Virus record (IMG/VR): IMGVR_UViG_3300043410_000388
Span: 1-47,589 of that record
Direction: 5' to 3' (one strand)
Length of the DNA: 47,589 bases
Source: a virus
Under the pieces are notes generated by a model, which saw only the letters and a list, made by a program, of their open reading frames with translations, was not told the DNA's origin and searched no databases. Positions 1 to 47,589 of the stretch are shown one piece after another. A program made the position numbers and the translations under genes. The stretch's first letter is position 1. Each line of letters opens with the position of its first letter.

Positions 1-139
1 TTAGTTCTCCTTTAGGCATACCAAAGCCAGCACACTTAAAGTTACAACCAAATGTACGTAAGAATACGGACGGTACACCCATGTAACGTCCTTCACCTTG
101 GATACTATAAAATAATTCTGCGATTTTTAATTTACTCAT
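1..139 (-). CDS. queE: 7-carboxy-7-deazaguanine synthase QueE (partial, cut by window edge)
   Basis: Only the first 46 codons lie in the window; the frame is open to the left edge. The N-terminus reads [18 protein letters not shown] followed by RTFGCNFKC, the typical QueE start: the substrate-contacting SIQGEG box, then the radical-SAM cluster loop. Cys32 and Cys36 are visible. The classical third cysteine at +3 is replaced by Gly-Phe, so the third ligand must lie further on, outside the window. The QueE family converts 6-carboxytetrahydropterin to 7-carboxy-7-deazaguanine using S-adenosylmethionine and a 4Fe-4S cluster. The start overlaps the upstream SGNH gene by 8 bases. It fits with folE, queD-like, queC and dpdA elsewhere in the window. 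Confidence 0.9.
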
Positions 140-722
140 TTTCTTTGCCTAATAAATTTATTTCATTAATGACAGTCTGTAGTATAACAAGATTTCCTGT
201 CATTGTATAGTGATTTGAGTCACCACGTTCGTGGACCCAAAGATCGGAAAAATCTATATGATTAGTTTCGATTGCTAACTCATTTACAATTGGTATATGT
301 GATAAGCTAATATACGGAATTGATATTTTGCTATTAATTTTTTCTCTAATTAATTTGTAAATATCAATTTGGTAATCTTCATCATAAAAGTTTTCAAACC
401 AACCGATTGCAACATTAAGTTTTTTGTTGAATAAGGATTTTCTTCCTTTAAGATCAGTGTAGATTAAATCACAGTCTTTGTGAAATCCTGTTTTATGTAA
501 AGGATGTTCTTTTACATGGATTCTGCTAGGACTTGTATGACTAACTATAACTAAATCAAATGTAGATAAATCTGCATTTTCAATTTGCTTTAAAATTTTG
601 TATTCACTAATACCTGCTTGAGCTACATTAGTTACTTGATGTTGTTTTGCAAGTAAATCTACCCAACCTATTTTATTAGGCCAGTTTGCAGCAAAACTAT
701 CACCTGCAATTAATATTTTCAT
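132..722 (-). CDS. SGNH-like hydrolase-fold protein
   Basis: 196 aa. The N-terminus [15 protein letters not shown] carries the GDS block I of SGNH/GDSL hydrolases with the putative nucleophile Ser9. A possible block V is [14 protein letters not shown] near residues 160-173, with Asp and His about where the catalytic pair would sit. The Gly and Asn blocks are not clear. Such short SGNH-like proteins occur in many T4-like marine phages, and their substrate is unknown. The start overlaps the stop of the next upstream gene in an ATGA junction, so the two SGNH genes are translationally coupled. Esterase activity is possible but unproven. Confidence 0.6.
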
Positions 723-1537
723 GAATTCTTAAGCCACGGTAAAAACTGTGTTGCAACTAGTTTATGATATTCTCTGTTGTAATGCTCGTTGTCGCTTAAC
801 AAATATTTAGAATGATCGATCATCTTGTCAGCAAAATATTTTTCAACAGTCTTTGAAGAAATTTTAGTAGATTTTAATTTTCCATAATACTCAAAGTTTG
901 ATGGAAATTTAAGTCTTTCTGTAAAGTTAAACAAATACAATTTAGCGTTGTGGTCGGTACAAATGTTATCCCAAGTATATACAGAATTTAAAAAATCTCT
1001 TTTTTCTAAAAATGTATTCATTTCACAAAATAACTTAACCTGCATATAAGAATGTTTTCTTAAGTTAGGACTAATTAGCCCATCTTTAGGAGTTAATTCA
1101 AATCCTGGAAAACTAGTATAGTCAGTATAAAATGGTTTTTGAAATAACTGTACTTGATCAGCATGAATGTCGCGATCAACATATTTTCGATTTTGCTCAG
1201 TTGACTCGATGCATTCAAATGTAAAATGATCAACAGCAATTGGATCATCTGGCATTTCTGCATCGAATGCTAATTGAAATCTATTTAAACTAGCAAGGCA
1301 CAAAAACACAGTGTCAATGTCCGAGTGCTTTTCAAACATTGTTTTTAGCCAATCAGTGTATACACGATTGTTTACACCTGCAACTGAATAAATTGCAATT
1401 GGTTGATTATTTTCTTCGCTGTAAATGTCGCAATAATTATTGTCATTCCAAAACGTATAACTGCCTGGACCTATTTTTCCAGGAATACTAACGTATCCAC
1501 AAGTGTGGCTATCACCAATAAACAATGTGCGACTCAT
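719..1537 (-). CDS. second SGNH-like hydrolase-fold protein
   Basis: 272 aa from the chosen ATG, which forms an ATGA junction with the stop of the upstream gene; the only start further upstream is a TTG. The N-terminus MSRTLFIGDSHTCGY is again a block I GDSH motif. A DNEHYNREYH stretch near the C-terminus could hold the Asp/His pair. It is longer than its neighbour at 132-722 and shares little beyond the fold signature, so the pair may be an old duplication. The sequence is rich in aromatic residues and lacks a signal peptide, suggesting cytoplasmic action or a virion role. Substrate unknown. Confidence 0.6.
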   Translation of the reverse strand: MSRTLFIGDSHTCGYVSIPGKIGPGSYTFWNDNNYCDIYSEENNQPIAIYSVAGVNNRVYTDWLKTMFEKHSDIDTVFLCLASLNRFQLAFDAEMPDDPIAVDHFTFECIESTEQNRKYVDRDIHADQVQLFQKPFYTDYTSFPGFELTPKDGLISPNLRKHSYMQVKLFCEMNTFLEKRDFLNSVYTWDNICTDHNAKLYLFNFTERLKFPSNFEYYGKLKSTKISSKTVEKYFADKMIDHSKYLLSDNEHYNREYHKLVATQFLPWLKNS

Positions 1538-2013
1538 ATGCAATCATTTTCCTCTGCTAATTTTTTAGCAACACGATTTACTAAGTTTTGTTTCCATCTA
1601 CGTTCGTCTTTAAAATCCTTAACATCTTGCACAGCATTTTCTAAAGTCTTTGCGTAGTTAATAGCTTGTTGTTCAGACATGTTAATAGTAGTTTGACAAG
1701 TAACTGCACCAGTAGTCCACACTTCCCAAGTTACTTTTAAACGATTCCAAATACCATTAACTACATCTTTCCAGAACCAGTCAACTTCTTGTAAGTATGG
1801 GCTATCGATATCGTAATGTTTTTCTACAATTTCACCCCAGTAATCGCTTTTAACTGTTATGTGGACATTGACATCAATACCTGTTTCGTTTGCTTCTACT
1901 TCGAAGTTATGATCGTGATATTCTTGTCCGCAACTACAGACTACTTGGTACCATTTACTATCACCGAAGTCACCTCGTTTTAAAATGCCTTCTGCTGGGT
2001 TTTCTGCTTTCAT
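1534..2013 (-). CDS. conserved hypothetical protein with CSCG motif
   Basis: 159 aa starting MKAENPAEG. I chose this ATG because it overlaps the upstream stop as TAATG and has an AGGA Shine-Dalgarno about 10 bases upstream; an alternative MANLM start lies 12 bases earlier. The protein has a VVCSCGQEYHDH segment near residues 24-35 that could bind a metal, an acidic, Trp-rich centre (VDWFWKDVVNGIWNRL) and a charged C-terminal helix. I do not recognise a family. It sits between folE and the SGNH pair, in a run of overlapping genes. Confidence 0.6.
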   Translation of the reverse strand: MKAENPAEGILKRGDFGDSKWYQVVCSCGQEYHDHNFEVEANETGIDVNVHITVKSDYWGEIVEKHYDIDSPYLQEVDWFWKDVVNGIWNRLKVTWEVWTTGAVTCQTTINMSEQQAINYAKTLENAVQDVKDFKDERRWKQNLVNRVAKKLAEENDCI

Positions 2014-2231
2014 TAAATTCGCCATCCTAGCCAGGCATCGACTTGTGCCTCTGCTTCTTCCATCGAAGTAGCATATACTTTGAACCATGCTTTATCGTGA
2101 TTAGCACGAATGGCAAATGGAACTTCCCCATCAAAGAAAATTCCATTATCGCTGATTTCACGTTCTACTTCAAACTCTTTTAAATTTTTAGCACGATTAA
2201 TTAAATCGTTAGCCATGTCTACTGAGTTCAT
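2013..2231 (-). CDS. small hypothetical protein
   Basis: 72 aa, acidic N-terminal half and a Trp-ended C-terminus (AWLGWRI). No recognised domain, signal peptide or membrane segment. Its ATG overlaps the folE stop (ATGA) and its own stop overlaps the next start (TAATG). It therefore belongs to the folE transcription unit and is probably made at a similar level. Function unknown. Confidence 0.6.
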   Translation of the reverse strand: MNSVDMANDLINRAKNLKEFEVEREISDNGIFFDGEVPFAIRANHDKAWFKVYATSMEEAEAQVDAWLGWRI

Positions 2232-2923
2232 TTTGATGCGTACTCCTGCTGCATTTTGATGTTGTCAAAGAATTCTTTCTTTGTACCAGCATCATCTTTA
2301 AAGGCACCTTTTAACACAGTAGTTTGTGTTAATGAACTGTGTGCCATAATACCACGATTCTCACAGCATCCATGTACTGCTTGAATGTAAACTCCTAAGT
2401 CTGTTGCGCCTGTTGCTTTTTGGATCTCGCGGGCAATATCATTACAAAGTTCCTCCTGGAGAGTACCTCGTCTTGCACACCACTGTGCGATGCGTGTGTA
2501 CTTGCTGAGCCCGATGAGTTTCTGAGCAGCAATAATACCAATATAAGCAACGCCGGAAACAGGTTGATGATGATGGCTGCACATACTCCGAAGCTCAGAG
2601 CGAACAACAAGCATACCTTCATAACGGTCCTGTGAATCATTTGGGAACGCTGTAGCGTCTGGTGCTGGGTCATATCTTCCTGCCATAATTTCATTAAAGT
2701 ACATTTTTGCTAAACGTCTCGCTGTACCGTGCGAGTTAGGATCGTTTTCTCGATCAATAAGAAGAGCATCTAATACTTGTTCAAATGCTTGTGTTGCTTC
2801 GTTGATTAAAACTTCTTTTTGTTCTTCGTCAACAAAGTCACTAATGTTGTCACCTGCCCAGAAGCGTTTGCCTTGGGACTTCATTTGTTCTCTAATTACT
2901 TGTGCTAAATTTTTGTCTGACAT
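2228..2923 (-). CDS. folE: GTP cyclohydrolase I FolE
   Basis: 231 aa, close to the E. coli enzyme (222 aa). The catalytic-domain signatures are clear: HGTARRLAKMY (residues 65-75), the zinc site MCSHHHQP (Cys115 and following histidines), the GLSKYTRIAQ strand and VHGCCENRG with Cys186. The family hydrolyses GTP to 7,8-dihydroneopterin triphosphate, the first step both of folate and of 7-deazaguanine synthesis. With QueE, QueC and a QueD-like protein nearby, I infer a role in preQ0 supply rather than folate. GGAG lies about 11 bases before the ATG, and a good sigma70-type promoter is upstream. Confidence 0.95.
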   Translation of the reverse strand: MSDKNLAQVIREQMKSQGKRFWAGDNISDFVDEEQKEVLINEATQAFEQVLDALLIDRENDPNSHGTARRLAKMYFNEIMAGRYDPAPDATAFPNDSQDRYEGMLVVRSELRSMCSHHHQPVSGVAYIGIIAAQKLIGLSKYTRIAQWCARRGTLQEELCNDIAREIQKATGATDLGVYIQAVHGCCENRGIMAHSSLTQTTVLKGAFKDDAGTKKEFFDNIKMQQEYASK

Positions 2924-2962
2924 TTATTATAATTCTCCGATGTTTAGGCAGTGGATTGCCAT

Positions 2963-2983
2963 GCATATACTAAAAGTATACGC
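2963..2983. promoter_or_regulatory. dyad overlapping the folE promoter -10 box
   Basis: Left arm GCATATACT and right arm AGTATACGC form an inverted repeat around a 3-base centre with one mismatch. It covers the -10 box of the folE promoter, the place for a repressor or activator operator. The regulator is unknown; it could also form a small RNA hairpin. Confidence 0.4.
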
Positions 2984-3003
2984 TTTTATTTAGGTTTTTT
3001 CAA
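2975..3003 (-). promoter_or_regulatory. sigma70-type promoter for folE operon
   Basis: On the minus strand TTGAAA is followed after exactly 17 bases by TATACT, giving a predicted start about 45 bases before the folE ATG. The -35 box overlaps the end of the upstream small membrane-protein gene. Five of six bases match consensus in each box. Confidence 0.65.
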
Positions 3004-3213
3004 CTCTTCTTGAAAATATTTTGCTCGAAGTTTACGACACCCTTCTTTAACTTCGATTGGATAATCTGGACTAATTTCTGCAATTGAACAATCATACCTA
3101 ACTTCTACTTTTGGATGTGTCCATTGATACCAAGTTAAAAAAGAAAACGCAACCGCAGCTAAAATAATTACTAGGAATACATCTAAATTTTGTCTGATAA
3201 AAGAATCTTGCAT
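2986..3213 (-). CDS. small single-pass membrane protein
   Basis: 75 aa with one hydrophobic helix at about residues 10-29 (DVFLVIILAAVAFSFLTWYQW), followed by a charged domain containing two cysteines. The short polar N-terminus suggests an inner-membrane anchor with the C-terminal part either periplasmic or cytoplasmic. No family recognised. The start overlaps the end of the upstream gene by 31 bases, so it is probably co-translated. Confidence 0.55.
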   Translation of the reverse strand: MQDSFIRQNLDVFLVIILAAVAFSFLTWYQWTHPKVEVRYDCSIAEISPDYPIEVKEGCRKLRAKYFQEELKKPK

Positions 3214-3440
3214 AATTCTACATCCTTGTCTGATTTAAAATGAAAATCCATATAGTCAGGTGTAGGATGACTTGTATACCGATCTCCAGGCAGACCAAAT
3301 ACTTCCATTACGTCTGCACAAAGTTCATTCCACCAATATTCTTTTTGGGTTTCCCAAGGAATACGGATAACTTTACTTTGATCTGCTTTCAAGAATTCTC
3401 CACCGAATGCTTTATGTTTTTTTATTGCTTTGTTTTGCAT
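3183..3440 (-). CDS. small hypothetical protein
   Basis: 85 aa, basic N-terminus (MQNKAIKKHKAFGGEF) and a Trp/Tyr-rich middle (QKEYWWNELCADVMEVFGLPGDRY) ending in DFHFKSDKDVELCKILL. The middle and end read like a compact alpha/beta domain, but I do not recognise it. It overlaps both neighbours by about 30 bases. Shine-Dalgarno weak (GAAGA). Confidence 0.55.
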   Translation of the reverse strand: MQNKAIKKHKAFGGEFLKADQSKVIRIPWETQKEYWWNELCADVMEVFGLPGDRYTSHPTPDYMDFHFKSDKDVELCKILLSDKI

Positions 3441-3582
3441 TGAATAGATCTTCTTCTAACATCTCGATATATTCATTTAATACTTCAACTTTGCGAGGAC
3501 TGTCGGCAGCTATTCTAGCTTGTTCGATGTCCTTTTTAGCCTTAGCAATCTTTTCTTCGAGTTCAGCAACAGTTAAACTCAT
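3412..3582 (-). CDS. small coiled-coil protein
   Basis: A 56-aa frame reading MSLTVAELEEKIAKAKKD at its start, then a Glu/Lys/Ala-rich helix ending in QSNKKT. Heptad spacing of Leu/Ile/Val through residues 3-45 suggests a coiled coil. The start codon overlaps the stop of the upstream gene (ATGA), and the 3' end overlaps the downstream gene by 29 bases. The coupling and the heptad pattern support a real gene although it is short. Function unknown. Confidence 0.55.
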   Translation of the reverse strand: MSLTVAELEEKIAKAKKDIEQARIAADSPRKVEVLNEYIEMLEEDLFNAKQSNKKT

Positions 3583-3773
3583 CTTCTGCTAACCCTTATT
3601 CCAGTTGCACCGCCAAAGATTAATAAGAACGCAAGCCAAGTTTCCCATGTATACGGAATCGCTAATACTGGAAATAGCGTATTAAGAGACCAAATACCTG
3701 CAAGTGGCCCAACTACAATAACAAAAACTAAAAGGCTAATACCTAAAATAAGTTTTAAAAATGCATTAATCAT
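3579..3773 (-). CDS. small two-helix membrane protein
   Basis: 64 aa from the ATG that overlaps the phosphoribosyltransferase stop (ATGA); a longer frame upstream is less likely. Two hydrophobic stretches, about residues 5-27 and 42-57, are separated by a Trp/Pro loop, and the C-terminus is basic (RVSRR), so both ends are probably cytoplasmic. No family recognised. Holin-like function cannot be excluded, but a better holin candidate lies in the lysis cassette at 26953-27528. Confidence 0.55.
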   Translation of the reverse strand: MINAFLKLILGISLLVFVIVVGPLAGIWSLNTLFPVLAIPYTWETWLAFLLIFGGATGIRVSRR

Positions 3774-4318
3774 AACCAAAAATCCTCCCATGGAAAAACT
3801 AACCAGCAATCTTCTGCTCTCTTATCAACGTTCCATACAGAAAAATCTGGATCTTTAAATTCGCTGCCATAGTTATGTGTCAATACAGCAAAGCGCACGT
3901 TATCACCCCAAATGTATTTCCATTCATCTGAATCAGGAAAACATCCTGCAGGCCAATCTTTCTTAATCCAATTAATTGTAGCACCTGTATCATTAATATC
4001 GTCTACAATAAGGATTTTCTTTTTAAGTTTTTCTACGTGTTTATGCCCGCCGTAATGGGCACTTAACTCAGACGGAACAACACCTAATGCATCTTCGGCC
4101 ATCCAAAGATTACTTTCTGTGTTATCGTTGTCTCGAAGACTAACATTAAGTGTGTGCATCTTAATACCAGTATATTGACTTAGTAAATTAGCTGGAATCA
4201 GTCCACCTCGGGTAATACCTACAATGTAGTCAGGTTTCCAATCCTGTGCCGACATTTGGCGAGCAATATCTAATACTGCTCCTTCAACTTGTCTCCAGTT
4301 GTAATATACTTTTTTCAT
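3770..4318 (-). CDS. purine-type phosphoribosyltransferase
   Basis: 182 aa. The PRPP-binding loop KILIVDDINDTGAT (residues 101-114) with its two acidic residues is textbook type I phosphoribosyltransferase. An N-terminal YIVGITRGGLIPA strand-loop and the C-terminal CWLVFPWEDFW resemble xanthine/guanine phosphoribosyltransferases, where the aromatic end stacks on the purine. The family joins a purine base to PRPP to make the nucleotide. In a phage it could salvage guanine or xanthine, and so feed GTP to FolE, but that link is inference. Coupled to both neighbours by ATGA junctions. Confidence 0.8.
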   Translation of the reverse strand: MKKVYYNWRQVEGAVLDIARQMSAQDWKPDYIVGITRGGLIPANLLSQYTGIKMHTLNVSLRDNDNTESNLWMAEDALGVVPSELSAHYGGHKHVEKLKKKILIVDDINDTGATINWIKKDWPAGCFPDSDEWKYIWGDNVRFAVLTHNYGSEFKDPDFSVWNVDKRAEDCWLVFPWEDFWL

Positions 4319-4548
4319 GATACTAATGTATTTGCAAGTGATTGCAATTCTTCCTGCGTCATATTAAAGTTGTATGTACTAGAGTAACGAACGTTACCGT
4401 CTTCATCAAGACTTTCTTGAATTAAATCAACAGCAAACAGCCCTTTGGGACTAATTGATTCCCACTTTTCCATACGCAAGCGGAAGCCTTCGCTTTCTTT
4501 AATAGTTAATTCTTTTTTAGTGTGTGCAATTGATTCATGCAGTTCCAT
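4315..4548 (-). CDS. hypothetical protein
   Basis: 77 aa from MELHESIAHTKKEL, chosen because AAAGGAGAT lies just before this ATG; a longer frame upstream has no such site. Predicted alpha/beta content with an acidic C-terminal half (FNMTQEELQSLANTLVS). It overlaps the start of the phosphoribosyltransferase by 4 bases and the end of the virion-like gene upstream by 14. No family recognised. Confidence 0.6.
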   Translation of the reverse strand: MELHESIAHTKKELTIKESEGFRLRMEKWESISPKGLFAVDLIQESLDEDGNVRYSSTYNFNMTQEELQSLANTLVS

Positions 4549-4927
4549 CTTTATCTCCTTTAATACGATCCCATGTACGGTACTTTTCCAATTCGTGCAT
4601 ATACTGTTTGTATAAATCTGCAAGCTTCGGATGCTTATGTTCCATTGTAACATCTCTTGTTGGAATTTGCAAGACTGATTCGATTGTAGATAGCCGTTCT
4701 TCTAAGTCTACACCATTCATTATAACTTTACCTTTTACTTCAAGTGCAGCTTTTTCTTCTAATACTATCTTATCTTCGCCGTGTGGAATAGACATAATAG
4801 TTTTATGATTACTACTAGTGAAGTTAGTAGTTGGAGCAGCCCACGAAACCCCGTTTGATGTAGATGTTAACAAAGATCCAGTAGTTGTTGGATAAGCTAA
4901 ATTAGTTACTGGTATAGAAACAGCCAT
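4535..4927 (-). CDS. putative virion structural protein
   Basis: 130 aa. The N-terminal 50 residues are Thr/Ser/Asn-rich with short beta patterns typical of phage fibre or decoration proteins. The C-terminal half is helical: KVIMNGVDLEERLSTIESVL, then PTRDVTMEHKHPKLADLYKQYMHELEKYRTWD. The DLEERLSTIESVLQIPTRD pattern is common in small virion-associated proteins of T4-like marine phages, as I recall. It abuts another Ser/Thr-rich protein with a TAATG junction, so the two probably form a pair. Confidence 0.5.
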   Translation of the reverse strand: MAVSIPVTNLAYPTTTGSLLTSTSNGVSWAAPTTNFTSSNHKTIMSIPHGEDKIVLEEKAALEVKGKVIMNGVDLEERLSTIESVLQIPTRDVTMEHKHPKLADLYKQYMHELEKYRTWDRIKGDKDGTA

Positions 4928-5340
4928 TACGGTTTAATCCTTCTTTCCGGCGGCGTGTCAAAATCATCTTTTACTAAATTGTATGTGTTTTTAAATTTTT
5001 CAAAAGCAATTTTGAGCCCAGGATATTCTTCGCACATCTTTTCAATTCTAGACCATGCAGGAAAGCAGTCAACAAATTCGCTATTACCCCAAATACTAAT
5101 ATTACTAATGTTAATATTAGGTATGCAGTAATTTGATGCCGATGTTGTAGATGTAATATTACTAAATGATATAGTTGATGCACCCGAACCTATAGAATAT
5201 GTATAACAAGGATTTGTATAACAACTACTACTACCGGATGATATAGTAATAGTGTCTTGAGCAGAAATACTGTTTAACGCAGCTATCTGTTCATCACTTA
5301 ATGTTATTGAGTAATCCTCTTGCGCTGAAGAAGTTGTCAC
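4927..5340 (-). CDS. putative virion structural protein, GTG start
   Basis: 137 aa. I place the start at a GTG because a perfect GGAGGT lies 6 bases upstream; a frame from further upstream would overlap the glycosyltransferase more. The middle is Ser/Thr/Ile-rich with cysteines (SSSCYTNPCYTYS). The C-terminus (FPAWSRIEKMCEEYPGLKIAFEKFKNTY) is a helical domain found at the end of several small phage virion-like proteins. It overlaps the glycosyltransferase end by 47 bases and is coupled to the downstream virion-like gene. Confidence 0.5.
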   Translation of the reverse strand: MTTSSAQEDYSITLSDEQIAALNSISAQDTITISSGSSSCYTNPCYTYSIGSGASTISFSNITSTTSASNYCIPNINISNISIWGNSEFVDCFPAWSRIEKMCEEYPGLKIAFEKFKNTYNLVKDDFDTPPERRIKP

Positions 5341-6358
5341 GTAAGACCTCCATTTGTTTATGTACAAGTGGAAGGTACTTATTGTAATCTTCCATGTACT
5401 CTACGATTTTATCGCAGACTTCTTTTCTGTTGGCTACATAATGATCCCAACTATCAGTCCAATTGCTTGGATACTTAAATTCATCCATTGCCATTTCGCT
5501 GTAGCTTAAACGATTTGGAACCATTGGTATGGCATCTACTACTGCGCCTTCGTACCAACTAATACCTAATGTTTCTTGCAAGTTTGCACTAAACACCAAT
5601 TTTGCTTCGCCTAACAAGTTATGATATTCATTTTTTGTTAGATGTTGATCCTGGCACACGATGAAATCATATTTAGGTAGTTGCTCTTTAAGATCCCTAA
5701 AAATTTCAACTTGTTTCTCTGGTGCGATGCGATGTGGGAACAATACAAGGTTACGTTTTTCCATACCCTTATATTCTAATAATGCGTCCTGCATATATTC
5801 CATTGGCCACCCTGTTCGAACAATTTTTCCATCTGTTAAATAATCTTTACTAGAGTTACCTAGTAAGTTTTCTTTAAACATATCAATATGGAATTCTGTT
5901 GCAAAATAGTTGTGATCAATTGCGTGGAAGAAACTTTGTTCTGCACGTCTAACCCATTTTGCAGGACCAATAAGTCTTCCTAAAAAATCTTGTGGATCAT
6001 AACTACCGGCGTGCCATAGTGCGTGAATAGTTACAGGAATTTGTAACAACTCACTCATATACTTTAAGTTGATGATACCAGGGTGCCAAGCATCAGTAAA
6101 GATAAAGTGATCGCCGGGATGAACGGATCCGTTACAAAATAAACGGCCCATCTGCTCAACTTGACTAGCTTTATATATGTTAGTCCCACCAAAATTGAGA
6201 AAAGCGCCTGGAGTGGTAGCACTAGGAATATCCGAAGGGCCACTGATAATTTGAACATGATGTCCTGCCTTTCGTAAGAGTTCAGGTACATGAGACTTCC
6301 ATTGTCCCGTGTACCTAGTCTCGACTGCTTCTAAATCAACGAGAAAAATTCTGCTCAT
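5294..6358 (-). CDS. GT-B fold glycosyltransferase
   Basis: 354 aa. The C-terminal half has the GT-B donor-domain pattern: NLVLFPHRIAPEKQVEIF (about 203-220), then the acidic NLQETLGISWYEG (about 260-272), like the E-x7-E nucleotide-sugar motif of GT4-type enzymes, and AIPMVPNRLSYSEM. The N-terminal half holds GHHVQIISGP and TDAWHPG strands of the acceptor domain. The family moves a sugar from a nucleotide-sugar donor. In T4-like phages such enzymes may modify DNA bases, proteins or the host surface; I cannot choose from sequence. It overlaps its upstream neighbour by 23 bases. Confidence 0.75.
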   Translation of the reverse strand: MSRIFLVDLEAVETRYTGQWKSHVPELLRKAGHHVQIISGPSDIPSATTPGAFLNFGGTNIYKASQVEQMGRLFCNGSVHPGDHFIFTDAWHPGIINLKYMSELLQIPVTIHALWHAGSYDPQDFLGRLIGPAKWVRRAEQSFFHAIDHNYFATEFHIDMFKENLLGNSSKDYLTDGKIVRTGWPMEYMQDALLEYKGMEKRNLVLFPHRIAPEKQVEIFRDLKEQLPKYDFIVCQDQHLTKNEYHNLLGEAKLVFSANLQETLGISWYEGAVVDAIPMVPNRLSYSEMAMDEFKYPSNWTDSWDHYVANRKEVCDKIVEYMEDYNKYLPLVHKQMEVLRDNFFSARGLLNNIK

Positions 6359-6599
6359 AGCGTCTGTTATTGTTAAAGCGAGGTTTGTTGCCTTGATACG
6401 GCTTACGTGGTCGCTTACTGTTTAAGTATCCACGGTATTGTGGATGATGGTTGCCCCTGATACTGTAGTGTGCAGGGTCGAACTCTAATAGTTCAAATCG
6501 GCAGTAATCTAGATAGTTGTCTAGTGCATCAAAGATTTCTGCAGCCTCTTTACCGTTTTTAGTTTCTGAGTAAACGATGTCGTTATAGTTTTTAGCCAT
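6336..6599 (-). CDS. small basic hypothetical protein
   Basis: 87 aa. An acidic helical N-terminal half (EAAEIFDALDNYLDYCRFELLEFD) is followed by an Arg/Asn/Lys/Tyr-rich tail (SKRPRKPYQGNKPRFNNNRR) that is probably disordered and could bind nucleic acid. No recognised domain. It lies between the QueD-like gene and the glycosyltransferase, overlapping the latter. Confidence 0.6.
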   Translation of the reverse strand: MAKNYNDIVYSETKNGKEAAEIFDALDNYLDYCRFELLEFDPAHYSIRGNHHPQYRGYLNSKRPRKPYQGNKPRFNNNRRYEQNFSR

Positions 6600-6611
6600 A
6601 ATAGCCTCTTA

Positions 6612-7001
6612 TTAGTATTTGATAAATGAACCATTTTCTCCGTCTTCGGAGACCTCAATCCAGATCTCGCGACCTGGATACTTATTGGAGATGGCGTCAT
6701 ACAAATCGCCTGACATCATCTCACAACTCTTGTAGTCTAGTTGGAGTGTACCTTCTTTGTACAAGTTCTCCAACCAGCGTTTAAACTGGATGAATTCGAT
6801 ATCGCGATCATCGTGTGTAACACTAATCCAAACTTTAAAATGGAAAATGTGACGATGCGGATAACCAAGGAAACTTACATCATATTCATCGCCTGTGGAA
6901 AGCGATATGTCTGTAAGTGCGGCTGGATATTTGTGCATACCTTCTTTGCGAAAGGTAACCCAAATCATTTTATTAGGACGGATGTCTTGTTTAATAATCA
7001 T
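6612..7001 (-). CDS. queD: QueD / 6-pyruvoyl-tetrahydropterin-synthase-like protein
   Basis: 129 aa, the usual QueD length. Matches to the T-fold pattern in order: His23 in GMHKYPAA; the HxH pair His49/His51 in PHRHIFHFKVWI, as in the family HGH; IEFIQFK (about 69-74) in place of the DF-x-LK motif; SCEMMSGDLYDAI (about 92-104) in place of PT-x-EN; and a final strand IWIEVSED. Together these could form the three-histidine zinc site. The catalytic cysteine just before HGH is missing; only Cys93 exists. The family makes 6-carboxytetrahydropterin from dihydroneopterin triphosphate. With folE and queE nearby this role is likely, but divergence lowers certainty. Coupled to the gene upstream by ATGA. 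Confidence 0.6.
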   Translation of the reverse strand: MIIKQDIRPNKMIWVTFRKEGMHKYPAALTDISLSTGDEYDVSFLGYPHRHIFHFKVWISVTHDDRDIEFIQFKRWLENLYKEGTLQLDYKSCEMMSGDLYDAISNKYPGREIWIEVSEDGENGSFIKY

Positions 7002-7540
7002 TTAACGATCTCATCGTTTTTATATTGTAACCAGTCTGTAAACTTAGTTCTGTCCATTAGCGTATGTAGACTGTGGGACCATACACCAGGATTAGTTGCC
7101 TTAAAATCTTTATCATCGATTTTAATCATTGTATTATAATTCCATAAGGAAATATACGGAATTGGCACTCTTATTTGCGGAATAAAATTTGCCCATTCAT
7201 TTAATCCGCCATCGTTAAACTCTTCAACTTGATTCATAGGAATATCTAACGAGCATAGGTAATCTTTTTCAAGAAAATATGTAATCATATTTTCCCACGT
7301 TTTATGTTCTTCGTAACCTGTAGGATTAAAGCTATGATTAGCACCAAAGAAAATATGTTTAATGTGCTTACTAGTATCAAGTAATGCATTAACGTCACTA
7401 AGAATATGTTCAATAACTTGTTCGTTTTGAACACCAGTAACAAATAATGTACGCATACCAAATGCAGGAGTATGTTCAACTTCGTTTCCGATAAAGAAGT
7501 TTACATCCTCTGTTGTACCTGTTGTGTAATCACGCTTCAT
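6998..7540 (-). CDS. conserved protein of unknown function coupled to queD
   Basis: 180 aa. Starts MKRDYTTGTTEDVNFFIGNE, contains FGMRTLFVTG, HIKHIFFGANHSF (about 60-72), a PYISLWNYNTMIKIDDKDF stretch and ends NPGVWSHSLHTLMDRTKFTDW. It looks like a complete alpha/beta enzyme domain with conserved His, Asp and Trp, and I recall close relatives in other T4-like aquatic phages, but I cannot name a family. The ATGA junction with the QueD-like gene suggests a shared pathway, so a step in 7-deazaguanine or pterin metabolism is a reasonable guess. Confidence 0.65.
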   Translation of the reverse strand: MKRDYTTGTTEDVNFFIGNEVEHTPAFGMRTLFVTGVQNEQVIEHILSDVNALLDTSKHIKHIFFGANHSFNPTGYEEHKTWENMITYFLEKDYLCSLDIPMNQVEEFNDGGLNEWANFIPQIRVPIPYISLWNYNTMIKIDDKDFKATNPGVWSHSLHTLMDRTKFTDWLQYKNDEIVK

Positions 7541-7784
7541 TTTTCTTGCCTTGTTCGTATTTTTTAAACATTCGAGTTACGTCTTCCATACGTTCTTGAA
7601 ATATTTCAGGAGCCTCTATTGCTGCACGATCCATATCCCAGACACTAGGGTAGTGGCGAAGAATGCCACGTGCCCGTTGTCGTATTTCTTTTGGAATACG
7701 TTTAGTAATATTCGGATCAGACAATGCCCGCAGAAATTCTTCTGCGTACAACACTGCTCGGTATCTTTCATCAGGCATTGTCAT
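7530..7784 (-). CDS. BPSL0761-like small protein
   Basis: 84 aa. The N-terminus MTMPDERYRAVLYAEEFLRAL and IPKEIRQRARGILRHYPS strongly resemble the BPSL0761 family of small cytoplasmic proteins found in many beta- and gammaproteobacteria; their role is unknown. The C-terminal 25 residues are charged and helical. It overlaps the dpdA-like gene by 14 bases and the unknown 180-aa gene by 11. Its presence hints that the host or a past host belongs to these classes. Confidence 0.6.
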   Translation of the reverse strand: MTMPDERYRAVLYAEEFLRALSDPNITKRIPKEIRQRARGILRHYPSVWDMDRAAIEAPEIFQERMEDVTRMFKKYEQGKKNEA

Positions 7785-9417
7785 GTTTTACTTCATCTTC
7801 GAGTTGGTCTAATTTGGATTCAACATTTTCGTCGAACTCGCCGTCTTCAGATTGTACAACATTATTCTCTTCTTCTGCAAACAAAACGGAAAACATCGGT
7901 CTAGCACTAACTGTTTTCTTGCCTTTGTAACCACGTGTACCTGGAATGTCCATCCAATACTTATGGTATTCTTTAACTAGTGCCTCTGCTTTACCTTTAT
8001 CACTAGTTGCAAAGATTTCATTAACAATGTCTTTAAAGAACATTTGATCATATTGCTTATGCTGTTTAGTGTTTGCATCGGCTACCGACATCATGTATGG
8101 GTAATTTCCATTGTCGTATTGTCTGTTTGCTTCTTGTACAGCATTAATGTGCGACCACACGTTATGACCCATTTGAATAGCATAACTAAATGAATCCCAA
8201 CTTGTTCTTTCGCTTACTTTACCTAGTTTATTAAAGTCTGGTTGTTTAATCCAATCTGCTGGATTATATGGATCTGGATTTTGAACTCCGGGCTTTGGTG
8301 TTCCTGAACCATATATACAAATGTCTTTAATACTTACTTGGTCAATAAGTGGACTTGGTTCAAAATTCTTAAAGATACCGTCTTGAATTACTGCGTCTTT
8401 GAAGAGTCTTGTGTCTGCTGCGTATTTTTTGTCATCAGCAGACGGCACCATTCTGTATGTCCATTTTCCTTTGTGGTCTGTTTCTGTTTGGATGTAGATT
8501 TGTCCGTTTGCTGTTGCGAGAAACGGTGAGGCGCAGTCAAAAGATATGGTAAAGTTTTCATTATGGTACTTCCTTACGGCACGTTGAATGTCAGTGAGCA
8601 ATACTGCCCACTCCAATTTTGATGTACCCAAGAAGTGCATCCAATCTTGATGCCCTTTCTCAAGTAAACCATCAAACCTTAATGCAACTAGTCTTTTAAG
8701 AACTAGTTCTACATCGCACATATTCTGTCCACCCATAGCCCAACCGTTAAATGCACGGTCTCCATAGACTTTAGGATCGCAATATTTCTTCATACGATCA
8801 TACCAATCGTCGGCGTCTGGGAAGTTTTCGCCTTGTAAAACGTTTAAGAATTTACAATTGCCATTGCGATTATTAACAAAGTAATCGTTATTGATATATG
8901 TTCCTTGTACTGCTTCTGCGTATGTGCTAATACCAGTTGCAGCACTGCCTGCAGGGCTACGAGCAACCCACGCAGGAATATCTAAACACATACCGTAGTC
9001 CATAAGCCCATCCATCCAGCTTAAAACCTGACTACGTTTCTTTTGAGCTTGTGGACAATTAGGGTCTTTCCAGTCAGCTGGCCAAACACCTTTACCGATC
9101 TGGAATCCACCTGAGTCGCCAAGTACCCAACTAGTGCTTCGATCTCTATTACGGAACATGTCTTCGTTCTGATCAGCCTTAGTTAAATCTAAATTAGCGT
9201 GACCTGCAGAATACAAACACCATTTGTAATAAAATTCACCAGCATCTGGTTCTAAATAGTTTAATCCTTCTACGCCACACGCCCATGATTGTGGAACTCT
9301 AGCAGGATCTACGTAATTACCGTAGCGTTGTTTGCCAATAAAAGTGGCATAGAAACCACTTGTTGCTGGCAAGAACACAGCGTAATCGTTCTGTGTAGAT
9401 GTTAAGTTACGATTCAA
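7771..9417 (-). CDS. dpdA: DpdA-like DNA 7-deazaguanine transglycosylase (TGT fold)
   Basis: 548 aa. TGT-family marks are visible in order: LGDSGGFQ (Asp101, the general-base/substrate loop), NVLQGE (Gln195-Gly196), GWAMGG (225-230), HFLGTSKLEW (261-270) and ISFDCASPF with Asp294, placed like the TGT nucleophile. The usual tRNA-TGT zinc-binding CxCxxC is not seen, which fits DpdA proteins acting on DNA. This family exchanges guanine in DNA for preQ0 or a derivative. The start is TTG with GGGGC upstream; no ATG or GTG exists between the preceding in-frame stop and this point. The last 60 residues are acidic and probably disordered. Neighbouring folE/queD/queE/queC supply the base. Confidence 0.8.
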   Translation of the reverse strand: MNRNLTSTQNDYAVFLPATSGFYATFIGKQRYGNYVDPARVPQSWACGVEGLNYLEPDAGEFYYKWCLYSAGHANLDLTKADQNEDMFRNRDRSTSWVLGDSGGFQIGKGVWPADWKDPNCPQAQKKRSQVLSWMDGLMDYGMCLDIPAWVARSPAGSAATGISTYAEAVQGTYINNDYFVNNRNGNCKFLNVLQGENFPDADDWYDRMKKYCDPKVYGDRAFNGWAMGGQNMCDVELVLKRLVALRFDGLLEKGHQDWMHFLGTSKLEWAVLLTDIQRAVRKYHNENFTISFDCASPFLATANGQIYIQTETDHKGKWTYRMVPSADDKKYAADTRLFKDAVIQDGIFKNFEPSPLIDQVSIKDICIYGSGTPKPGVQNPDPYNPADWIKQPDFNKLGKVSERTSWDSFSYAIQMGHNVWSHINAVQEANRQYDNGNYPYMMSVADANTKQHKQYDQMFFKDIVNEIFATSDKGKAEALVKEYHKYWMDIPGTRGYKGKKTVSARPMFSVLFAEEENNVVQSEDGEFDENVESKLDQLEDEVKHDNA

Positions 9418-9616
9418 TTTTGCCCCATTTAATTTTTAACCAGATTCTTTCATGGATGTAATAGTCGAGGGTAAGTGCTAAATGTAATATCACTGACCCT
9501 TCAAATGCTTTTGTCCAATCACCTGTTATGTAATATGTAAACGGTACAGTTAATAGCAAGGCAGTTAATCTGTAACTAACCATCCTTGCTACTGTACGTG
9601 CATGAGTCTCTGCCAT
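9407..9616 (-). CDS. DUF2061 family membrane protein
   Basis: 69 aa. The pattern RTVARMVSYRLTALLLTVPF, YYITGDWTKAF, then LDYYIHERIWLKIKWG matches DUF2061, a small bacterial inner-membrane family with two helices (about residues 15-30 and 40-52) and the C-terminal HERIW signature. Function unknown. Start overlaps the clamp stop (TAATG). Such a host-like gene in the replication region was probably acquired from a bacterium. Confidence 0.8.
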   Translation of the reverse strand: MAETHARTVARMVSYRLTALLLTVPFTYYITGDWTKAFEGSVILHLALTLDYYIHERIWLKIKWGKIES

Positions 9617-10347
9617 TATTTGCTTTGTGCTGGGAGAATGTAATTGTACTCTGCCATTCCACTATCTACTGTAATTTGCATAGCACCTGCATCTGCAATC
9701 TTAACAGTCTTATCGCCGGTTAGTGACAAAATGCTCATAACTTGTGTAACAGGCCACGACCATGTTTGCTTTAGTTTACCGTTAACACCTGCTTGGAATA
9801 CAAAACTACCTGCGTGTGTACTTGCATCACCAAAGTTAAAAATTAAGTCGCCATCGTTTGTGCTAACTTGGAAAACTGTTTCTTCTGAGTTAGCATTTGC
9901 TTGAAACTTCAAACGCTGAATAGCTGCTTGTGATGGTTCAAATTCAATGTTCCATTCTGCGCCACGGAATTTAACAGTCTTTAACTTTTCGTTAACAACT
10001 TCGGTATTCATAAAGCGATAATCGTTTTGGAAATCGCCTGATTCGTTTTCAAAATGCAAACCTGTCGGTACAGTTTCGCCATTGCGTTCTGCTGTTGAAA
10101 CAGAAATTTTTGCCTTGTCTTGGTATTCAGGGCAGTTAAGGTGAATAGCAAGTTTGTTTAAGTTAGGCATACCAAATACACCACTAAAGTTTCCTACTGG
10201 TGTTTTAGTCTTTGCATTAAGAATAACAGAACGGTCTTCTGCCATTGCTTCAATATCTGTAGTGTTTTTATCGCTTGTAATTTTAACTAGTGGAATAATG
10301 CCTAGTGAGTGAGTATGCGTAACGATGTCTTGTAAAATATCTTTCAT
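9616..10347 (-). CDS. 45: sliding clamp (gp45-like)
   Basis: 243 aa, near T4 gp45 (228 aa). The protein has the beta-strand-rich two-domain layout of viral clamps: GVFGMPNLNKLAIHLNCPEY in the first domain, FKFQANANSEETVFQV-type strands in the second, and a C-terminal DAGAMQITVDSGMAEYNYILPA typical of gp45/PCNA ends. The trimer tethers gp43 to DNA and in T4 is also the mobile activator of late transcription. ACGGAG lies before the ATG and a near-perfect sigma70 promoter is upstream, so it can be transcribed apart from gp43. Confidence 0.85.
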   Translation of the reverse strand: MKDILQDIVTHTHSLGIIPLVKITSDKNTTDIEAMAEDRSVILNAKTKTPVGNFSGVFGMPNLNKLAIHLNCPEYQDKAKISVSTAERNGETVPTGLHFENESGDFQNDYRFMNTEVVNEKLKTVKFRGAEWNIEFEPSQAAIQRLKFQANANSEETVFQVSTNDGDLIFNFGDASTHAGSFVFQAGVNGKLKQTWSWPVTQVMSILSLTGDKTVKIADAGAMQITVDSGMAEYNYILPAQSK

Positions 10348-10367
10348 GAGTTTTCTCCGTATAGTTG

Positions 10368-10396
10368 ATTATATTTAGATCGTGGTCAATTGTCAA
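10368..10396 (-). promoter_or_regulatory. consensus sigma70 promoter for the sliding clamp
   Basis: TTGACA, 17 bases, TATAAT on the minus strand: a perfect match in both boxes and in spacing. It fills the 38-base gap between the dehydrogenase-like gene and the clamp gene; the start would be about 14 bases before the clamp ATG. This lets host polymerase make clamp mRNA early. Confidence 0.85.
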
Positions 10397-11168
10397 CAGA
10401 ATTTCTTACCGTTTTGTTATAATTGATTGCCGAAGTTAAAATGCTTAAATTAGTGCCTGTACTATTTGCATAGTGTGTTAGTGCTGCTGTGTCTTTTGGA
10501 AAACAAGCACCACCAAATCCTCTTTGTCCATCTAACCCTGGAACTAAGGTGTGACTGTTTCCGATTCGTGTGTCTTGTGTGATTAGTTGTCGAACTACAT
10601 CAAAGTCTGCGCCTGAAGTGTTGCATAAATCAAATAGTTCGTTAAAGAACGCTACTTTAGTTGCTAAGAATGCGTTGGTTGCGTGTTTAACCAATGCTGC
10701 TTCTGTTGGACTGCAATGAAAATACAATTTGCAGTTCTTTAGTATTGGTGTAAACACCTCCTGCCAAAAGCCGTCTGGGTCAACACCGCCTAGAATAATA
10801 TGATTCTGGTTAAGAAAATCATTGTTAGCTGTTTTAGCACGAAGGAATTCTGGACTATATGTAATAGTTAAATTAGAATATATTTCATTAATTGCTTCTG
10901 TAACAACAGGTGTTACCGTACTTTTAATTAAAATAGGTATGCTAGTGTTAGTAACCTGATCTAGTACATTACATATGTGAGTAGAATCACAACTACCGTC
11001 GGCTAAACTAGGCGTAGGAACGCAAATAATAATACCATCTGCATCCGGATGATGCTGTAGTTCAGCAGTTGTATATTGCGGATCAACAATAACAACGTTA
11101 TATTTTGTGTTAAGGGCATTAGCAACTGCCTTGCCAACAAATCCGTACCCTACAATTATTATTTTCAT
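10386..11168 (-). CDS. short UDP-glucose/GDP-mannose dehydrogenase-like protein
   Basis: 260 aa. The N-terminus KIIIVGYGFVGKAVANAL is a Rossmann NAD site. The central domain carries TYSPEFLRAKTA, the Lys-containing VKHATNAFLATKVAFFNE and the catalytic-cysteine motif GFGGACFPKD near residue 220. These are the marks of nucleotide-sugar 6-dehydrogenases, which oxidise UDP-glucose to the glucuronate. The family is usually near 390-450 aa; here the C-terminal UDP-binding domain is missing, with no remnant downstream. Either it works with another substrate or it is a minimal enzyme. It starts 2 bases after the polymerase stop. Confidence 0.75.
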   Translation of the reverse strand: MKIIIVGYGFVGKAVANALNTKYNVVIVDPQYTTAELQHHPDADGIIICVPTPSLADGSCDSTHICNVLDQVTNTSIPILIKSTVTPVVTEAINEIYSNLTITYSPEFLRAKTANNDFLNQNHIILGGVDPDGFWQEVFTPILKNCKLYFHCSPTEAALVKHATNAFLATKVAFFNELFDLCNTSGADFDVVRQLITQDTRIGNSHTLVPGLDGQRGFGGACFPKDTAALTHYANSTGTNLSILTSAINYNKTVRNSVDN

Positions 11169-11169
11169 A

Positions 11170-13839
11170 TTAGAACTCGAATAAACTGTTAAATGTATTC
11201 TTCTCTTCTGTACTAGAAATGTTCCAGTTCAATACACCAATTAAGTTAGATAACTTTTTATCGATAATTGTGGCCTCCATTTCTGCATGATCAAAAGGAA
11301 GATCTTTAAACCACTGTGGTAAACGTAGTTCGTCTACTGGGTATGCAACTGAGTTGTATTCTAATGGGTTTGCTTTTAGTTTACAGACAATAACCTTAGC
11401 ACCGTCTGTAATGCCCATCGAATATTTGTCATCAAACATACGCTTTAATGTGTTCCAGTTAATACTAGCACGAACATGACCTGGCATATTTGCTTTACCT
11501 TGCTTAGTTTCCTTTGCTTGGTATTCGGTAATATTGTTAGCACGTTTAGGTGAACCCTTTTCCCAACCTGGTCTAGCCTTAAACTTGCCTCTAAACTCTG
11601 TAATAAAGTCTAGTACTTGTTCTTCAGTAGAACCAGTTAGTACCATTTTAAGTACATCACTTAAAAAGTCTTGAATAAATTCAGGTGTATCACTGCGCTT
11701 AAGGTCTAATCCCATAGCTTTAATTTCGCCTGGTTTACCGTCCTTGTCTTTACGCTTGCCTTCTTTATCATACACTAATACTGCATAACGCTTCTTAGTA
11801 ATAAACAATGCTTTAGATCCAACTACTTCACGACCTGCTTTAATAACTTCACCGCGTGATTTAGGACAATGGAAGTAATCAAGCATAAACTGTGGGAATG
11901 TTGAGTTTACTTCTTCACCAATTTGGTCATATAACGCAACAACACTCTCCTTTGTCCATGGAATGTGTCCTGCATCGATTTCTTTCTTTAACGTTTTATA
12001 AGCAGAAAAATAACAGGAGTCGGTGTCTCCGTAGATAATTGCTTTACCCACGTGGTTATATTCTCCTGCAATGATTTCATTGACCTTTCCAGCCATGTGC
12101 TTTGCAATCTGACGTCCAGTAAGGGTAGTAGATTGGCCGATACGCTTATCGAAAAAGCGACAACCAGGATTAAGAATGGCCCCATACAGCGAATTAAGGT
12201 TAATCTTTTTAACCAATTGTCGTTTATCCCAGTATTCTTCCTCAATTTTATTTCCGGCATTAATAGCCTCCTTTAGCTTGGCTTGCATTTCTTTACGTTC
12301 TGCATACCAACGCTTTAATAAACCTGGGATAATACCTTCTTTCTCCCATGTAAAGATTGTGCCATTGGCACTAATCATCCATGGTTGATTGCTTTCAAAG
12401 ATTAAACGATATACTTCTGCTGCGCTAACAACATCGCTTTCACCATTCTCCCAGTCAATGGTGATGTCTGTACCAATTTCTTGAGCCATAACAGCTTCAT
12501 ATTCATCAGTACCGAACTTCCCCTCCCATGCAGCAGCAAATGATTTACCTTTACCAATTTGGTTTTCGATATATGCATCGGTTGCTATTGGGCGTAATTG
12601 TCCAATAATAGTTTCTGGACCCATATTCAATGCACGAATTGCTGATGGATATAGTGAGTTAATATCTAACGAACCTACCCAATCTTGTAATCCTTCTTTT
12701 GGATAAGCAACATATGCACCTGCGGCGCCTTCATTGCTTTCACGTTCTGCCATTTTAGGTCTGTTAGGAACTTGAAAACCTCTACGATGTGCTTCGTTAA
12801 TAATAGCTTGTTCAGTTACAGCCACAGCACCCATTGTAGTTTGTATTAATACTGTGTTTTCGTGTGCTAGTGTGTTAGCAAGGTCTAAGAACTTTAATTT
12901 TTTATCAAGTCTATCTAAAAGCGCACAGTCTTGTCTGTTATATTCAATGAATGTTTTAAAGTCATTGTTGTATAACTGATCCAATGTACCTTCGTATTGT
13001 GTTTTACGTTCGCCTAGTTCATATTCGGCAATAGCATCTAAACGATAACTATGACGTTCTTCATACGTGTATTTGCGATATAGTTCAAGATAGTCCACGT
13101 GAACACGCCCAACTAGGTCATATGTTACTGCATCACGACCAAATTTTTCATATTCTCGTCTGCGTGGAAATAAATTAAACAAACAAAACTTACGTGTGTC
13201 GTCTTTACTTAGAACTTTCGTCACACGGTTAACAGTATACGGAATATCAAAGCCTTCGCTGTTCCAACCTGACAACACATCTGCTTCTTGAATTAAATCT
13301 AAGAACGTTGCTAACATATCTGCTTCGTTATCAAACAGCATTGTGTTAGGAAAGTCCTTAACTGCTTCAGTTGCTTGCTCCATAGTCATAGTCTTTGGAG
13401 GGATAGCTAAACATACCATTGTTTCTAACCATTGTAGGTAGACAGCAATCGCAGTAATTGGCATAAATGCATCGTCTGGACTAGCATAGCCACGTTCTGG
13501 ATCGAAGTCTACCTCAATATCGAAAAATGCTGCGTTTAGTTTAGGAGCATCTTGATTAAGATAGTGTTCGCTTAATGTAACAAATATAGGGTTAATGTCA
13601 CCTTCGAATATTTGCTTACTAGAATTAATTGCTAATTCTTTGCGAAAGTCTTTGGTATTTTTGCAAACAACCTTAGTTAGTGCATCACCGTAGATGCTCT
13701 GGTGTTTGCCTCTTGGGTCTTTATAATAAAAAGTGTGCTTAACGGGAATATCTCTAAATTCACGTTCGCCCTTTTTATTGCGTTCAACGATTTTAATAAT
13801 ATCGTTGTCGCGATCAAAGTATGCGTCTACATACGACAT
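11170..13839 (-). CDS. 43: DNA polymerase, family B (gp43-like)
   Basis: 889 aa, close to T4 gp43 (898 aa). The 3'-5' exonuclease motifs are seen in order: AAFFDIEVDFD (Asp107, Glu109), SGWNSEGFDIPY and EYNRQDCALLD. Polymerase motifs: A as SLDINSLYPSAIR, B as KINLNSLYGA and C as IIYGDTDSCYF. The C-terminal NSLFEF resembles the clamp-binding tail of T4-type polymerases. It is the replicative polymerase, working with gp45 and gp44. GAGGAG precedes the ATG next to a hairpin that may be an autoregulatory operator. It heads into the dehydrogenase-like gene two bases downstream. Confidence 0.97.
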   Translation of the reverse strand: MSYVDAYFDRDNDIIKIVERNKKGEREFRDIPVKHTFYYKDPRGKHQSIYGDALTKVVCKNTKDFRKELAINSSKQIFEGDINPIFVTLSEHYLNQDAPKLNAAFFDIEVDFDPERGYASPDDAFMPITAIAVYLQWLETMVCLAIPPKTMTMEQATEAVKDFPNTMLFDNEADMLATFLDLIQEADVLSGWNSEGFDIPYTVNRVTKVLSKDDTRKFCLFNLFPRRREYEKFGRDAVTYDLVGRVHVDYLELYRKYTYEERHSYRLDAIAEYELGERKTQYEGTLDQLYNNDFKTFIEYNRQDCALLDRLDKKLKFLDLANTLAHENTVLIQTTMGAVAVTEQAIINEAHRRGFQVPNRPKMAERESNEGAAGAYVAYPKEGLQDWVGSLDINSLYPSAIRALNMGPETIIGQLRPIATDAYIENQIGKGKSFAAAWEGKFGTDEYEAVMAQEIGTDITIDWENGESDVVSAAEVYRLIFESNQPWMISANGTIFTWEKEGIIPGLLKRWYAERKEMQAKLKEAINAGNKIEEEYWDKRQLVKKINLNSLYGAILNPGCRFFDKRIGQSTTLTGRQIAKHMAGKVNEIIAGEYNHVGKAIIYGDTDSCYFSAYKTLKKEIDAGHIPWTKESVVALYDQIGEEVNSTFPQFMLDYFHCPKSRGEVIKAGREVVGSKALFITKKRYAVLVYDKEGKRKDKDGKPGEIKAMGLDLKRSDTPEFIQDFLSDVLKMVLTGSTEEQVLDFITEFRGKFKARPGWEKGSPKRANNITEYQAKETKQGKANMPGHVRASINWNTLKRMFDDKYSMGITDGAKVIVCKLKANPLEYNSVAYPVDELRLPQWFKDLPFDHAEMEATIIDKKLSNLIGVLNWNISSTEEKNTFNSLFEF

Positions 13840-13855
13840 GTATATTTTTCTCCTC

Positions 13856-13876
13856 TTGTCATTTTTAGGCTGACAA
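13856..13876 (-). promoter_or_regulatory. putative translational operator hairpin of gp43
   Basis: In the mRNA sense TTGTCA and TGACAA form a 6-bp stem around a 9-base loop (GCCTAAAAA), directly followed by the GAGGAG ribosome site of the polymerase gene. T4 gp43 represses its own translation by binding a hairpin at the same place, so this is a good candidate for the same control. Sequence differs from the T4 loop. Confidence 0.5.
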
Positions 13877-13928
13877 ATACCTACACTGCGACTTAAAGGC
13901 TCGCTAACCTCTTAATTTGTAATACTTA

Positions 13929-14186
13929 TTAGATACGTTTAGTAATATCTAAAATTGCTTCAATTTCTTCCCAGTCTTCGTTATGCTCTGACCAGTTACC
14001 TTTGTGTGCAATCTTAATAGCTTTATTAATAACAGCCGGTTTAACTTGTAGTTCTTCTGCAACTGCTTTAACAGTTTCTCTTAAGCCTTCTTGCAAATCT
14101 TCTACTTCGCGTAATACTGTAGAACCTTCTGCGATCAATCTTTCTAGTTTTGCCTTTTCTTCTGCACCATATGAACGTCCGCCCAT
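13929..14186 (-). CDS. dsbA: DsbA-like double-stranded DNA-binding protein
   Basis: 85 aa, near T4 DsbA (89 aa). The helical sequence DLQEGLRETVKAVAEELQVKPAVINKAIKIAHKG matches what T4-like aquatic phages carry as DsbA-like dsDNA-binding protein, in which T4 DsbA binds late promoters. An N-terminal MGGRSYGAEEKAKLERLI coiled-coil region precedes it. AAAGGAG lies before the ATG and a sigma70-type promoter is upstream. It is the first gene of the polymerase unit. Family assignment from memory of pattern, not a search. Confidence 0.65.
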   Translation of the reverse strand: MGGRSYGAEEKAKLERLIAEGSTVLREVEDLQEGLRETVKAVAEELQVKPAVINKAIKIAHKGNWSEHNEDWEEIEAILDITKRI

Positions 14187-14210
14187 GTACTTCTCCTTTA
14201 ATAAGCCTTA

Positions 14211-14239
14211 ATTGTATATTACTTATGTGTGTAGGTCAA
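14211..14239 (-). promoter_or_regulatory. sigma70-type promoter for dsbA-gp43 operon
   Basis: TTGACC, 17 bases, TACAAT on the minus strand, placed between a terminator and the dsbA gene. The predicted start is about 20 bases before the AAAGGAG site. Confidence 0.75.
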
Positions 14240-14244
14240 TGTTT

Positions 14245-14276
14245 AAAAGAAAAATGGCAGAATTAATCTGCCATTT
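14245..14276 (-). terminator. rho-independent terminator after core-protein operon
   Basis: In the minus-strand sense AAATGGCAGA and TCTGCCATTT make a perfect 10-bp stem with a 5-base loop, followed by TTCTTTT. It ends transcription from the 14294-22428 genes before the dsbA promoter. Confidence 0.85.
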
Positions 14277-14293
14277 CTTTTGGTTAAAATGTA

Positions 14294-16153
14294 TTAGTTT
14301 GAACCGACTGCTTGCGCCTTGTCATAAAACGTTTGCAATGGCGAAGCTCCGCCTGCTGCTGGTGTAGCACCTTGACCAGAGCTTCCATCTCCGCATTTTA
14401 ATGCATCGATTTGAGATTGGTAAGTTTGAAGAACTTGTGCTAGTGCAGGATCTTGATTAGCCATATCGGATAATTCGCCCATTACACCTCTTGCTTTAGT
14501 AATAAGTGCCATTTGTTCTGGACTACATACTTGCTGCTTTTCTTCTGGCTTAGCAGGACGATGAGTTCCGTCACCGCTACCACCGCCTGTTGCATCTGGT
14601 GTAGCACCTTGGCCACTGTCATTGCCCATTGCATAGCCGCCTGCTAAACCAGCTGCTCCTAACGCTGCCGCTGTTTTACCTGGGTTACGTGCAATTGCTT
14701 GACCTGCTTTGAATGCAGTACCTGGCGGTTTTAATTTAAAGTTCTTAACGTTAGCAACCTTGCTCATATCTGGCAATGGTGTAACGTTTGGATTTGCTAA
14801 ACCCTTCCCAAATCCCTTAACTGCGTCCCATGCCTTGTTGCCGTATTTTGCAGCACCTGCAATTGCATCAGACCAAATACCTTCGTCTAATTCGATAACT
14901 TCATTGTCTGGAGTTAATGCGTATGTATTACCAGTTTCGCCGATGAAGATTAAAGGTTGTGGATTTTCAATTTCTGCTAAACGATTAGCAGTTTCTTTAA
15001 TTAAATCTGCACCGCTCTTAGGCAGTAATGATTCACTTAAAGCAATACCTGCTGCTTTAAATGTTTCTGGTCCAGGAATACCGTCAACGGTAATACCTTT
15101 CTTTTGCTGCCATACTTTTAATGCAGCTTGTGACTTAGGACCAAAAATACCATCTGGTTCTGTACCAATGACAGATTGTAGTTTAGCAATAGATCCATTT
15201 TGAACTGGGTGTTGCATTGCACCTTGCGAGCTAGCTGTTGGGCCACGTAAATCGCGACCTAAGTTAAACATATCTAATGCTGCTGCTGGAATCCAACCAA
15301 AACCTGGAATCAAACTCAATGCACCTGATAGGCCGGCAATACCAGCACCTGTCCAATCACCTTTCTTAGCGCGGTTGTAAGCATCAGCTGCACCAAACGC
15401 TAGTCCTAATCCTGGAACAGCTTTACCCATCATTTTACCAATGCCTTTAGCTGCACCAAATGCACCAGCACCGACTGCTGCTTGTTGTCCAATTGTTGCC
15501 TCGGATTCAGTTAACACTTCGTCTTCTGTTGTGTAACCAAAACTTTCAATAAGTTCATTTGCAAAACTTACGCTTTCTTTTTGTACAGGTGTTGCAGATT
15601 GACCAGCCGCTGCACCTGCTGCTGCATCTTTAGCTGCTGTACCTGCTTTGTTTATTGTTTGACCTACTGCACTAGCTGTATCTTTAGCTGCTGCAGGAGC
15701 ATCAATTTTCTTAAGAGCAGATAATTCCTTCATAATGTCTTGCAACTCTTTAAATTTAGTTGCTTTAAATTCTGCGCTAGTTTGGTCTGCTACTACTTGA
15801 TTGCTTTGTGAACGTAACCCTTGATCATATTTGTCACCGCTAGTACCAAACATCTTTCCTAAGAAAGTTGAAGTATTTGCATTTTGTGGCATTAGACCTT
15901 TTGATGCTAACAAGTTATCAACTTCATGTGATGCTGTGTTAGATGTGCTGCCGCTAGTACTTACAAAAGATCCGTCAACTGGATCATATAAACCAGGTAA
16001 GTTATTTTGCTGTGCTAATGTAGCTAATTGTGCATGACGTTGACCTGCATCAGCAATTTGACCAACTTGTTGCTGAACTGTTTTAATATTAAATGCTTCG
16101 TTGAGATCTTTCTCGATAGCATCCATTTTTGCAATTAATGATCTTAAATCCAT
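14294..16153 (-). CDS. putative internal virion protein with peptidoglycan-binding domain
   Basis: 619 aa. N-terminus MDLRSLIAKMDAIEKDLNEA resembles the helical leader of its neighbours. Residues 150-190 are Ala-rich. Residues 225-300 are Gly/Ala/Ile-rich and hydrophobic (LGLAFGAADAYNRAKKGDW, SLIPGFGWIPAAALDMF), as in membrane-inserting toxins or ejection proteins. Residues 320-370 (IAKLQSVIGTEPDGIFGPKS, WQQKKGITVDGIPG) form a PG_binding_1 domain. A second Gly/Ala hydrophobic stretch near 490-510 and a Cys-containing helical tail follow. I infer a packaged protein that binds the cell wall during DNA entry. No lytic enzyme domain seen. Confidence 0.6.
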   Translation of the reverse strand: MDLRSLIAKMDAIEKDLNEAFNIKTVQQQVGQIADAGQRHAQLATLAQQNNLPGLYDPVDGSFVSTSGSTSNTASHEVDNLLASKGLMPQNANTSTFLGKMFGTSGDKYDQGLRSQSNQVVADQTSAEFKATKFKELQDIMKELSALKKIDAPAAAKDTASAVGQTINKAGTAAKDAAAGAAAGQSATPVQKESVSFANELIESFGYTTEDEVLTESEATIGQQAAVGAGAFGAAKGIGKMMGKAVPGLGLAFGAADAYNRAKKGDWTGAGIAGLSGALSLIPGFGWIPAAALDMFNLGRDLRGPTASSQGAMQHPVQNGSIAKLQSVIGTEPDGIFGPKSQAALKVWQQKKGITVDGIPGPETFKAAGIALSESLLPKSGADLIKETANRLAEIENPQPLIFIGETGNTYALTPDNEVIELDEGIWSDAIAGAAKYGNKAWDAVKGFGKGLANPNVTPLPDMSKVANVKNFKLKPPGTAFKAGQAIARNPGKTAAALGAAGLAGGYAMGNDSGQGATPDATGGGSGDGTHRPAKPEEKQQVCSPEQMALITKARGVMGELSDMANQDPALAQVLQTYQSQIDALKCGDGSSGQGATPAAGGASPLQTFYDKAQAVGSN

Positions 16154-16165
16154 AATAATTCCTAA

Positions 16166-17830
16166 TTAGTTTCCTGGTTGACGGCCGTATTTTTTCTGCC
16201 ATTGAATTTCGTCAATTTCAGATTCGAGATCGTCGATTTTATTTTGTGTGTTTCTAACAGCATCTTCAAAAATTACATCTAAGCCGTAAACTGCTGATTC
16301 TAAAGCTCTAATTGCATTGAACACATCGTCTTCGGCATACTTAAGGTCTGCCTCGTCTAACGCAATTCCAGATTGTGCTAATGCACGAATTCTTGTTATA
16401 ATGCTACTAGCAGTATCATCATATTTAATTTCTCTAGTAACTTGCTTGGCCTTAGATAAAGCATATTCAGCTTTTGTAAGTTCTTTTGTAAGTAGTTTAA
16501 TTTCTTGTTGAATTGTACGTTCGTCTCTAGCAGGTTGTTGTGCTTGATCATTTTCGTACATTGGGGTTTTCTTTTTAGCCCATGTAGCTTTTTTCATATG
16601 TATAAACTGTTCAAGTTTTGATAATTTGTTATGCCAGATATCTAATGCTTCGTCATATTCGGCAACTGTAGTCGGAGTTGGAACGTTAAGTTCTAAGTCA
16701 GCTTCTAATCCAGGAGTAATTCCACCTGGAAATCTTTCTGCACGTAATGTTAATTTTTCAACCTTTTCCATTACACGAATCAACTCGTCAGTTTTTGCCA
16801 TTAGTTGTTGTAACTCTGGTAACGACAACGATTCAATATCAATTGAACGTTCTACTTCTGGTTGTTTTTGTGGCTCATCTTGTTGAACTGGAGCAACTCG
16901 ATGTGTTCTAGGAGCAGTTGTTCTTGAACCTAATGATGCTGCAAGGTCTTTACCCCACTGATCAACTTCTGCTTGTTTTTCAGCAGATAATGGTTCTACT
17001 GATGCAGATTGAGGTTGCACAGGTTTTGCATTTTGTTTTTTAAATTGCATCAACTTATCAAGTTGATCTGGTGCAAGCCTAGCTTCACCTAACCCTCTAC
17101 GTCTAGCTTCTTTTTCTAGTTCGAGATGTCTTTTAAAAAGTTCTGCTTTTAAATCAGCATCTTTATGTGTGTTAGGATCTAACTGAATGTCTTGCAATGC
17201 TTTGCGCTTTGCTGCTAAATCAGCTTTATCTTTTAATGGAGTGTAGTTTGAAGATTCAAGAACTCGAGCTGCAATCTTTTGAGAATACATTCTAAGGCGT
17301 TCTTGTTTTTTTACTTTCTCTTGTTCATGTGCTTCTTCTGCTTCTGCAAAATATTGTTTTAGCAATGAAGGTTTTTTAGGAGCAGGTTTTGCAACAGGTG
17401 CTGCATAATGTTGCATTGCCATTTGAACAGGAAGGGTAACCTTGTGCGGGTTAGCACCTTCTGATAGCTGCGTTGCTAATTGCTGCTGTGTTTGTTGTGG
17501 AGCACTTCCTGCTTTTCTAGCTTGTTCCCATGCTTGAGCATTTGCACCGGCTAACTGATCAGCTTGTGCTTTCAAACCATTAACTTGTTGTACAAATTCT
17601 GGGCTTGAATTTTTTGCAACACCGCTAGCATCTGGAGTCATCTCTGCTGCTAACATATCGTACTTTGCCATTAATTCAGCATACTTGGCAAAGTTAGGAT
17701 CTTGTTGTGGAGTAGTGACAGGTGCTGCTCCTTCGGTAACAATACGAAGAAATTTAGACATGTCGCTACCGCCTTCTACAGGCTTAGTAGCAACGCCATC
17801 CATTGCCTGTAAAATTCGTTTCATGTCCAT
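16166..17830 (-). CDS. putative virion/core protein, coiled-coil rich
   Basis: 554 aa, almost wholly helical and rich in Gln, Ala, Lys and Glu. Starts MDMKRILQAMDG, with a second leader-like segment SKFLRIVTEG near residues 25-34. Long coiled-coil stretches lie near 160-250, 340-370 and 440-550 (RNTQNKIDDLESEIDEIQWQ); Pro/Gln linkers separate them. The composition resembles scaffold or prohead-core proteins of T4-like phages. Possible prohead-protease sites of the Leu/Ile-x-Glu type occur (IVTEG, YFAEA, LSEG). No enzyme motif. Either ATG of MDM could be the start. Five bases separate it from the upstream gene. Confidence 0.55.
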   Translation of the reverse strand: MDMKRILQAMDGVATKPVEGGSDMSKFLRIVTEGAAPVTTPQQDPNFAKYAELMAKYDMLAAEMTPDASGVAKNSSPEFVQQVNGLKAQADQLAGANAQAWEQARKAGSAPQQTQQQLATQLSEGANPHKVTLPVQMAMQHYAAPVAKPAPKKPSLLKQYFAEAEEAHEQEKVKKQERLRMYSQKIAARVLESSNYTPLKDKADLAAKRKALQDIQLDPNTHKDADLKAELFKRHLELEKEARRRGLGEARLAPDQLDKLMQFKKQNAKPVQPQSASVEPLSAEKQAEVDQWGKDLAASLGSRTTAPRTHRVAPVQQDEPQKQPEVERSIDIESLSLPELQQLMAKTDELIRVMEKVEKLTLRAERFPGGITPGLEADLELNVPTPTTVAEYDEALDIWHNKLSKLEQFIHMKKATWAKKKTPMYENDQAQQPARDERTIQQEIKLLTKELTKAEYALSKAKQVTREIKYDDTASSIITRIRALAQSGIALDEADLKYAEDDVFNAIRALESAVYGLDVIFEDAVRNTQNKIDDLESEIDEIQWQKKYGRQPGN

Positions 17831-17834
17831 ACTA

Positions 17835-19379
17835 TTATCCGTTTAAACGTGTTAAGAATTCTTTCATACGAGCAAGTTCTGCTGACTCATTTAAAGATTC
17901 ATCAACTTTAAAGTTAGGATTTTGTTTGCTAAATGTTGCTGGATCAACTACAGGCTTTGGCATACCACCTTGGCCCATTACTTCGGAACCGTCAATTGAA
18001 AGACGATCTTTTAATAGTTTGATACGTGCATCTAATTGCCTTGCTTCTGGAGTACCATCTGGATACTTTTTACGCATTGCTAATAATTGTTGTAATTGTG
18101 GACTACGGCGTTCTAAAGATGCATCTGTGTTAAACATGTCGCCAGCAAAATTGCTAACAGCATCTAACACGCCCTCTTCTAGTTTGCCTTGCTTGGCTAA
18201 CTTAGCACGTACAGCACCTGCTACACGCTCACCAGCTTCTTTAGAACCATATTTCTTGCCTGCTTTCTTAGCAATCTTAGCAAAGTTCTTACCTGGTTTG
18301 CCTTCGTCGCGACCTTCTTCGATGTCGTCATCATGACTATCGATGTCAGTGTCTTGTTCTTTGTTATGGTCTTTTGCTTTTTTAGCACCTTCTACTTCTT
18401 CATTTTCGTAGATACCTTGACCAAATGAGTGTTTTGAAGACCCCTGGCTTTCTTCTGCAGGGGTTTCTTCTTTCTTACTTACGGATTTTTTTTTTGGTGC
18501 TTCTTCTACAGCAGCTTCTTCGTCATCTGGGATGCCATTCTTGTTAGCATCGATACGTTTAGCAGCAGCAGCATATGCTTTAGCTTTCTTGTTGTACTTA
18601 GCAGCCTTGGCCTTAGCTTCTGGGCTCCATGACTTAGCTGGACTCATTACTTGACCAGTACCGCCACATGCTTCACATGGGCATGGTTCGCCGCCCATTG
18701 TTTCGTTAACAGTGCCAGCAACAGGAGCAGGTTGTGCAGTATCACCTTCTAATTTCTTTCTAAGAGCACTAATAGTTCTTGCTAGGTTTACTTTATCGTA
18801 ACCTGTAGCTGTTTTATATTCTGCTTCGTATTTTGCAAGAGCGGCACGAGTTGCTTCGTCTCCTGCGCCTTCTTCTATCTTGCCAGCTTTCTTAGCAGCA
18901 CGGATTTTACTACCTAAGTATTCATCTTTGCCAGATTCAACTTTGCCGTCACCGTCATAATCTTTGTCAGCTTTCTTTGACTTCTTACCTTCGTCAAGTC
19001 TGTCAACTTGTTGAAGCTTCAACGCTCTAAGCATTTGTTTAGCTTCTTGAAGTTTATTTAAAAGCTCTTTCTTTTCGCTTTCGCTGTAAACATCACTGTT
19101 TTCTAATTTAGAACCGTATTCGCTAAACTTCATTTCGTATTCTAAATAGTGATAAACGCTAGCAATGTAATCAGCAGCTTTAGTGATCTTAGCTTGTACC
19201 CAAGCTTCTAATTGTTGATCATCATTAATTTGCTTGAATAGCTTTAAAGAATAGTTTGATAGTTTGTATAAATCAGCCTTAGCCATTGCACCTTCATGAT
19301 CGTGACCACCGTCTTGAACAGGAGCTGCTTGTCCTAATTCTGGTTGATCTGGCGCAAATTCGTTAAGTTGTTTTGGCAT
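17835..19379 (-). CDS. putative core/internal virion protein with Ca-binding-like motifs
   Basis: 514 aa. After an acidic start, residues 31-130 form a helical domain (ADLYKLSNYSLKLFKQINDD) that I recall from other aquatic T4-like phages. Then come an EF-hand-like loop DKDYDGDGKVESGKDE (138-153), a cysteine cluster CPCEACGG (233-240) like a DnaJ zinc repeat, a second calcium-type loop DANKNGIPDDEE (277-288), a highly charged Lys/Glu/Asp region and a basic stretch KIAKKAGKKYGSK. The motif [LI][DE]EG recurs at 128, 168, 353 and 400, like prohead-protease sites. A late-promoter-like box lies 24 bases before the ATG. I infer a prohead-core protein; enzyme activity not seen. Confidence 0.55.
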   Translation of the reverse strand: MPKQLNEFAPDQPELGQAAPVQDGGHDHEGAMAKADLYKLSNYSLKLFKQINDDQQLEAWVQAKITKAADYIASVYHYLEYEMKFSEYGSKLENSDVYSESEKKELLNKLQEAKQMLRALKLQQVDRLDEGKKSKKADKDYDGDGKVESGKDEYLGSKIRAAKKAGKIEEGAGDEATRAALAKYEAEYKTATGYDKVNLARTISALRKKLEGDTAQPAPVAGTVNETMGGEPCPCEACGGTGQVMSPAKSWSPEAKAKAAKYNKKAKAYAAAAKRIDANKNGIPDDEEAAVEEAPKKKSVSKKEETPAEESQGSSKHSFGQGIYENEEVEGAKKAKDHNKEQDTDIDSHDDDIEEGRDEGKPGKNFAKIAKKAGKKYGSKEAGERVAGAVRAKLAKQGKLEEGVLDAVSNFAGDMFNTDASLERRSPQLQQLLAMRKKYPDGTPEARQLDARIKLLKDRLSIDGSEVMGQGGMPKPVVDPATFSKQNPNFKVDESLNESAELARMKEFLTRLNG

Positions 19380-19403
19380 AGTAATAACTCCGTAATCTAT
19401 ATG

Positions 19404-19411
19404 TATTTATC
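19404..19411 (-). promoter_or_regulatory. T4-late-like promoter box
   Basis: GATAAATA on the minus strand, one base from the T4 late consensus TATAAATA, 24 bases before the 514-aa gene. It overlaps the stop codon of the upstream gene. Same octamer as the boxes before 22428 and 35378. Confidence 0.55.
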
Positions 19412-19667
19412 GTTTTACAGCACCGCCGCCGAATAAGTTTGCACCCTTCATATCTAGTGCATTTACGGCAGTTCCTGCTGATGTTTTAGGCTGTACAACT
19501 TTAGGTACATTAGGCGCCTTTGTTCCTGATTTACCAGGACTTCCTGTGTAGCTTTTTTTTCCGATGTTCTTTTTACCAATTGCTAGCTGCGGGCTAACAA
19601 CTGTTCCTACGTTTGCTGCGCTAGTTGCTCCAGCAGTTGCAGATTCGATAATATCTCTAATTTTCAT
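19407..19667 (-). CDS. small putative internal head protein with capsid-targeting-like leader
   Basis: 86 aa. N-terminus MKIRDIIESATAGATSAANV shares its first seven residues with the next gene upstream. The rest is Gly/Lys/Ser/Pro-rich and basic, likely disordered and DNA-compatible, as in T4 internal proteins. T4 IpI-III and Alt begin with a short MKTYQEFI-type targeting leader that the gp21 protease removes after Glu; this leader looks analogous. Two bases separate it from its upstream neighbour. Proteins beginning in this way recur in marine phage genomes, as I recall. Confidence 0.55.
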   Translation of the reverse strand: MKIRDIIESATAGATSAANVGTVVSPQLAIGKKNIGKKSYTGSPGKSGTKAPNVPKVVQPKTSAGTAVNALDMKGANLFGGGAVKR

Positions 19668-19668
19668 A

Positions 19669-20055
19669 TTAAACCCCGTACTTGTTCTTTTTAGGTTTAG
19701 CTACTGGGCTAGTAGTATTTGTACCGGTAGGTTCTTTACTTTTACCATAAGAACTAACAACTTTTTCATTTGACGGTACAGTTTTGTGTGCTTGCTTAAT
19801 CATGTTGTCCTCTTCTTTAGTTAGAGGATGATATGTATTGTATTTTTCAAACCAAGTTTCTGCAGGACTGTCAACAGCTTTAGTGTTCTCGCCATCAGCC
19901 ATCGCCATAGCCATTCCGATACGATTTAAATGGTATACACGATCGTACCCACCTACGTCTCTGCTTCTAGTAACACCTTTACCTACACGATCTTGATGTT
20001 TCTTAAGAGGCGTAACTTTATCAGAAGCTTCAGAAATAATATCTCTAATTTTCAT
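19669..20055 (-). CDS. small putative internal head protein with capsid-targeting-like leader
   Basis: 128 aa. Leader MKIRDIISEASDKV fits a gp21-like cut after ISE, before Ala. The body is basic and polar (RVGKGVTRSRDVGGYDRVYH, then a helical LNRIGMAMAMADG and a KPKKNKYGV tail). No enzyme motif. It is one base from the next gene upstream and two from the one downstream, so this is a tightly packed late unit. I infer packaging in the head beside the DNA. Confidence 0.55.
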   Translation of the reverse strand: MKIRDIISEASDKVTPLKKHQDRVGKGVTRSRDVGGYDRVYHLNRIGMAMAMADGENTKAVDSPAETWFEKYNTYHPLTKEEDNMIKQAHKTVPSNEKVVSSYGKSKEPTGTNTTSPVAKPKKNKYGV

Positions 20056-20056
20056 C

Positions 20057-20350
20057 TCATTTTCCTACTGGTTTTTCACCAGTCATATATGGCAAACTAA
20101 ACCACAATTTAAACCATTCTGGAGTTCCGGGCTTAATGTTGTGTTGCTTCATTAATTCGCCCTTATTATTTCCAGTGACACTTATATTACTACCCTGGCT
20201 TGCTTTATACTCGTGTAATCGAGCTTGCCCACCTAAACCGCCTAGCCCAGCTAGTGCTTTTATCTCATGTATAGGATCTTCTGGCGCAAGATAACAATCT
20301 TCGTTATTATCTTGATTTATATCAGCCGTGGTAATCTTATATTGCCTCAT
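20057..20350 (-). CDS. small hypothetical protein in core-protein cluster
   Basis: 97 aa. Acidic N-terminal third (TTADINQDNNEDCYLAPEDP), a Gly/Ala/Leu stretch (IKALAGLGGLGGQARLHEY) and a C-terminus ending in a WFKLWFSLPYM hydrophobic segment. The ALAGLGG..LHEY pattern occurs in other aquatic phage virion-like proteins, as far as I recall. No ribosome-binding site precedes the ATG, and a late-promoter-like box ends just 4 bases before it, so the message may be leaderless. Confidence 0.5.
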   Translation of the reverse strand: MRQYKITTADINQDNNEDCYLAPEDPIHEIKALAGLGGLGGQARLHEYKASQGSNISVTGNNKGELMKQHNIKPGTPEWFKLWFSLPYMTGEKPVGK

Positions 20351-20354
20351 TAAG

Positions 20355-20362
20355 TATTTATT
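20355..20362 (-). promoter_or_regulatory. T4-late-like promoter box
   Basis: AATAAATA on the minus strand in the 24-base gap after the ligase/nucleotidylyltransferase gene. By T4 spacing the transcript would begin at or inside the ATG of the 97-aa gene. Confidence 0.4.
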
Positions 20363-20374
20363 GTACTTTGAGGA

Positions 20375-22054
20375 TTATGCTTTTAGATATTTGGCTACGA
20401 GATCGAAGAATTTAACGTTTTTTTCGTTAATGTTGATGCTTGTATCAGCTGAAATGCCAGCAGCTTCTGTAAACTGCTTTCTATCCCCTGATTTAACTGC
20501 TTCTCTTAAGCTAGTTGCAGAGCTAAGTCGCTGTGTAGGAACTTGTGTGATGCTATTAAACAAATAATACCCGTGCTCGGATTCTACACCGTTATATTCA
20601 GATAGGAATTTTAAAATCCACGCTTCGTCTGTATAAATTTTTAAATTAACGTTCTTACCGTGCTTGTTGTAAACTTCTGTAGCCATTTCAAAAACACGTT
20701 TAGCCGGAATAATATGCCCGTTAATTTTTGGATAAACCATTTCCATGCATTTTACTTTTACATCGTAAGGTAGGGGATTCTTTTTGTCTTGAGTATTTTC
20801 GTTAGTGCCAACATACCAGTGTGTACATTTACTTGCATCTTCCCAAGCAGCTTTATGACCTTTATGTGGAGGATTCCAACGACCGTAACAAATGCCTACA
20901 GATTCTGTTAGATCTTTTGGTGTCCAGCGTTTGCGTGGAACCAATTTAATGTGTCCAAACTGTTTAGACTCGTCAGCGTAACGTACACGCCCTTCACCGT
21001 GAGTATCCCAAATATCTGCTGTGTGCGCAGATTCAATTTGTTCAATTAAGTTATCTTTAGTAGTTTGAATGCGTTTAACAAGTGTAAAGATTGGATCTAA
21101 TGCACTGTATTGTTCGTCTAGTTTAGAAATTTTTTCTTGTTTAGGTTTGCTTACTTTACTAGATTTAAGCCATTCGAAAAACATTTTACGACTAATGTTT
21201 TCTAGTTGATTTGCCTTAGCAGTTTGATTTACAAACTTGTAAATGATATCTTTAATGTCACTTAGTCCAGTTGTACCTTCTAAGAATGTGTCAATGTTAC
21301 CTGCATTAGCATCGATGTATTCTAACAAACCATCTGTCTTAGCAGATAGTTTGCTTTGATTGTAAATCGGTTCTTGAACAATAAGTTGTTTATTATTGTT
21401 AAACTTACTAAAATCTTTTATTGGTTCTTGCGCCTCGTCGAGCATACCGAATCTTGGAAAGAACGCATGACCTACAACCATAGCAGTTGCAGATTGTATA
21501 CGCTTGCCTAATGTGCTAGAAGGCTTGACATGATATGTAGTTTGTGTATGCGGATTTGGACTAAAAGAATAGTTACCGGACTCATCTAATTGTTGTGGTG
21601 ATGAAAATAAGATGTCACCGTAAACAAAACCTACAAAGTCTTTTGGTGTTGCTGCATCAAATGTAGAGTATAGGCTGGAAAAACTCTCAGCAAACGCTTT
21701 GCGTGACTCTAATTCTTCTGCTGTCTTTGGATTACCACTTTTGTTTACAATAAAATCGTATAACTGTTTTGAGCTAGATGTTTTAATACCTTGTGCCCAG
21801 TTATTGTGTCCGGCAAAAATTAACGGGCCGTTAACACGTTCACGACCCCAATACACTTGAGGACTTCCGTCCCACTTCATTCTAATGCTAGTTGCACCGA
21901 CGTCGGTATTAAATTCTTTTAAATGTTGCAGTGCTTCTTTAGCACCATGACTTCCGTGAAAGAAAACTAAATCTTCTAAGTGGTTAAAAGTTCTACCTAA
22001 TTTCTTAGGTACCTTGACTGCACTCTCTGTAAGAAACAGTTCTCTTAATAGCAC
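20375..22054 (-). CDS. ligase-like nucleotidyltransferase fused to HxGH nucleotidylyltransferase
   Basis: 559 aa from a GTG that lies 2 bases after the upstream stop with AAGGG in front. The N-terminus LLRELFLTESAVKV resembles the leader of neighbouring core proteins. Residues 58-65 MKWDGSPQ look like the K-x-D-G lysine motif of DNA/RNA ligases; FVGFVYGDILF (140-150), HGEGRVRY (352-359) and GHIKLV (367-372) resemble motifs III, IV and V. Residues 386-400 ICYGRWNPPHKGH and SSATSLREAV (511-520) are the HxGH and SSTxLR motifs of NMN/pantetheine-type adenylyltransferases. I recall the N-terminal part as DUF6267-like. I infer a nucleic-acid or NAD-linked enzyme, perhaps packaged in the virion. Substrate unknown. 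Confidence 0.7.
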   Translation of the reverse strand: MLLRELFLTESAVKVPKKLGRTFNHLEDLVFFHGSHGAKEALQHLKEFNTDVGATSIRMKWDGSPQVYWGRERVNGPLIFAGHNNWAQGIKTSSSKQLYDFIVNKSGNPKTAEELESRKAFAESFSSLYSTFDAATPKDFVGFVYGDILFSSPQQLDESGNYSFSPNPHTQTTYHVKPSSTLGKRIQSATAMVVGHAFFPRFGMLDEAQEPIKDFSKFNNNKQLIVQEPIYNQSKLSAKTDGLLEYIDANAGNIDTFLEGTTGLSDIKDIIYKFVNQTAKANQLENISRKMFFEWLKSSKVSKPKQEKISKLDEQYSALDPIFTLVKRIQTTKDNLIEQIESAHTADIWDTHGEGRVRYADESKQFGHIKLVPRKRWTPKDLTESVGICYGRWNPPHKGHKAAWEDASKCTHWYVGTNENTQDKKNPLPYDVKVKCMEMVYPKINGHIIPAKRVFEMATEVYNKHGKNVNLKIYTDEAWILKFLSEYNGVESEHGYYLFNSITQVPTQRLSSATSLREAVKSGDRKQFTEAAGISADTSININEKNVKFFDLVAKYLKA

Positions 22055-22056
22055 TT

Positions 22057-22428
22057 TTAGCCCTTGTATTTGCCATCGGTTATGTGTTGAGTAACTTCTT
22101 CGTGTAACTTGTCGCAAGTTTCCTTGCAAAGTTTTTCATCAATGCTAGACGGTAATTCACGAAGCGGGAATTTTTTAAGATAGTTTTTGTAACTTTCTTC
22201 TACAGCCGCTTTAAAAATATCTGGGCTGGTTTTCTTTTTTGATTCTCTAAAATTAATACATTTTACAATGCTAGGATATGTATGTCTACGATAAGTGTCG
22301 TCATCGTTGTTCATAAAGAACATCAAATCATCGGCCACGTCAAAGTTTGGCTCACGTTTGTCGCCTTTAATTTCAACCCATTTTAGGTCATCAAAGTTTT
22401 GGCCTTCTAAAAGATCTTGAATACGCAT
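22057..22428 (-). CDS. conserved hypothetical protein with leader-like N-terminus
   Basis: 123 aa. Starts MRIQDLLEGQNFDDLKWVEI, echoing the MKIRDII leaders nearby. The body is alpha/beta with RREs such as DDDTYRRHTYPSIVKCINF and a helical Cys/Glu/Lys C-terminus (LCKETCDKLHEEV). A GATAAATA late box lies 27 bases upstream. It is followed at once by the ligase/nucleotidylyltransferase gene, which relies on its end for ribosome supply. Function unknown. Confidence 0.55.
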   Translation of the reverse strand: MRIQDLLEGQNFDDLKWVEIKGDKREPNFDVADDLMFFMNNDDDTYRRHTYPSIVKCINFRESKKKTSPDIFKAAVEESYKNYLKKFPLRELPSSIDEKLCKETCDKLHEEVTQHITDGKYKG

Positions 22429-22455
22429 AGTTTTATCCGTTTTAAAATTATTATG

Positions 22456-22463
22456 TATTTATC
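22456..22463 (-). promoter_or_regulatory. T4-late-like promoter box
   Basis: GATAAATA on the minus strand in the 41-base gap between the 210-aa gene and the 123-aa gene, giving a leader of about 22 bases. It probably starts the late unit down to the terminator at 14245-14276. Confidence 0.6.
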
Positions 22464-22469
22464 TTGCAC

Positions 22470-23102
22470 TTATGCTTTGAGTATGCGCTCTATCTTGTTA
22501 ATAGAACCGCCCAAATGCATCTTTGCAACTAACAAGTTCTTCTCTCCAGTTATGTAAAAATACGAACCACCCCAGCTAAAATCCTTTGTTAACGAGCTCT
22601 TACAGCTTTTTGTTAGTTTAACCTTTGGATTAGTTTCAGCCCATTCGATAAACGCAGAATTTTCACTATTTGTCTTGCCAAGTGTTACTTTAAACTCGAA
22701 ATTAACTTTGGGCAATATAATAGTTCCACTTTCTAATGCTGTTGCCGCTGGTGGACAACATACATATTTTACACGATCTGGGTCTATTTTTTCAAGTTTT
22801 GTGACATCTTTTTTTGAATTTGTGTAGACACTAATCCAAGGATTTTCTACTCTTAAATGAATATCTTCCATTTTAGAAAGAGCAGCTTGTAAAGCATATC
22901 CGTAATTTAAATCGGCAGGGGATGTAATCCTTGAACGATAAAACGACGTAGTATTTGGGTTTGAAAGATTAATTTCGTTAAGTAGTTTAAAAGTGACCGT
23001 CATGTCCCCGCTTCTAAACATGCTAGCACCGGGGACAGTCAGGACAACTTTGTATTGATACTTGTTGTTAAATAATCGATTGGTTGTCTTGTACTGTATC
23101 AT
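22470..23102 (-). CDS. conserved hypothetical protein
   Basis: 210 aa. Alternating strands and helices, with RSRITSPADLNYGYALQAAL (about 57-76), VKYVCCPPAAT (about 112-122), FKVTLGKTNSENSAFIEWAE and WGGSYFYITGEKNLLVAKM. No signal peptide or membrane helix. I do not recognise a fold. It overlaps the end of clpA by 35 bases, has a genuine ATG but no good ribosome site, so translation may depend on ribosomes finishing clpA. Confidence 0.55.
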   Translation of the reverse strand: MIQYKTTNRLFNNKYQYKVVLTVPGASMFRSGDMTVTFKLLNEINLSNPNTTSFYRSRITSPADLNYGYALQAALSKMEDIHLRVENPWISVYTNSKKDVTKLEKIDPDRVKYVCCPPAATALESGTIILPKVNFEFKVTLGKTNSENSAFIEWAETNPKVKLTKSCKSSLTKDFSWGGSYFYITGEKNLLVAKMHLGGSINKIERILKA

Positions 23103-25350
23103 TTAACGGATCAATCGATAGAAGCGGCACTTTAGGAGCCTTTGGTTTTGAAATAAGTTTAATCTTATCTTCGTCAACAGTAATAGTTAACCAACCACCA
23201 TTCTTTAAATCACCAAACAACATCATCTTAGCAAGGTCACGTTTAATTTCCTTGTCAATAACACGTTGTAGTGGACGAGCACCCATCTTAGCATCAAATC
23301 CTTTGTCAATTAACCAATTAACAGCGTCTTTATCTGCTTTAATCTTAATGCCTTTGTCTTTAACTTGTTCACGCACTTCGTCTAAGAACTTGTTAACAAC
23401 TTTAACCATTGTCTCTTTGCCTAGCTTGTTGAAAGTAATAATACCATCTAAGCGGTTACGGAATTCTGGTGTAAAGAATTTGTTAAGTTCTTTGTCGCTG
23501 TATTCTTTTTCTTGTGTACCAAAGCCGATTTGATTCTTTTCAGCAGCTTGTGCGCCGGCGTTAGTAGTAAGAATAAGGATAAGTTGACGACAGTCTGCTT
23601 TCTTACCATTTGATCCAGTAATAAAACCATTGTCCATCATCTGTAGCAACACAGTTGACACATCTGGATGTGACTTTTCGACTTCGTCGAACAACAGAAC
23701 AGCATTTGGGTTCTCTTGAATTTGTGTAATCAACAGACCAGCGTTTTCTTCAAAGCCAACATAACCTGGAGGGCTACCAATCAACTTACTGATACTGTGT
23801 TTTTCTTGATACTCTGACATATCAAAACGCAACAACTTAACACCCAAGTTCTTAGCAAGTGCTTTAGCAGTTTCCGTTTTACCACAACCTGTTGGACCCA
23901 TAAACACAAATGAACCAATTGGTTTGTTTTCAGCTTTAAGACCAGCTTGTGCAACCATAATCTTGTCAACAACTTCTTGGACTGCAAGATCTTGACCGTA
24001 AACTTCGCCTTGAAGTTTTTCTTGGAGTAATGAAAGGTTTTGACTTTCAGTTTCTGCAACAACTTCTTCAGGGATGTTAATCATTTTACTAAGTTCAAAT
24101 TGAATTTCGTTCTCAGTAACAACGCGATCATCTGCAAGTTTTAAATTAAAGCGTGAGCAAGCTAAGTCAATTAAGTCAATTGCCTTATCGGGTAGTTTTT
24201 TATCTGCTTGATACTTAACTGACAACTTAATAGATGCTTGTAGTGCATCATCTTTAATTTTAACATTGTGATGACCTTCATAATATTTCTTAAGTCCCTT
24301 AAGAATCTGAAGAGTCATTTCTTGTGTCGGCTCGTCAACAGTGATGCGTTGGAAGCGGCGCATTAATGCACGATCCTTTTCGAAGTGCTTGCGGTATTCT
24401 TCCCAAGTAGTCGATGCGATTACTTTAATGTTTCCTTTGCTTAGAGCAGGTTTCATCATGTTAGCAAGGTCGTTTGCCGAATTGCTTGCTGAACCAGCAC
24501 CGCTAATCATGTGTGCTTCGTCAATAAACAATACAGTTTTGCCTTTCTTTGCTAGGCCTTTAAGAACTTGTTTAAATCGTTCTTCAAAATCTCCGCGATA
24601 CTTACTACCAGCAAGCATAGCACTAATGTCTAAGTTATAAACTGTATAATCCTTAAGGAAATCCGGGACTGCACCTTTAACAATATTGTAGGCAAGGCCT
24701 TCTGCTATGGCAGTTTTACCTACACCCGGATCACCAACAAGGATAACGTTATTTTTGCTTCGACGACCCATTGCAAGTGCAATGTTTTCTAATTCGTCTA
24801 CACGACCAATAACGGGGTCAATTTTGTTTTTCTTAACAGCATCATTAAGGTTAGTTGTAAATGCAGATAGTGCTTTGTTACTACCGCCTGGGTTTTCTTC
24901 TTCGGCGTCTTCTTGCTCAATATTATTGTTAAGATAGTCAGCAAACTTGTCTTTATCGATGTTTGCTTGGCTAATGTAATAGAATGCCCAGCTACGCTTT
25001 TCAGTCATCATAGCAAGAAACACATCTGTTGGCTCGATACGTTGACGACCGTTAAACAATACTTGTGTAAACGCACGATTAAGAATGCGTTCAACGCTTT
25101 GTGTCTTTTTAGGTTTAACTACAACGTCTGGTACAGTAATTTCTGCACATTTATTTTGCAAATAGGTAGCTAAATTTTGTTTAAGATCTGCTGGATTTGC
25201 GCCGTAACCTTGGATAACATTAGCAAATGCTTCTTCATTTAACATAGCAAACAACAAATGTTCGATAGTTAGGTATTCGTGGTGTAGTTTTTTAGCAGTA
25301 TCAATTGCTTTTTCAAATACTGCTTGCAGGTTATCGCTCGGTTCTACCAT
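23068..25350 (-). CDS. clpA: ClpA-type AAA+ unfoldase
   Basis: 760 aa, the length of bacterial ClpA. An N-terminal Clp repeat domain (1-145; LHHEYLTIEHLLFAML) is followed by AAA domain 1 with Walker A GDPGVGKT (206-213) and Walker B VLFIDEAH. AAA domain 2 has GPTGCGKT, VLLFDEVEKSHPDV and SPPGYVG. There is no long ClpB middle domain, so it is ClpA rather than ClpB. The loop NQIGFG carries the IGF tripeptide that docks ClpP in Clp ATPases. No ClpP is seen here, so it would use host ClpP. Start overlaps the deformylase stop (TAATG). Confidence 0.93.
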   Translation of the reverse strand: MVEPSDNLQAVFEKAIDTAKKLHHEYLTIEHLLFAMLNEEAFANVIQGYGANPADLKQNLATYLQNKCAEITVPDVVVKPKKTQSVERILNRAFTQVLFNGRQRIEPTDVFLAMMTEKRSWAFYYISQANIDKDKFADYLNNNIEQEDAEEENPGGSNKALSAFTTNLNDAVKKNKIDPVIGRVDELENIALAMGRRSKNNVILVGDPGVGKTAIAEGLAYNIVKGAVPDFLKDYTVYNLDISAMLAGSKYRGDFEERFKQVLKGLAKKGKTVLFIDEAHMISGAGSASNSANDLANMMKPALSKGNIKVIASTTWEEYRKHFEKDRALMRRFQRITVDEPTQEMTLQILKGLKKYYEGHHNVKIKDDALQASIKLSVKYQADKKLPDKAIDLIDLACSRFNLKLADDRVVTENEIQFELSKMINIPEEVVAETESQNLSLLQEKLQGEVYGQDLAVQEVVDKIMVAQAGLKAENKPIGSFVFMGPTGCGKTETAKALAKNLGVKLLRFDMSEYQEKHSISKLIGSPPGYVGFEENAGLLITQIQENPNAVLLFDEVEKSHPDVSTVLLQMMDNGFITGSNGKKADCRQLILILTTNAGAQAAEKNQIGFGTQEKEYSDKELNKFFTPEFRNRLDGIITFNKLGKETMVKVVNKFLDEVREQVKDKGIKIKADKDAVNWLIDKGFDAKMGARPLQRVIDKEIKRDLAKMMLFGDLKNGGWLTITVDEDKIKLISKPKAPKVPLLSIDPLNDTVQDNQSII

Positions 25351-25841
25351 TATTTTTTCCTTTGTTTTTTACGGGCTAACATTAACTTCATTTGACTAAC
25401 ATGATCTGTAAAGACTATACCGTTCAAATGATCTAATTCATGCAAGAAACATCTAGCATCTATTCCAGATAGTTCTATTATACACTTATTTGCGGATTTG
25501 TCAAAGTATTCGACTGTGACATTTTGGGCACGTTTTACTTTTAACCAAAGATTTGGAAAACTTAAACACCCTTCTTCTCCGTCTGCAATATTAGACCCGC
25601 AATTTAAAATTGTTGGATTAAACATTGCAAACGGTTCGAGTTTATCTGGATGATGATCTAGCTGTATAACTAGGACACGTTTAAGTAATCCTACCTGATT
25701 AGCAGCTAGACCCCGTCCGCGAAACGTGCTCATAATTTGAATCATCTCTGATTCAGTTGACTCTGCATCAGTGTCAGTAGAAAAATCCCAATCTACTGCT
25801 GTTTGTTTTAATATTGGATCAGGATCCCTTACTAATTGCAT
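25350..25841 (-). CDS. def: peptide deformylase
   Basis: 163 aa from [12 protein letters not shown]; an upstream TTG in frame is less likely. The three metal-site motifs are intact: [11 protein letters not shown] (motif I), EGCLSFP (motif II) and HELDHLNG (motif III). The enzyme removes formyl from nascent N-terminal methionine using a metal ion held by one Cys and two His. Phage deformylases of T4-like aquatic phages lack the long C-terminal helix; here a short basic tail (ARKKQRKK) remains. It overlaps the dnaJ end by 23 bases and the clpA start. Confidence 0.95.
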
Positions 25842-26670
25842 CGTGTATGTCTTTAAGTTGTTGAACAAGTTTTGGATCTGTGATTGCAGGTGTTCTTATT
25901 TGCAAAACTGTAACAAATCGTCCCTTGCCACCTGTATGAGGATTGTCAAACCCGTGTCCATGACTTGCAAATTCGACACCTGTTTCTACACCGGGTCTGA
26001 TTTCAATTTCTTTTTCGGATCCTGTAATAAACTTAATCTTCTTTCTGCAACCAATCATTGCTTCAATTGGACTAATGTAAATTGTTGTATATAAGTCATC
26101 ACCGTTTCTTGAAAATAACGGGTCTGGCATAACAACAATAGTAACATTTAAATTACCTCGTGGTAAATGAGGAATGCTATCGTCGCCGAGCCCGTTATAT
26201 CTAATAGTTTCACCGTGGCTAACACCCGGCGGAACATTAATGACTACTGTTTGTGGTCGTCCGCTAGGCAACGTATAATTTGCTTCTAGTTGTTTTCCTT
26301 GGTAAGAATCTACTAAACTAATTTGGCATTGGATGTTTAAATCTCTATTTTTTGGCATCCTACGTCCAAACATATCACCAAACGGATTACCACCAAACGG
26401 GCCACCGCCTCCGAAAATATCGTGAAAGTCGTTGAACCCTCCGCCGCCTGTATGGAATCGAACTTGAGGCCCGCCCATGCGCATTTGGTCGTATTCTGCT
26501 TTCTTTTGCGGATCGCTTAGTGTGTCGTATGCTACACTAATGTCCTTAAACATAGCTTGGTCACCGCCTTTATCGGGGTGATGTTTATTAGCCAGTTTCC
26601 TGTAGGCTTTTTTAATTTCATCTGGTGATGCGTTTTGGCTAACACCTAATGTAGAGTAATAATCAGTCAT
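25819..26670 (-). CDS. dnaJ: DnaJ/CbpA-like Hsp40 co-chaperone
   Basis: 283 aa. J domain at 1-70 with [20 protein letters not shown] and the HPDKGG loop needed to trigger DnaK. A Gly/Phe-rich linker (about 75-108) and two beta-rich substrate domains follow ([24 protein letters not shown]). The four CxxCxGxG zinc repeats of true DnaJ are missing, so it is the CbpA type. No DnaK is in the window; it would work with host DnaK. First gene of the dnaJ-def-clpA operon, under a strong sigma70 promoter with a flanking dyad. No strong ribosome site. Confidence 0.93.
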
Positions 26671-26676
26671 AAGAAA

Positions 26677-26717
26677 AGGTCCAATAATAATGTAATATAC
26701 ACTATTTAATTGGACCT
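26677..26717. promoter_or_regulatory. inverted repeat flanking the dnaJ promoter core
   Basis: AGGTCCAAT and ATTGGACCT are perfect 9-base arms, 23 bases apart, one beside the -35 box and one in the leader after the start. Either a two-site operator or a 5' mRNA structure. Binding factor unknown. Confidence 0.5.
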
Positions 26718-26722
26718 GTCAA
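26694..26722 (-). promoter_or_regulatory. sigma70-type promoter for dnaJ-def-clpA
   Basis: TTGACA, 17 bases, TATATT on the minus strand, with the start predicted about 17 bases before the dnaJ ATG. Consensus -35 and optimal spacing. Confidence 0.8.
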
Positions 26723-26732
26723 GTACTAAAAA

Positions 26733-26942
26733 TTATTTCTTTTTAGCTGGCTCTGGTACTTTTTCGCCTTCTACTTTCTTGTGAACTTTGATTTTCTTGC
26801 AAGTTTGTTTGTCAGAACCGTCTTTGTTCTTTACAACATTGCCTTTCTTATCTTTTTGAACTTCACAAACTTCTTTTGTTTCGCCGCCAGCAAATGCTGT
26901 GCTAGCGATACATAATGCTAAAAGTGCTAATAGTTTTTTCAT
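26733..26942 (-). CDS. small secreted Lys-rich protein
   Basis: 69 aa from MKKLLALLALCIASTAFAGG, a clear Sec signal peptide with an AFA cleavage site near residue 18. I chose this ATG because GGAAAC precedes it and the signal peptide begins there. The mature part is about 51 residues, very rich in Lys, with two cysteines (EVCEVQKD and KQTCKKIKVHKK) that could form a disulfide. Similar little periplasmic proteins occur in betaproteobacteria, as I recall. It follows the holin, so may help with envelope disruption; this is inference. Confidence 0.65.
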   Translation of the reverse strand: MKKLLALLALCIASTAFAGGETKEVCEVQKDKKGNVVKNKDGSDKQTCKKIKVHKKVEGEKVPEPAKKK

Positions 26943-26952
26943 GTTAGTTTCC

Positions 26953-27528
26953 TTATAGAACTGGGTCATCTTGTGGTGGAACAATTTTCTTTCCACTTGC
27001 TGTTAACGCTGGAGTTGCTGCTGGTGAACCACCAAAGCCTCCGAACGACGGAGTTGAACTAGGTGCGCTTCCAAAGCTGCCTGCGCTAGGTGCTGCGGAA
27101 CCGAATCCGCTCGTATTGCCCCCGAAGCCTCCTGTCGGTGCTGCGCCAAACGTTGGTGCGCTACCAAATCCACTGGTGTTGCTTTGTCCACTTCCAAATC
27201 CTCCTGCGACATTTCCTGTCATGTTTTGTGTATTAATAGTTTGTGTCGTTGTTGGATTTGCTGCTGTTCCTGCTAACTTTTCTTGTGTACGACCAAAAGC
27301 ACTAATACCTAATACTGCACCCATTGCAATGTGGAATAAACCGGCACCTTGTAGTGTTAGTGGATTCCATTGTGTAATAGGCTGATGCATCATTGCCTGT
27401 AGTAATGACCATAGTACTGGGAAAATGGCCATGTCTAATAAACAGATTAACATGTACATCCAACCCATCATTGGACGCCATAGGTTCTGAATATAACCTG
27501 CGTCTTTCTTTGCTGTTTCTTCGCTCAT
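26953..27528 (-). CDS. 3-TM holin-like protein with FG-rich tail
   Basis: 191 aa. N-terminal NLWRPMMGWMYMLICLLDM resembles the GTA_holin_3TM family; hydrophobic helices lie near residues 19-46 and 60-77. The C-terminal half is a low-complexity Gly/Phe/Ser/Ala/Pro/Thr tail with repeated SGFGS, SFGSAP and GGFGG units, ending in a charged IVPPQDDPVL. Gene order next to spanins and endolysin supports a holin role: forming pores in the inner membrane at the set time of lysis. The long FG tail is not a normal holin part and could have a separate job. Confidence 0.65.
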   Translation of the reverse strand: MSEETAKKDAGYIQNLWRPMMGWMYMLICLLDMAIFPVLWSLLQAMMHQPITQWNPLTLQGAGLFHIAMGAVLGISAFGRTQEKLAGTAANPTTTQTINTQNMTGNVAGGFGSGQSNTSGFGSAPTFGAAPTGGFGGNTSGFGSAAPSAGSFGSAPSSTPSFGGFGGSPAATPALTASGKKIVPPQDDPVL

Positions 27529-27556
27529 TTTGATTCGCTCCTGTTTTTAAATTAAT

Positions 27557-28120
27557 TTACCAAAATAGGAATAGACCGTTAGCTGATAACAGTAATCCTA
27601 ACCCTGCTACAACGAAACTACTCCAGAACATTGGCATACTAACTGCAAGGATACTTGCTGATAGAATAACAATCGCTAGTTGATATGCTGTTGATGCATA
27701 ACCAATCCATGGACTTTGTTTCTTTGCTTCTTCGCGGGCTGCTTCCATAGCTCTTGCTTTTTCAGCAATTTCTTTCTTGTCAGCATCCATGCGTTCTTTT
27801 TCAGCCGCGAACTTTTCTTTAAGTGCTTTGTCGCTAGTTGTTAAACTAGCAATTTCGTAACTTACACCGCGACCATTTTTTGCTTGATATTGTGCCCAAG
27901 CATTGTTAGCACCTAAAGTATTGTTTAATACTGTGCTAGATAATTTACCACCATACCAACTGTTAACAGCTAAGAATAATGCAAACACAGAAATAACCAT
28001 ACCGGCTTTATCTTTAATTTGTGCTTCTCTTTCGCTACGTGAACCTGCAGGTGCCTTTGGAGCACTTGGGTCTTTTGGTTGTTTGTTAACTAAGTTTAAT
28101 ATTGAATCTACTAATGCCAT
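27557..28120 (-). CDS. DUF4337-like membrane protein
   Basis: 187 aa. Helix 1 near 42-60 (MVISVFALFLAVNSWYGG), a periplasmic or cytoplasmic coiled coil (about 95-135, EKFAAEKERMDADKKEIAEK) and two C-terminal helices (about 145-185). The ANNAWAQYQAKNGRG motif is the DUF4337 signature. The family is of unknown function in proteobacteria. It lies inside the lysis cassette between the o-spanin and the holin, so could be a lysis regulator or a membrane-stress protein. SD-like AAAGGAG precedes the ATG. Confidence 0.7.
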   Translation of the reverse strand: MALVDSILNLVNKQPKDPSAPKAPAGSRSEREAQIKDKAGMVISVFALFLAVNSWYGGKLSSTVLNNTLGANNAWAQYQAKNGRGVSYEIASLTTSDKALKEKFAAEKERMDADKKEIAEKARAMEAAREEAKKQSPWIGYASTAYQLAIVILSASILAVSMPMFWSSFVVAGLGLLLSANGLFLFW

Positions 28121-28147
28121 TTATTTCGCTCCTTTTAAATGCTAGTA

Positions 28148-28414
28148 TTATTTAAGTTTTTCCCAAATTTTTTGCTGTCCTTGGTACCATTCAATCCAAT
28201 CATTTACCTTTGCTTTACAATCATAATATTGTTTATAATTGTCTGCAACTGATTCAACAACAACACTTAGTTTGTCGTTTAACGGATCAACAGTACTTAA
28301 ATCAGGACAAGCCTGTTTTAAATCGTCTGGCACAGCAGGCCATTTAGGAACGATTGGTGCTGTTGAGCAACCTACTAATGTTACTGCTAAAATTAAGAGT
28401 GCTAATTTTTTCAT
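28148..28414 (-). CDS. o-spanin-like lipoprotein (Rz1-like)
   Basis: 88 aa. The signal MKKLALLILAVTLVGCS has a lipobox (LVGC, Cys16), so it would be lipidated and sorted to the outer membrane. A Pro-containing linker (APIVPKWPAVPDD) and a helical C-terminus follow. It starts inside the end of the i-spanin-like gene (ATGA junction), the classical Rz/Rz1 type of arrangement. O-spanins join i-spanins to fuse the two membranes in the last step of lysis of Gram-negative hosts. Confidence 0.75.
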   Translation of the reverse strand: MKKLALLILAVTLVGCSTAPIVPKWPAVPDDLKQACPDLSTVDPLNDKLSVVVESVADNYKQYYDCKAKVNDWIEWYQGQQKIWEKLK

Positions 28415-28872
28415 TGTTTAGCCTCCGGATTTTTAGCAGCTTTGTTAACTAGTTCATTTACTGTAGGATCTAGTTTACATTCTGCATTGATTTGCTTTTC
28501 AACTTCTTTAATACGTGTCTTAACTGTTGCATAGTATTCAACACGCACTTTTTGTTTTTTCTTCTTTTCTTCTTCGAGCTTCTTGTTTAAGTCTTCGCTA
28601 GCCTTTTCTGCTTCTGCAACTTTAGACTTTGCTTCATCAACTTTAGCTCTCCAAGCCATTTCAGTATCGTAGCCGCCCTTTAGGTAAACACCTAATACTA
28701 CTAATACAATACCTACTGGTTTAAGAATTTTAGCGTAGTTTCCGTAAAAAGGAACCCAACGTGCTAGCCAACTAGCAAGTATACCTGATACACCTGCAAG
28801 GATGATTACCCAATAAATGAGATTCAAGACAGCGTCTGGAATTAAACTAATCATCCACGATAGTTGACCCAC
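28411..28872 (-). CDS. i-spanin-like membrane coiled-coil protein (Rz-like)
   Basis: 153 aa. Two hydrophobic helices (about 11-33 and 48-64) precede a long Lys/Glu/Ala coiled coil (about 75-130) and a short C-terminal part with one cysteine (NAECKLD). Typical Rz has one helix, so the extra one is unusual. The gene directly follows the endolysin and is coupled to the lipoprotein gene. I infer it is the inner-membrane spanin that pairs with the lipoprotein across the periplasm. Confidence 0.65.
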   Translation of the reverse strand: MGQLSWMISLIPDAVLNLIYWVIILAGVSGILASWLARWVPFYGNYAKILKPVGIVLVVLGVYLKGGYDTEMAWRAKVDEAKSKVAEAEKASEDLNKKLEEEKKKKQKVRVEYYATVKTRIKEVEKQINAECKLDPTVNELVNKAAKNPEAKQ

Positions 28873-28873
28873 G

Positions 28874-29503
28874 TTATGCTCCTAATACGTGCAATGCATG
28901 ATCGTAATGTTTTTTACGATCTTCAAGACCTAATGTACCACCGTTGATACGTTTAGTCATTGTTAAAATGTCGCCACTATCTGCAAATTGGTTTAAGTTA
29001 TTATTTTCCCAAAACCAAGCTGCTGATTGTACGCAACCTTCAAATGTTGTTAAGTGTTCGCTTGCTTCGTCTAGGCTAATTTCTAAACTTTGTGCGTAGC
29101 GTGAATAGTTGTCTTTACCTGTCAATTGGATCAATCCTCTTCCGCAGAACTTCCAACCATCGCCACTTTCTTCTGGACCATTGCCCATACGATTTGCGTA
29201 AGCACGGTTAGCAATAGCTTCTTGATTGTGAGCATATTGCGCAGCATTGCTTGCGTTAAAGTAACGCGGCCAAACTTTACAAAGACTTTCTGCTTTGTAG
29301 TTTAGGTTTTCTTTAATAGCACGATACCCACCTGACTCGTGTGCTGTTTGTGCTAAGAAAGCTGCTACACGTGGTACTGTGTTAATATCGTAATCTGGAA
29401 GAACTTCGCAAAGTGCTTCAAACCAATGTTCTGCGTTAGGTGGGTTACCAACACACGCTTTAAACTTTTCAAATGTAAAATCAAAATCAAATCCGTTTGC
29501 CAT
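28874..29503 (-). CDS. GH19 endolysin
   Basis: 209 aa from MANGFDFDF, chosen because GGAGAG precedes it and the ATG overlaps the upstream stop (TAATG). Glycoside hydrolase family 19 features: FLAQTAHESGG with catalytic Glu56, NLNYKAESLCKVWPRYF, ANRMGNGPEESGDGWKFCGRG and LIQLTGKDNYSRYA. The enzyme cuts the sugar backbone of peptidoglycan. No signal peptide, so release needs the holin; no separate wall-binding domain. First gene of the lysis cassette. Confidence 0.92.
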   Translation of the reverse strand: MANGFDFDFTFEKFKACVGNPPNAEHWFEALCEVLPDYDINTVPRVAAFLAQTAHESGGYRAIKENLNYKAESLCKVWPRYFNASNAAQYAHNQEAIANRAYANRMGNGPEESGDGWKFCGRGLIQLTGKDNYSRYAQSLEISLDEASEHLTTFEGCVQSAAWFWENNNLNQFADSGDILTMTKRINGGTLGLEDRKKHYDHALHVLGA

Positions 29504-30237
29504 TATTTTCTCTCCAATGCAACAGCCCATCCGTTGTTTTCAAATACAAACGATTTTCCAACTTTAGTGATGTTATAGTTTCCAATATATTTTGTAAGGA
29601 ATAACGTTTCAGCAACGTCTTTACTTTCTAACATGATTGGTCCATTAACTGTATCGTATACGTACCCTTTAGGTCCGCTAGCGATAATGTCGAACTTTAC
29701 ATTATCGCCCTGATTTCTTTTAAAACTAATCGACTCGCCAACGACATTTAATTCGTCTGCGTAGCTATTACTAAAGAAATTACTAAAATTATTTAAACCA
29801 TATTGATCTAATGCTGTGTCGTAATCTTTAGGTGTAGCTGGAATAGACGATTCTAAATTAGATATAGTAGCTGCTTGGCTGCGGAAACTTTTATACCAAC
29901 GGAACCTCATATCAGATTCGCCTGTTAGTTTTTCTACACCATTTAGTATTTCTCTAATTTGACTAGCAGCATGTCGTGAACGTTCTATTTCAACATATAC
30001 ACGATACTTGCCGTCATCTAGTTCACCTGGGCTAACATCTGCATCAAGTACAAAGTCGTAACCCATTTCAATAAAATGCTCTAAGTCGGTTGCTGGATCT
30101 TCTCCATCAACAGTAAAACTTAATGTGACGATATCTTTGTCATCGCCAATTTTGCTTTGGTAACTGTCAATTTCAAAAACATTTTTTACAAAATGTCTTA
30201 GATCATCAGCACGTAAACTTTCGTTAATTTGTGTCAT
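29503..30237 (-). CDS. conserved T4-like phage protein of unknown function
   Basis: 244 aa. N-terminal half MTQINESLRADDLRHFVKNV, then SYQSKIGDDKDIVTLSF, FIEMGYDFVLDADVSPGEL and YVEIERSRHAASQI forms an alpha/beta domain I have seen in aquatic T4-like phages; it resembles a regulator of virion assembly or a structural protein but has no named function. The C-terminal half is beta-rich with an SFVFENNGWAVALERK end. It is 1 base from the upstream gene and coupled to the endolysin. Confidence 0.55.
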   Translation of the reverse strand: MTQINESLRADDLRHFVKNVFEIDSYQSKIGDDKDIVTLSFTVDGEDPATDLEHFIEMGYDFVLDADVSPGELDDGKYRVYVEIERSRHAASQIREILNGVEKLTGESDMRFRWYKSFRSQAATISNLESSIPATPKDYDTALDQYGLNNFSNFFSNSYADELNVVGESISFKRNQGDNVKFDIIASGPKGYVYDTVNGPIMLESKDVAETLFLTKYIGNYNITKVGKSFVFENNGWAVALERK

Positions 30238-30238
30238 A

Positions 30239-30811
30239 TTAAACTGCCGGCGCTGGTGCCGCTCCTGCTGCTGGTGCTGCCCCTGCTGGTGCTGCTGGTG
30301 CTGCCCCTGCTGGTGCTGCTGGTGCCGGTGCTCCTCCTGGAACAGGGGTTCCCTGCTTAGGTGCCGTATTTTCTTTATATTCGTTTTTCAACTTATCCAT
30401 GTAACCTTTGTAAATGTCAAATGCTATTTTCTTTGGCATTTGTATTTCAACAATCCAAATAGGCTTATGATCAAGTTTTCCTTTTTTAGTGCCTGGTCTT
30501 AAATCACTAGATTGGCGAATAGGACGAGCTTCTACTAAATGAGTCTTTTTATAGTTAACTTTGCAACCTAATTCCATTAAGCGTTTTGCAGCAACTGGAT
30601 TAGGCATTTTCTTTTGATCCCACATGAATCCTGCTGTAATCCAGTGACGATCAACTTTAGGTCCGTAGGCTAATTCGCCCTCTTCCCAGTTTTCGTAGAC
30701 GTAAATGTCAAGCTCGTCTAGTACACGTTCAAAGTCCTTTAGTACGGACAAGCTAGTGTTGTTCTCATATAAATCGTCAATATTGCGTATAACGTCTAAA
30801 ATATCGTGCAT
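30239..30811 (-). CDS. conserved T4-like phage protein with Ala-Pro tail
   Basis: 190 aa from MHDILDVIRNIDDLY; a short frame upstream of this ATG has no support. The N-terminal 140 residues are alpha/beta, with NNTSLSVLKDFERVLDELDI, YENWEEGELAYGP, HWITAGFMWDQKKMPNP and PIWIVEIQMP; I recall it in other aquatic T4-like phages, next to virion genes. The C-terminal 40 residues are Pro/Ala/Gly repeats (PAGAAPAA twice). Possibly a virion accessory protein with a flexible linker. Confidence 0.6.
   Translation of the reverse strand: MHDILDVIRNIDDLYENNTSLSVLKDFERVLDELDIYVYENWEEGELAYGPKVDRHWITAGFMWDQKKMPNPVAAKRLMELGCKVNYKKTHLVEARPIRQSSDLRPGTKKGKLDHKPIWIVEIQMPKKIAFDIYKGYMDKLKNEYKENTAPKQGTPVPGGAPAPAAPAGAAPAAPAGAAPAAGAAPAPAV
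30266..30313 (-). repeat. two identical 24-base tandem repeats
   Basis: Two exact 24-base copies in direct tandem, each coding PAGAAPAA at the C-terminus of the 190-aa protein, flanked by partial copies. GC-rich against an AT-rich genome. The copy number can be expected to vary by slippage. Confidence 0.9.
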
Positions 30812-30901
30812 GATAATTCCCAGAAATCTATACACTTATTTAGCTGGTTTAAAATCATAACATATCAGATTACTTTTTCGGGGTTTATAGTAAATAAAAA
30901 T

Positions 30902-30962
30902 GTAGGACCTCTGTAGTAATCAGGGCGGTCACTACAAGTCCTACTTTTTAGTAGAGTAGGAG
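30902..30962 (+). promoter_or_regulatory. structured leader of phoH with alternative hairpins
   Basis: GTAGGAC (30902-30908) pairs with GTCCTAC (30938-30944), and TGTAGT with ACTACA inside it; five T follow the stem. The TCCTAC arm could instead pair with GTAGGA (30956-30961), which contains the phoH ribosome site. The two structures exclude each other, as in a translational or attenuation switch. Lies in the 161-base divergent region between the 190-aa gene and phoH, the largest gap in the window; I see no clear -35/-10 pair for phoH in it. Confidence 0.5.
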
Positions 30963-30972
30963 CAAAACTACG

Positions 30973-31689
30973 ATGAGTAAAAGAGTGAAAAAACGCTTCA
31001 CATCAGACGTAAAAGTAATTGATTTTGAACCATATCTTCCGCAGAAGAAACAGCGTGTGGTAATCAGCGCACGAAATTCCAACCAGAAATTATACCTAAG
31101 CAAGTTATATGCTGAATCAACAAGCATTGTTCTTGCCATCGGTCCAGCTGGCACAGGCAAAACTATGCTAGCAGTTCAGTATGGAATTAAGCTATTTCAA
31201 GAAGGGATTGTGGATAAAATCGTAGTAACAAGACCCGCCGTTTCAGTAGACGAAGATTTAGGATTTTTGCCAGGTACGCTAAATGAAAAAATGGCACCGT
31301 GGACTCGTCCTATTTTTGACGTTTTCTTAGAGTATTATCAGCAGAAAGACATCAACAAGATGTTAGAAGAAGGAGTAATTGAGATTAGTCCGCTGGCATA
31401 TATGCGTGGACGAACATTTAAAAACGCTTACATTGTTGCAGATGAAATGCAAAATGCAACAGTTAACCAAATGAAAATGCTATTAACTAGATTGGGGGAT
31501 AACAGCAAAATGGTCGTAACGGGTGACTTGGCCCAAGCAGATAGACTAAATGACAATGGTTTAGTTGATTTCTGCAATCTGCTAGCAGATAAACAAGGAA
31601 TGCGTCACATTGACATAGTACAATTTGATGCCCGTGACATTGAAAGACACGAAGCCGTAAAGGAGGTCTTAGCAATTTACGGTGATTAA
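30973..31689 (+). CDS. phoH: PhoH-like ATPase
   Basis: 238 aa, on the opposite strand from most genes. Walker A GPAGTGKT (57-64), Walker B IVADEMQN, and the PhoH-family VVTRPAVSVDEDLGFLPGT and VTGDLAQADR motifs are all present. The core is an RNA-helicase-like P-loop fold related to the N-terminus of superfamily 1 helicases; its phage role is unclear, and phosphate starvation control is only known for the E. coli namesake. Very common in aquatic T4-like phages. TAGGAG 10 bases before the ATG lies in a possible RNA switch. Confidence 0.95.
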   Translation: MSKRVKKRFTSDVKVIDFEPYLPQKKQRVVISARNSNQKLYLSKLYAESTSIVLAIGPAGTGKTMLAVQYGIKLFQEGIVDKIVVTRPAVSVDEDLGFLPGTLNEKMAPWTRPIFDVFLEYYQQKDINKMLEEGVIEISPLAYMRGRTFKNAYIVADEMQNATVNQMKMLLTRLGDNSKMVVTGDLAQADRLNDNGLVDFCNLLADKQGMRHIDIVQFDARDIERHEAVKEVLAIYGD

Positions 31690-31691
31690 AA

Positions 31692-31714
31692 AAAAGGGGC
31701 TTATTGCCCCTTTT
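31692..31714. terminator. bidirectional terminator between phoH and dCMP deaminase gene
   Basis: AAAAGGGGC and GCCCCTTTT form a perfect 9-bp stem with a 5-base loop. A- and T-runs on the two sides serve both strands. The stop codon of the dCMP deaminase gene lies in the loop. Confidence 0.9.
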
Positions 31715-32141
31715 CTAATTGTTCTACTTTGACACCTGATTGTTTGAGGAATTGTATTCCATCTTCGCTACGATAAGCGTTACGATAAAAGACACTCCCA
31801 ATGCCAGATTGAAATATAAGTTTGGCACAATCCAAACAAGGGGAATGAGTAATAAACATAGTAGCATTGTTGCCAGATTCAGTGCTCTTAGCCAATTTGG
31901 CGATTGCGTTGGTTTCGGCATGTAATACCTCGGGTTTAGTTTTTAGCGAGGTTGTGTCGTCCGAATGTTGAATAACTTCCTCGCAATTGTTATCCCATCC
32001 AGCTGGCATTCCATTATATCCGATAGAAATAATTCTATCATCTTTTACAATAATAGCACCAACGTGTAATCTACGTGCATATGAAAGTTCTGCAAATGTT
32101 TCTGCAGTTTTCATATACGCTTCTTTTAATTTTGTTTTCAC
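31701..32141 (-). CDS. deoxycytidylate (dCMP) deaminase
   Basis: 146 aa. Zinc-site motifs HAETNAI (His74, catalytic Glu76) and PCLDC (Cys102, Cys105) are intact. NNATMFITHSPCLDCAKLIF is typical of phage and bacterial dCMP deaminases. It converts dCMP to dUMP, feeding dTTP for an AT-rich genome. The N-terminal GAIIVKDDRIISIGYNGMP binds nucleotide. It starts within the gp44 stop (4-base overlap) and ends in a terminator, closing that operon. Confidence 0.93.
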   Translation of the reverse strand: MKTKLKEAYMKTAETFAELSYARRLHVGAIIVKDDRIISIGYNGMPAGWDNNCEEVIQHSDDTTSLKTKPEVLHAETNAIAKLAKSTESGNNATMFITHSPCLDCAKLIFQSGIGSVFYRNAYRSEDGIQFLKQSGVKVEQLEKGQ

Positions 32142-33055
32142 AGCATTGACAACCTAATCATTGTTGCAGCTAAGTTAATCTCTGGGTCAACAATTAGCGA
32201 GTTATCTACTAATCCTGCTTTGATAATAAGAATAGCTTTGTTTTGTTTTTCATCGTCACCGAACATATCAACATTGTCATACAACCAGCGATAGATATCT
32301 TCCATTTCGTCTGGACTAGCTGATGTACAAACAAGTTTACGTGCTTCGTTAATCTTACCAGCTTTAAACAATTCTGCCATTTCGTATTTGTAGTCACGTT
32401 CGGCAGCATCCGTTTCACTAGGTGCAACAAGTCTACCATCGATGATATGCCCTTGAACATTGTTAATACACTTACGCAAATCTGGATATGTTGATTTAAC
32501 ATATGTGTCTAGCGTATCTAAGTCAAAATCAATTTCTTCTGTAACTAAAATAGTTGCTACACGGGCAGTAAATTCATTAACATCAGTTTTTTCGATGTGA
32601 ATTCTATGACAGCGACTATGAATCGCAGGCATAATCTTATTAGGATAGTTACAAGTTAAAATAAATCGAACGCTTTGACTGTAATCTTCCATTAAGTTAC
32701 GAAGTGCAGGCTGAACTGAGTTGATGTTCATGTAGTCTGCTTCGTCAATTAGCACAACTTTAAAATCACCAAACGGCATAGTTTGACAAAAGTTAATAAG
32801 TTTGTCAACCCATTCGATCTTACGTGCTTCTTTAGAACCGTTAGCAATTAGCACGTCAGTGTCTTGTACACCCAACTGTTCAATTAGGATTTTAGCCATT
32901 GTAGTTTTACCTACACCTGCCGAACCACTAAACAACAAATGAGGAATACTGCCGTCTTTAATCCAGCGTTCTACTTGTTGCTTTTGAAGATCATCTCTAA
33001 ACACATAACCTTCTATATTTTTAGGGCGATATTTTTCTACCCATAGTTCTTTCAT
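32138..33055 (-). CDS. 44: clamp-loader ATPase large subunit (gp44-like)
   Basis: 305 aa from MKELWVEKYRPK, chosen because this ATG overlaps the upstream stop (ATGA); T4 gp44 is 319 aa. AAA+ motifs: WVEKYRPKNIEGYV, Walker A FSGSAGVGKTTMAK, Walker B KVVLIDEADYM, sensor FILTCNY and SRC motif HSRCHRIHI. It forms the clamp-loading complex (with gp62, not seen here) that opens gp45 and places it on DNA. Belongs to the operon with dCMP deaminase. Confidence 0.95.
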   Translation of the reverse strand: MKELWVEKYRPKNIEGYVFRDDLQKQQVERWIKDGSIPHLLFSGSAGVGKTTMAKILIEQLGVQDTDVLIANGSKEARKIEWVDKLINFCQTMPFGDFKVVLIDEADYMNINSVQPALRNLMEDYSQSVRFILTCNYPNKIMPAIHSRCHRIHIEKTDVNEFTARVATILVTEEIDFDLDTLDTYVKSTYPDLRKCINNVQGHIIDGRLVAPSETDAAERDYKYEMAELFKAGKINEARKLVCTSASPDEMEDIYRWLYDNVDMFGDDEKQNKAILIIKAGLVDNSLIVDPEINLAATMIRLSML

Positions 33056-33303
33056 ACTAATTCCTCGACAATTCCTAACACTTCTGCAGCAATAAGACCC
33101 ACACCGCACCATACAGGAAAGCCAACTACAAGGCAAACACCTGCGGTAATTCTAATAAAGCTCTTTGCTAGGCTAATATATAGATGTTTCTTTGGATCAG
33201 GATGTTTCATTTCGCCGTTGTCTGGGTTTTGATTTGCTACTAAACCGTCTACCGCGTCTCTTGCATTTTTAATATCTACTAATGCGTCATCAAATGTACT
33301 CAT
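33052..33303 (-). CDS. small protein with C-terminal hydrophobic region
   Basis: 83 aa. The polar N-terminal half (FDDALVDIKNARDAVDGLVA, then NGEMKHPDPKKHLYISLAK) is followed by a hydrophobic region (about 52-80, ITAGVCLVVGFPVWCGVGLI) that could be one or two membrane helices. Function unknown. First gene of the gp44 unit; AAAGGAG precedes the ATG and a sigma70 promoter lies directly upstream. Coupled to gp44 by an ATGA junction. Confidence 0.6.
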   Translation of the reverse strand: MSTFDDALVDIKNARDAVDGLVANQNPDNGEMKHPDPKKHLYISLAKSFIRITAGVCLVVGFPVWCGVGLIAAEVLGIVEELV

Positions 33304-33321
33304 AGATTTCTCCTTTTATAT

Positions 33322-33350
33322 ATTGTAAAGGAGAGAACAGGGCATGTCAA
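33322..33350 (-). promoter_or_regulatory. sigma70-type promoter for the gp44 operon
   Basis: TTGACA, 17 bases, TACAAT on the minus strand. The -35 box lies in the loop of a dyad. The predicted start is near the ribosome site, so the leader is short. Confidence 0.8.
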
Positions 33351-33358
33351 GTGCCCTG
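33338..33358. promoter_or_regulatory. dyad around the -35 box of the gp44-operon promoter
   Basis: CAGGGCA and TGCCCTG are perfect 7-base arms around a 7-base loop that holds the -35 box. May be an operator or the terminator stem of the upstream co-chaperonin unit, although only a weak T-run follows. Confidence 0.45.
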
Positions 33359-33373
33359 ATGCTCAAAAGTTAA

Positions 33374-33766
33374 TTAATAACGAACGAAGTCTTCTGGATT
33401 ATGGACTGATCCGTGCTGCGGACTAACGTATTGTCCAAACTCTGGACCTGCCGGTCTTTCGTCTGCTGACATCATAATACCGTTTGGATCAACTCTCCAG
33501 ATTGTAAACTTAGTGCCGTCGTCTTCTTCTACTTCGACACCTCTTGTCCAGCGACCGTGTTCAACTAAGATCCATTCGCCAACCTTAACTTCGTTTTGCT
33601 CCGGACCTATAGCAAACACTTTAGCCCATCTAGGTTTAACACCTTCTGATTTACCGTCATCGCTTGGAATATAAATTCCACTTGCTGTTCGTTGGTCAGC
33701 AAAATTCATATCTCTTACTAAGATATGTTTTTGAATTGGTCTAAGTTTACTTGCTTGTGCTTTCAT
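33374..33766 (-). CDS. GroES-like co-chaperonin (gp31-type role)
   Basis: 130 aa; GroES is about 97. The cpn10 pattern KLRPIQKHILVRDMNFADQRTASGIYIP, then AKVFAIGPEQNEVKVGEWILVEHGRWTRG covers residues 6-90; the flexible loop that contacts GroEL is GIYIPSDDGKSEG. T4 gp31 replaces GroES so that the major capsid protein gp23 can fold, and aquatic T4-like phages carry a co-chaperonin in this position. A 40-residue tail (PAGPEFGQYVSPQHG) is extra. Start overlaps the upstream stop by 4 bases. Confidence 0.85.
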   Translation of the reverse strand: MKAQASKLRPIQKHILVRDMNFADQRTASGIYIPSDDGKSEGVKPRWAKVFAIGPEQNEVKVGEWILVEHGRWTRGVEVEEDDGTKFTIWRVDPNGIMMSADERPAGPEFGQYVSPQHGSVHNPEDFVRY

Positions 33767-34023
33767 TCGTTGCCTTCTGGATCCATATCTTCGACATTTT
33801 TACGACTGCTGTTCTGAGCTGGTACTGCATTTTGAGCAGCAGCTAATACATCCTCGCGTTTACGAATAATTTGACCACCTGGCCCTAATTCGTCACCGCG
33901 AGCATTAACTTTAACGTTACCTACTGCTACAGTCATTTCGTTTTGCATAACGATTTTATGCATATCAACTTCTTTACCTTGCATTGAACGGTAAACTTGT
34001 CGTTGTTGTTCTTTCATTCCCAT
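33763..34023 (-). CDS. conserved small T4-like phage protein
   Basis: 86 aa. MKEQQRQVYRSMQGKEVDMH, then VAVGNVKVNARGDELGPGG and IIRKREDVL form a pattern I recall in many aquatic T4-like phages next to the co-chaperonin or virion genes; function unknown. Acidic C-terminal tail. AAGGAG sits 6 bases before the first ATG, which supports MGMKEQ as the start. Confidence 0.65.
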   Translation of the reverse strand: MGMKEQQRQVYRSMQGKEVDMHKIVMQNEMTVAVGNVKVNARGDELGPGGQIIRKREDVLAAAQNAVPAQNSSRKNVEDMDPEGNE

Positions 34024-34050
34024 TTTAATCTCCTTGGATTATATTAGTAC

Positions 34051-34560
34051 TTATCTCAGGAATTCCTGCCAGTCCAAATTATATTTAATAGGATCTATGC
34101 TATGTACACCAATTACATACAATACATAACTTGCTACACTAGATCCACGCCCAACTCCCCAAACTACACCTTCTTTTTCGCAAGTATCGACAAAATACTT
34201 GAGCCAGCGTAGCAAATCTAGCATATTTCTGGACTTAAATTCTTCTAACTCTTCTAAAAGACGTTGGTAGTGTTCTTTGTTGCTATTTTGTACAAGCCAA
34301 CTTTCAATGTCCATGCTTTTATATTCTTCGGGCATATTCCATTGTTCTTGATATGATGCATCTACTTGTGCAGGAGTTAGAGTAGGACTGCTAATTGGTT
34401 CAAATAAACGAATTTCGGCTTGACGTTCTAGTTCGAGAATATCGCCATTTCGTTCTTCGACAAACACAATGTCAGCAGGATTAAATTTGTAGCCTTTGTA
34501 CAAAGCATCAAACAAGTCCTGATTGTTAAAAATTGGATTTGAGTATTTGTCTAATCTCAT
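34051..34560 (-). CDS. DNA polymerase III alpha-like fragment protein
   Basis: 169 aa. The C-terminus GVVWGVGRGSSVASYVLYVIG, with VHSIDPIKYNLDWQEFLR after it, strongly resembles the GRGS segment of bacterial DnaE polymerases, which contacts the incoming nucleotide. The rest of the palm, with its catalytic aspartates, PHP domain and fingers, is absent, so it cannot polymerise by itself. The N-terminal half (FVEERNGDILELERQ, a helical EHYQRLLEELEEFKSRN) is unlike PolC. It ends at a normal stop 27 bases before the next gene; role unknown. Confidence 0.65.
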   Translation of the reverse strand: MRLDKYSNPIFNNQDLFDALYKGYKFNPADIVFVEERNGDILELERQAEIRLFEPISSPTLTPAQVDASYQEQWNMPEEYKSMDIESWLVQNSNKEHYQRLLEELEEFKSRNMLDLLRWLKYFVDTCEKEGVVWGVGRGSSVASYVLYVIGVHSIDPIKYNLDWQEFLR

Positions 34561-34569
34561 TCAACTATT

Positions 34570-34800
34570 TTAGTTGACGTTAATTAGTTTGTCAAGATCT
34601 TTATTGCGTGTTTGCATCATTTTTTCGTATTCTGCTTGTCTGCGTTTCGCCAATTCTTCGCGATACGAATCGATGACCATTGAAATTTGCTGTTGTAACT
34701 CAAAGTTATGAGTAGAAAAGTACTTTTTAGATAACTCGTTAATTTTATTTTCTAACTCGTTATCTTTAAGTTCGTTGAGGTTGTTAATTAATGGATGCAT
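34570..34800 (-). CDS. small coiled-coil protein
   Basis: 76 aa, nearly all helix with heptads of Leu/Ile (MHPLINNLNELKDNELENKI) and a Gln/Arg/Glu-rich second half (YREELAKRRQAEYEKMMQTR). Conserved in similar aquatic phages as far as I recall, without a function. Overlaps the upstream fibre gene stop (TAATG). Confidence 0.6.
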   Translation of the reverse strand: MHPLINNLNELKDNELENKINELSKKYFSTHNFELQQQISMVIDSYREELAKRRQAEYEKMMQTRNKDLDKLINVN

Positions 34801-35378
34801 TAGAAGCTACCTAAATACTTAACAAATACAGTTGCTCCGTGATTATAAGACCATGCTTCGATAATTGTATGCTTACCGTCTGCAGTTGCAGTTAACGGTG
34901 CTGGGAAGTTGTCGTCGTAATGCATTATACCACCGCCAACTGAAAATAATGACGCTGTACGATCGGCTACAGTGTCGCTTATTAAATGTACTTTTACGCG
35001 AGCATAATATGTACTTGCAGGCCAGTTATTAAATGTAAATGTAGAATTACCAGTTAATGTAAACACATGAATACTTGCGCTACTTACATTAATAGTTGTA
35101 GTTCCGCTTACGGTAGCAATATTAGATGTACCATGGAAGTTATTGTAAAATCCATTATTAATAGAACTTCCTTTTAAATCGTTGATTACAGGATGCAGCG
35201 ATGTTGCTAAATCTGCATTTAGTAAACTGTTAGTTTGCAATGCAGAAATTTCGGACTTGGCAGTTCCTAGACTTGATTTAATTTCATTAAAGTTATCTCT
35301 AAATCCTTGACTATCATTATCTTGCCCTGCTACTGGGTAATTTTCGTCAATAAGAGAAATATTTATATTGCTGGTCAT
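34800..35378 (-). CDS. putative tail/fibre structural protein
   Basis: 192 aa. The N-terminus NINISLIDENYPVAGQDNDS, then QGFRDNFNEIKSSLGTAKSEI, is an attachment-type region seen in T4-like marine fibre and baseplate-associated proteins. The C-terminal two thirds are beta-rich with Thr/Ser/Asn (VSGTTTINVSSASIHVFTLTG) and end in a receptor-like or trimerising domain. A GATAAATA late box lies 31 bases before the ATG. ATGA-type overlap with the 833-aa gene. Confidence 0.6.
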   Translation of the reverse strand: MTSNINISLIDENYPVAGQDNDSQGFRDNFNEIKSSLGTAKSEISALQTNSLLNADLATSLHPVINDLKGSSINNGFYNNFHGTSNIATVSGTTTINVSSASIHVFTLTGNSTFTFNNWPASTYYARVKVHLISDTVADRTASLFSVGGGIMHYDDNFPAPLTATADGKHTIIEAWSYNHGATVFVKYLGSF

Positions 35379-37876
35379 AGTGTAATCCTGTCATTTTTAA
35401 ACACTAGATATTTATCAGCATTTGTACCCTCAACAGAATCAATTATGTATCGATCAACTGTGTAGTCAATTAAGGAAAAATCAAAACCGCTATGTTTGAT
35501 GTTTAGTAAAATATCTGCAGATTTTCCAACTTTGCAATAACATAACGGAACTGCTAACTTAAATCCAAGCTCTTCCTTAGTACCTGGCTGGATACTACGC
35601 ATCCATAACGGTAGATAATTTCTTTCAGATGGACCAATTGCGTCAATACGTTCTTGCCAGTTTGTGACGCTGTTAGGGAAGTATGTATTTGGGTTTGGAT
35701 TTGAAGCAAAGTACCCTTGACTGTCAACTGTTATAATAGGATCTGGTCTATTAGCGTTTGGCGCATCGATGCGCATAGTGTTGATGTTATTACTCCAGAA
35801 CGAGATATCCCCGTCTACAGTAATTGTGTTGTTTTTTATTTTTGAAGTTTTAATTGAAGAAGGTAATCTTTTTCCGTTTGGCTCTAATGGATCAATCATT
35901 TCTAAATAGATAACTTCGTATACTGCTGTTTTAGTACCAGGTACATATGCAGTAGATGTTTTAATAGAACCAAATTGGAATCTCTTCTTTTTATGATTTA
36001 ATCCAATTGCGCCTACATACGCAGCAGCTTGTGTTGTTTCGATACCTGCATATATTATCATAGACAAGTCAGTGTGTAATCCAAAGTTTGGATCGTTTGT
36101 TCTGTAAATGCTGCTTGGTGTAAAAATGTTAGTATCGTAAATAAACTCTTTAAATCTATCTCGTTGTGAAATCCCATCGTTTGCCCAAGCATCGATTGTA
36201 TTTTTAAGGAACGGTTTAACACGGATATTACTATACAAGATAGTATTTGGTGTTAATACTGTTAGTGTAAACTTTCTAGTAGTTGCACTAATTCCAAACT
36301 GATCTCTTGCTTGAATAGTAAATGTATAAACTCTATCAACAGTTGTGCTACCACCGTCGAATGTAGTAAACACAGGCTGACCATTTACAAGATCGTAAAA
36401 TCTAGTAAGTCCCGGGCTAGAAGTTCCAGGATTAGGATTCCCATCTAAGGGTGTAAGGTTAATAGAAAATGCATCGCCGCCATCTACTATTACAGTGTAT
36501 CCGGAAGTAGCATGTTCTGCATCTAAGAAACTTAAAAATGATCCTTCAGTAAAATCACCAAATTGGTTAACTTTACCTACAATCTCACCGTCTAAATCTA
36601 GTGTTAAGCCGGGAGGTAATGCACCGTCTATTAATGAATATAATATTGTTGAATCTGTAATTGAGCTAGTTGCTTTTACACTTAATGTAGAAACAAAGTT
36701 TGCATTGATTTTTCCTAAATCAGCAGCAGTATCCCAATTAATAACACTGTCAATTTCTCCAATAACATTAATAGTAAATGTTCTACTTGAAGAAGCAGTT
36801 TCGAGCTTATCACTAAAACGAGTTGATGTTATTGTAAATTTATATGTAGTTGTGATAGCTGGTTGGTATGGAACAGCGCCGTATATTTCTGATGTGTTAA
36901 CGTCAAACAACATCCCTGGAGGTAACGTGCTTGTTGAGTTATCTGGGTTTAATGTTTCTAACGTATTGATAATATTTTCAGTATCGTAGGTTTCTAAAGG
37001 AATTGTAATATAGTTATTTGCTCTATATGTTCCTAAATAACTCGGAGTTAACCATATAGGCTTACGCAAGTATGTTACGTCAGCAGTAAACAATCCAGAT
37101 AAGAAGGTATTATCAGCTCTAAAATAATCATCACCTACAACAAAAATATCAAACTTTCTTTTAATAACAGCATCACCGTCACTAACACTTACATAAAATT
37201 CGTAATTACGATTTAATTTTTTTGGTGGAGTTGTTGGGGTGTTATAGTCATAGAATACATTATCATAAATGTAACTATCATATCCGTTAGATGGTCTAAA
37301 CGCAAAATCGTAAGCAACTGCATCGTAGATGCTTTCGTCATATGTGCCGGACCCATCTTCTGGTTTAATACTTAATGCAGGTTGTACAAAGCCAACAATT
37401 CTTCCATCTTTTGTTAATACTAGCCCTGGCGGCAACTCACCGTCGTCTCTTGAAATAAAGAAACTTAAATGTTGTGTGCTACTAAGATTTAAATCTGTAA
37501 CTTCTATTTGAAAATCTATATATGAACTATCAAGTGTGAATAACTGTTGACTAGGACCGATAGGCAATTCGCCTGCTGGAGTAACAAACTCTGGTCCGTT
37601 TGCACTAGTTATTTCAAGTGTTAATGTTCTATCAGAAATGCTTCCGTTTAATGATGCTCTAATACAAAATGTAAAATTTGTAGTTCTAGGAACTTCGTAA
37701 GGAGTTCCTACAATGTGGTTTCCTTGTATTCTTAAACCGTCAGGTAGTTTTCCTGATATTACAGAATACTTAACGCCTGCATCACTTGTGACAGGCAGCA
37801 CAACGTTAAACATTTCTCGTTCTGGATATGATCCTAACGAATAACCTGATCGTTGCGTCCAAACATTTAATGTCAT
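35375..37876 (-). CDS. large He_PIG (Ig-like repeat) structural protein
   Basis: 833 aa. At least four He_PIG-type Ig-like domains are recognised by the repeated pattern LPDGLRIQGNHIVGTP (about 43-58), LPPGLVLTKDGRIVG (about 149-163), LPPGMLFDVNTSEIYGAVP (about 316-334) and LPPGLTLDLDGEIVG (about 415-429). Each is followed by strands ending in a TFTI-type edge. The last 270 residues form a separate beta-rich domain. These repeats occur in phage tail and surface adhesins. I infer a virion tail or fibre protein. Weak AGAGAGAAG precedes the ATG. Confidence 0.7.
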   Translation of the reverse strand: MTLNVWTQRSGYSLGSYPEREMFNVVLPVTSDAGVKYSVISGKLPDGLRIQGNHIVGTPYEVPRTTNFTFCIRASLNGSISDRTLTLEITSANGPEFVTPAGELPIGPSQQLFTLDSSYIDFQIEVTDLNLSSTQHLSFFISRDDGELPPGLVLTKDGRIVGFVQPALSIKPEDGSGTYDESIYDAVAYDFAFRPSNGYDSYIYDNVFYDYNTPTTPPKKLNRNYEFYVSVSDGDAVIKRKFDIFVVGDDYFRADNTFLSGLFTADVTYLRKPIWLTPSYLGTYRANNYITIPLETYDTENIINTLETLNPDNSTSTLPPGMLFDVNTSEIYGAVPYQPAITTTYKFTITSTRFSDKLETASSSRTFTINVIGEIDSVINWDTAADLGKINANFVSTLSVKATSSITDSTILYSLIDGALPPGLTLDLDGEIVGKVNQFGDFTEGSFLSFLDAEHATSGYTVIVDGGDAFSINLTPLDGNPNPGTSSPGLTRFYDLVNGQPVFTTFDGGSTTVDRVYTFTIQARDQFGISATTRKFTLTVLTPNTILYSNIRVKPFLKNTIDAWANDGISQRDRFKEFIYDTNIFTPSSIYRTNDPNFGLHTDLSMIIYAGIETTQAAAYVGAIGLNHKKKRFQFGSIKTSTAYVPGTKTAVYEVIYLEMIDPLEPNGKRLPSSIKTSKIKNNTITVDGDISFWSNNINTMRIDAPNANRPDPIITVDSQGYFASNPNPNTYFPNSVTNWQERIDAIGPSERNYLPLWMRSIQPGTKEELGFKLAVPLCYCKVGKSADILLNIKHSGFDFSLIDYTVDRYIIDSVEGTNADKYLVFKNDRITL
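35409..35416 (-). promoter_or_regulatory. T4-late-like promoter box
   Basis: GATAAATA on the minus strand inside the end of the 833-aa gene, 31 bases before the 192-aa fibre gene. Same octamer as the boxes of the core-protein unit, so a shared late sigma is likely. Confidence 0.5.
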
Positions 37877-37888
37877 TGCTTCTCTCTA

Positions 37889-38446
37889 TTAAAATCTGCC
37901 AAGATCTAAGTTTGTTTTATTGTCGGCTGAATCTAAAAAGTTAATATTTCCTGTACCGTTGAAGTCTATTGTTGCAGTTGTTGGAGTTTCACTAAATCCA
38001 TCAAGGTCACCCAATCCGCCGTTAAAGTCTAAGTTAATTTGATTAGTTTCAGTTAACAATTGTATAATGCCTGCTAATGCTGGAACATCATATCCGTATA
38101 CTGTTGTTTCGGCATCACCGTTATAAATTCTGTGAGATTCTAAATTTAGATCACTACCTAATTGTGGGTTTGGATCATTGACTAAACTAGGAGTTGCTTC
38201 TAAATTAACAGTGGTAGAAGTATGTGTGATAGTAACACTATTACCTGTGCTTGTTAATGATTTAAATTCTAAATTTGTAGAATTTTTGTCAGCAAAGATT
38301 CCAGTCCCTGCTCCTAAATTAACACCACCTGTTACATCGGTTTCTAAAAGTGCAAAATTGGCATTAACTTTTTGGAACGCGGTTCTTAAATCGTCACCAG
38401 TTCCGTCATTAGCATAATTACCTAAATTGATAGTTTGAATAGTCAT
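37889..38446 (-). CDS. putative tail fibre/structural protein
   Basis: 185 aa. INLGNYANDGTGDDLRTAFQKVNANFALLE is the attachment pattern common in phage fibre and baseplate wedge-associated proteins (a similar start occurs in the 192-aa neighbour at 34800-35378: DNDSQGFRDNFNEI). The rest is Thr/Asn/Gly/Leu beta-helix-like sequence with an NLDLGRF end. AAAGAGG precedes the ATG. It starts the fibre unit, divergent from the queC pair. Confidence 0.6.
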   Translation of the reverse strand: MTIQTINLGNYANDGTGDDLRTAFQKVNANFALLETDVTGGVNLGAGTGIFADKNSTNLEFKSLTSTGNSVTITHTSTTVNLEATPSLVNDPNPQLGSDLNLESHRIYNGDAETTVYGYDVPALAGIIQLLTETNQINLDFNGGLGDLDGFSETPTTATIDFNGTGNINFLDSADNKTNLDLGRF

Positions 38447-38460
38447 ATCTTAACCTCTTT

Positions 38461-38488
38461 AGTATATTTAGCGTTAAATAACATTCAA
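38461..38488 (-). promoter_or_regulatory. possible divergent promoter region (fibre unit and queC pair)
   Basis: On the minus strand TTGAAT and TATACT with 16-base spacing precede the 185-aa gene. Both strands also contain TAAATA boxes (minus GCTAAATATA, plus GTTAAATAAC), so late-type starts in both directions are possible. On the plus strand the box is about 9 bases before the ATG. Confidence 0.35.
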
Positions 38489-38956
38489 ATGCTTGACAAC
38501 AAAATACACGCAGATAATACATTTTGGACTACATTAAAATGGCCAGCAGCGCCTAACGAGGACGATTATTGTGTATTTGAACAGTATTGTAAAGGAAGAG
38601 TTTTACTATTAGGAAGCACAAAACTGTTACTTCCCTTAGCAACAGAAGCATGGGATTTAGAACCTAAGTACGCAGATCCTAAAATTAAACATAAGGATTG
38701 GTTTAGTTTAAATGAGCATTTTGATACAGTTATTGTAGACGGTGCGTTAGCATTCGGTGAAGATTACTGTAAACAGTTATTGGAAGTTGTGCTACCTAAT
38801 TGTAATACATTTATAGCTCGTACTTTTTTAAATCCTAACTGGCCTACAAAATATGCTGTCTATTTTCCTAAAGCACACGAATTAACTCCGCACCCTGTGG
38901 AACATCCAATTAACGAGGTTTATACATTTTACATATGGAACAACAAACAATCTTAG
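38489..38956 (+). CDS. methyltransferase-like protein coupled to queC
   Basis: 155 aa from MLDNKIHADNTFW; an ATG-less extension upstream is not supported. GRVLLLGSTKLLLPLATEAWDLE (about 36-58) looks like the glycine-loop strand-helix of a Rossmann SAM-binding fold, and HFDTVIVDGALAFGEDYCKQLLE (about 76-98) like its motif IV/post-IV region. The catalytic residues and the substrate are unclear and it is short for a methyltransferase. It overlaps queC by 22 bases, so a shared pathway is likely. No ribosome site is visible. Confidence 0.5.
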   Translation: MLDNKIHADNTFWTTLKWPAAPNEDDYCVFEQYCKGRVLLLGSTKLLLPLATEAWDLEPKYADPKIKHKDWFSLNEHFDTVIVDGALAFGEDYCKQLLEVVLPNCNTFIARTFLNPNWPTKYAVYFPKAHELTPHPVEHPINEVYTFYIWNNKQS

Positions 38957-39531
38957 CAATGTATTCAGGCGGTTTAGATAGCCTGGGTATGATTTATAAA
39001 CTATTAACAGAACCCGAATACAAGGATTACAAACTACATATTCATCATATACATAACCGTAATGTAGAACAACGTGATAAGGCAGAAGCAGTGGCCGTTA
39101 AGTATGCGCTCGATGAACTTAAAAACTTAGGATTTAAGTTTGAGTTTAGCCAAAGCGAAATTCGCACAATGATGTATAATGGGTATTATATGTATGATTC
39201 CGATACTGTAAACTACTTTGCTGGTTTTGTTTGTAGTGTAAACCCCGATATTGTAAAAGTAGCAGTGGGAATGCAAGCTACTGACGGAAATCATACATTA
39301 GAAGAAAGACGAAAACGTGCTGACGCTATACTAGCTGCATTTACACCTGTAAAGAAAATATACCCGGTACTAAACATGACTAAGCGCGAAATTTATGACA
39401 GCTTACCAATTTCACTGAAAGATAAGTTTTGGAGTTGTCGTGTTCCTAAGTATACTGAAACAAGTATCGAACGTTGTAAAAAGTGCGATACTTGTCAAAA
39501 GTTAACAGCGCAAGGAATCTTTAAGGATTAG
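38935..39531 (+). CDS. queC: 7-cyano-7-deazaguanine synthase QueC
   Basis: 198 aa. The PP-loop SGGLDS (11-16) begins the ATP pyrophosphatase fold. The C-terminal zinc knuckle is made of Cys168, Cys181, Cys184 and Cys187 (CRVP, then CKKCDTCQKL), with 12 rather than the usual 8 residues between the first two. QueC uses ATP and ammonia to turn 7-carboxy-7-deazaguanine into preQ0. It is shorter than E. coli QueC (231 aa) and its middle is diverged, so a change in substrate is possible. It is tail-to-tail with the protease gene, sharing 11 bases. Confidence 0.85.
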   Translation: MEQQTILAMYSGGLDSLGMIYKLLTEPEYKDYKLHIHHIHNRNVEQRDKAEAVAVKYALDELKNLGFKFEFSQSEIRTMMYNGYYMYDSDTVNYFAGFVCSVNPDIVKVAVGMQATDGNHTLEERRKRADAILAAFTPVKKIYPVLNMTKREIYDSLPISLKDKFWSCRVPKYTETSIERCKKCDTCQKLTAQGIFKD

Positions 39532-40270
39532 TGATGCTGGTGATGATCCAAAAGTCATCACTCATATTTGTATCTTGGATCACTTGATACGGCATGTAAA
39601 AGTAGCCCCTATCACCCCAACTAGTCCCCCAACTGTTACGAGCAATAAATTTACCAGTAGCATCGTTGTAGCCAACTAGAGCTACAGCATGTCCACCTAA
39701 AAGTTGTTCTGTATTAACATTAGGATATGGCATTTGTCCTGTAGCCGCAACTGCATCTGATTCAAAACTTTCGTAAACGTCAAATCCAATAACAACTGGA
39801 TAGCCTTGTGCTAGTGCGGCTTTAACTGCGCTAAAGTTACTACACTTTTGATAACCAACTGCTTTACGGGTGGCTGCATTAACGTATGCGGCTTGACTAG
39901 GACGATAAGCAAATCTATTGATATTGTAAGGCCACAATGATTCTGTAGGTACACCTATTTTGTTTACCGCTTTAATGCCATCACGAATATAAGCACCGTT
40001 ATCATAGTTAACTGTACCTTCATATACACGCTCTTGATAATAGATAAACAAGCGACTAACATCTGTATTCTTTTTAGCTCTGCGGCATAGATATTCAACA
40101 ATACCAGCAATAGCATTGCCAGTGCAAGAACCTAAATTACCTTGATCTTCAATAGCACTACAGTTAGCACGTAAGTCTACACTTGTAGGTAGCGTTGATA
40201 ATCTTGGCACAAAAGCGTGATCTCTTGCGTCGGGTTTATCTCTTAGCCAGTGGTATTTTGATGTTGGCAT
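39521..40270 (-). CDS. papain-like (C1A) cysteine protease
   Basis: 249 aa. All active-site parts of the C1 family are present: Gln43 (oxyanion) and Cys49 in EDQGNLGSCTGNA, His194 in LLGGHAVALVGYND and Asn212 in ARNSWGTSWGDRGYFYMP. N-terminal RDKPDARDHAFVPRL and LPTSVDLR resemble the end of a prodomain and the mature start of bacterial C1 peptidases. No signal peptide. Next to lectin-like and giant fibre genes, it may process or belong to the tail adhesin; this is inference. Confidence 0.85.
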   Translation of the reverse strand: MPTSKYHWLRDKPDARDHAFVPRLSTLPTSVDLRANCSAIEDQGNLGSCTGNAIAGIVEYLCRRAKKNTDVSRLFIYYQERVYEGTVNYDNGAYIRDGIKAVNKIGVPTESLWPYNINRFAYRPSQAAYVNAATRKAVGYQKCSNFSAVKAALAQGYPVVIGFDVYESFESDAVAATGQMPYPNVNTEQLLGGHAVALVGYNDATGKFIARNSWGTSWGDRGYFYMPYQVIQDTNMSDDFWIITSITNP

Positions 40271-40281
40271 GTTTGCTCCTG

Positions 40282-41580
40282 TTATATTCCGTATCTACAT
40301 CTAAAGTATTCGTAGGCTTCTGCTATCTCAGCATCGTTTAATAATCTATCCCACACTATAACAACGCCTACAGTACCTGCGCTGTATTCTTGCGGAAACT
40401 GGCCGTTGTTAAACAACTCTAAATTGTTTGGCCCTTGTCCTGGCGAATTACTTTGTGAAACAAATTGTCCGTTCGAATAAAATTTAAACACGTTGCTTTG
40501 AACGTTACAATATCCTGTATAAATTTTCCAAGTTTGATGTGTAGGACTACTACTGCTAGTTACCCAGTTTTCAGCATAAAAGCTATCAGGATGTCCGTAC
40601 CAGTGTCCTAACAACCAGTTATTGTCAGCCGCAACTATACGATGATTTTGTGTAGCGCCTATGTTATATCTACTAGCTACCATAACTGTACAGTTAGTGG
40701 CACTTAGGTTGCCAGTCATTTTGAAACCGTCTGCACTATTAGAGCCATTAGATATTAATGTGCCTCTGTTTCTAGTCGAGTATGATATACTTCCGCCACT
40801 ATTACTCAATACCATATCGCGATTGTGTGCGCTCAAGTCAGGCAAATTACCGCTAGAGTATGATAATGGATCAAAGTAAGCATAGGTACTAGTAGGCACT
40901 ACGGATGCCGGCTTAGTAACTAAACCTAGTCCAAAATCCTGACATTCTGAGTTGTATAAACCAGCTACTGCCGTATCACTTAACGCAAAATTATATAACT
41001 GTGCCTTGCGAACTTTAGCATTTAGATTGTTAGTAGAGCCAATACTTATTTGTGAAGAAGGAGGATTTACTAATTGGCTGTTAGTGTAAGTACCAACTTT
41101 AACTCCGTTAACATAATAACGAGTTTCAGTAGAGTCCATAGCGGCAACAATGTGGTACCATGTACCTGCGCTAAATGTTGGTACTGTAACAGTTTGATCC
41201 GTTTGACCATACTTTACGAGATTCAATGTACTAGTGGCGTCCATTCTCAACGCCCAAGTGCTGCCACCCAGGAGCGTGTGATCACCAGTCCAGGTTGTAG
41301 AAATAGGATTGACCCACATAGCCACAGTTAGTGTAGTTAAGTTTTGATACGCAGTACTACTAGTCACAGCAAACCCTGTACTAACAAAGTCAAAACATTG
41401 GTCGCCACTATTATAGCTGGCACTATTACCAAAGGTCATATCACCGCCATTGCTTGACAAGTCAAGCCAAAGACCGCTACCACTGTAAGTAGTAGCGTCT
41501 AGCTCTAGTATTCGTGTGCCCGATAACGCCGTTGTTCCGACGTTACTGATACTTGCTATTAATCCTTGGATAATACTCAT
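40282..41580 (-). CDS. LamG/concanavalin-like lectin domain protein
   Basis: 432 aa. Two LamG-like halves are seen. In the first, LTTLTVAMWVNPISTTWTGD, then GTWYHIVAAMDSTETRYYVNGVKVG (about 139-163) and the final ALSDTAVAGLYN (about 199-210) match Laminin_G_3. The second half repeats NCTVMVASRYNIG, VFKFYSNGQFVSQS and LLNDAEIAEAYEYFRCRYG. Such domains bind sugars. Located between the giant fibre and the protease and preceded directly by the fibre stop, it is probably a tail-tip or fibre adhesin. Confidence 0.75.
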   Translation of the reverse strand: MSIIQGLIASISNVGTTALSGTRILELDATTYSGSGLWLDLSSNGGDMTFGNSASYNSGDQCFDFVSTGFAVTSSTAYQNLTTLTVAMWVNPISTTWTGDHTLLGGSTWALRMDATSTLNLVKYGQTDQTVTVPTFSAGTWYHIVAAMDSTETRYYVNGVKVGTYTNSQLVNPPSSQISIGSTNNLNAKVRKAQLYNFALSDTAVAGLYNSECQDFGLGLVTKPASVVPTSTYAYFDPLSYSSGNLPDLSAHNRDMVLSNSGGSISYSTRNRGTLISNGSNSADGFKMTGNLSATNCTVMVASRYNIGATQNHRIVAADNNWLLGHWYGHPDSFYAENWVTSSSSPTHQTWKIYTGYCNVQSNVFKFYSNGQFVSQSNSPGQGPNNLELFNNGQFPQEYSAGTVGVVIVWDRLLNDAEIAEAYEYFRCRYGI

Positions 41581-41581
41581 A

Positions 41582-44500
41582 TTAGTCTACCTGTATGTTA
41601 GGACCGGCAAGCATCCATGTATCTGTATCTACCTTCATGATAGTGTAAATACCTGCTTTGCTATCTCCACCAAATGTCCAAGCACCATTACTAAAATTGC
41701 TACTGCCAGCCGCTAAGATTCTAACATCACCATTGCCGTTATTGTTGACGTAAATAGTAGCTGAATTAAAGTCTCCAATTACTACAGTTACAGTAAAACC
41801 AATTGGAATTGACGAGCTGTAGCTAGGTGGAATATAGATATACGAATTGTAGTTGCCAGGGTTAGAGTCAAATAACATGAATGAGCCGTTCATATCTGAT
41901 TGTAACCAATAGGTATTATTGCCATGGTCAACGTATGAGCGACCGATACCTGGATGTGCTATTTCACTACCATCACCAAACACAATGCCTGGTAACCCTG
42001 TAGTAAGGTCGTATCTTTCGTAATAGCTGTCATCATTAGTACTAAAGTCGATGTTAGGGCCGCTATTGGTAAGATCTAACCCGTTAGTTGCTGTAAATAG
42101 TGTTGTTGGATCAACTACTATAGAAGTATTGCTACTTTCTTGATAGCTGCTATATCCAAATGTAAGATATTCAAAACGGTCGCCATATGTGCCTGTGCGA
42201 CTGCCGTCCATTGGTAAGCTAATAGCAATGCCTTCCCATTCGCCGTTGATGTAGTTATAAACATTTCCGCCCCAGTTTATAAGTCCGTTAGTAAATGTCA
42301 TAGACTGACAGAATGTATCCCACATGCTGTCCATACCGTCGCCGTTAATTTCACGAACAGTTCTAACCCACATTTCGTTTCCGTCAATGCCGCTTAGTTT
42401 TGTAAGAACAAATACATCTTGGTCAAAGTTGCCATTATAATGTGTACCGCCTACATAAACATCGCCGTTGTAATCAATAACACCTTCTGGTGATTGGTTC
42501 CAACTGCTGTGACTGCTGTCGATGCGTTGCCAAGCTAGATCACCGTTGCCGGCTTTTAGTTTAGTAACCATCGCATATCCGGCATCGTTTTCACCGATAA
42601 TAATTACACCACCTTTACCGTCAGCTTTGATGCTGGCGCCGTAGCCGTAGCCACCATCAGTAGTGGTACCGACAAACTTCTGCCACTTGACATCACCGGT
42701 GCTGTTATCTAATGCCATTACTAGAGCACTAACGTTAGTTACAGTATCGCGGAAATCACCAACCGCATAAATCGTATTAGTTACTGAATCGTAAGCAACA
42801 TCGTTGAAGTACTCGCTATTGGCGCCGCCGCCACCGAACGTTTTAGACCAGTTAGTGGTCCAAACAAGTGCTTGGCTGCTTTCTGATCTGCGGATATTAT
42901 ATGTACTGTCAATTACAGTAAGCGCATTAACATCATCATCAATGCCGGCACCGCCAATGTTTGTGTCTAATGGCCAACCATAGTACGAAGTACCTGTAAT
43001 AGCATTATATGCGCCAGCAATAAGAGCAGATTGATTGCCAAGCGCATTTGTGTTAACTGTTGTTGAGTCAACACCTGACAGAAGTGTATGCTTAAGATCC
43101 AATGGATCTACTGAGTCACTAGTTAAAGCCAAGTATGATGTTGTTCCATCGCTGAATATTCTGTAGTCGCCCTGTGCATAGTTTGTACCTGCAAGGCGAG
43201 TAACAATGTTCCCTTGTATATCACCAGACAACACAAATCTATATGTGCTAGCGGCCGGAACACCTAACCAACTAGCTACAGAATTGCCTTGAGGATTTAC
43301 AACAGCGTATACGTCGTTACCATCGCTGAATATTATAGGAGCGCCTGGGCCTGTGTTTGAAGAAACACCATGGGTGGTATTGATAGTTACTTCCCACTTG
43401 TCAGTTAACTCTACCACAGACGTTACAATTCCACGAGCATTAGTGTCTGCAAATCGAACAAAGTCATCTGCTTGTGTAAAACTATCAGGGTATGTGCCTT
43501 TATCAAAGTAAAACTTGTTATCAACAAAGTTAAGTAGGTAAACAAGCTCAACTCTTGTACTATCGGCACCACCTAACTGACTACCTTTAATTCTAACCTG
43601 ATCCCCGTTTTGATACTCAGTACCCTGGGTATTCATATCAACAGAATCGTAATAGATGCCGCCGTTTAGTTGTGTACGAGTCGATACGTTAACTGTTAAC
43701 CATGAACCATATGACAATGAAAGTATGTCAGCTGATATAGCCCATGTTGTGGGATCACCGCTTACTACTGTCCAGTTACCGTCCATATGCCAAATGTTAG
43801 CATCAACTTCATACCAAGAACCTGAACCACTAAATGTTGAAACAGTTGGTGTAACCCCTTCTGGGACTCCGTTTATAGATCCAGTAAGTGCTGTAAATGT
43901 TGCCCCAACTTGTGCCAAGAATGCGTTTAGCTTAGTTGGTTCACCCGGCCAATAAGAAGCATAAATTTCTATATAACCAGGACCGCCCGATGCCCCATAC
44001 AATGTATAATCAGTTCCTTTAAGAGCGGTTTTAACACCGCCAGTGCCTGACAATGGGTATGCTGGTACATTCCAATACTTGTCTACGGAGTTTGGTTCAA
44101 TCCATGAACCGGAACTATTTTGTATTCCAAATTGTCCAGTGTTCCAGTATACAGTATCGAGCAAGTTGCCTATTAGGCTACGGCTAACTTCGACATATGA
44201 GTTACTGCCAAGGTCTACACCGCGTGTACCAGGTACATTGAGGTGCTCTATTTGGCCGCCTGATGTGTGTCCAACAATAATTGGATTGTTGCTTGCATCA
44301 AGTGTAAAGGCATTCTGTGACACAGTTCCAGAATTGTCTGACGGACTAGCTACTGCCCAATGATCTTGGAAGTTGCCGTTGTATTCGTCTACACTGAATA
44401 CACCGGTACTATTTCCTTCATTGTAACCGATAAACACTTGTTCTACATCCGAGCTGTACTGAATATTAATTGCTGTAGGAAGATTAGAACCCGCACCATC

Positions 44501-47500
44501 ATTTAAGTCTAGATTGTCAAAGTTCTTTCTCCACACCATGCCTGTGACATTATCATAAGCCGCTATAAAATACTGGTTAGTGCTTTGTTCACCACCAACG
44601 GCAAACGTGCGATTATTACGGCCTGTTACGGCGCTGTTGAACCAAGTATTAGAGTAGCCATTTCCTTTGATGTTGATACTACCACCAATTTGTTCTTGTG
44701 GCAATGTCAAGTCGCCTGTAGCACCATCAAAGTGCCAGTTGAAACGCTGTAGGTCTATGTTCGCTTGATAGCCGTGATCCCATTCTCTATTAATTGTGCC
44801 GCCGGAGCCTGGACCAAAATACATGTCATCGTTTGGCTCTTGACCAATACTGAAACTTGCCTCTGGACCGTAGTCATTGCTGTTAACGTCTCTATCACCG
44901 CCGTACCATAAGCCCACATATTCTGCTGTTTCATCTGTCCATAGCACAACATCATCGTCATTAACACGCCCTAGGTATGACTTGCCATCAGCTAAAATTA
45001 AACGTCCGTCATTTTCAATTGTTACGGTTGACGAACCCTTTTGAATCTTATTCAAACCACCGCCTGCACCAACTAGTGCATCAAAGATAGCCGTTACACC
45101 TGCGGCATTAATTTGCTCAAGGTCCGGTCCACCGTTAGAAGTTACACGTAAGTTGTATTGTGGTGTTGAGAATTCTTTAGATGACAAGTAAGCATATTGA
45201 TTAAAAAATCCGCCACTATTGCGATCTCTTGTAATATTATTCCAGTCTATAGCATATCCCGATCCACTGTTTGGAACAGCAAATAAAGCAATACCGGTAG
45301 TAAAACTTTCATGAATACTCAACTGTCCTGTTATTTGATTTTGACTGTTTAGACTATTGCTAAATGTTGGACCGCTTACAGTCCATGGATTGTCTAGATT
45401 ACAGTTTGTCCAACCGGTAATAGTTATTGATGCGTTGTCAAACCAATTGTCAAAATACACACCAACGTAGCCACCGACTGCTTCACTGCTGTTATTGACA
45501 GCGTACCATACTTCTGATCTTTGATGAACGTTAGACGTAGGATCGCTGTATGCTGAACGCTTGTACCAAGTTAGATCCAAACCGCTAACTTCGGTAACTT
45601 TTGACTCTGGACCTGATATGCTACCACCGACACCTGTTTCCACTGAACTAGTTACAACGATTACAGTATATGGACCTGTTTCAAAATAAATGGAAGCGGA
45701 AGTAGACCAACTGAAACCGTCGGAATTGTAGTCGGTACGATGTGGAGATACTGGAGCAGAACCTGGATAGGCTGTATATTGTATAGTGTCGTCCGGGAAT
45801 ACTACAGATCCATCGAGATTTAATCTTAATGTTTGATCACCTGCTATAATACGATCAACTGCTACAGCACCAAACTGTGTAGTTTGTACCGGGAAGATAG
45901 TTGAATCAGTGTTGATAACTGGATTACTAGTTTCAAACGGAAAATCTTCTACAACTAAATCTGTAATAGCTATAGAACCTGTGGTAATAGTAATTGTATC
46001 GATTGGCCAAGTTTCTTCTCTATAGGTCCACATGTTATCGCCACTGCCCCATACACCAACGTCACTACCGTCTAAAGGTAGTTTAATAGCACTAGCATTA
46101 GCAGGGCCAGGACCGTATAAGGTGGTTAGTGCTAGATAGAAACTAGTATCATCTGCTGTGATAAATCCTTGACAATCATTAAAGCTATAAGCTGAACCTT
46201 TATACTCCTGTTTGTTGGTACCAATACTACGTTGCCAAATAACTGCGCCTTCTGTGTCAAACTTAGCAATCCAAATGTCACCAAGTTGAGAGACTTCACT
46301 GCTATAGTAACCTGCGGCTACTACGATTTCGTCGTTGGCATTGATGGCAATGTTTAAGCTACCTAAGCCAAACGGTGCGCCATTGTCGTTAATATGTTGA
46401 CGCCATGCGATAGTACCATCTGGTAGAACTTTAGTAACATAGCCACCACCGCCATCATCATCGCCTACGGCATAAGCATTGCCATTTGAATCAACCACTA
46501 CATCTGTTAGATATAGTTGTTGTAAATTATCGTTGATATTTTTGTGCCATACTACACTCATGTCACCAGCATTAAAGCGTGATAATATGCTGTCACCGTT
46601 ACTGTCACCAACAGCGTATACTGAACCATTAATAGGATCAAATGCTGTACTGCGATATCTTTCGTAGCTGTGTCCAGGTTTACCAACTGTAACTACACCA
46701 CCACCGCCTAATGAGAACGAACCAACAAACGCATTTGATTGTTCTGGAATCTGAATAGTATGTGTGCCAGTAGTATAGTCGGTCATATCATCGGTATCGA
46801 TATACCAGTTAGCACCTTGTTCAGTTATGCTATAGATGCTGATAGTGCTGTCAATATAACAAAAAGAGTAGTTGTCTGTATCTAGTCCAGGAACGTTTGC
46901 TTTTGGAATAGTGAATGAACCAAAACCTGGATTAATAATTCCTGTTAGTGTAATAACTCTGTTTTCACCAGTAGTAAAGCCTGAGAAACCAACTCCTAGA
47001 GTTGCCCCATCGTAATCAAACTTCCATGTTTTTTGTACGTCGATACCAATGCCGTCATTGTTTAATGGTGCCCATAGTTCAGTGCCAAATAATGTCCCGT
47101 CAAATAAATCCATCGATAACGCTACTAAATTAGTAGTCATTGGATCTGTTTCATCTTCTACAAAAACATTTAGATATGGGCTTCCAGTGTTTACAATCTG
47201 TCCGCCTACTGCTGTTCCTGGAAAGTCAGTAAGTGTAGTGGACCATAGAACAGTTCCAGTAGAACTAATTTTAACAATTAATGGTACAAAGTTTTCAGTG
47301 ACTTCATACACGCTTCCGCCAAAATAGTAAGTGCTGCCGTCAGTATCTACTGTAACGCTGTTGAATGTTTGTCCACTATTTGTTTCTGGATTGTCTGTAG
47401 TGTTGTTGCCGTACTGTAAACCCCAACCTGTTCCATTACCAGCACCACTACCGGCGTAGGCGGTAGTTTGAATACTGCCATCTGGGAATACTAAATTACC

Positions 47501-47589
47501 ACCAGCTTGGAAGTGCCAATTAGTACGCTCACCGTCTGCTGTGATCAACACTTCCTGATTTTCCTGCATCCACACTTCAGCATAGTAGT
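41582..47589 (-). CDS. giant tail fibre-like protein, 5' end outside the window
   Basis: At least 2002 residues; the frame stays open to the right edge, so the true start is not visible. Blocks like NWHFQAGGNLVFPDGSIQTT, LRLNLDGSVVFPDDTIQYTA and NWHFDGATGDLTLPQ recur, as in phage fibre shafts. Between them are beta-propeller-like blades with the pattern YAVGD.., then LP DG-type loops and a final W (VTKVLPDGTIAWRQ, IWIAKFDTEGAVIWQR, VTKLKAGNGDLAWQR). Tail fibres with propeller domains are host adhesins. The C-terminal end SNGAWTFGGDSKAGIYTI may be the trimer tip. No catalytic motif seen. Confidence 0.75.
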   Translation of the reverse strand, partial: YYAEVWMQENQEVLITADGERTNWHFQAGGNLVFPDGSIQTTAYAGSGAGNGTGWGLQYGNNTTDNPETNSGQTFNSVTVDTDGSTYYFGGSVYEVTENFVPLIVKISSTGTVLWSTTLTDFPGTAVGGQIVNTGSPYLNVFVEDETDPMTTNLVALSMDLFDGTLFGTELWAPLNNDGIGIDVQKTWKFDYDGATLGVGFSGFTTGENRVITLTGIINPGFGSFTIPKANVPGLDTDNYSFCYIDSTISIYSITEQGANWYIDTDDMTDYTTGTHTIQIPEQSNAFVGSFSLGGGGVVTVGKPGHSYERYRSTAFDPINGSVYAVGDSNGDSILSRFNAGDMSVVWHKNINDNLQQLYLTDVVVDSNGNAYAVGDDDGGGGYVTKVLPDGTIAWRQHINDNGAPFGLGSLNIAINANDEIVVAAGYYSSEVSQLGDIWIAKFDTEGAVIWQRSIGTNKQEYKGSAYSFNDCQGFITADDTSFYLALTTLYGPGPANASAIKLPLDGSDVGVWGSGDNMWTYREETWPIDTITITTGSIAITDLVVEDFPFETSNPVINTDSTIFPVQTTQFGAVAVDRIIAGDQTLRLNLDGSVVFPDDTIQYTAYPGSAPVSPHRTDYNSDGFSWSTSASIYFETGPYTVIVVTSSVETGVGGSISGPESKVTEVSGLDLTWYKRSAYSDPTSNVHQRSEVWYAVNNSSEAVGGYVGVYFDNWFDNASITITGWTNCNLDNPWTVSGPTFSNSLNSQNQITGQLSIHESFTTGIALFAVPNSGSGYAIDWNNITRDRNSGGFFNQYAYLSSKEFSTPQYNLRVTSNGGPDLEQINAAGVTAIFDALVGAGGGLNKIQKGSSTVTIENDGRLILADGKSYLGRVNDDDVVLWTDETAEYVGLWYGGDRDVNSNDYGPEASFSIGQEPNDDMYFGPGSGGTINREWDHGYQANIDLQRFNWHFDGATGDLTLPQEQIGGSINIKGNGYSNTWFNSAVTGRNNRTFAVGGEQSTNQYFIAAYDNVTGMVWRKNFDNLDLNDGAGSNLPTAINIQYSSDVEQVFIGYNEGNSTGVFSVDEYNGNFQDHWAVASPSDNSGTVSQNAFTLDASNNPIIVGHTSGGQIEHLNVPGTRGVDLGSNSYVEVSRSLIGNLLDTVYWNTGQFGIQNSSGSWIEPNSVDKYWNVPAYPLSGTGGVKTALKGTDYTLYGASGGPGYIEIYASYWPGEPTKLNAFLAQVGATFTALTGSINGVPEGVTPTVSTFSGSGSWYEVDANIWHMDGNWTVVSGDPTTWAISADILSLSYGSWLTVNVSTRTQLNGGIYYDSVDMNTQGTEYQNGDQVRIKGSQLGGADSTRVELVYLLNFVDNKFYFDKGTYPDSFTQADDFVRFADTNARGIVTSVVELTDKWEVTINTTHGVSSNTGPGAPIIFSDGNDVYAVVNPQGNSVASWLGVPAASTYRFVLSGDIQGNIVTRLAGTNYAQGDYRIFSDGTTSYLALTSDSVDPLDLKHTLLSGVDSTTVNTNALGNQSALIAGAYNAITGTSYYGWPLDTNIGGAGIDDDVNALTVIDSTYNIRRSESSQALVWTTNWSKTFGGGGANSEYFNDVAYDSVTNTIYAVGDFRDTVTNVSALVMALDNSTGDVKWQKFVGTTTDGGYGYGASIKADGKGGVIIIGENDAGYAMVTKLKAGNGDLAWQRIDSSHSSWNQSPEGVIDYNGDVYVGGTHYNGNFDQDVFVLTKLSGIDGNEMWVRTVREINGDGMDSMWDTFCQSMTFTNGLINWGGNVYNYINGEWEGIAISLPMDGSRTGTYGDRFEYLTFGYSSYQESSNTSIVVDPTTLFTATNGLDLTNSGPNIDFSTNDDSYYERYDLTTGLPGIVFGDGSEIAHPGIGRSYVDHGNNTYWLQSDMNGSFMLFDSNPGNYNSYIYIPPSYSSSIPIGFTVTVVIGDFNSATIYVNNNGNGDVRILAAGSSNFSNGAWTFGGDSKAGIYTIMKVDTDTWMLAGPNIQVD

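What the first reader, a model, noticed from the sequence alone, without database searches (positions are those of the whole stretch)
20375..22054. Ligase-like domain fused to an NMNAT-like domain, possibly carried in the virion
KWDG, GEGRVRY and GHIKLV suggest a nucleic-acid ligase or capping fold; HKGH and SSATSLR suggest an adenylyltransferase of the NMN type. Both in one protein, with a leader-like N-terminus in a core-protein operon. It could make or use NAD, or attach NAD-like groups to RNA or proteins at the start of infection.
Basis: partly seen in the sequence, partly recalled or inferred. Interest (0 to 1): 0.75.

Follow-up and report, generated by a model that had tools for sequence, protein, structure and literature searches.

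The report
Capsid-tagged ligase-like plus NMNAT-like phage enzyme
A marine-type T4-like phage carries one gene joining a hidden ligase-like enzyme (a family so far labelled only 'unknown function') to an NAD-synthase-like enzyme, with a short tag that probably sends the product into the virus head for delivery into the host; the family is also the only ligase candidate found in nine related phages that lack every recognisable ligase.

Summary
The gene lies on the minus strand (22054-20375, GTG start, 559 aa). Its N-half is DUF6267 (Pfam: unknown function); its C-half is an (H/T)xGH adenylyltransferase. Models are confident (pLDDT 92-93). The C-half matches NMNAT/PPAT (Z about 12.5). For the N-half, all 50 best entries among 928 mixed candidate chains are covalent ligases or capping enzymes, though weakly (Z 4.5-6.2); KxDG, D, EG and K are invariant in relatives only 17-23% identical. 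So DUF6267 is very probably an unrecognised branch of that superfamily. Relatives encode the halves as adjacent genes (cyanophage T4-GC71 and T4-GC190) or, as in S-PM2, fused. The first ten residues resemble T4 capsid-targeting sequences. In four cyanophages the leader-bearing NMNAT-like homologue was found in virions by published mass spectrometry; in three of them the leaderless DUF6267 protein was not reported. The linker repeats the leader's LTE|S, so the head protease may free both enzymes. Nine complete relatives lack recognisable DNA or RNA ligases (T4 control positive) and NadV. Best reading: a head-packaged precursor of a ligase-like and an NMNAT-like enzyme. Substrates are unproven; transfer of NAD-like groups has no support.

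The parts
20375..22054 (-). Fused gene, 559 aa: leader + DUF6267 ligase-like domain + NMNAT-like domain; GTG start
22025..22054 (-). Capsid-targeting-like leader MLLRELFLTE|S (residues 1-10), L-x-E site for a T4-type prohead protease
   Evidence: model residues 7-19 under pLDDT 50
20924..22000 (-). DUF6267 domain (residues 19-377), covalent-nucleotidyltransferase (ligase/capping) fold
21860..21877 (-). Motif I K60-W-D-G-S-P; K60 is the predicted nucleotidyl lysine
   Evidence: 50/50 conserved; KxDG invariant
21614..21622 (-). Motif III-like Y-G-D147
   Evidence: 49/50, invariant
20984..20995 (-). Motif IV E354-G-R-V357
   Evidence: E, G, V 50/50
20933..20947 (-). Motif V K370-L-V-P-R374
   Evidence: K and R 50/50
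20900..20911 (-). Inter-domain LTE|S (382-385), same four letters as the leader site; apparent remnant of the NMNAT-like protein's own leader
20378..20908 (-). NMNAT/PPAT-type adenylyltransferase domain (residues 383-559)
20855..20866 (-). HxGH signature H397-K-G-H400
   Evidence: G and H 23/23
20504..20524 (-). SSATSLR (511-517), ISSTxxR-type motif
   Evidence: S512 and R517 23/23
22057..22428 (-). Upstream gene with the same kind of leader (MRIQDLLEG...), function unknown
19669..20055 (-). Downstream gene with leader MKIRDIISEA..., function unknown
19407..19667 (-). Downstream gene with leader MKIRDIIESA..., function unknown

Best explanation
It is a precursor of a head-packaged, host-delivered enzyme pair in a T4-like phage. 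The first ten residues act like a T4 capsid-targeting sequence: they bring the protein into the prohead core and are cut off by the prohead protease after L-T-E. A second LTE|S in the linker may let the same protease separate the two domains inside the head. The N-domain is a divergent covalent nucleotidyltransferase: K60 should take AMP from ATP and pass it to a nucleic-acid 5' end, that is, nick sealing (RNA or DNA repair). The C-domain is an NMNAT-type adenylyltransferase that should join a mononucleotide such as NMN to ATP's AMP early in infection. Shown here: the fusion, both predicted folds, catalytic residues, leader, linkage of the two genes in relatives. Shown in the literature for leader-bearing homologues: presence in virions. 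Inferred: packaging of this protein, cleavage, delivery, both substrates.
For: Models: full length pLDDT 92.1, N-domain 93.3, pTM 0.87. C-domain: PPAT Z 12.6, archaeal NMNAT Z 12.4, NadM Z 12.3. N-domain: all 50 best entries are RNA/DNA ligases or capping enzymes out of 928 mixed candidates; 6vt4 Z 6.2, 4.6 A over 183; T4 Rnl2 Z 5.7. Invariant KxDG, D, EG, KxVxR at 17-23% identity. Gene pair fused or next to each other in 22 loci, within 3 kb in 17 more. Leader patterns: 42% of DUF6267 and 39% of NMNAT-like genes vs 12% of other genes. Virion detection of leader-bearing NMNAT-like proteins: S-SM1, S-SCSM1, S-CREM2, S-SZBM1; the leaderless DUF6267 proteins of the last three are not reported.
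Against: The N-domain match is weak by score (Z below 8; no Foldseek PDB hit at E 0.001), and profile comparison with Rnl2 finds nothing. The rows come from Foldseek's own preselection. Motif III has D where many ligases have E, and no nucleic-acid-binding partner domain was identified. Several DUF6267 relatives have no leader, so packaging is not general. L/I-x-E is short: 12 such sites occur in this protein. CsCl-purified virions may carry contaminants, as the proteome authors say. Start codons in the leader statistics were called by a simple rule.
Confidence: 0.55

Rival explanations
1. NAD-side reading: the protein works mainly as a virion-borne NMNAT that refills NAD at the start of infection, against NAD-depleting defences; the ligase-like half is secondary or inactive.
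For: NMNAT-like fold and motifs; best sequence matches are archaeal NMNAT MJ0541 and NadR; homologues in virions.
Against: No NadV (NAPRTase) in nine complete relatives although phage NadM is reported always to come with NadV; ligase residues are invariant, so that half is under selection; NMNAT and PPAT tie by fold.
Confidence: 0.2
2. The DUF6267 half is mainly a replication/repair ligase of marine T4-like phages, the unrecognised replacement of T4 gp30 or of the T4 RNA ligases; packaging in this lineage is a side branch.
For: Nine complete relatives have no PF01068, PF01653, PF09414 or PF09511 match while T4 has PF01068 and PF09511; in cyanophages the gene lies beside gp43, uvsX, gp41; its product usually lacks the leader there. 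Lack of g30 in cyanomyoviruses is a stated open point (PMC2984593).
Against: Host ligase can replace gp30, as the same review says; no nick-sealing evidence; no OB-fold recognised; the fused and split window lineage carries leaders.
Confidence: 0.3
3. RNA-modifying pair: the C-domain acts like TmcAL (HIGH nucleotidyltransferase that activates acetate for tRNA), the N-domain repairs tRNA.
For: Second-best PDB sequence match of the C-profile is UPF0348 MJ0951 (E 4.2e-5), with a similar motif region; HIGH_NTase1 hits 2 of 23 members at 0.06. That UPF0348 is the TmcAL family is from my own knowledge.
Against: NMNAT families match far more members; no tRNA-binding part seen.
Confidence: 0.08
4. Structural or core protein that has kept two enzyme folds without activity.
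For: Leader and neighbours suggest a head-core cluster.
Against: Nearly every predicted catalytic residue of both domains is invariant in distant relatives.
Confidence: 0.07

Closest known systems
Cyanophage T4-GC71 (DUF6267, PF19782, phrog_455) next to T4-GC190 ('cytidyltransferase', NMNAT-like)
   Same: Same two families; adjacent or near in many marine T4-like phages; fused in S-PM2 (LN828717, 591 aa)
   Different: Most are two genes; many DUF6267 proteins there lack the leader; the family is annotated as unknown and no held paper names it
T4 RNA ligase 2 / Naegleria RNA ligase and other covalent nucleotidyltransferases
   Same: Motif order KxDG, D/E, EG, K; best fold matches
   Different: No sequence-profile match; long helical insertion before motif IV; no known C-terminal ligase domain
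Archaeal NMNAT / NadM / NadR and PPAT
   Same: Fold Z about 12.5, HxGH, SxTxxR-type motif
   Different: Substrate unknown; no Nudix or kinase partner fused, no NadV in relatives; NUDIX found in only one of ten records
T4 internal proteins IPII/IPIII and Alt
   Same: Short N-terminal leader ending in x-E, MKTYQEFIAE|A and MELITELFDED; Alt is an enzyme injected with the DNA (record note)
   Different: Cargo is unrelated; packaging of this protein untested

Membership tests
Covalent nucleotidyltransferase superfamily (polynucleotide ligases, capping enzymes) | Motif I KxDG with nucleotidyl lysine | tested here: met
   K60, D62, G63 50/50; KxDG invariant at 17-23% identity with the W variable
Covalent nucleotidyltransferase superfamily (polynucleotide ligases, capping enzymes) | Acidic motif III, EG of motif IV, lysine of motif V, in order | tested here: met
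   D147 49/50, E354-G355 50/50, K370 50/50
Covalent nucleotidyltransferase superfamily (polynucleotide ligases, capping enzymes) | Ligase/capping fold | tested here: met
   All 50 best entries of 928 chains belong to it, Z 4.5-6.2; low scores, no residue-level map
Rnl2-type RNA ligase | Sequence-profile relation to T4 Rnl2 | tested here: not met
   hhalign probability 0.1-0.2%; not filed here
Covalent nucleotidyltransferase superfamily (polynucleotide ligases, capping enzymes) | Lysine-AMP (or GMP) intermediate | not testable with these tools
   needs an assay
(H/T)xGH adenylyltransferases (NMNAT/PPAT/CCT fold) | HxGH and fold | tested here: met
   H397-H400; PPAT Z 12.6, NMNAT Z 12.4
NMNAT proper | NMN specificity | tested here: inconclusive
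   NMNAT and PPAT tied by fold; sequence leans to NMNAT
Phage NadV-NadM salvage | NadV partner gene | tested here: not met
   PF04095 absent in nine complete relatives; this window is a fragment, so its own genome is not excluded
T4-type capsid-targeted internal proteins | Leader of about 10 residues ending L/I-x-E | tested here: met
   MLLRELFLTE|S
T4-type capsid-targeted internal proteins | Present and processed in virion | not testable with these tools
   only homologues:

The most novel reading that the evidence does not exclude
DUF6267 is the unrecognised ligase of marine T4-like phages, which lack T4's DNA and RNA ligases; in this lineage it is packaged in the head as a polyprotein with an NMNAT-like enzyme, cut apart by the prohead protease, so that the infecting particle brings its own repair and cofactor enzymes.
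Probability: 0.3. Interest if true: 0.82.

Novelty: new variant of a known kind. Interest (0 to 1): 0.62.

Why it matters
DUF6267 occurs in hundreds of marine phage genomes with no function attached. Placing it in the ligase superfamily gives a test for a stated gap (no g30 ligase in cyanomyoviruses), and the leader gives a simple sequence rule for which phage enzymes enter the head and may reach the host with the DNA.

Tried and rejected
phmmer of the protein against PDB: nothing. Profile of the N-domain against PDB sequences: only coiled or low-complexity matches such as eS8 and hemolysin D, set aside as composition. hhalign of DUF6267 against Rnl2, narrow and broad alignments: nothing. Pfam on minimal DUF6267 forms: no ligase family; RNA_lig_T4_1 touched 2 of 51 members at E 0.015, not used. 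DUF6267 in cellular genomes: hits sit almost all in marine MAG contigs, likely phage. blastn of the locus against phage records: nothing. The whole-model fold search told only of the C-domain, so the N-domain was folded alone. S-CBWM1 'NMNAT' is only a weak match and has no such leader, so it was left out of the leader argument although that paper reports it in virions. NAD-group transfer to RNA or protein: no domain supports it.

Full report
WHAT IS THERE. The coordinates are right but the gene is on the minus strand: GTG at 22054 to the stop at 20375, 559 aa. It follows the stop of gene 22057-22428 by two bases. Pfam gives DUF6267 (family of unknown function) for the N-half and CTP_transf_like for the C-half; PHROGs gives cytidyltransferase families 3041 and 395, and phrog_455, unknown function, for the N-half.

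RELATIVES. In viral contigs the closest relative L004 (88%) is also fused; L005, L006 (75%) and L007 (57%) carry two genes, the first ending where the second begins. At the junction, split relatives have an overlapping stop/start (AAATGA in L005); the fused genes have lost it by deletion, and the linker PKDLTESVGIC still resembles the start of the split NMNAT-like protein MKISDLLKETTVGIC. Among loci with DUF6267, 2 are fused and 20 have the NMNAT-like gene immediately next, 17 more have it within 3 kb, 29 have none within reach, and 22 are cut off too early to tell. In cyanophages the pair is T4-GC71 and T4-GC190. S-PM2 carries another fusion of 591 aa in the later record LN828717, read as two pieces in the older record. 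Structure search in BFVD lists further fused-size relatives. So the fusion is a variant, not unique.

N-DOMAIN. AlphaFold2 with 51 rows gives pLDDT 93.3 and pTM 0.87. Foldseek alone gives no significant PDB hit, but its first row is human DNA ligase IV and several ligases and capping enzymes follow. Realignment of 928 candidate chains by VIA-align 2 puts ligases or capping enzymes in all 50 best entries, Naegleria RNA ligase first (Z 6.2, 4.6 A over 183 residues), T4 Rnl2 at Z 5.7. Z below 8 alone would not convince; the agreement of all rows with the motif pattern does. Over relatives as far as 17-23% identity the invariant columns include KxDG, D, EG and KxVxR, with the W of KWDG variable, which is the superfamily's signature (motif knowledge: my own). 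Sequence profiles do not link it to Rnl2, so it is not filed under any named ligase family.

C-DOMAIN. The fold is NMNAT/PPAT with Z about 12.5. HxGH and the S...R motif are conserved (the first H is T in many cyanophage members). Sequence profiles lean to NMNAT: MJ0541, NadR. Specificity is open. None of nine complete relatives has NadV, which phage NadM is reported always to have (PMC9503650).

LEADER AND PACKAGING. T4 IPII and IPIII start MKTYQEFIAEA and Alt starts MELITELFDED. T4's protease cuts after L/I-x-E, and ten N-terminal residues of IPIII suffice for packaging (PMC9026906). The window protein starts MLLRELFLTES. Four neighbouring genes, and only they among 53, match both leader patterns. 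In loci from relatives such starts occur in 42% of DUF6267 and 39% of NMNAT-like genes against 12% of other genes, which themselves include such neighbours (Fisher p 3e-9 and 4e-5, not corrected for relatedness). Published proteomes give a natural test. Leader-bearing NMNAT-like proteins were found in virions of S-SM1 (MKKFSAFLNEA; PMC3037559), S-SCSM1 (MKSFLQFLKEA; PMC9602691), S-CREM2 (MKNFSSFLTEA; PMC10665884) and S-SZBM1 (MRFRQFIIEA; PMC9146016). The DUF6267 proteins of the last three have no leader and are not reported in the virion (for S-SCSM1 this rests on the labels of the GenBank record). The leaderless S-PM2 protein was not detected there (PMC3037559). In the window lineage the leader sits on the DUF6267 half, so the fusion should be packaged whole. 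LTE|S occurs twice, at 8-11 and at 382-385 in the linker; a second cut there would free both enzymes. This is a prediction: L/I-x-E occurs 12 times in the protein, and the four-letter check was made after seeing the linker.

THE LIGASE GAP. Nine complete DUF6267-bearing marine T4-like genomes have no match to ATP- or NAD-dependent DNA ligase or to two RNA ligase families, while T4 scores for PF01068 and PF09511. A review states that cyanomyoviruses lack g30 and that either a distant homologue is unrecognised or host ligase serves (PMC2984593). In cyanophages the gene lies beside gp43, uvsX and gp41. DUF6267 is therefore the only ligase-superfamily candidate found in those genomes.

VERDICT. 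Observation confirmed; interpretation partly supported. Most likely a head-packaged precursor of a ligase-like and an NMNAT-like enzyme. The superfamily assignment is about 0.9 likely, packaging about 0.7, nick sealing about 0.4, NAD synthesis about 0.4; these four are judgements, not computed.

Noticed in passing
L091 6992-8771 against L213 1898-3673: S-PM2's DUF6267-NMNAT gene is split into p138 and p139 in record AJ630128 but a single 591-aa frame in LN828717; the older split hides the fusion.
   Followed up: yes
window 38935-39531 and 2228-2923: A QueC-like gene (PF06508, E 8e-5) and, by reading, a GTP cyclohydrolase I-like gene; with 7771-9417 (looks by eye like a tRNA-guanine transglycosylase, no Pfam match) they hint at 7-deazaguanine DNA modification.
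   Followed up: partly
L095 1069-1848, L003 5242-6327, L090 5950-7008: The gene just before DUF6267 in several marine phages looks by eye like a PD-(D/E)XK nuclease, some with a capsid-targeting-like leader (MQGFKTFLSEA in L003).
   Followed up: no
L002 7977-10671; BFVD H8ZNG8: NMNAT-like and DUF6267-containing proteins in some cyanophage records are labelled NrdB or ribonucleotide reductase, apparently a carried-over naming error.
   Followed up: no
L194: A DUF6267 homologue lies on a 188-kb contig of Nonlabens xiamenensis, possibly a phage genome sequenced with its host.
   Followed up: no
window 16166-19379: Two long proteins rich in A, K, E and Q, without a clear family match, between the leader genes and a peptidoglycan-binding protein: candidates for head core or scaffold proteins.
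   Followed up: partly
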